Part shown: piece by piece, positions 1 to 23,881 of the stretch
Layout of the letters: each line of letters opens with the position of its first letter
How positions within the stretch are numbered: the first letter of the stretch is position 1
Virus record (IMG/VR): IMGVR_UViG_3300044808_000042
Span: 1-23,881 of that record
Strand: one strand, 5' to 3'
Source: a virus
Length of the DNA: 23,881 nucleotides
Notes under the pieces: model-generated
Database searches by the model: none
What the model was told of the DNA's origin: nothing
The model's input: only the letters and a program-made list of their open reading frames with translations
Translations under genes and position numbers: made by a program

Positions 1-441
1 CAGCAGCACGAGCTGGTCGGTCGTGTCGGCACCGACGTTGAAGTACAGAACACCGGCCATCGCGGAAGTGATGGTGGAAGACGCCCACGACAGGTCGGCG
101 GCGTCGAAGGTGAGCAGGCCAGAGGCGAGCGTGACCTCGGTGGACGTAAGGGCCGCGCCACCGGCGGTGTAGCCGGTACCCGAGACCTCGTTGGTGATGT
201 CGTTGCGGAAGTCGTGGGTGTCGAAGTTGGGCGTGTAGGAGTCGTTGACCAGGAGGACCTTGTTGTCCTCGGCCTCCAGCGACTCGCCCGCCGTGTCGAT
301 CAGCATCTTTTCGAGCGTCAGGCCGTAGAGCCCTGAGGCGGTGATGGAGCCCCTCTCCTGGTTGAGCAACCGCTTGACGAGGGAGCCCCACTCGTGGTCG
401 AGGGCTTCCTCCATCCGTTGCGCGAGATAGAGGCCGCTCAT
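1..441 (-). CDS. Putative phage virion structural protein, 3' end cut off by the window
   Basis: The ATG at 441 opens 147 codons that run off the left window edge, so the C-terminus is missing. The visible part begins MSGLYLAQRMEEAL and contains segments such as NFDTHDFRNDITNEVSGTGY followed by alternating small and hydrophobic residues, the texture of a beta-rich virion protein. Similar proteins with a 'YTPNFDTHDF' stretch occur in the head-tail part of many phage genomes, but I cannot name the role. Its start overlaps the stop of the upstream coiled-coil gene by ATGA, so it is the next cistron of the late operon, downstream of the adaptor. Tail or neck protein is inference from position only. 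Confidence 0.75.
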   Translation of the reverse strand, partial: MSGLYLAQRMEEALDHEWGSLVKRLLNQERGSITASGLYGLTLEKMLIDTAGESLEAEDNKVLLVNDSYTPNFDTHDFRNDITNEVSGTGYTAGGAALTSTEVTLASGLLTFDAADLSWASSTITSAMAGVLYFNVGADTTDQLVLL

Positions 442-626
442 GCCTGCACCTCGGCAGCCACGGCAGCCGCCGTTGCCTCGCGTATCTCACGGTGTGCCTG
501 GCGGGCCTCGCGGACCTCTTGCTTGAGCTTCCGCGATGGGCCGTTCGGGCTGTCCTTGGCCGCGACGAGCTTCTCCTCCAGCTCGCGGACGGCCAGCTCT
601 GCCTTGAGTTCCTCACTCGTCGCCAT
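438..626 (-). CDS. Small coiled-coil protein, function unknown
   Basis: This encodes 62 residues, almost entirely charged helix: EELKAELAVRELEEKLVAAK near the N-terminus, then a Lys/Arg/Glu-rich second half ending in an Ala-rich tail. The composition predicts a coiled coil. A GAAGGA Shine-Dalgarno lies five bases before the ATG at 626. The gene overlaps the upstream gene by 14 bases and shares ATGA with the downstream virion gene, so translational coupling is likely. The position between adaptor and virion genes suggests a small structural or assembly factor, but the sequence does not establish it. Confidence 0.65.
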   Translation of the reverse strand: MATSEELKAELAVRELEEKLVAAKDSPNGPSRKLKQEVREARQAHREIREATAAAVAAEVQA

Positions 627-864
627 GTCGTTCCTTCCTCTCCTTCGGGGTCATCTCGCGGACCTCTGCGACCTGGCCGCGCTTCTTGCCGGTCTTGTGG
701 ATGCGTGCGCCGTAGCGCACGACGTCGGGGCGAACGGTCGCGTCCTTGCGGCCGTCCCAATGCTCGGTGGTGATGGTGGTCGAGCCCTTCTCGCGGGCAA
801 CCGTCTGCGCGGAGGTTCCGACCCGCCGGGGCGCGCCGATCGTGCGGAGCTTGTCGAGGTCCAT
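613..864 (-). CDS. Small conserved phage protein, function unknown
   Basis: This encodes 83 residues, basic and Thr/Arg-rich. A central segment reads HWDGRKDATVRPDVVRYGAR and the end is highly charged (TPKERKERHGDE). Proteins with a DGRKDATVRPD-like stretch are seen beside phage neck genes, but I know no assigned function. The ATG at 864 has AAAGGA four bases upstream. The gene starts 11 bases after the adaptor stop and overlaps the next gene by 14 bases. It is probably co-translated with its neighbours in the late operon. Confidence 0.65.
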   Translation of the reverse strand: MDLDKLRTIGAPRRVGTSAQTVAREKGSTTITTEHWDGRKDATVRPDVVRYGARIHKTGKKRGQVAEVREMTPKERKERHGDE

Positions 865-875
865 GCGGTCCTTTC

Positions 876-1523
876 CTAGATGTGTCTCGCGCCGGGGGTG
901 TCGAAGACGCCGGCGGCAGGGGTGACCTGGACGGGGCCGGGGACGTACTTCTCCCGGCCGGAGGGAACAGGCGGCAGGCCGTCTTCGTACAGCCCCAGCC
1001 AGTAGGTCGAGCCCTGGAAGTCCTTCTCCTGGGCCAGGGCCATCGCCCGGGCGTAGAAGACGAGCTTGCGGTGCAGGTGGGTCGGGATCCCCGGCGTGTC
1101 CTCTGCGGAGTCGAGCGTCGTCGGCTCCTTGACGAAGCGCAGCGTGTACTCGGTTCCCGCATCGGGAGTGGGGTAAAGCTCGATCACCGAGCCGAAGATC
1201 CGGTAGAGCGTGTGGCCGGGCTCGGCCCCGTCGTCACTCCAGGCGTTCCAGTTGGCGCCGGAGGTGAACTCCGCGTCGTCGTCGTCTCCGAGTCGGAGCG
1301 AGATCACCTCCACGAACCCCGTTGGGAGCGCGATCGTGTTGTCGCCCGCCCCGATCGCCTCGGTGACCTCCGTCGTCGTGCCGTGGTTCAGGTCCAGGCG
1401 GGCGACGATGTCGAGCTGGGCCTCGTTGATCCAGTCCTGGACGTCGGACTCACGGATGAACTGGCGGCCGGAATCCCGGAGCACCGCGTAGACCTGCTCG
1501 ACGAGGTTGCCGAAGGTCGCCAT
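876..1523 (-). CDS. Head-tail (neck) adaptor protein, SU10-type
   Basis: This encodes 215 residues. The N-terminal third, FGNLVEQVYAVLRDSG then SDVQDWINEAQLDIVARLDL, is the typical opening of SU10-type phage adaptors: a helix pair followed by 'I..wiN.a..di'. A beta-rich part (LPTGFVEVISLRL, GSVIELYPTPDAGTEYTLRF) and a helical C-terminal part (HLHRKLVFYARAMALAQEKD) follow. Such adaptors form a ring under the portal that connects head to tail. Position fits, with capsid and portal genes upstream in the same operon. The ATG at 1523 directly abuts the stop of the preceding gene. Family assignment is by recognition of motifs, not by a search. Confidence 0.75.
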   Translation of the reverse strand: MATFGNLVEQVYAVLRDSGRQFIRESDVQDWINEAQLDIVARLDLNHGTTTEVTEAIGAGDNTIALPTGFVEVISLRLGDDDDAEFTSGANWNAWSDDGAEPGHTLYRIFGSVIELYPTPDAGTEYTLRFVKEPTTLDSAEDTPGIPTHLHRKLVFYARAMALAQEKDFQGSTYWLGLYEDGLPPVPSGREKYVPGPVQVTPAAGVFDTPGARHI

Positions 1524-1982
1524 CTACGCGAGGTCGTATTCGCAGACGTAGATCACAGGGGCGGCGTAGTTCGAGTTGGCGCCCTTGCCGGTGGTAGCTG
1601 TGCGGATACGGAAGCCGGGGCCGAGGATCAGGCCTGCCGCGAGCGGGCCGAAGCTGGCCGTCGAGGCGCCGGAGCCTGCTGCAACGAGTCCGAGGCCCCA
1701 GGTGTGCACCGCGGTCACGCTGGCGTCCATGGCGGCGGTGCCGCTGAACGCTTGGAAGATGGTGCTGGTGCCGTCGTCGATGACGAGCGAGGGCCACGGC
1801 GTCTGTGTGGCGCCCTGTGCCAGCGAGACCGATACGCCGAACAGCTCCCACGCCTTGCCTGTGGGAACCGTCTCGCTGATCTCGGTGTTCGCTGCGGGGT
1901 TGGTGGTCACAGGGACCGTGTAGACGCCCTTGTCTGACCGCCCCGTCTTGCCGGCACCGAAGGAGAAGACCTTGGGAGGCAT
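1524..1982 (-). CDS. Putative virion protein, unknown role
   Basis: This encodes 152 residues, beta-rich with many Gly, Ala, Ser and Thr: VPVTTNPAANTEISETVPTG, then SLVIDDGTSTIFQAF, ending PVIYVCEYDLA. There is no signal peptide, membrane segment or catalytic motif. The profile resembles small head-decoration, head-fiber or neck proteins. The ATG at 1982 follows the preceding stop with no gap, and the next gene follows its stop at once, so it sits in a tight late cistron series between the capsid genes and the adaptor. The family is not recognised. Confidence 0.65.
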   Translation of the reverse strand: MPPKVFSFGAGKTGRSDKGVYTVPVTTNPAANTEISETVPTGKAWELFGVSVSLAQGATQTPWPSLVIDDGTSTIFQAFSGTAAMDASVTAVHTWGLGLVAAGSGASTASFGPLAAGLILGPGFRIRTATTGKGANSNYAAPVIYVCEYDLA

Positions 1983-2540
1983 CTACTTCGCCGCCTTCGT
2001 CCGTCCGCCCTTGGGCTTGGGAGCAGCTGCGGGGATCTCCTCGACAGGCGTGTGCCCTGCGGGGATCTCCTCCACGACAGGGGTGTGCTTGGCGCACAGG
2101 TCGGTGCCCTTGAGAGGCGGGTTCTGGCACTGACGCAGCTCGCCGTCGTCATCCATCTCGACGTTGGCGCAGATCAACTCGGGCTCGACCTCTGGGGCGA
2201 CGACGTCAGCCGGGGTGTTCTCCTCGACGTCTGGGAACAGGTCGCGGTAGCGGGCGGGGATCTCCTGGCCAGGGGCGAGGTACACGCCGTTGCCGAACTT
2301 GCGGTTGGTGAGCACCGCGCGCTCGACTTCCTCGAGCTCCGCCTTCGTCCACCCGAGGTCCTTCTGGGCGGCCTCTGAGTCGAAGAACGCGACGGGCTGG
2401 CGACGCTCGGGGTCGGTCACCTGCTTGGTCGGGGCACGGAACTTGGCCGCGAGGCCCTTGTCGGCAGGTGAGCTGGGCGTGGCGTGCTGCCGAGCCCTGA
2501 CGACGATGGTGTGGTTGTTGAAGCGACTGGTGAAGCGCAT
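1983..2540 (-). CDS. Phage structural-region protein with a C-terminal Cys/His zinc-like motif
   Basis: This encodes 185 residues. The middle (FDSEAAQKDLGWTKAELEEV, VERAVLTNRKFGNGVYLAPG) is helical and charged. Residues around 123-153 hold three Cys and a His (LICANVEMDDDGELRQCQ, then DLCAKH), a pattern able to bind zinc. The C-terminus repeats EEIPAGHTPVEEIPA and ends in a Lys/Arg/Pro tail. The ATG at 2540 is preceded by GGGGGAGGTAC, a strong Shine-Dalgarno. The gene starts after a terminator-like hairpin at 2576-2603 and abuts the next gene. It may be a head or neck accessory protein; no named family is recognised. The Cys/His layout resembles the small late-operon protein at 12295-12555. 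Confidence 0.65.
   Translation of the reverse strand: MRFTSRFNNHTIVVRARQHATPSSPADKGLAAKFRAPTKQVTDPERRQPVAFFDSEAAQKDLGWTKAELEEVERAVLTNRKFGNGVYLAPGQEIPARYRDLFPDVEENTPADVVAPEVEPELICANVEMDDDGELRQCQNPPLKGTDLCAKHTPVVEEIPAGHTPVEEIPAAAPKPKGGRTKAAK
2030..2088. repeat. Short imperfect direct repeat inside a coding region
   Basis: Two copies of a GGGATCTCCTC..GACAGG.GTGTG unit lie side by side within the 1983-2540 gene. They encode the repeated EEIPA-HTPV peptide near its C-terminus. This looks like a local tandem duplication. Confidence 0.6.
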
Positions 2541-2575
2541 GTACCTCCCCCTTGGGTAGGGAACGGGAACGTGGA

Positions 2576-2603
2576 AGGGGGCCGAGCGAGTGCCCGGCCC
2601 CCT
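2576..2603 (-). terminator. Terminator-like hairpin after the capsid-accessory gene
   Basis: The arms AGGGGGCCG (2576-2584) and CGGCCCCCT (2595-2603) are perfectly complementary over 9 bp with a 10-base loop. The element lies in the 76-base gap between the stop of the 2617-3189 gene and the start of the 1983-2540 gene. On the minus strand it is followed by a pyrimidine-rich run (CTTCCACGTTCCC) rather than a clean U-tract. It may partly terminate transcription or protect a 3' end. Confidence 0.5.
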
Positions 2604-2616
2604 GGTGATGCGGTTG

Positions 2617-3189
2617 TTACTCGGTCATGTCGATGTACACGACGTAGATGGCGCCCACGAGCTCGGTGTGGGTCGACCCCAGCGTGTACGTCAGCGACTT
2701 CGCCGTGCCGTTCAGGACGTGCGGCGTCTTGATGAGAGCCGCCGACTCGCCTGCGGCGTCGGTGCCCAGAACGCCCGATCGCAGGAGCGCCCCAAGGGTG
2801 GGAGCGGCCGCGATGAAGTTCTGGTTGGAGCCGTCGGTGACGGTGATGCTGCCACGGACCACGGCCGCGGCCGCGGTGGAGGCCCCGTCGAGGAAGCCGT
2901 CGGCGTCTCCGCCCGACTCGGACGAGAGCAGGCCGACGTCGATCGTCTTCGTGGTGGCTGTCGCCTCGAGAGTGGTCACGTCGACGAAGACGTCGAGCAC
3001 GATGCCCTTGGTGGGCAGGTCGAACCCGGTGTCCTTCTCGCCGGTCGAGACCGCTCCGATGGCGACCTTTGCGGCCTTGACGATTCCGAACGCCGGCTCC
3101 GCCATGGCGCCGACGCGGATGGCAGCAGGATCGCTGGCGTCCACGCCGTAGAGCTCGGAGATGCGGTTGAGGGTGACGCGGTCGGACAT
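2617..3189 (-). CDS. Putative capsid decoration or head-fiber protein
   Basis: This encodes 190 residues. After a short helical start (VTLNRISELYGVDASDPAAI) it is beta-rich, with segments such as GIVLDVFVDVTTLEA, TKTIDVGLLSSESGGDADGF and a final HTELVGAIYVVYIDMTE. Genes of this kind next to phage capsid genes often encode head-decoration or fiber proteins. This one lies directly downstream of the major capsid gene, separated by a hairpin. The ATG at 3189 has AAAGGAG five bases upstream. The role is inferred from position and composition; no diagnostic motif is visible. Confidence 0.65.
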   Translation of the reverse strand: MSDRVTLNRISELYGVDASDPAAIRVGAMAEPAFGIVKAAKVAIGAVSTGEKDTGFDLPTKGIVLDVFVDVTTLEATATTKTIDVGLLSSESGGDADGFLDGASTAAAAVVRGSITVTDGSNQNFIAAAPTLGALLRSGVLGTDAAGESAALIKTPHVLNGTAKSLTYTLGSTHTELVGAIYVVYIDMTE

Positions 3190-3219
3190 GGTGCTCCTTT
3201 GTGTCGTAGGGAAGGGGAA

Positions 3220-3267
3220 GAGCCCGGGGCCAGGCCCCAGGGGGAAGGGCTGGGTGACCCCGGGCTC
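3220..3267 (-). terminator. Long hairpin between capsid and accessory gene
   Basis: The outer arms GAGCCCGGGG (3220-3229) and CCCCGGGCTC (3258-3267) pair over 10 bp. Inside them CCAGGCCC and GGGCTGG can extend the stem with a bulge. On the minus strand the stem is followed by a C/T-rich run. It sits within the 129-base gap between the capsid stop at 3319 and the next start at 3189, the usual place for partial termination that raises capsid mRNA above its neighbours. The rest of the gap holds only the downstream Shine-Dalgarno. Confidence 0.55.
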
Positions 3268-3318
3268 GCAGGAGACCCGCTAGCTCTTGCCGCTAGGGGT
3301 CAGGTGCTGGGGGTGGGC

Positions 3319-4470
3319 CTAGCTGGTCACCCCGTAGAGCTGGCCGTGGAGCGACTCGTTGGCCACTTCCAGGCCGCTCTCCTCGAGGTACTCGTCCGCC
3401 CAAAGGTCGTCGCCGGGGTTCTGGCGGTTGATCTTCAGGGTGGACTTGCGGCCTTCGAGGTAGCGGTGCTTGACCTGCGTCGGGTCGAAGGCGAACGCGT
3501 CATCCGCGTAGCCCTCTCCGCCGGCGCCGTCGACCATCAGGTGGTGCTTCATGAGAAGCAGCGTGCCGTGGGACGTTTGGAGCTCCCGGATTGCCAGGCC
3601 GTACATCTTGTCCTTGGGCACGATCTGGATCCGCGGCTCGGCGAGCAGGTCGATGACCGTGCCGATGAGCGGCGAGTGGATCACCATGCGAGAGCTCGAT
3701 CCGCCCGTGTGGGCGAACAGGTCCTCGGTCCAGTCCCAGATCTCCGCCAGCGACAGGGCGCCGGAGGCGTCCTTCACGTTGGTCGAGATCCAGTACTCGA
3801 GCCCGCCCGTGTATCCACGGGGTGCGCCCGTGTCGGCGACGTCGCGGTTGCGCTCGCCGAACAGGAACGCGGACTCCATGTCGATCCGGTGGTCCTTGAA
3901 GACCTCCGCCCGCTTGCGGGTCCGGGGGTCACCGAAGTAGTGCTTGGTGGCCTGCTCGGTCCCCGTGGCGGAGACCACACGCCGGAAGATCTGCGTGTAG
4001 TTGTAGGGCATGGTCTCCTGGTGGTCGCGAGCGACCGGGAGAGCAGCACCTTCGCTGACGGCCTGGCCGATGATCAGCAGGTCGTCGTTGTCGTTCATCG
4101 CCGCGGCGGCGGTTGAGCCCGTTGCGCGAACGACCGTCAGGGTGTTGCCGGTGACGGCCGTCACCCGGATCTGCTCACCGGTGCGGGGGTTCTTCACCAG
4201 GTCGTGGGGTTTGAAGTAGCCACCGTTGTCCACCTCGATGGAGGTGTCGCCGGAGGTCTGGGCTCCGTTGACCTGGTCCCACTTCGGAGCGAGGGTCTTC
4301 TCGCCCCATTCGAACTTGAAGTTGTCCGCCACCTCCGAGCGCGCCTCACGGATGAGGTGCGTGAACGGAGAGATGTCGGGGTCGAGATAGTGGAGCCTTG
4401 AGACGTCGCGAACGTGGGTGGAGGTGTTGACCGTCGCGGTCGTCTGGGCCCCGTTGATCATGGTCGTCAT
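3319..4470 (-). CDS. Major capsid protein, SU10/DUF5309-type HK97-like fold
   Basis: This encodes 383 residues. After the N-terminus come LHYLDPDISPFTHLIREARS and NFKFEWGEKTLAPKWDQ, the hallmark opening of the SU10-type (DUF5309) capsid family: an 'isP..plf..' helix, then a beta hairpin. Next come an extended domain with GEQIRVTAVTGNTLTVVRAT, the segment EAFKDHRID-like RKRAEVFKDHRIDMESAFLF, and a C-terminal domain rich in strands. Length is normal for the family. The ATG at 4470 has AAGGAG nine bases upstream. The order portal, scaffold, capsid is canonical. These subunits build the icosahedral shell. Family assignment is by eye, but the context makes the role secure. Confidence 0.9.
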   Translation of the reverse strand: MTTMINGAQTTATVNTSTHVRDVSRLHYLDPDISPFTHLIREARSEVADNFKFEWGEKTLAPKWDQVNGAQTSGDTSIEVDNGGYFKPHDLVKNPRTGEQIRVTAVTGNTLTVVRATGSTAAAAMNDNDDLLIIGQAVSEGAALPVARDHQETMPYNYTQIFRRVVSATGTEQATKHYFGDPRTRKRAEVFKDHRIDMESAFLFGERNRDVADTGAPRGYTGGLEYWISTNVKDASGALSLAEIWDWTEDLFAHTGGSSSRMVIHSPLIGTVIDLLAEPRIQIVPKDKMYGLAIRELQTSHGTLLLMKHHLMVDGAGGEGYADDAFAFDPTQVKHRYLEGRKSTLKINRQNPGDDLWADEYLEESGLEVANESLHGQLYGVTS

Positions 4471-4556
4471 GAGCTGGGACTCCTTGGGTCGTGTGTGGTC
4501 GGGGAACGGACCGCTCGGAGCCGTCTAGGACGGGTGTTCGTTGCGGGGTGGCGTGG

Positions 4557-4585
4557 CTAGCGGGGCCCGGGGGCGTGTCCGCTAG
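4557..4585 (-). terminator. Hairpin overlapping the scaffold stop codon
   Basis: The arms CTAGCGG (4557-4563) and CCGCTAG (4579-4585) are perfect complements around a G/C-rich 15-base loop. The inner arm includes the scaffold TAG stop. The remaining gap to the capsid start at 4470 holds no gene. It is a candidate attenuator or RNA-processing element separating scaffold from capsid expression. No U-tract follows, so factor-independent termination is uncertain. Confidence 0.35.
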
Positions 4586-5577
4586 AAGCCGAATCCGGAC
4601 TTGTTCTGTCCCTTGATGTAGGCCTCGATCTCGTCGACCTCATCGGTGGGCTTGGGAGGTGCCGGCGGTCCGGAGTTGCCGGTCTCCACTACGGGGGTGG
4701 CAGGCTTTGGGGCCTGCGGTGTTGCTGAAGGCGTGACCGGCTGAGCCGGGGCCTGTGCTGCGGGTGCTGCTGGGACCGGGGCCACAGGCGTGACCGATCC
4801 TTGGAGCATCTGAGCCTGCGCTCGTGCGACTGCCATCCCCTCGGGGCTGTCCCACAGGTTCGGGTTGACCTTCAGCACGTTCTGCAGGTTCGGATCCCGG
4901 GACACCTCGAGGGCGTCCTCGAAGATCTGTCCGTCGCTGCGGACGAGCTTGCCGTCCTCGTACACGTTGAGCTCCTCGAACACCGAGGAGACCGCAGCCT
5001 CGTCGGCGTCGGGGTGCGCTTCGCGGAACTCAGACAGCGAGCCGAGCGCCTGGCGGCGGGTTTGTCTTTCGGCTTCGGCGGCCTGGCGCTGGGCAAGGCC
5101 CTGGTTGACTCGTTGGTCGATCGCGGCCTGGATGCCCCTCGCCGTGTCCTCATCGAGACCCATGGCCTCGAAGTCGGGGGCGGGGGAGACCGGTGGTACG
5201 AACTGCTGCTCGGCTTGGGTCTGGAGCAGCTGCTCCTGTAGCGCTCGCCGCTCGGCCTCCTTGCGGCCGATGAGCGACTGTGCGTGCTCGAGGGCCTTGG
5301 CCAGGTCCTCGGGCGTCTTGTACTGCTCCAGCAGCTTCTGGGTCTTCGAGTCCTCGACCGGCGGCGCCGGCTCGACGGGCTCTGCGGGTGTCCCTTCTAC
5401 CGGAGGCTGAACTGCCTGCTCAGCAGGGGTGGGAGCGGGTTCTGCGGGCGTTTCTGTCCCGGTGGGTGTCCCCTCGGTTGGGGCCTCCGGGGTGGCTTCG
5501 GGGTCTCCGAGCATGTCCTCGAGCTCGTCTTTGGTGAGCTCCTTGTACTCGGGCCCGAGCGAAAGTCCCTCGGTCAC
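4582..5577 (-). CDS. Capsid scaffolding protein
   Basis: This encodes 331 residues if translation starts at the GTG at 5577, which overlaps the upstream stop (GTGA) and has AAGGGAG upstream. An ATG at 5802 further up lies inside the neighbouring gene in another frame and is rejected. The N-terminal quarter is Pro/Glu/Thr-rich and disordered. Residues from about 100 to 200 form a long Gln/Ala/Arg coiled coil (EAERRALQEQLLQTQAEQQ). A Pro/Ala linker and the charged end YIKGQNKSGFGF follow. Low complexity, coiled coil and a position between portal and capsid genes are typical of scaffold proteins, which guide procapsid assembly and then leave. The sequence itself is rarely conserved. Confidence 0.8.
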   Translation of the reverse strand: MTEGLSLGPEYKELTKDELEDMLGDPEATPEAPTEGTPTGTETPAEPAPTPAEQAVQPPVEGTPAEPVEPAPPVEDSKTQKLLEQYKTPEDLAKALEHAQSLIGRKEAERRALQEQLLQTQAEQQFVPPVSPAPDFEAMGLDEDTARGIQAAIDQRVNQGLAQRQAAEAERQTRRQALGSLSEFREAHPDADEAAVSSVFEELNVYEDGKLVRSDGQIFEDALEVSRDPNLQNVLKVNPNLWDSPEGMAVARAQAQMLQGSVTPVAPVPAAPAAQAPAQPVTPSATPQAPKPATPVVETGNSGPPAPPKPTDEVDEIEAYIKGQNKSGFGF

Positions 5578-5921
5578 GTCATGCTCCCTTCGGTTTGCGG
5601 GGCCTCGGCCTGGGCGATCGCCCGGCTGAGGGTCTCCCGTTCCTTGCGGATCTCCTCGGGGAGGCCGAGGAGCCATCTGATCGCGTCGAGGCGCCCACGC
5701 GCCTCCGCGTCGTGCTGCGGGTCGTGGATCACACCGGGGGCTGAGAGAGCGCCGAGCGCTTGTGCTTCCCGCTCGCGGGCCCGGTCGAGGAGCCGCTCCC
5801 ATGCGCCCAGCGGGAACAGCTCGCGGATCTCGCTTGCCTCCGAGAACTTCAGACGGAGCTGCGCGAGTCGGTTCACGTCGGGGTGGAACTCGGGCTGGGA
5901 GAGGTCTCTGAAGCCGGCCAT
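5574..5921 (-). CDS. Small helical protein between portal and scaffold, function unknown
   Basis: This encodes 115 residues, mostly amphipathic helix: VNRLAQLRLKFSEASEIREL, AWERLLDRAREREAQALGAL and RLDAIRWLLGLPEEIRKERE. There is no catalytic motif. The start is the ATG at 5921, sharing TGATG with the portal stop. Its end overlaps the GTG start of the scaffold gene (GTGA), so all three are likely translationally coupled. The role may be in portal or procapsid assembly, inferred from position only. Confidence 0.7.
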   Translation of the reverse strand: MAGFRDLSQPEFHPDVNRLAQLRLKFSEASEIRELFPLGAWERLLDRAREREAQALGALSAPGVIHDPQHDAEARGRLDAIRWLLGLPEEIRKERETLSRAIAQAEAPQTEGSMT

Positions 5922-7909
5922 CAGTAGCCCGCCGGCTGCGGCATCTGCTGGCCGCTTTGCTGGGCCATCTGGGCCATGAGCTCAGGTGGGATCCCGCCCA
6001 TCGGGTCGACGGGCTGGCCCTGGTCGTCGACCGCTCCCTCGGGCTGCTCGTCCTCGGGCGAGAGGTAGCGCCCGGTGTCCTTCTTGCCGAACGCCTCGAG
6101 CACGTCCTCCTTCAGCGCGGTGAGGCCGGGGTGCTCCTGCTGCTCCATCGCGGGCTGTCCCGTCATCGGATCGACGACCGGCTGGCCCAGGGCGTCGGTC
6201 ACGGGCAACGTCACCGGCGGGAAGTAGGGGGCGAGCTCGTGGAGGAGAGACAGCGCCATCTGCTGGCGGACGGTCTCGGTCTGCACGGTCGAGGCGGGCT
6301 CGATGTCGTAGTCGAACGAACCGGCCATCGACTCAGGGTCGAGGGTGTCCCACAGGGTCTTGCCCCTGGGGCCGACGATCCGGAGCGGCTTCTCCTCCGT
6401 CCAGAACTGCTGGATGATCGCGCCGTACTGCCGCGCCAGGCGGCGGAGCGCGGTCACCTCGGCGAGCTTGGTTTTCATCCCGAAGCGTGTGGCTCCCTGC
6501 TCCTGGATGATGGCCACGCCGGTCGCGGTGTCGTTGAGCGAGGGAGAGTCGTTGCCGGTCTGGTAGGCACTGACGCCGGTGACCTTCTCGATCATGGCCT
6601 CGATCGCGGCGACCTCCTCGAATGCGGAGTAGGGCACGTCGGGCCGCTCGAGCCACTGGATGACCTCGTTCGGGTTGTGACCACTGGTGTCGATGAACCC
6701 GCCGGGCTTGACCACCAGCTGTGCGGGATCCTTCAGCTTGGACAGGTCGCCGGCCGCCATCGGCGACAGCGCGAGCTTGCCGTTGTCGATCCGCAGGTTG
6801 ACGAGCGCGTTGGTGGAGTCCTGCAGCGCCTCGACCGACTCGATCTCGCCGACGCCGTAGAACTCGCCGGGGACCGGGTGGTCGACGATCTTCACGAACG
6901 GGATCTCGCCGTGCAGGAACGGGTTGTAGTCGTGCCGGAGGATGGCTCTGCGAGCGGCCACGGTGATGACGCGGCCGTCGCGGGTCCAGATCTCCCACAG
7001 CTCGATCAGCTTGCGGGTCTCGTCCGATTTCTTGTCGCCGGCCGACATCCCGACCTCGGCCTGGCGCTGGGCGACCGGGTCCTCGTCCGAGCCGCCGACG
7101 AGCGATTCTATGGTCCGTCCGCCGAGGAGGGCGTAGTCCTTGGCCTCGATCTTCGCCTTCAGGTACTCGATGTCGCGCTCGTGACGCTGGATCACGTAGG
7201 GCGCGTCGTCGAAGTCGGTGGATCCGGGCGCGACCCACAGGTTCGCGAGGTCCACGTTCTCCGCCCGGGGCCCGTCGTAGGGCGGTGGCACCATCTGGCG
7301 CACGGTGCGGAACTCGCCGGTCTCGACCTGGTTGGTGACGGGGTACTGGTCGACCAGCTCGTCCCCGTTGATGTCGAGCATCGGCTGACCCGTGTCGGGG
7401 TCGATCACGACCTGCTCGACCATCTCGGTCGCGTCCTCGAGGATCGGCTCGCGCACGATCTTGGGGACCGGCTCGTTGGAGTAGAAGACCTTGAGGACGC
7501 CGGTGCCGTACATGAGCGAGGACTTGAAGCCCTCGATCAGCTCGACCTCGAGCCCGGACTTGTCCGCGCAGTAGTCGAGCAGGTCCTCCATCGTCTTGGC
7601 CGGCTCCTCGTCCTCGGGCCCGACCGGGTTGACGAGGAACTTCGGGAGCTGCGCGACGAGGCGGGGCAGGATCGTCTCGACGACCCAGAACGAGACCGGG
7701 ATGAACATCTTCGAGCGCCAGTCGTTCGGGTCGAGGTCGACGTGGGAGCGGTAGTGCTTGTAGTGCCGCGTCCAGCGATCGACGTGAGGCTGGCGATCGG
7801 CGTCGGCTGCCGTGAACGCCTGAGTGGCGAACGTCAGCAGATCGCGGTGCTCTTCTTCGTCCTTCGGGTACAGCGCGCCGGCGCCGTAGGCTGCATCTGG
7901 TCCTGGCAA
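5921..7909 (-). CDS. Portal protein
   Basis: This encodes 662 residues starting at TTG (7909), with AGGAG five bases upstream and no in-frame ATG near. The portal family is shown by an N-terminal helical region (WTRHYKHYRSHVDLDPNDW), then RSKMFIPVSFWVVETILPRL, the EGFKSSLMYGTGVLKVFY segment, and the central HGEIPFVKIVDHPVPGEFYG followed by IESVEALQDSTNALVNLRID. The C-terminus is Pro/Gln/Met-rich. The segments resemble SU10-type portals. The protein forms the dodecameric ring at one capsid vertex through which DNA is packed. It lies 21 bases downstream of the large terminase stop and is coupled to the next gene. Confidence 0.9.
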   Translation of the reverse strand: MPGPDAAYGAGALYPKDEEEHRDLLTFATQAFTAADADRQPHVDRWTRHYKHYRSHVDLDPNDWRSKMFIPVSFWVVETILPRLVAQLPKFLVNPVGPEDEEPAKTMEDLLDYCADKSGLEVELIEGFKSSLMYGTGVLKVFYSNEPVPKIVREPILEDATEMVEQVVIDPDTGQPMLDINGDELVDQYPVTNQVETGEFRTVRQMVPPPYDGPRAENVDLANLWVAPGSTDFDDAPYVIQRHERDIEYLKAKIEAKDYALLGGRTIESLVGGSDEDPVAQRQAEVGMSAGDKKSDETRKLIELWEIWTRDGRVITVAARRAILRHDYNPFLHGEIPFVKIVDHPVPGEFYGVGEIESVEALQDSTNALVNLRIDNGKLALSPMAAGDLSKLKDPAQLVVKPGGFIDTSGHNPNEVIQWLERPDVPYSAFEEVAAIEAMIEKVTGVSAYQTGNDSPSLNDTATGVAIIQEQGATRFGMKTKLAEVTALRRLARQYGAIIQQFWTEEKPLRIVGPRGKTLWDTLDPESMAGSFDYDIEPASTVQTETVRQQMALSLLHELAPYFPPVTLPVTDALGQPVVDPMTGQPAMEQQEHPGLTALKEDVLEAFGKKDTGRYLSPEDEQPEGAVDDQGQPVDPMGGIPPELMAQMAQQSGQQMPQPAGY

Positions 7910-7930
7910 GGGGTCTCCTGATTGAGGGCC

Positions 7931-9733
7931 CTACAGGCCCGACTGGGTCGGAGCGCGCTTCCACTCCGGCGCGGGCTTGGTCGCCTCGTCCGTGTGGTGG
8001 CGCAGCATCTGGACCGCGACGGCTCTGCCGATCACGCGGTCGTCGTGCGAGCCCTCCTGGGCTGCGGGCCGGCCGTCCTTGGCGTCGCGGACGAAGGTGA
8101 AGTACTCCTTGACCGCCTCGGCTCCGGGGTCTCCGAGCGAGTCCTCGCGGATCGCTCGGGCGAGCTCGTCGAGCATCGGCATCCGGGTCTCGGCCGATGT
8201 GACCCAGCCGAGGACCTCCGTCTGCTTGTTGGTCGCCGTGTTGATCTTGCGGTGGCGGAACAGGTTCGGGTAGTTCAGCTCGGTCGAGAGCACCCGGAGC
8301 ACCGTCTCGCCGGATGAGTGGTTCCGCTCCACGCCGATGAGCGCAGCGAAACGCCGGCGTCCCGGGCCCGGGCACGAGTACCAGTTGCCGAGTGCCCACA
8401 GCTCGTGGGCGAAGACCTCCGGTGCCATGCGTCCGTGGAGCTCCGCGACGACACGGGGGGGGACCTGGACCTTCTTGTCGCCCTTCTTGGTCCAGTAGGC
8501 GGTGCGGAGCACGGCTGCCGATGAGGCGTCACGACCCTGGCGATCGCCTTCGGGATCGGTGAAGTCCGAGTCCCTGCCGGCGACCTGTCGGCCGGTGGCC
8601 GTGTCGGCCCCGATCACGTAGTGGCCCTTTGGGTCGGGCCGCTCCCAGATCTTCAGCGACCCCCGCTCGGCTGCCCGGGGGGTGAATCCCTTGGCCTTGC
8701 CGGTCGCGGGGTTCTTCTGAACGATCAGATTCAGCCGCTCGAGGGGCTTGCGGACGAGCTTCTGAAGCTCGACCAGCCTCTCCTCGTCGAAGAAGCAGTT
8801 GCCGCTGACTAAGAACGCCTCGTCGGAAGTCGCGGGGAACTCCTGGCGGAACGCTCGCTCGTCGGCGGCGAACTGGTCACGGATCGTGCGCCGGCGCCAC
8901 GCGAGCTGCTCGGGTGTGAGCACCCAGCGGCCGCCTGCGAGCCATGCGCCCGCGGGGAAAGAGGTCTCGTCTCCGTCGAACTCGTCCCAGGGCAGGCCCT
9001 CATCCAGGGCCCTGCGCTCGAACGGGTCAGACGAGCCGCGAATCTCGGTTATCTCAGAATCGGTAAGGGGTACCCGGTATTCCTCGTGGATCCACCACGG
9101 CAGGAAGATCGCGATGTAGCCGGACTCGCCGGCCTTCGCGGCTTCCCAGAACGTGTGGAACCAGTTGCCGACGCCGTTGGCCGTCGACTCGATGAACACC
9201 TCGGAGCCTTCGGGCGGCACCGCCTGAAGCAGCGCCATCATCGTGTCGGCCGGGTGGTCCCAGAAGGCGACCTCCGAGGCGTGCAGACACTGGATCGTGA
9301 GCCCGCGTCCGGCGTCGGTGTCTTTCGCCGTGTCGACGATGACCTTCGAGTCGTGGTCGAAGGCCATGTGCTGCTTGCCACCGAAGCGCACCCCCGGCGT
9401 GATCTCCGCCGGGACGTTCAGCCGGAAGCGCTCGTAGATCGCGAACAGGGCCTCGGAACGCTTCTTGAGGTCGGCGATCACCATGGCGAGCACGCCGCGC
9501 CACAGGTGCGTCTTGCGGAAGAAGCGGGCCCCGACGTAGGTCGAGATCCCCTGCTGCCGGGCCTTGAGGACGATCGCCCTCACCCGGCCCGTCTCCTGCC
9601 GCTGCTTCACGACCTGGCGGTGGGCGATGGTCTGAGCGGTGTTGAACTGCAGCGGAACCGTCCGCGCGTCCTTGTCGCGGATGACGAGGCACGCCTCGGA
9701 GTAGGTAGGAAGCTCGCTGCGAAGCCGGCTCAG
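7931..9733 (-). CDS. terL: Terminase large subunit (packaging ATPase and nuclease); start uncertain
   Basis: The ATPase motifs are LKARQQGIST (deviant Walker A), CLHASEVAFW (Walker B with catalytic Glu) and VFIESTANGVGN (motif III). The C-terminal RNase H-like nuclease shows YVIGADTATG, a middle GVERNHSS and a final SHDDRVIGRAVA with acidic residues. The first standard start is GTG at 9610, but it would leave Walker A about 15 residues from the N-terminus. The same frame continues upstream without a stop and encodes LPTYSEACLVIRDKDAR and VPLQFNTAQTIAHRQ, a plausible adenine-binding Q motif. I therefore extend to CTG 9733, five bases after the small-subunit stop. A CTG start or an error in the sequence are both possible. 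Confidence 0.9.
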   Translation of the reverse strand: MSRLRSELPTYSEACLVIRDKDARTVPLQFNTAQTIAHRQVVKQRQETGRVRAIVLKARQQGISTYVGARFFRKTHLWRGVLAMVIADLKKRSEALFAIYERFRLNVPAEITPGVRFGGKQHMAFDHDSKVIVDTAKDTDAGRGLTIQCLHASEVAFWDHPADTMMALLQAVPPEGSEVFIESTANGVGNWFHTFWEAAKAGESGYIAIFLPWWIHEEYRVPLTDSEITEIRGSSDPFERRALDEGLPWDEFDGDETSFPAGAWLAGGRWVLTPEQLAWRRRTIRDQFAADERAFRQEFPATSDEAFLVSGNCFFDEERLVELQKLVRKPLERLNLIVQKNPATGKAKGFTPRAAERGSLKIWERPDPKGHYVIGADTATGRQVAGRDSDFTDPEGDRQGRDASSAAVLRTAYWTKKGDKKVQVPPRVVAELHGRMAPEVFAHELWALGNWYSCPGPGRRRFAALIGVERNHSSGETVLRVLSTELNYPNLFRHRKINTATNKQTEVLGWVTSAETRMPMLDELARAIREDSLGDPGAEAVKEYFTFVRDAKDGRPAAQEGSHDDRVIGRAVAVQMLRHHTDEATKPAPEWKRAPTQSGL

Positions 9734-9737
9734 CGTT

Positions 9738-10184
9738 TCAGTCCGAGCCGTTGGTTCCTTTCGCGTCGAGCTCGGCGATCGTCTGCTCGAGCGTCCCGGA
9801 TACTTCCAGGCGCTCGGCCGGGATGAACTCCTGGATCCTCTTCAGGATGGCCTCGGCAGCTGCTCGGCGGGTGGCGTTGTCAGCGGCCTCGAAGCCGTCG
9901 CCGGTCTTGGTGACGACGAGCTTCTGTGCGTCGAGCAGGTCGATCAGTCGGTTGACCGCAGGATCAGCAGCTGAACGGAGCCTTGAGAGCGCCAGCCTGA
10001 CGGTGTCGTCGACGAACTCGCGTTCCCACCGTTCCCGGATGTCGCGCAGGATCCCGCGGAACTCGCGGCCGGCGTCAGAGTCCAGGGTACGCCACTCGTA
10101 CAGCGTCGTGCGGCCGATCTCGGCGAGCTGCGCGGCGTCCTCGGTGGTCTTGCCCTCGACGAGAGCAGTCGCGGCAACGACCAT
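9738..10184 (-). CDS. terS: Putative terminase small subunit, HTH-containing
   Basis: From the ATG at 10184 this is a 148-residue protein. The N-terminus holds a helix-turn-helix of the phage small-terminase type (TTEDAAQLAEIGRTTLYEW, with 'AA..a.i.r.TlY.W' spacing). Long helices and an acidic C-terminus follow. Small terminase subunits bind DNA at the packaging site and hand it to the large subunit encoded next. The frame is open further upstream to an ATG at 10334, but that stretch overlaps the preceding gene and is low-complexity and basic, so I prefer 10184. No strong Shine-Dalgarno precedes it. Confidence 0.7.
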   Translation of the reverse strand: MVVAATALVEGKTTEDAAQLAEIGRTTLYEWRTLDSDAGREFRGILRDIRERWEREFVDDTVRLALSRLRSAADPAVNRLIDLLDAQKLVVTKTGDGFEAADNATRRAAAEAILKRIQEFIPAERLEVSGTLEQTIAELDAKGTNGSD

Positions 10185-10200
10185 GGACGAGCGCTGGGCG

Positions 10201-10569
10201 TCAGCGTGTTTCCGTCTCGGAGTCGCCCCCGAGGTAGACCTGGTCGAGCTCCGTTTGGGAGACCCGGACCGCTTCCCCTGATGCTCTGTCACGTCTCCAC
10301 AGCTCCCCTCGGGTATCCCGCTGGGCGGGGCCAAGGCCTTTGGTCGCCTCGAGCATCTGTTGCTCGCGCGTTGCTGCGTCTGCTCCGAAGGCTTCCTTCA
10401 GTGGCTCGTCGTCGAAGTAGGTGCCCGCCTGCGCCTGGCTGGCGAGCTTGTTCGGGAGCGCCCGGGGGTCGATACGGACCGTGCCCATGCGCTCTCGGAA
10501 CGTCATCCCGCAGCGGATCCCAAGGTGTGCGGATCCACAGTCAGGGCAGTCGTGTAGCTCGGCGGTCAC
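10201..10569 (-). CDS. Zinc-ribbon phage protein, function unknown
   Basis: This encodes 122 residues from the GTG at 10569, which overlaps the stop of the preceding gene (GTGA). The N-terminus is CPDCGSAHLGIRCGMTFRER followed by MGTVRIDPRALP. The C-x2-C plus a further Cys-Gly suggest a zinc-binding knuckle. The rest is helical and polar and ends QTELDQVYLGGDSETETR. CGMTFRER-type proteins are common beside phage packaging genes without known function. The upstream neighbour carries a related motif. An ATG-like start further upstream reads through that neighbour in the wrong frame and is rejected. Confidence 0.75.
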   Translation of the reverse strand: MTAELHDCPDCGSAHLGIRCGMTFRERMGTVRIDPRALPNKLASQAQAGTYFDDEPLKEAFGADAATREQQMLEATKGLGPAQRDTRGELWRRDRASGEAVRVSQTELDQVYLGGDSETETR

Positions 10570-10736
10570 CGCCGCGTCTTCCCCCTGGTCGGTGTGGCCT
10601 TGGGGTCGATGCCGACGCCGAGCACCTTCTCCCGGAAGCTCAGGCCGCAGGTGCAGGCCTGCCACAGGTGGCCGCAGTCGACACACCTCGTGGACTTCCT
10701 GGAATTCCTGGAATTCCTGGAACGCGTCTCGGTCAC
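10566..10736 (-). CDS. Very small zinc-ribbon protein, paralogue of its neighbour
   Basis: This encodes 56 residues from the GTG at 10736, which overlaps the holin-like stop (GTGA). Its own TGA overlaps the next GTG in the same way. After a repetitive SRNSRNSRK N-terminus it reads RCVDCGHLWQACTCGLSFRE followed by KVLGVGIDPKATP. The four Cys can bind zinc. The order C-x2-CG, a further Cys pair, G-x-(S/T)-FRE and I-D-P matches the next protein (CGMTFRER, VRIDPRA), so the two look like an ancient tandem duplication. The gene is short and starts with GTG, so length filters would miss it. Function unknown. Confidence 0.7.
   Translation of the reverse strand: MTETRSRNSRNSRKSTRCVDCGHLWQACTCGLSFREKVLGVGIDPKATPTRGKTRR
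10696..10722. repeat. Three tandem 9-bp units (TTCCTGGAA) in a coding region
   Basis: TTCCTGGAA occurs three times head to tail. Each unit is an interrupted palindrome (TTCC-N-GGAA). The array lies in the 5' part of the small zinc-ribbon gene and encodes the SRN-SRN-SRK repeat on the minus strand. Copy number could change by slippage without shifting frame. Confidence 0.85.
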
Positions 10737-10975
10737 TTCGAGCGTGCCGCCGGGCGCACCGTGGCCTCGTACAGCCCCACGGCGGCGAGCGCCATGCCGA
10801 GACCCGCCAGCGTGGCGATGCGCCAGTCGGGAGAGACGTAGGTGAACGCCGCAGCGAGAGACAGGCCGAGCGCCAGGATCGGGGCCCGCTTGGAGGGGAA
10901 CCCCTGGCCCTTGGCGAGCTCGATCAGGCCGGTCACGATCGGGAACAGGGCGAACCCTGCGTAGCTGAGATCCAT
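10733..10975 (-). CDS. Putative holin, two-helix small membrane protein
   Basis: This encodes 80 residues. There are two predicted membrane helices: about residues 4-21 (SYAGFALFPIVTGLIELA) and 31-47 (APILALGLSLAAAFTYV), with a third, weaker one at about 54-70 (ATLAGLGMALAAVGLYE). The tail is short and basic (RPAARSK). Size and topology fit phage holins, which permeabilise the inner membrane at lysis. The gene sits in the late operon. It shares TGATG with the upstream gene and its stop overlaps the next GTG. A lysin is not adjacent; the only one seen lies at 22592 on the other strand. Holin is inferred from topology and context. Confidence 0.6.
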   Translation of the reverse strand: MDLSYAGFALFPIVTGLIELAKGQGFPSKRAPILALGLSLAAAFTYVSPDWRIATLAGLGMALAAVGLYEATVRPAARSK

Positions 10976-11232
10976 CAGGTCTTCCCCTTGTCGAGAACCT
11001 CGACGCCCGTGAGCGTCGGCAGGTGGTTGGTGGAGGCGAGCATGCCCTCGGCGCGACGTTCGTCCACGTCGTGCTGCTCGAACGGAAGCATCTGGCAGCG
11101 GAACCAGACCGAGACGACCTTGCCGTCGCGGACCTCGACGTCGAGGTGACCCGTGGCGTGGATCGTGCCGCCGTTGCCGTAGTAGCGGCTCGGGGCGGCG
11201 AGCTTCTGCTTCTTCTGCCAGAGGTTCTTCAG
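10975..11232 (-). CDS. Conserved phage protein, apparent CTG start
   Basis: This encodes 85 residues. The start I infer is CTG at 11232: AGGAGG lies six bases upstream, and CTGA overlaps the upstream stop in the same way that ATGA and GTGA do at other junctions here. No ATG, GTG or TTG occurs in the first half of the protein. The protein begins KNLWQKKQKLAAPSRYYG and continues with HATGHLDVEVRDGKVVSVWF and RCQMLPFEQ. That core is found in small phage proteins of unknown function. It lies between an unknown gene and the holin-like gene in the late operon. Confidence 0.7.
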   Translation of the reverse strand: MKNLWQKKQKLAAPSRYYGNGGTIHATGHLDVEVRDGKVVSVWFRCQMLPFEQHDVDERRAEGMLASTNHLPTLTGVEVLDKGKT

Positions 11233-11495
11233 GTCGTCCCTCCTACCTCCGACGCATGGACCGCGTCGGTCCAGTCGGGGTCCTCGTTTCGGTGGGCCAC
11301 GGCGATGAGATCGGTGACCATCACCCATGCGCGCCTGAGCGCCTGGTAGTGGCTCTTGTGGTCGCGCAGCTGGTTGGTGCGGAGGAGAGCGAACACCGCG
11401 GCCTCTGCCAAACTGACGGCCTCGAGGCTGAGCAGGACGGGCTCGGCTGGCAGCGGCAGCTGGGCCACCAGGCAGTCCTCGTCTTGGGTTTGCAT
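11229..11495 (-). CDS. Small helical protein, function unknown
   Basis: This encodes 88 residues from the ATG at 11495, or one residue more from the adjacent GTG at 11498; both overlap the int1 stop (GTGATG). It is Leu/Ala-rich and helical (VLLSLEAVSLAEAAVFALLR), then basic (DHKSHYQALRRAWVMVTDLI), with an acidic end. Hydrophobic stretches are too interrupted for clear membrane helices. No motif is recognised. Coupling to int1 upstream and to the CTG-start gene downstream supports that it is real. Confidence 0.65.
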   Translation of the reverse strand: MQTQDEDCLVAQLPLPAEPVLLSLEAVSLAEAAVFALLRTNQLRDHKSHYQALRRAWVMVTDLIAVAHRNEDPDWTDAVHASEVGGTT

Positions 11496-12304
11496 CACGC
11501 GGTCCTCCGCCGGTCCAGACCCTCGCGGATCCGGGAGACGTCGTTGTTGAAGTAGATGCGGGTCGTCGCCGGCGAGGCGTGGCCCAAAAGGTCCTGGATC
11601 ACCGTCACGTCCGCGCCTGCCTTCGCCATCTCGGTGGCGATCGTGTGGCGCAGCTGGTGGGGAGTGAAGCCAGCGCGGCGGAAGTGGCGCTCGATCGTGC
11701 GGGCTGAGGCTGGCATCCGCCCATCGAGCGCCTCGAGCGAGGCCCGGGCGAGATCCGTGAGCGGGATCAGGCGCTCCTTGCGGCCCTTACCGAGCACGAT
11801 GAGCTCGGTGGGCACGGGCAACGGGACGTCGAGCGAGCACGCCTCGGAGATCCGCAGGCCCGTCTCTGCAAGGAACAGGGCCGCAGCCTTGAAAGCGGGC
11901 TCGAGCTTTTGAAGCTTCCGAGCGAGCTCGGCCACCGGTCGCGGAAGCGTGCGGCGCACCTTGGGACGGTCGAGCTTGGTGGTCGGATCGTCCTCGCGCT
12001 GGTCGGAGCGCACGAGCCACCCGTAGAACGAGCGGAGCGCGGCAAGCCGGCCCGTCTGCGTGGACGGAGACCCGGGCCTGTGCTGCATGAACGCTCGCAG
12101 GGCGGGCGCTTTCAGCTGGCTGATGGGCTCGGCGGCGAAGGCCTCGAGCCGGTGCAGCGTCGCCCGGTATTTGCGGAGCGTGCCGGGGGACAGGCCGCGT
12201 TCGATCGCGGCCCAGGCGAACCAGTCGGGGATCAAAGAGGGGGAGGAGGCGACGCGCGTCGTCTGTGCGGTGCCCGCTGGGGGCACACTCCTCCCTATCT
12301 CCAT
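11495..12304 (-). CDS. Tyrosine recombinase (integrase-type), copy 1
   Basis: This encodes 269 residues with a complete catalytic set: Arg151 in ETGLRISEA, Lys173 in LGKGRKER, His216 and Arg219 in TPHQLRHTIATE, His242 in LLGHASPATT and nucleophile Tyr251 in TRIYF. The N-terminal part (about 25-105) is a SAM-like core-binding domain (LSPGTLRKYRATLHRLEAF). Length is at the short end for phage integrases and close to XerC/XerD-like enzymes; there is no separate arm-binding domain. Unlike int2, it lies inside the late operon, overlapping small genes on both sides. It may integrate the phage, resolve multimers or act on another site; sequence alone cannot decide. Confidence 0.9.
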   Translation of the reverse strand: MEIGRSVPPAGTAQTTRVASSPSLIPDWFAWAAIERGLSPGTLRKYRATLHRLEAFAAEPISQLKAPALRAFMQHRPGSPSTQTGRLAALRSFYGWLVRSDQREDDPTTKLDRPKVRRTLPRPVAELARKLQKLEPAFKAAALFLAETGLRISEACSLDVPLPVPTELIVLGKGRKERLIPLTDLARASLEALDGRMPASARTIERHFRRAGFTPHQLRHTIATEMAKAGADVTVIQDLLGHASPATTRIYFNNDVSRIREGLDRRRTA

Positions 12305-12555
12305 TGTCCCAGGCGTGTCAATGGCTGACGCGCCAGGGCCCGGAAGATGACGCCCTCGTCGATTGCCAGTGCCCGCAGGATCTTCACGATCTCCCGCTTC
12401 TCATCGGTCAGAACCTGGTCGGGGGTGAGCGAACGCTGGTCGTACGTCGCCTCGTACAGGCCCCGGCGCTTCTTCGTGTGGTAGTAGCAGAACAGCTCGG
12501 GGTCGGTTGCCCACTGGAAGCAGCCGCCGGGCTCGATGCAGCGTCTCAGCCCCAC
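12295..12555 (-). CDS. Small protein with Cys/His zinc-like motif
   Basis: This encodes 86 residues from the GTG at 12555, which has GAGG seven bases upstream. The N-terminus contains RCIEPGGCFQWATDPELFCY followed by YH, giving C-x5-C-x10-C-x2-H, a probable zinc site. A basic helix (KKRRGLYEATYDQR) and a charged helical segment (TDEKREIVKILRALAIDEGV) follow. It may bind nucleic acid. Its end overlaps the int1 start by 10 bases and its start overlaps the preceding gene by 10 bases. A longer upstream reading runs through other genes in the wrong frame and is rejected. Confidence 0.65.
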   Translation of the reverse strand: MGLRRCIEPGGCFQWATDPELFCYYHTKKRRGLYEATYDQRSLTPDQVLTDEKREIVKILRALAIDEGVIFRALARQPLTRLGQWR

Positions 12556-12725
12556 CGTCGCACCTCGAGCCCAAAGCCCGCGTCCCACGCGCGCTGCAGG
12601 ATCTCCCCCAGCCTCCACTCGAGCAGGTCGCCGGGGATGATCCAGTCGGGGTAGCGGGAGGTCAGAGGGAGCCGCCTGTCCGAGCGTGAGGACAGGAACA
12701 CGTGCCACAGCACCAAGGGGGTCAC
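12546..12725 (-). CDS. Very small protein, function unknown
   Basis: This encodes 59 residues from the GTG at 12725, overlapping the upstream stop (GTGA). It reads LVLWHVFLSSRSDRRLPLTS, then PDWIIPGDLLEWRLGEILQR. It has many Trp and Leu and no recognised motif. The size and coupled start and end fit the pattern of this operon. Longer readings start inside the upstream gene in another frame. Confidence 0.55.
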   Translation of the reverse strand: MTPLVLWHVFLSSRSDRRLPLTSRYPDWIIPGDLLEWRLGEILQRAWDAGFGLEVRRWG

Positions 12726-13111
12726 CGGACCGCCTCGTAGGCCGCCTCGGGATCCCCACCGGACAGGTACGCGGCCATCCACGCCTGGCCCTTCTCGGCC
12801 AGCCTGACGACGTTGCGCCGGCGCATGATCTTGGCGATCGCGTCGAACTTCAGACCCCAGGCGCGGAGGTAGATAACCGCCGCGGCCTCGAAGTCCCGGT
12901 TCTCGAGCCCGGCCACCGCTCGCTCGAGGTCGATCACGGTGCAGAACTCCTCGTCGTCGATGCGTCCGGTCTTCTCGAAGTGGGCACGCACGCTGAGCCA
13001 CCCAGGCGTGGGCACGGACCGGTGCAGCACCTCAGACCACACCTCGCCGTTGACGAGTGCGTCGATGAGCTCCTCCGCGTAGCCCTCCTCGTCATCCAGC
13101 GGTTGGGGCAC
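12722..13111 (-). CDS. Putative DNA-binding regulator, sigma/RinA-like helical protein
   Basis: This encodes 129 residues from the GTG at 13111, with AAGGG eight bases upstream and a 20-base overlap with the preceding gene. It begins acidic (DDEEGYAEELIDALVNGE) and the second half holds NRDFEAAAVIYLRAWGLKFD followed by AIAKIMRRRNVVRLAEKG, which could be a helix-turn-helix with a basic recognition helix. Small late-gene activators of the RinA/ArpU type have this size and lie upstream of packaging genes, so a late regulator is possible. The similarity is weak. Confidence 0.5.
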   Translation of the reverse strand: MPQPLDDEEGYAEELIDALVNGEVWSEVLHRSVPTPGWLSVRAHFEKTGRIDDEEFCTVIDLERAVAGLENRDFEAAAVIYLRAWGLKFDAIAKIMRRRNVVRLAEKGQAWMAAYLSGGDPEAAYEAVR

Positions 13112-13529
13112 CTGGGAGACCCTTGTCGGGGTGAGCTGATCGCGCGGATGCGATGTCCCGCACGTTGTCGGGGACCTGGAGGTCCTTGCTGGCGACCTCG
13201 AGCGGGCTGGGCTCGGCCATCGGCAGTCCGGCGTCGAAAATCGCCTGCAGGACCTCCAGCTGCTTCTTCGCCTTGGCGACGTTGTCGGCGTGCTGGCGCG
13301 GGTGGCCTTCCACCCCGGCCACTCCCGCCTTGGAGAGCGCGTAGCCGAGCTTCGTCTGGGCGTAGGCCGCGCGCGCCTGCTCGAGAGTGCCGAGCAGCAT
13401 CTGGCGCTCGAGCTGCTCCTGGGGGTCGGTCTCCTCAGGTGCCTGCTCGGCTGCTTGGCGATCGAGCTCAGCCGCTGCTGCGGCCTCGATCGCCTGGAGC
13501 TTTGGATCGTTCGTGATTGGGTCGTTCAT
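13092..13529 (-). CDS. Coiled-coil protein, function unknown
   Basis: This encodes 145 residues, Ala/Gln/Glu-rich helix throughout (AIEAAAAAELDRQAAEQAPE, then LERQMLLGTLEQARAAYAQ). A middle segment reads HADNVAKAKKQLEVLQAIFD and the tail is less ordered. No catalytic motif is seen. The ATG at 13529 has AGGAGGAGG 6-7 bases upstream, the strongest Shine-Dalgarno in the late region, and the gene follows a terminator-like hairpin. It is thus a candidate first cistron of the late operon. Confidence 0.65.
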   Translation of the reverse strand: MNDPITNDPKLQAIEAAAAAELDRQAAEQAPEETDPQEQLERQMLLGTLEQARAAYAQTKLGYALSKAGVAGVEGHPRQHADNVAKAKKQLEVLQAIFDAGLPMAEPSPLEVASKDLQVPDNVRDIASARSAHPDKGLPGAPTAG

Positions 13530-13552
13530 CTGGCCTCCTCCTGGAAATGGAA

Positions 13553-13581
13553 GAGGGGACCGCCGGTCTGGCGATCCCCTC
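13553..13581 (-). terminator. Terminator-like hairpin before the late operon
   Basis: GAGGGGA (13553-13559) pairs with TCCCCTC (13575-13581). Inside, CGCC and GGCG pair around the loop GGTCT, separated from the outer stem by one C:A mismatch. On the minus strand it is followed by TTCCATTTCC, a partial U-tract. It lies in the 92-base gap between the accessory genes (13.6-14.6 kb) and the late genes, so it may end the upstream transcript. It is only about 24 bases before the ATG at 13529 and could also fold in that leader. Confidence 0.6.
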
Positions 13582-13621
13582 GGGTGTCGAGTAGGAACAG
13601 GTACCTCGATACTTGGCTACT

Positions 13622-13906
13622 TCATGCGGCCCCCTCGTCCTTCGCGAGCTCCGCGATATCGTCGCGGCGACGGAGGACCTCCGTGAAGTGGATGACCTCG
13701 GCTTCGGTGATGGGGGTGGAGACGCGGACGCCGACGGAGCTCAGCAGCTTCACGATCTTCGAGTCCGCGGGCTTGCGGACGAGCTCTTCACAGGCGGGGC
13801 AGACGAACGTGTAGGTGTTCTCCTCGGCGGCCAGGTGGAGCTCGAGGGAGGTGGCAGCCAGCTCGACCTCACCGCAACGCGGGCAGTTGGTCCTGATTTG
13901 GGTCAC
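13622..13906 (-). CDS. Zinc-ribbon protein, putative regulator
   Basis: This encodes 94 residues from the GTG at 13906, overlapping the upstream stop (GTGA). NCPRCGEVEL near the N-terminus and FVCPACEELV about 25 residues later form a classic two-knuckle zinc ribbon (C-x2-C, C-x2-C). A helical part (ADSKIVKLLSSVGVRVSTPI, then EAEVIHFTEVLRRRDDIAEL) follows and resembles DNA-binding or protein-binding helices. Small zinc-ribbon proteins of this kind are frequent in actinobacteria and their phages. No function is assigned. A longer upstream reading in this frame crosses the neighbouring gene and is rejected. Confidence 0.7.
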   Translation of the reverse strand: MTQIRTNCPRCGEVELAATSLELHLAAEENTYTFVCPACEELVRKPADSKIVKLLSSVGVRVSTPITEAEVIHFTEVLRRRDDIAELAKDEGAA

Positions 13907-14067
13907 GCGGCCCCCCGAAGCGCCACGTCGAGTTCTTTGTCGGTGGTCCTGGTCTCGGTGTGAGTGACCTTGCCGCCGTGGGCGTGGATGGTGAGCGAGC
14001 CGAACGAGATCGCGTACAGCTCCACGATCGACTGCAGCAGCTGGCGCTTCGTCGGTGCTCCCTCCAA
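13903..14067 (-). CDS. Small protein with apparent TTG start
   Basis: This encodes 54 residues from the TTG at 14067, with GGGGGG a few bases upstream and no other standard start before the in-frame stop further up. It reads EGAPTKRQLLQSIVELYAIS, then FGSLTIHAHGGKV and ends in a charged segment. The last four bases overlap the start of the zinc-ribbon gene (GTGA), the same coupling as elsewhere here, which is the main support. No family is recognised. Confidence 0.5.
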   Translation of the reverse strand: MEGAPTKRQLLQSIVELYAISFGSLTIHAHGGKVTHTETRTTDKELDVALRGAA

Positions 14068-14162
14068 GCGATCCCCCCAGAAATGCGGAAAGGCGCCGAG
14101 CCACGTGGGCCCGACGCCTCAGGTTGTTCCTGCCAGCGCTGGTGCGAAAGCGAGTATGGACC

Positions 14163-14378
14163 TCAGGTCGAGGGTTTGTCTACCCCTGGAGGCGAAGATG
14201 ACCCAGACGGGCTAGTCCGCTCGTGCTGGGTCAGCATGGTTCTGGTGATCCGCACGTGGTGGGCGCGGCCGTCCGCCACCGTGATCTCCACCGTCCCGTA
14301 GCTCAGGCCCAGGTTGCCCAGGGCCTGCTCGAGGAGTCGGGTCGTCTCGGGGTCGATCCACTCTTGGCCGTCGGCCAT
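14163..14378 (-). CDS. Small acidic protein, function unknown
   Basis: This encodes 71 residues from the ATG at 14378; an in-frame ATG at 14399 would add seven. The sequence starts ADGQEWIDPETTRLLEQALG, continues with a strand-rich YGTVEITVADGRAHHVRITR and ends in a Ser/Pro-rich tail. No Shine-Dalgarno is clear. The upstream ORF in this frame up to 14606 is Pro-rich and looks non-coding. A 96-base gap without any gene follows before 14067. Confidence 0.5.
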   Translation of the reverse strand: MADGQEWIDPETTRLLEQALGNLGLSYGTVEITVADGRAHHVRITRTMLTQHERTSPSGSSSPPGVDKPST

Positions 14379-14385
14379 GGCGTCT

Positions 14386-14619
14386 TCAGGATGCCTCATG
14401 GGTGGAGGAGAGAAGGACCAGATCCAGAAGCGCCCGGCGGAGCGAGGCGCGTGAGGGATGGGGGCCGAGGGCGCGGAGGGCGAAAGACAGGGCCTCGACG
14501 CGTTCTGAATGGGAGGACCCGCCGAGGGCGCAGCAGGTGTAGGCGGGCTGGGGTGCCCCGCCTCGGACCAGGCGAAGGGGTGGTGCCCTCTCCTCCACGG
14601 CGCCATTGTCGCAGGTCAC
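14386..14619 (-). CDS. Small protein, likely first gene of the accessory cluster
   Basis: This encodes 77 residues from the GTG at 14619; a TTG at 14637 or a GTG at 14592 are alternatives. The second half is a convincing amphipathic helix region (HSERVEALSFALRALGPHPS, then RASLRRALLDLVLLSSTHEA), with strong G/C at third codon positions. Two adjacent Cys precede it. No Shine-Dalgarno is seen, so the message may be leaderless. The stop is eight bases before the next start. No family is recognised. Confidence 0.45.
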   Translation of the reverse strand: MTCDNGAVEERAPPLRLVRGGAPQPAYTCCALGGSSHSERVEALSFALRALGPHPSRASLRRALLDLVLLSSTHEAS

Positions 14620-14662
14620 ACGCTTAGAAGCACGCAACCCTCAACCTCAGGTCGAGCGTTCG

Positions 14663-14691
14663 TTGTCGTGCGGCCGCGTTCGGGGGATGAT
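14663..14691 (+). promoter_or_regulatory. Candidate promoter for the isolated plus-strand gene
   Basis: TTGTCG (14663-14668) and GATGAT (14686-14691) are separated by 17 bases and would start transcription near 14698, just ahead of the Shine-Dalgarno at 14710. The match is moderate. The region 14620-14709 holds no gene and separates divergent transcripts. Confidence 0.35.
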
Positions 14692-14725
14692 GGGGGCGTC
14701 GAGTAGGGGAAGGAGGTGATGACCG

Positions 14726-14908
14726 TTGACCGAGACCATCACCAGGATCTTCGAGGACACCGAGCTCAAGCAGATGGCCGAGCTCAGGGACAAGGCCCTC
14801 GAGCACCTGCATGGCGGAGGCCTCGATCCTGTGCAGGACACGCTGGTTCGCCAGTTCGTGACCAGCACGTGGGGGATCGAGCGGGTGTACTCGCAGGGCA
14901 CCTACTAG
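14726..14908 (+). CDS. Small plus-strand protein with perfect Shine-Dalgarno
   Basis: This encodes 60 residues from the TTG at 14726. The leader carries AAGGAGGTGAT (14710-14720), a full complement of the 16S 3' end, with ideal spacing to this TTG; an ATG at 14719 in another frame lies too close to it. The product is helical and acidic (TETITRIFEDTELKQMAELR, then DKALEHLHGGGLDPVQDTLV) and ends in YSQGTY. No motif is recognised. It is the only plus-strand gene between the minus-strand late and lysogeny operons and has its own promoter candidate and downstream hairpin, so it is an independent unit, perhaps a lysogeny-expressed or moron-like gene. Confidence 0.6.
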   Translation: MTETITRIFEDTELKQMAELRDKALEHLHGGGLDPVQDTLVRQFVTSTWGIERVYSQGTY

Positions 14909-14920
14909 GCCCTACAGAAG

Positions 14921-14952
14921 CAGAGGGCCCCCTGCCGAAGAGGGACCCCCTG
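14921..14952. terminator. Candidate bidirectional terminator hairpin
   Basis: CAGAGGG (14921-14927) and CCCCCTG (14946-14952) pair with one mismatch. The interval also contains a direct repeat (AGAGGGCCCCCTG and AGAGGGACCCCCTG). It lies between the convergent stops of the plus-strand small gene and int2, where a shared terminator is expected. No U-tract is present on either strand. Confidence 0.35.
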
Positions 14953-14979
14953 TGATCGTGAGCGTGCGTCCCACCGATT

Positions 14980-15843
14980 CTAGTCGTCGAAGTCCAGGAG
15001 CACGACGTCCCCCTCGAGATCCTCGACCACGACCTTCGTGTAGATCTGGGTCGAGGACAGGGACTCGTGACCGAGCAGCTCCTGGATGTGCCGGATGTCG
15101 ACGCCCTGGGCCAGGAGCTCGGTCGCGAAGGTGTGCCGGAGCTTGTGGGGCGACACGTCGGTGAGGCCTGCCGCGGCCGCGGCGCCCTTCACGTCGTTCC
15201 AGATCGTGAACGGGGAGATGTGGGGCCGGCTGCCCCACCCGGGCGGGAACAGGTACGGGCTGCCGTTCGTCTTCGCCAGCCAGCCCCGCATGATCTCGAC
15301 CAGGCGGGGGTGCACCGGGACGATCCGTTCCTTCGAGCGCTTGCCCATGATCCGGAGCCTCTTGTCCTCGAGGTCGAGGCTCGCCTTCGGCAGGCGCGCG
15401 GCCTCTTCGCGGCGGGCTCCCGTGTACAGGATGAGGCCGACGATCGCCAGAGAGCGATCGCTGTACAGCCTCGCGCCCCGGAGCAGCTCGACGGCGAACC
15501 TGTGGGCGATTGGGCGAGGGAGGTTCTTCGGTTCGGGCACGCGCTCGATTGTCTCGGTCGGGTTCGTCTTCCGGTACCGGCGCTCGCCGGCGAAGCGGAA
15601 ATAGGCGCGGAGATCGGCGAGCCTCGTGTTCCTGGTCTTGGGGTGGCGGGCCTCGTGGAGGAAGGCCACGAGGTCTTCCCGGTGGGCTCGCAACAGCGCG
15701 CGGCCCGTGTGCTCTCTCAGGAAACGGTCAGCGAGGCGTAGGTTGCGCTCACGCGAGCCCCTGGTGGCACGAGACCACCCCCGCTCGTCGAGCATCCAAC
15801 GGGCGAAGTCCATCCACAGATGCGGGCCTCGGGGAAGGGGCAC
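14980..15843 (-). CDS. int: Tyrosine recombinase (phage integrase), copy 2
   Basis: This encodes 287 residues from the GTG at 15843. The catalytic set is complete: Arg144 in YTGARREEAARL, Lys168 in IMGKRSKERIV, His233 and Arg236 in SPHKLRHTFATELL, His259 in LLGHESLSS and nucleophile Tyr268 in TQIYTKV. An N-terminal core-binding domain spans about residues 8-95. The acidic end (LEGDVVLLDFDD) follows the Tyr. It is encoded just downstream of the XRE repressor on the same strand with a 40-base gap, the usual lysogeny-module arrangement, so this is the better candidate for prophage integration. It differs clearly from int1 in sequence and length. Confidence 0.92.
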   Translation of the reverse strand: MPLPRGPHLWMDFARWMLDERGWSRATRGSRERNLRLADRFLREHTGRALLRAHREDLVAFLHEARHPKTRNTRLADLRAYFRFAGERRYRKTNPTETIERVPEPKNLPRPIAHRFAVELLRGARLYSDRSLAIVGLILYTGARREEAARLPKASLDLEDKRLRIMGKRSKERIVPVHPRLVEIMRGWLAKTNGSPYLFPPGWGSRPHISPFTIWNDVKGAAAAAGLTDVSPHKLRHTFATELLAQGVDIRHIQELLGHESLSSTQIYTKVVVEDLEGDVVLLDFDD

Positions 15844-15883
15844 GGGCTAGACCGAGAAGCATGGCACTGTCCGTACTCACACG

Positions 15884-16267
15884 CTACCCACGTACGGGGC
15901 GGAGTTTCCGCTGCTCAGAGGCTGTTTCACGAAACCATCCCATCGCTTGCAGCAGCTCCAAAGTCGCGCGATCCGTGATGAACTCGAGCTCGGGGTAGTC
16001 CTCCTTCTTCACAAGCAGCTCCTCCGGCGTACGGCCCAAAGCGCGAGCGATCGCAAGCATCCGCATGAGGCTGAGCGGCTCAGGCGCCTTGTCGTTCTCG
16101 ATCTCGTTCACCTGGAATCGACTGGTCCGCACGCCGAGCCGAGTTACCGCTTGAGCCAGAGCCTCTTGTGCCTGAAACGGGGAGTGGAAAATGCGGAAGT
16201 AGCGAACTCTCCCGCCGAGGGTTTCCGGCATTGGGAAGGCGTGCTCTCGGGGTGCCGCGTCAGCCAC
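15884..16267 (-). CDS. XRE-family repressor (CI-like), lysogeny regulator
   Basis: This encodes 127 residues from the GTG at 16267. A helix-turn-helix spans about residues 33-82: AQEALAQAVTRLGVRTSRFQ, NEIENDKAPEPLSLMRMLAI and ARALGRTPEELL, the XRE pattern ending in 'la.aLg.tpeeLl'. A C-terminal helical part (RATLELLQAMGWF) may dimerise. There is no peptidase domain, so RecA-triggered self-cleavage is not expected. It faces the Cro-like gene across 94 bases holding repeated GACGCAA sites. No Shine-Dalgarno precedes the GTG, and a TAGCAT -10 box lies seven bases upstream, so a leaderless message is likely. Confidence 0.8.
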   Translation of the reverse strand: MADAAPREHAFPMPETLGGRVRYFRIFHSPFQAQEALAQAVTRLGVRTSRFQVNEIENDKAPEPLSLMRMLAIARALGRTPEELLVKKEDYPELEFITDRATLELLQAMGWFRETASEQRKLRPVRG

Positions 16268-16273
16268 GCGTTG

Positions 16274-16303
16274 ATGCTAACGCACAAAGAGAGACAAATG
16301 CAA
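16274..16303 (-). promoter_or_regulatory. Leftward repressor promoter (leaderless)
   Basis: On the minus strand TTGCAT (16303-16298) and TAGCAT (16279-16274) are spaced by 18 bases. TAGCAT fits an actinobacterial -10 box. A start seven bases further falls on the repressor GTG at 16267. This is a reading of hexamers by eye. Confidence 0.45.
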
Positions 16304-16316
16304 GAGAAACTTGCCC

Positions 16317-16370
16317 GACGCAACTTGACGCAAAGGGGGGGCGGGGTGTAGCGTCCCCTGCATGACGCAA
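16317..16370. promoter_or_regulatory. Operator sites GACGCAA of the immunity switch
   Basis: GACGCAA occurs at 16317-16323, 16327-16333 and 16364-16370. The first two are exactly ten bases apart, one helical turn, and overlap the -35 region of the rightward promoter. The third overlaps the first codons of the Cro-like gene. Same-orientation copies between divergent regulator genes are strong candidates for repressor or Cro binding sites. Confidence 0.55.
16325..16354 (+). promoter_or_regulatory. Rightward early promoter (leaderless)
   Basis: TTGACG (16325-16330), an excellent -35 box, and TAGCGT (16349-16354) are spaced by 18 bases. The start of transcription would be at or next to the ATG at 16362, giving a leaderless cro message; no Shine-Dalgarno is present. 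The -35 lies between and within the GACGCAA operators, so a bound repressor would block it. Confidence 0.55.
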
Positions 16371-16577
16371 GCGCCTAACAACGTGCGGCGACTCCGCGAA
16401 CGTAAGCAACTCACGCTCGGCCAGCTCGCCGCGATCCTCGGAACCGATCCTGGTCATCTTTCCCGCATTGAGCGTGGGCTTGTCGAGCCCCGTGGCATCA
16501 CCAAGGAGAGACTCGCCAAGGCTCTCGGGCGCCGACGTGAGGCCGTGTTCCCCGAGGATGAGAAGGCGGCGGTCTGA
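16362..16577 (+). CDS. Cro-like XRE-family regulator
   Basis: This encodes 71 residues, essentially one XRE helix-turn-helix: VRRLRERKQLTLGQLAAILG, TDPGHLSRIERGLVEPRG, then TKERLAKALGRR. The motif 'l..lR..k.lt..qLA..lg.....iSriErG' is fully present. It is divergent from the repressor and is the first gene of the rightward early operon, the classic cro position. The ATG lacks a Shine-Dalgarno and probably sits at the transcript 5' end. The next gene starts directly after the TGA. An excisionase or replication regulator is a less likely alternative. Confidence 0.85.
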   Translation: MTQAPNNVRRLRERKQLTLGQLAAILGTDPGHLSRIERGLVEPRGITKERLAKALGRRREAVFPEDEKAAV

Positions 16578-17129
16578 GTGGCCCTCGCCACTGCCCTTCC
16601 TCGTAACGAGTTCCAGCCTCGCCGATCCGACGCGGTCACCGCGTACTGGGTCGGCGCCTGGATCGGGTCGGCCGGGATCCGGGGCTACCACGAGCGCGTG
16701 ACGCTCCGCCCACGAGGCGAGCTCCCCCCGGCCGGCCTGCTCTCCCTGACGAGACGCAACCACCGCCGCCAAGGCGTCGAGTTCTACCTGCGCATCGACG
16801 GCACCCACCAGCAGGATGTCCTCGAGACGTTTCGCCTGTGGGCGGACGAGATCCTCCTCGCACTGGCACAGGTGGGGCGGAGGGACTGTCCCGGGGGCCA
16901 GCACCCGATCTGGTTGATCGGCCAGAAGGGTATCCCCGCCGGCTCCGCCCCACCGGATTCTGTTCGGGGCGGAGCCGGACGGCAAGACAGACAAGATTTC
17001 GCGCTGGCTCCCGCTCGCGCGATCGGGGAGAGGCTCCGTGTGGGTGAAATGGCCGATCGGGCTCTGCCGTCGACATCCGGTGAACCCGAGCGCGGGGCCT
17101 CTCCCTCCCTCTGTGGAGACCCCCGGTGA
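16578..17129 (+). CDS. Hypothetical early protein, possibly frameshifted
   Basis: This is a 183-residue reading from the GTG at 16578, directly after the Cro-like stop. Its TGA overlaps the next GTG (GTGA), which supports the frame at the 3' end. The first 120 residues look genuine (DAVTAYWVGAWIGSAGIRGY, then GVEFYLRIDGTHQQDVLETF and WADEILLALAQVG). After about residue 121 a 13-bp perfect hairpin is crossed and codon use weakens, while the +1 frame (from 16918) shows better G/C bias and reads GAEPDGKTDKISRWLPLARS. A frameshift, an error or overlapping genes are possible. No family is recognised. Confidence 0.5.
   Translation: MALATALPRNEFQPRRSDAVTAYWVGAWIGSAGIRGYHERVTLRPRGELPPAGLLSLTRRNHRRQGVEFYLRIDGTHQQDVLETFRLWADEILLALAQVGRRDCPGGQHPIWLIGQKGIPAGSAPPDSVRGGAGRQDRQDFALAPARAIGERLRVGEMADRALPSTSGEPERGASPSLCGDPR
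16939..16978. repeat. Perfect 13-bp inverted repeat within the early operon
   Basis: CCGGCTCCGCCCC (16939-16951) and GGGGCGGAGCCGG (16966-16978) pair perfectly around a 14-base loop. It lies inside the reading frame at 16578-17129, where the coding bias changes. No U-tract follows, so it is not an obvious terminator. It could be an RNA structure, a factor-dependent terminator or an inserted element. Confidence 0.8.
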
Positions 17130-17359
17130 GCGTCGAGGTCATCCGCGCGCAGGACGACCTGGTCCAGGTGCTCATCACCTATCCCGGGGGCAGCCAGACG
17201 CTGTACGACATCTGGGCCTCGGGCGAGGTGGGGCGGATGTGGCGCCGGCAGTCGAGCGACATCTGGCCTCCTGACGAGGACTCGTCGCTCGAGGAGGTCC
17301 GGGAGATCTTGGGCTCCAAGGCCCGCGAGCTCGACGCCCTGCTGAAGGCCGCGGTCTGA
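17126..17359 (+). CDS. Small hypothetical early protein
   Basis: This encodes 77 residues from the GTG at 17126, overlapping the upstream stop by four bases. The N-terminal half is strand-like (VEVIRAQDDLVQVLITYPGG, then SQTLYDIWASGEVGRMWRRQ) and the C-terminal half an acidic helix (SSLEEVREILGSKARELDAL). There is no known motif. The next gene starts two bases after its stop. Confidence 0.65.
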   Translation: MSVEVIRAQDDLVQVLITYPGGSQTLYDIWASGEVGRMWRRQSSDIWPPDEDSSLEEVREILGSKARELDALLKAAV

Positions 17360-17360
17360 C

Positions 17361-17852
17361 ATGGCGGTGGCGGAGAAGTGCAGTTCGCCGACACGCTCTT
17401 TCCGGCCGGTGCCCCGGCTCGAGGACGTGACCGAGCGAACGTTCAGGAGCTTCTTCATTCGGGTCGACAACCGGACCGAAGGCTGCTGGGAGTGGACCGG
17501 ATCCCGAGACAAGTTCGGGTACGGCAGCTGCTACCTGAGGCTCCGGTCTGGTCCTCGCGTCTTCATGATGGCTCACCGGGTCGCATACGCCTGGTGGGCT
17601 GGTGCCATTCCCGAAGGCCTCGAGATCGATCACCTCTGCGGCAATACCGCGTGCGTGCGTCCCGACCATCTGGAAGCGGTCACCCACCAGACGAACCAGC
17701 GAAGGGGACGGGCCGCCACCAAGACCCACTGCGTTCACGGTCACGCCTTTACGCCCGCTACGACCTACCTGAGGGATGGCCGTCGGGTGTGCCGACTCTG
17801 CCGCCGCGTTCGACTCGCCGAGTTCGCTGCTCGTAGAGGGCGGGCATCATGA
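17361..17852 (+). CDS. HNH endonuclease (HNH_3 type), free-standing
   Basis: This encodes 163 residues. The HNH core is HRVAYAWWAGAIPEGLEIDH (72-91) followed by LCGNTACVRPDHLEAVTH, with the pattern H-R-x2-Y, G-x-I-P-x-G, D-H-L-C-x-N-x2-C-V-x-P-x-H-L typical of phage HNH_3 enzymes (His91, Asn95, His103). CWEWTG upstream is also usual for this family. A C-terminal Cys/His part (THCVHGHAF, CRLCRR) may bind a second zinc. It nicks or cuts DNA, as a homing nuclease or in DNA processing. It does not interrupt another gene. Its end overlaps the next ATG. Confidence 0.9.
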   Translation: MAVAEKCSSPTRSFRPVPRLEDVTERTFRSFFIRVDNRTEGCWEWTGSRDKFGYGSCYLRLRSGPRVFMMAHRVAYAWWAGAIPEGLEIDHLCGNTACVRPDHLEAVTHQTNQRRGRAATKTHCVHGHAFTPATTYLRDGRRVCRLCRRVRLAEFAARRGRAS

Positions 17853-18100
17853 TGCGCCCCTCGACAACCCTGTTCCTCGCCTGGTTCGTGGTCGTGGCGG
17901 CGATCACCACTGGCGCCCTGGCGGTCAGGGGGACCGAACGAGGACTCGCCACCGCTCTGCTCGCCCTGGCGTTCGTGGCCTACATCGTGATCCTGAACGG
18001 TCGCGCGGAGGACGGGATGCGCAGCCCCAGCGAGGCTCGCCATGAGCGGGAGCACGCGCTCCACGACGACTTCTCCGGCAGGCCTTGGGGGCGGGCATGA
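17849..18100 (+). CDS. Small membrane protein
   Basis: This encodes 83 residues from the ATG at 17849, overlapping the HNH stop. There are two hydrophobic helices, about residues 8-26 (LFLAWFVVVAAITTGALAV) and 33-50 (LATALLALAFVAYIVIL), followed by a charged cytoplasmic-looking tail with Arg, His and Glu. It could be a phage membrane protein for exclusion, lysis timing or replication anchoring; the sequence does not say. Its stop overlaps the next ATG (ATGA). Confidence 0.7.
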   Translation: MMRPSTTLFLAWFVVVAAITTGALAVRGTERGLATALLALAFVAYIVILNGRAEDGMRSPSEARHEREHALHDDFSGRPWGRA

Positions 18101-18978
18101 GCCAGCCAGCTCGCCGCTTTCCGCGTGGCTACCGCGTCGACCAAGCGCAGGGCGGCCGATTCTACGTCTGGAACAACGAGAAGTACTGGTCGGTCACGAC
18201 GATCATCGGCGGCGGGCTCCCCAAGCCGGCGCTCCTGCCCTGGGGGATCAAGATGGTCGCCGAGGGCGCCACCAAACTGGCGGAGAAGATGCCGACGCTC
18301 CTCGAGGAGCTCGGCGAGGACGGGCTGATCCGCCACCTGAAGGGTCTTCCTTACGCCAGCCGGGACAAGGCCGGCAACCTCGGGAGCAGGGTCCACGAAG
18401 CCGCCGAGGCCTACGCGCTCGAGCGGCCGTACCCCGAGTGGTCGGAGGACGAGCGTCCTTACCTCGAGGGCTTCGTCTCCTGGCTCGATGACTTCCGACC
18501 GAGCTTCATCGCGGTCGAGGCCCCGGTGTTCTCCAAGACCGAGCGATACGCGGGCACGCTCGACGCGATCGTCGAGTTGGATCACCCGGGCCTCGGCCTG
18601 GGGCTGATGTTCGGCGTCGAGGAGGACCGGCCGCTCAAGATCCTCGTCGACTACAAGACGGGCAAGGGCGTGTACCCAGAGGTCGGGCTGCAGCTCGCGG
18701 CCTACCGGTACGCGGAGACGTTCCTCGGCCTGCCTGATGCATCGGAGTCACCGATGCCCAAGCTCGACGGCGCGGCGGTGCTGCACCTCAAGAAGAGCGG
18801 CGGCTACTCGTTCCTGCCCGTGAAGGCCGACGAGTCGCTGTTCCGGGCGTTCCTGTACTGCCGCGAGGTCTTCCGCTTCCAGGAGGAGCTGTCGCGCTCG
18901 GTCGTGGGCTCAGAGCTGAAGCCTCCGCCCCGTCCGGTCGCCGCCACCGTCGTCCCGAAGGGAGTGGGAGAGCCGTGA
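18097..18978 (+). CDS. PD-(D/E)XK nuclease, RecB/Cas4-like
   Basis: This encodes 293 residues from the ATG at 18097, which overlaps the preceding stop (ATGA); an in-frame start at 18085 is less likely. Nuclease motifs appear in order: His100 in GSRVHEAAEAYA, Glu141 in VEAPVF, Asp156 in YAGTLDAIVEL, DYK at 185-187 in ILVDYKTGKG, and QLAAYRYAE (from 199). This is the arrangement of Cas4/RecB-type exonucleases that process DNA ends. No four-Cys cluster is obvious, so an iron-sulfur site is doubtful. The neighbours gp3-like protein and helicase suggest a role in phage DNA replication or recombination. Confidence 0.85.
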   Translation: MSQPARRFPRGYRVDQAQGGRFYVWNNEKYWSVTTIIGGGLPKPALLPWGIKMVAEGATKLAEKMPTLLEELGEDGLIRHLKGLPYASRDKAGNLGSRVHEAAEAYALERPYPEWSEDERPYLEGFVSWLDDFRPSFIAVEAPVFSKTERYAGTLDAIVELDHPGLGLGLMFGVEEDRPLKILVDYKTGKGVYPEVGLQLAAYRYAETFLGLPDASESPMPKLDGAAVLHLKKSGGYSFLPVKADESLFRAFLYCREVFRFQEELSRSVVGSELKPPPRPVAATVVPKGVGEP

Positions 18979-20198
18979 GTCCTGTGCAGCCCTATGCCAT
19001 CCAGCGTCGCTACCGCGAGCTTGGGAGGATCCGCACCGGAGAGAAGGGCGCGAAGGGCCAGCCCGTCAAGCGCGACAGCTTCCGCCTGACCAGCCCGGCG
19101 AAGGATCTGCTCGAGCGAGCTGCCGAGCTCTGGGGCGGCACCGTGCAGGAGTGGGAGGGAGCCCCCACGGAGGGGGCGCAGTACGAGCTGGCCACGACGA
19201 CCTCCGAGCTCCCCGTGCTGGTGCCGTCCCAGGATCTGGACCGCTCGCAGTACATGGAGATGTGGTCGGCCGGCGGCGTGAAACGTCGGTGCGACACGCT
19301 CACCGAGCTGATCTCCGGCCGGGCGTGCCTGTGCAACCCCGACAAGCGCGACTGCCAGATCACGACTCACCTGCTGCTCGTCCTGCCCCAGCTGCCGGAC
19401 CTCGGCGTGTGGCGGATTACGACGCACGGGTACAACGCCGCGGCCGAACTCCCGACGACGGTTGCGATGCTCCAGCAGCTGCACGAGCAGGGTCAGATGC
19501 CCGGCGCGAAACTCGCGATCGAGAACCGGACCTCGAAGGTCGACGGCAAGACCCACCACTTCATCGTGCCGGTGCTCCGGATCCCCTTCAGCATGATGGA
19601 GCTCGCCGTCGACATGAAAGACGGTGTTCCGGTCCTGGCTGGCACCGGTCCGAAGCCAGCACTCGGCACGGGTAGTCCCGACCTCCCGAAGGACCCGGTC
19701 TTCGCTGACCGCACGGACGGCGCCGGGTTCGGCCCGCCCCCACCGCTCCCGGGAGAGACGAGTGAGACTCAGGGCGCGCTAGCGACCCGTCCGCAGATCA
19801 CCAAGCTGCATACGATCGCCGGACACCTCGGGTGGTCGGAAGAGGAGAAGCACGAGAGCGCCGGCGTCCCGTCGCTGAACGATCTGACGCGAGAGCAGGC
19901 CTCCGCACTGATAGAGCAGTGGGAGGGCCTCGCGCCTGTCGCCGCCTCTAGCAAGGGGAAGGAAGCGGCGGCCGCGGAGTCCGAGGAGCCGAAGCCCCAG
20001 CCGTCGCAGGCAGGTAACGGCTCCTCGGACGACCGCGACACGCTGTACCACAAGGCGCTCGAGGTCTTCGGGGGAGGCTCGAAGGGCCGCGCCAGGCTCA
20101 TGCGGGAGGCGAACGGTCGCTTCGGCTCCGCCACCATGGAGTCGATCACCAACGAGCAGCTGAAAGAGCTCGCCGCGAAGCCCGGGGTCTCGGCATGA
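18975..20198 (+). CDS. phiC31 gp3-like protein (RDF-family / DNA-metabolism protein)
   Basis: This encodes 407 residues from the GTG at 18975 (GTGA overlap). The N-terminal 170 residues match the phiC31 gp3-like pattern: IQRRYRELGRIRTGEK, DSFRLTSPAKDLLERAAELW, SQYMEMWSAGGVKRRCD, a Cys cluster (Cys106, 118, 120, 127) and LPDLGVWRITTHGYNAAAEL. gp3 of phiC31 is the recombination directionality factor for its serine integrase. Similar proteins are widespread and may mainly serve DNA metabolism. A C-terminal part (RPQITKLHTIAGHLGW, then LTREQASALIEQWEGL) resembles a tail seen in phage single-strand annealing or binding proteins. No serine integrase is in the window, so the excision role is doubtful. 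Confidence 0.8.
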   Translation: MSPVQPYAIQRRYRELGRIRTGEKGAKGQPVKRDSFRLTSPAKDLLERAAELWGGTVQEWEGAPTEGAQYELATTTSELPVLVPSQDLDRSQYMEMWSAGGVKRRCDTLTELISGRACLCNPDKRDCQITTHLLLVLPQLPDLGVWRITTHGYNAAAELPTTVAMLQQLHEQGQMPGAKLAIENRTSKVDGKTHHFIVPVLRIPFSMMELAVDMKDGVPVLAGTGPKPALGTGSPDLPKDPVFADRTDGAGFGPPPPLPGETSETQGALATRPQITKLHTIAGHLGWSEEEKHESAGVPSLNDLTREQASALIEQWEGLAPVAASSKGKEAAAAESEEPKPQPSQAGNGSSDDRDTLYHKALEVFGGGSKGRARLMREANGRFGSATMESITNEQLKELAAKPGVSA

Positions 20199-20389
20199 AG
20201 GTCGGAGACGTTGTCCGCGTCAAGGACTGGCCCGGTGTCGGCAGGCGCCGCTTCGTGGTCGTGAAGGTCACCGAGTCCCACGTCGAGGCGCGTGACGCCT
20301 CCAAGGGCGGCGTCAGGATCTTCCCCCGAGAGCTCTGCACCGTGGACCGGAAGGCGACCAGCGCTCATAGGTCAAGGAAAGTCGCATGA
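20195..20389 (+). CDS. Small KOW/SH3-like basic protein
   Basis: This encodes 64 residues from the ATG at 20195 (ATGA overlap). MKVGDVVRVKDWPGVGRRRF and VVVKVTESHVEARD form a short beta-barrel pattern with a 'G..V.V' start like KOW or SH3-type folds, with a basic tail. It may bind nucleic acid. The gene lies between the gp3-like gene and another small gene and overlaps both by four bases. Confidence 0.7.
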   Translation: MKVGDVVRVKDWPGVGRRRFVVVKVTESHVEARDASKGGVRIFPRELCTVDRKATSAHRSRKVA

Positions 20390-20583
20390 ACCTCTCGCCC
20401 GCCACGCGCGAAGACGCCGTCACGATGCTCGCCCGGTCGCTGGTCATGGACATGGCCGACGGGGACATCGGGCGTCTGCCGCCGGGGGCCGAGATCGCGT
20501 TCCTCGAGAGCCTCAGGGGTCGGCTGCGCGAGCTGCACCTGATCCTGGCCCACGAGTCGGAGCTTCCCGACGAGCGCAGGTAG
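20386..20583 (+). CDS. Small helical early protein, function unknown
   Basis: This encodes 65 residues from the ATG at 20386 (ATGA overlap). It is acidic and helical (TREDAVTMLARSLVMDMADG, then EIAFLESLRGRLRELHLILA). There is no motif. Its stop directly abuts the helicase ATG, so it may be coupled to helicase translation; a helicase loader-like role is only a guess from position. Confidence 0.7.
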   Translation: MNLSPATREDAVTMLARSLVMDMADGDIGRLPPGAEIAFLESLRGRLRELHLILAHESELPDERR

Positions 20584-22086
20584 ATGCCCGGTGGCGAGAA
20601 CGGTTCCGGAAACGGGTCGAGCCATCCCCTCCTGCCCTCCGACGAGGATGCGGAGGACGCCGTGCTAGGTGCGGCGCTCGTCTCCGAAGAGGCCGCGCGG
20701 GTGGTGACCGCTGATCTGCACGAGGACTCCTTCACCAGGGAGTGGCGACGATGCATCTTTCGCTCCGTCGGCCGGCTCGTCGGCAAGGGCCAGCACGTCG
20801 ACATCATCACCGTCGCCGCCGATCTGTCTCACCACGGGGAGCTCTCCACCAAGGAAGACCCCAAGCGCCCAGACCCGCTCAGGCTTCACGCCCTGGCGGA
20901 GTCGGTCGCACTCCCTGCAGCTGCTCCCCAGTACGCGCAGATCCTCGCCGGGCACGCCCAGCGAAGGCGGATCGTGCTCCTGGCGAGCGACGTCCAAAGG
21001 CGCATGGCCGATCCCACCACCGAGCCTGAGGCCGTGTTCGCGGAGCTCTCCTTGGCGGCGCCCGAGATCCAGGTGGCCAGTCGGATGTTCTCCGGGACCA
21101 CCTTCGCGCTCAGCGAGAGGGCCGTTCTGGAGTCGGTGTGGGGCCGCGGTTCGGAGGTGCTGTGGGCCGGCGGAGAGCCGCTCCTGATCGCCTCTCCCAC
21201 CGGGGTCGGTAAGACGACGCTCGCCAACCGGCTGATGCTGGCTCGCCTGGGCGTGGGCTCGGAGGAGATCTTGGGCTTCCCGGTGTCTGAGGCGGACCGG
21301 CCGATCTTGTACATCGCGGCCGACCGCCCGCGGCAGGCGAGCCGGAGCCTCCGACGGATGATCGAGGCCGCCGGGGCTGAGGAGTACTCGTTGCTCGAGG
21401 ACTTCCTCATGGTCCACGCGGGGCCCCTGGGGTGGGACATCGCCCGAGACCAGGGCCGTCTGTATGCGTGGACGAAACAGCTCGGCGTGGGCACGGTCGT
21501 CATCGACTCACTCAAGGACGTCGCCTCTGAGCTCACGAAGGAGGAGACCGGCCAGGGTCTGCATGCAGCCTTCTCCGAGCTCGTGGCGAACGACATCGAG
21601 GTTCTGGCGCTTCACCACCAGAGGAAGTCGACCCCAGACAATCGCAAACCCCGGACGATCGACGACATCTACGGCTCCACCTACATCACCGCCGGCGCGG
21701 GCTCCGTCGTGCTGCTCTGGGGCAAAGCCGGCGACCCGGTGTTCGCACTCGATCATCTGAAGCAACCGGCCGACGACGTGGGACCACTGCAGGTTCGCGT
21801 CGACCATGAGACCGGGGCACTCTCTCGGGTCCACAAAGCGGACCCTGTTGCAATCCTGCGGCAGTCACCTCAGGGACTCTCCGCGCGCGAGGCCGCGGTG
21901 GCGATCTTCGACACCACGGACCCGAGCGAGGCGGAAGTCGAGAAGGCCCGCAGACGACTCCGATCTTTGGAGTCGGCGGGACAAGCTATGCGGCAGGAGA
22001 TCGGAACTGGGCGCGGCCACTCCGCTCGATGGTTCGCGACTACCCAGCAACAGGAGCTCCACGCTCCTCAGGAGGAACTGTTGTGA
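20584..22086 (+). CDS. Replicative helicase, DnaB N-terminal domain plus RepA-type ATPase
   Basis: This encodes 500 residues. Residues 18-130 resemble the DnaB N-terminal domain (SDEDAEDAVLGAALVSEEAA, FTREWRRCIFRSVGRLVGKG, VDIITVAADL). The RecA-like domain has Walker A ASPTGVGKTT (203-212), Walker B VVIDSL (305-310) and a HHQRKST sensor region, as in RepA/AAA_25 helicases. The last 80 residues (SPQGLSAREAAVAIFDTT, then EKARRRLRSLESAG) form a winged-helix-like domain, with a Gln/Glu tail. It would unwind DNA at the phage origin; no primase is seen in the window. The start is the ATG next to the preceding stop. Confidence 0.88.
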   Translation: MPGGENGSGNGSSHPLLPSDEDAEDAVLGAALVSEEAARVVTADLHEDSFTREWRRCIFRSVGRLVGKGQHVDIITVAADLSHHGELSTKEDPKRPDPLRLHALAESVALPAAAPQYAQILAGHAQRRRIVLLASDVQRRMADPTTEPEAVFAELSLAAPEIQVASRMFSGTTFALSERAVLESVWGRGSEVLWAGGEPLLIASPTGVGKTTLANRLMLARLGVGSEEILGFPVSEADRPILYIAADRPRQASRSLRRMIEAAGAEEYSLLEDFLMVHAGPLGWDIARDQGRLYAWTKQLGVGTVVIDSLKDVASELTKEETGQGLHAAFSELVANDIEVLALHHQRKSTPDNRKPRTIDDIYGSTYITAGAGSVVLLWGKAGDPVFALDHLKQPADDVGPLQVRVDHETGALSRVHKADPVAILRQSPQGLSAREAAVAIFDTTDPSEAEVEKARRRLRSLESAGQAMRQEIGTGRGHSARWFATTQQQELHAPQEELL

Positions 22087-22547
22087 CTCTCCGTACAAAC
22101 TCACGGAAAAGTCACGGTCTCCCGAAAATCGTGGGCAAGGCGGTAGGTGGAGGGCTGAAACCGCAGGTCAGAGCGGGTTTCAGGCCGCGTGAGTTTATTG
22201 GGGACCCTCCAACCCCAAAACCGCAGGTCAGAAGCCTCTTGAGCTTCATGCCCTCGTCTCCCCAGCCCCCACACCCCCGTAGGGGGTTGGGGCGGGGACG
22301 AGACGGCCGGTGCCGGGAAGGGGGTGAACCTGCGACGCCGGCCTGGGCTCAGTGCGGTGAAGCGCATACATCTCGGGAACGCTTCGGCGATCCCCAGAAG
22401 GAATTGCTCGAACAGCACGCCGCACTGCCCAAGCGTGCCCGGCGGGGCCGAGTAGATAACGCTCGCGTATGGGGAAGGCGTGAGCGGCTCCAAAGGCTCC
22501 GCCGGGCACTCATCTCACTCGCAGGTCTGGAGGTGGTCGCCGAGTAG
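22083..22547 (+). CDS. Hypothetical protein of atypical composition after the helicase
   Basis: This encodes 154 residues from the GTG at 22083, overlapping the helicase stop (GTGA). The first 75 residues are encoded by unusually A/T-rich codons and hairpin-forming DNA, with KPQVR repeated in LKPQVRAGF and PKPQVRSLL. A Pro/Arg/Gly-rich low-complexity middle follows. The last 60 residues look like a genuine basic helical domain (ERFGDPQKELLEQHAALPKR, then RRERLQRLRRALISLAGL). Either the frame is fully coding, or only its 3' part is and the 5' part is a regulatory or origin region. No family is recognised. Confidence 0.5.
   Translation: MTLRTNSRKSHGLPKIVGKAVGGGLKPQVRAGFRPREFIGDPPTPKPQVRSLLSFMPSSPQPPHPRRGLGRGRDGRCREGGEPATPAWAQCGEAHTSRERFGDPQKELLEQHAALPKRARRGRVDNARVWGRRERLQRLRRALISLAGLEVVAE
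22097..22296. repeat. Hairpin- and repeat-rich region, candidate origin or RNA structure
   Basis: AAACTCACG (22097-22105) and CGTGAGTTT (22188-22196) enclose an inner hairpin, GGCTGAAACCGC (22153-22164) with GCGGGTTTCAGGCC (22173-22186). TTGGGG (22198-22203) pairs with CCCCAA (22213-22218). AAACCGCAGGTCAGA is directly repeated at 22158-22172 and 22218-22232. Further on, CCCCC-GTA-GGGGG and the G-run GGGGGTTGGGGCGGGG (about 22276-22296) could form a hairpin or a G-quadruplex. The region follows the helicase, a usual place for an origin or regulatory structure. Confidence 0.6.
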
Positions 22548-22591
22548 AGATCCGCCCGGTAGGCAAGCCCGTAGCCGAAAGGGGACGCGAA

Positions 22592-23020
22592 ATGAGACGA
22601 GTAGCGACAGCACTTCTGCTGGTGATCGCGTTGGCGGCACCAGCTGCAGGAGCAAGACAACGTGGAGGTGACGAGCATCAGACGCGAAGGGAACGGATCG
22701 TTGAGAAGGCCCTCGAACGTGACGAGTGGGGACGCTCCGACCGTGTCGTCCGCACGACGATCGTCGTCGCGCGGCACCTCGTCCACAAGCGCGGGTGGCC
22801 GTACTCGGAGTTCGTCTGTCTCAAGGAACTCTGGTCCGGCGAGAGCGGATGGCGTTGGTGGATCTACGGCGGTGTTCCTCAGGCCATGCCGGAACGAAAG
22901 ATGGCATCGGCCGGTGCTGATTGGGAGACGAACCCGATCACCCAGGTCCGGTGGGGCCTCGGGTACATCGCCGACAGGTACCAAAGGCCGAGCGGCACTG
23001 GCTGCTCGCCACCCTACTGA
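22592..23020 (+). CDS. Secreted lytic transglycosylase (endolysin-like)
   Basis: This encodes 142 residues with an N-terminal signal peptide (RRVATALLLVIALAAPAAGA, cleavage near residue 20). The C-terminal domain matches the actinobacterial transglycosylase-like pattern: FVCLKELWSGESGWRWW with catalytic Glu84, then GGVPQAMPERKMASAGADW and NPITQVRWGLGYIADRY. The usual 'NPSSGAYG' insert is shortened to WIYGG. The ATG has AAAGGGG upstream. It would cleave peptidoglycan glycan strands. A signal peptide means export without the holin, suited to a signal-arrest-type lysin or an entry/remodelling enzyme. It lies in the early-direction strand, away from the holin-like gene. Confidence 0.85.
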   Translation: MRRVATALLLVIALAAPAAGARQRGGDEHQTRRERIVEKALERDEWGRSDRVVRTTIVVARHLVHKRGWPYSEFVCLKELWSGESGWRWWIYGGVPQAMPERKMASAGADWETNPITQVRWGLGYIADRYQRPSGTGCSPPY

Positions 23021-23034
23021 TGGGAGGTAACGCC

Positions 23035-23367
23035 ATGCAGAAGCAGATCTACCGGCAGGGTGACGTGCTGCTGGTGCGCGTCGAGGCCATGCCTGGAGGG
23101 CTCACGAAGGTCCCTCGAGACAACGGCCGCGTCGTTCTGGCCTACGGCGAGGTCACCGGCCATGCGCACGCGATCGAGACGTCGAACGCCGAGCTGTACG
23201 AGACCGATCTCGGCGAAAGGTTCCTGCAGGTGCTCGCCGAGGGCGGGGTCACCGAGGCCGACCTGGTCCACGAGGAGCACGACACGGTGACGCTCCCTTC
23301 TGGGGGCTATCGCCAGGTCGCCCAGGTCGAGTACCGCCCGTGGGGCTCGCAGCAGGTCGCGGACTGA
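23035..23367 (+). CDS. Conserved phage protein of the 'QGDVLL' type
   Basis: This encodes 110 residues from the ATG at 23035, with GGGAGG seven bases upstream; an in-frame ATG at 23020 is less likely because it overlaps the Shine-Dalgarno. The sequence QIYRQGDVLLVRVEAMPGG, VVLAYGEVTGHAHAIE, then ADLVHEEHDTVTLPSGGYRQ and EYRPWG is a recognisable pattern of a widespread small phage and bacterial protein. Conserved His in GHAHAI and HEEH could bind metal. Its function is unknown to me. The next gene starts three bases after its stop. Confidence 0.75.
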   Translation: MQKQIYRQGDVLLVRVEAMPGGLTKVPRDNGRVVLAYGEVTGHAHAIETSNAELYETDLGERFLQVLAEGGVTEADLVHEEHDTVTLPSGGYRQVAQVEYRPWGSQQVAD

Positions 23368-23370
23368 CCG

Positions 23371-23881
23371 ATGGCCACACGTATCGACAAGCTGACCGAC
23401 GCGCAGTCGGCCCGGATGGAGGAGTGGGCTGACAGGTGGATCGAGGTCGGGCTTCGCACGGCTCCGGCTGACCGGGAGAAGTTTGAGAAGGCGGTGCGGG
23501 AGTGCTACCGGTTCGCTGGGCTCGAGGAGCCCCGCGTGGTCGTGTGGGCACCTTCACCGTTGGTCGTTTCTTTGGCGGGGCCTATAGCGTCGTCTCTGCT
23601 CTCTCGAACACCGCCATCTCAAGGCGGTGTTCGAGAGAGGGTTCTATATAGAGGGGACGGTGCGGTCCGCGGTGCGGTCGACGGTGCGGTCCGCGGTGCG
23701 GTCGACGGTGCGGTCGGCGGTGCGGTCGACGGTGCGGTCGACGGTGCGGTCGGCGGTGCGGTCGGCGGTGCGGTCGACGGTGCGGTCGACGGTGCGGTCC
23801 GCGGTGCGGTCGGCGGTGCGGTCGACGGTGCGGTCGGCGGTGCGGTCGAGGCCATCCGGAGAAGCTGGAACCAGGTTTTCG
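23371..23881 (+). CDS. DUF6745-like repeat protein, truncated by the window
   Basis: This encodes 170 codons from the ATG at 23371 to the right edge; the C-terminus is missing. The start (MATRIDKLTDAQSARMEEWA, DRWIEVGLRTAPADREKFE, CYRFAGLEEPRVVVWAPSPL) resembles DUF6745-type proteins. These continue with tandem short repeats before a C-terminal domain. Here 16 GAV(D/G/R/E) tetrapeptides follow and then EAIRRSWNQVF. Between them lies a palindromic peptide encoded by a perfect 17-bp inverted repeat. No strong Shine-Dalgarno is seen. The function of this family is not known to me. Confidence 0.7.
   Translation, partial: MATRIDKLTDAQSARMEEWADRWIEVGLRTAPADREKFEKAVRECYRFAGLEEPRVVVWAPSPLVVSLAGPIASSLLSRTPPSQGGVRERVLYRGDGAVRGAVDGAVRGAVDGAVGGAVDGAVDGAVGGAVGGAVDGAVDGAVRGAVGGAVDGAVGGAVEAIRRSWNQVF
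23560..23588 (+). promoter_or_regulatory. Promoter-like sequence inside the last gene
   Basis: TTGGTC (23560-23565) and TATAGC (23583-23588) are 17 bases apart, close to an actinobacterial consensus. It would start an RNA near 23595 that begins with the 17-bp hairpin. It is intragenic and could be chance. Confidence 0.3.
23599..23639. repeat. Perfect 17-bp inverted repeat, 7-base loop
   Basis: CTCTCTCGAACACCGCC (23599-23615) and GGCGGTGTTCGAGAGAG (23623-23639) are exact complements around ATCTCAA. It is followed by GTTCTATATAGAGG. It is the longest perfect hairpin I found in the window and lies in-frame within the DUF6745-like gene, directly before the 12-bp repeats. Confidence 0.9.
23659..23850. 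repeat. 16 tandem 12-bp coding repeats
   Basis: The unit GGTGCGGTCGAC and its variants, differing only in the last three bases (GAC, GGC, CGC, GAG), is repeated 16 times without interruption. It encodes Gly-Ala-Val-X, with X in the order R D R D G D D G G D D R G D G E. Only the fourth codon varies. Confidence 0.95.

Follow-up and report, generated by a model that had tools for sequence, protein, structure and literature searches.

What is the function of the repeats that follow the replicative helicase gene of this phage? The window (the whole stretch of DNA analysed) is a linear 23,881-bp virus record of a temperate phage, with leftward late genes and a rightward set that includes genes for an HNH endonuclease, an exonuclease, a Gp3-like protein, the helicase and a transglycosylase-like protein (Table 1). 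The preliminary description had suggested a replication origin with iterons, or a structured regulatory RNA overlapping a gene. We found that the direct repeat at 22 kb is a copy of a short motif that recurs across a bacterial phylum, and this recurrence is the remarkable part of the stretch. Most likely a host protein that shapes DNA docks at the motif, which would then not be part of a gene, of an RNA or of a replication origin private to the phage.

The two tyrosine recombinases encoded in this single 24-kb record are short and unlike each other, and a Pfam search recognised no arm-binding domain in either of them. No tRNA was found in the window. Near the right end of the record, at 23658-23848, there is a tandem array of about 16 copies of the 12-bp unit CGGTGCGGTCGG, preceded by an inverted repeat at about 23608-23643.

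Table 1. Genes, motif copies and inverted repeats of the window
Feature	Position	Strand or direction	Details
MCP	3319-4470	leftward	late gene
Portal	5921-7909	leftward	late gene
TerL	7931-9610	leftward	late gene
TerS	9738-10334	leftward	late gene
Tyrosine recombinase	11495-12304	-	PF00589; E 5.1e-35 and 6.5e-23 for the two recombinases of the window
Degenerate third motif copy TTGTCGCAGGTCACA	14606-14620	+	past the 3' end of the tyrosine recombinase gene 14980-15843; PWM score 21.5
Tyrosine recombinase	14980-15843	-	PF00589; flanked by the two degenerate motif copies
Degenerate fourth motif copy TTTCCGCTGCTCAGA	15905-15919	+	61 bp upstream of the tyrosine recombinase gene 14980-15843; PWM score 15.8
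DnaB-like/RepA-like replicative helicase	20584-22086	+	PF00772, PF13481; phrog_6012, E 1.6e-88
Non-coding gap holding both motif copies	22087-22591		from the helicase end (22086) to the next gene start (22592); codon statistics, ORF without homologue
Outer inverted repeat	22097-22196		arms AAACTCACG (22097-22105) and CGTGAGTTT (22188-22196); from the sequence
Inner hairpin	22153-22187		arms GGCTGAAACCGC (22153-22164) and GCGGGTTTCAGGCC (22174-22187); motif copy 1 partly in stem and loop
Motif copy 1 AAACCGCAGGTCAGA	22158-22172	+	context gctg...gcg; PWM score 27.2
TTGGGG/CCCCAA hairpin	22198-22203 / 22213-22218		
Motif copy 2 AAACCGCAGGTCAGA	22218-22232	+	preceded by the consensus A at 22217; PWM score 28.8
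Strong G/C-run hairpin	22253-22302		contains the G-run GGGGGTTGGGGCGGGG (22282-22297); -36.6 kcal/mol as RNA
Transglycosylase-like gene	22592-23020	+	phrog_12661

Repeats, folding and coding capacity of the gap

Reading of the sequence and a repeat search confirmed the elements listed in the preliminary description, namely the direct repeat with a spacing of exactly 60 bases, the nested inverted repeats, the TTGGGG/CCCCAA hairpin and the G-run. Of 2000 mono-nucleotide shuffles of this 801-bp stretch, one produced a 15-base repeat, but other 15-base repeats are present elsewhere in the window, so the repeat alone would be modest evidence and owes its importance to its recurrence in other genomes. 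The scores of the two copies may be compared with maxima of 7.8-11.7 in six block-shuffled windows.

The description of the stretch as hairpin-dense and A/T-shifted held in part. A 238-nt fold was more stable than dinucleotide shuffles (z -3.08; 1 of 200), but its energy ranked only 82nd among 198 similar stretches of the window, which is GC-rich, and two hairpins per 500 bp, also seen in 7.3% of 500-bp windows, are only mildly above the genome level. The compositional shift exists but is small: the GC content is 0.62 for 22087-22302, and those neighbouring genes that were tested have 0.64-0.69.

An open frame does extend over 22029-22547, but it is spurious. Third-position GC across the frames is flat (0.65/0.71/0.58, versus 0.83 in the helicase gene), the mean codon log-odds is negative (-0.38), no Pfam or PHROG family matched, and tblastn found no match among 50,697 phage records; the coding reading was therefore rejected. 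The idea of a regulatory RNA overlapping a gene was not borne out either, since there is no gene at this place and no Rfam family matched at gathering scores; below threshold only chance matches to miRNA and snoRNA families appeared, far under the cut-off. No homologous stretch usable for covariation was found in phage records or viral contigs. A search of phages for DNA relatives of 21900-22700 returned the motif itself as the only meaningful match (Gaia and Nebkiss; 29 bp, E 0.07), and viral-contig relatives numbered two loci when sought via the transglycosylase gene and none via the helicase. The earlier guess of protein-binding sites fits better: the stretch is non-coding and functional-looking, and its direct repeats resemble such sites.

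A motif shared by Actinomycetota and their mobile elements

The motif is about 19 bp long and non-palindromic, roughly Y-R-W-W-W-C-CGCAGGTCA-G-R-G, a broader pattern derived from 40 nearby non-identical copies that had been selected by exact CGCAGGTCA; its strongest form is AAAACCGCAGGTCAGAGGC. Conservation drops sharply about 3 bases beyond either side of the 15-mer (75 non-redundant of the 116 viral loci listed). An even sample of 296 Actinomycetota genomes contained 53 exact matches in 42 genomes and none to the reversed 15-mer. Host genomes have only 1-5 exact copies. Viral contigs carried the 15-mer in at least 120 stretches, versus 26 for its reversed form, and genome contigs carried the 19-mer in at least 114. 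A degenerate 13-mer was found 176 times in eight host genomes against 64 for the reversed form, a comparison confounded by dinucleotide content.

All 342 matching records among annotated phages were actinophages (310 of Mycobacterium, 16 of Streptomyces, 11 of Gordonia, 4 of Rhodococcus and 1 of Nocardia), and each of the 57 matching plasmid records was actinobacterial. Among the 80 named genome-contig matches, one (L157) had no phylum and one (L196) was labelled Acidobacteria; the genome of the latter (G078) nevertheless falls within the Actinomycetota sample. Across the genome contigs and annotated collections covered by the search, the motif is restricted to Actinomycetota and their mobile elements. 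It lies outside annotated genes in the matches listed: in all of the best 60 of the 342 phage records no annotated feature lay under the match, or the record was unannotated. The flanking proteins of two host loci, L148 and L259, are closely similar; L148 belongs to Coriobacteriia, and its motif copy lies near the presumed chromosomal origin.

No prior description of the motif was found in the open-access literature, a weak negative given that scope, and the sole useful literature match to the sequence was a primer of phage Joe (PMC5311408). Short repeats in intergenic gaps of actinophages are known. Stoperators occur in many copies within one phage group. They, and the start-associated sequences of mycobacteriophages mentioned in PMC3203893, resemble the motif in being short intergenic repeats, but the motif differs from both in its few copies per genome and its phylum-wide spread.

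The intergenic location raises the alternative that a transcription factor found throughout the phylum acts on the motif as its operator or promoter element, and that mobile elements exploit this. The motif occupies divergent intergenic gaps in Taj, Taquito and Joe, TTGACA-like boxes occur near it, and CRP-like palindromes of the TGTGAnnnnnnTCACA type were spotted by eye near it at nine freshwater phage loci (L017, L020, L060, L064, L069, L081, L096, L098 and L121). A regulatory element of this kind seems unlikely, given the small number of copies per host genome and the fixed position beside tRNA and cos ends without a consistent relation to gene starts.

Position at genome ends

In 51 of 60 phage records spread over the ranking, a number that comprises few independent units because many records are close relatives, the motif lies within 160 bp of the genome end, mostly at 47-55 bp. 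By position alone, these 51 copies are at cos, as would be expected of an IHF-type site. In six genera that were read (Kostyavirus, Cheoctovirus, Omegavirus, Kratiovirus, Lumosvirus and Gaiavirus), it is found at the ends in both orientations; we take these genera to be clusters E, F1, J, K, L and X, respectively, and their ends to be cos ends. Between the motif and the end, all six mycobacteriophage genera have five or more consecutive G or C, compared with 0-10% of background 60-bp windows. The motif is likewise associated with a G-run in our window, but 12% of the 60-bp windows there hold such a run.

The ORF on one side of the listed viral loci encoded a transglycosylase in 20 of 96 cases and a terminase large subunit (phrog_38) in 17 of 96, and 7 of the 103 ORFs on the opposite side encoded a terminase; these are raw counts without a matched background, and several of the contigs are close relatives. 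The transglycosylase-like gene of the window belongs to the same family (phrog_12661) as those flanking the viral loci. The pair at 22.16-22.23 kb together with the G-run hairpin may be a packaging junction of the cos type, set where the early genes meet the following module. This is the weaker part of our interpretation and an analogy only, since the terminase genes of the window lie at 7.9-10.3 kb, on the other strand and far from 22 kb. Adjacency to genome ends was seen in isolated phages; the record analysed here is a linear fragment, and the relatives of its TerL, mostly distant Vibrio phages, gave no information on cos.

Could the motif be a cos or terminase packaging signal of actinophages that satellites have hijacked? 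The distance from the genome end and the terminase and transglycosylase flanks would agree with this. A packaging signal is nevertheless quite unlikely, as the motif also occurs in plasmids, at integrated attachment ends and at attP, and in both orientations at cos.

Position at attachment sites

At 19 of the 114 host loci listed, a tRNA end precedes the motif by 0-5 nt in the same orientation, and two more tRNAs, oriented the other way, are 20-21 nt distant; a search for a relaxed T-arm before the motif matched at 24 of these loci versus 0.68 expected. Beyond the motif there are element-specific tandem repeats one helical turn apart, e.g., TGTCAGCAGA, TGCTAACGC, AGTCCGCAATA and AGCACACAGTT. 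Such arm-type repeats follow within 125 bp at 16 of 34 tRNA-side loci listed, compared with 6.2% of random windows (P about 4e-11), and are present at 8 of the 77 other host loci listed. In the attP of Taj and Taquito the motif likewise lies between the core and the arms TGTCACCC or TGTACCCA. The motif thus takes fixed positions, beside attachment cores (between the core and the arm-type repeats) and beside cos ends; the former is also where an IHF-type site would be expected. One record (G007) has it at both places, at 56-70 (genome end) and at 31799-31813, the latter about 620 bp from an integrase domain at 32435. The degenerate copies around the 15-kb recombinase may, as a weaker inference, mark the attachment region of the phage in the window.

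Only 18 of the 114 listed host loci, and 8 of the 120 listed viral loci, had a tyrosine integrase detected within 3 kb; where one was found nearby, it was often 0-300 bp away. This proximity, the tRNA ends just before the motif and the inverted motif pair around the core in Taj would suit a motif that serves a single large family of tyrosine integrases from actinobacteria as their arm-type site. An arm-type site would vary in sequence with the N-terminal domain of its integrase, whereas the motif is constant and it is the separate, element-specific tandem repeats outside it that differ. In cluster K phages the putative integrase arm-type sites are 11-bp repeats flanking the attP core, and the accessible part of that description contains no mention of the motif (PMC3203893). 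Both kinds of element are short sites beside the attP core, but arm sites are repeats that differ from phage to phage, and the motif is constant and also found close to the attP of a serine integrase and at cos ends that are distant from int. An arm-type site is, on this evidence, distinctly unlikely.

The serine-integrase case is phage Joe of Streptomyces (KX815338), in which a motif variant lies 57 bp from attP. Since the Joe integrase works in E. coli and in vitro, the motif is dispensable for recombination there, and because this attP works without the host, the variant may serve transcription or something else. The variants of Joe are located at 36499, beside the serine-integrase attP, and at 48614-48718, 0.2-0.3 kb from the right genome end. 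A separate observation concerns five Arthrobacter/Paenarthrobacter loci (L160, L163, L166, L178 and L198), which share a palindromic stretch around TTGAATCAATGATTCATCAAA shortly before the motif; a tyrosine recombinase is close by, some of these loci are on plasmids, and the stretch resembles a plasmid resolution or integration site.

Replication origin and terminator

The notion of iterons in the strict sense is not supported by the distribution of the motif: actinophages, plasmids and integrated elements that are unrelated and number in the hundreds have it in common, without an evident shared initiator. Its presence in so many elements, at attP as well as beside cos, means that it is no initiator site specific to one phage. 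The more general proposal, with the stretch as the phage replication origin and the motif as an initiator or origin-accessory site, could appeal to the helicase gene directly before the stretch, to one host locus (L148) with the motif between the ribonuclease P protein and DnaA genes, and to the GC skew. The skew changes from about 0 (16-22 kb) to about +0.11 past 22.5 kb, but the record is a fragment and its skew may follow gene direction. In mycobacteriophages with relatives of the helicase, several have the motif near the right genome end, about 30 kb from the helicase gene, and an origin would leave the attP and cos positions unexplained. We regard an origin as very unlikely, and for the 22-kb region a cos-type junction, as suggested by the analogy above, is favoured over it.

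A part of a transcription terminator has hardly any chance of being the answer: the other strand, GCCTCTGACCTGCGGTTTT, ends in a T-run, the motif follows tRNAs, inverted pairs exist, and a cluster K stem-loop between the core and P3 is called a putative terminator in the available text of PMC3203893, but the motif lies between divergent genes in Taj and Taquito and, in Baka, on the 5' side of leftward genes, rather than 3' of transcription units, its direct repeats are unable to pair together, and 19 conserved bases would be needless.

The candidate binding factor

The motif is common to unrelated phages, both lytic and temperate, and to plasmids and integrated elements, without an evident common gene, which argues for a host-encoded factor as its probable binder. 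The fixed position at attP and at cos, where both orientations occur, suggests that this factor would bend or organise DNA in the way that IHF acts on the corresponding sites of lambda. Lambda cos holds an IHF site, and the IHF site of E. coli consists of an A/T tract next to a conserved core. At lambda attP, sites for IHF and other bending proteins lie between the core and the arms, according to the accessible part of PMC4880445. The motif takes the same positions as the lambda sites (H' and H2 at attP; cos) and, like them, is a non-palindromic A/T tract beside a conserved core; it differs in its unrelated sequence and restriction to one phylum, and any protein named for it is a candidate binder only.

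The best candidate would be actinobacterial IHF (the mIHF/sIHF family), which was found as a host factor for the integration of mycobacteriophage L5 (PMC3724605 and PMC10028186, each as available in part). The actino_IHF family was present in 27 of 27 motif-bearing genomes versus 1 of 14 control genomes. This co-occurrence is consistent yet non-discriminating, because 269 of the 296 sampled genomes have the family and 2 of the 42 motif-bearing ones showed none (G152, and G336, where it was absent among the matches listed). Lsr2 was rejected as a universal binder, being present in 25 of 27 motif-bearing genomes and missing from two Collinsella.

Actinobacterial IHF is not similar in sequence to the IHF of E. 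coli, and the same two papers report that mIHF binds DNA without sequence preference, attP included (PMC3724605, PMC10028186), which disfavours naming it as the binder. Several of the findings above also count against the preferred reading: the few exact copies per host genome, unlike a general nucleoid-protein site; the absence of an arm-binding domain in the integrases of the window; the rarity of a nearby tyrosine integrase; and the Joe variant beside a serine-integrase attP.

Taken as a whole, the reading that we prefer is held tentatively, with confidence a little short of even: the repeats would represent an actinobacteria-wide motif of about 19 bp for a host DNA-organising factor, with actinobacterial IHF as the candidate, here probably at a cos-type junction and, as degenerate copies, perhaps in the attachment region at 15 kb. 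Rather less probable is the stronger proposition of an undescribed signal common to the mobile elements of Actinomycetota, read sequence-specifically by actinobacterial IHF, or by some other host protein, and serving unrelated phages in integration as well as in packaging.

Implications

The motif is a cheap marker of attachment sites and cos ends in actinobacterial genomes and metagenomes. Its constancy at the positions of the lambda IHF sites makes it a concrete 19-bp probe for testing the non-specificity of mIHF. If the IHF-specific reading is true, a factor that is currently regarded as non-specific would have its missing specific site in this motif.
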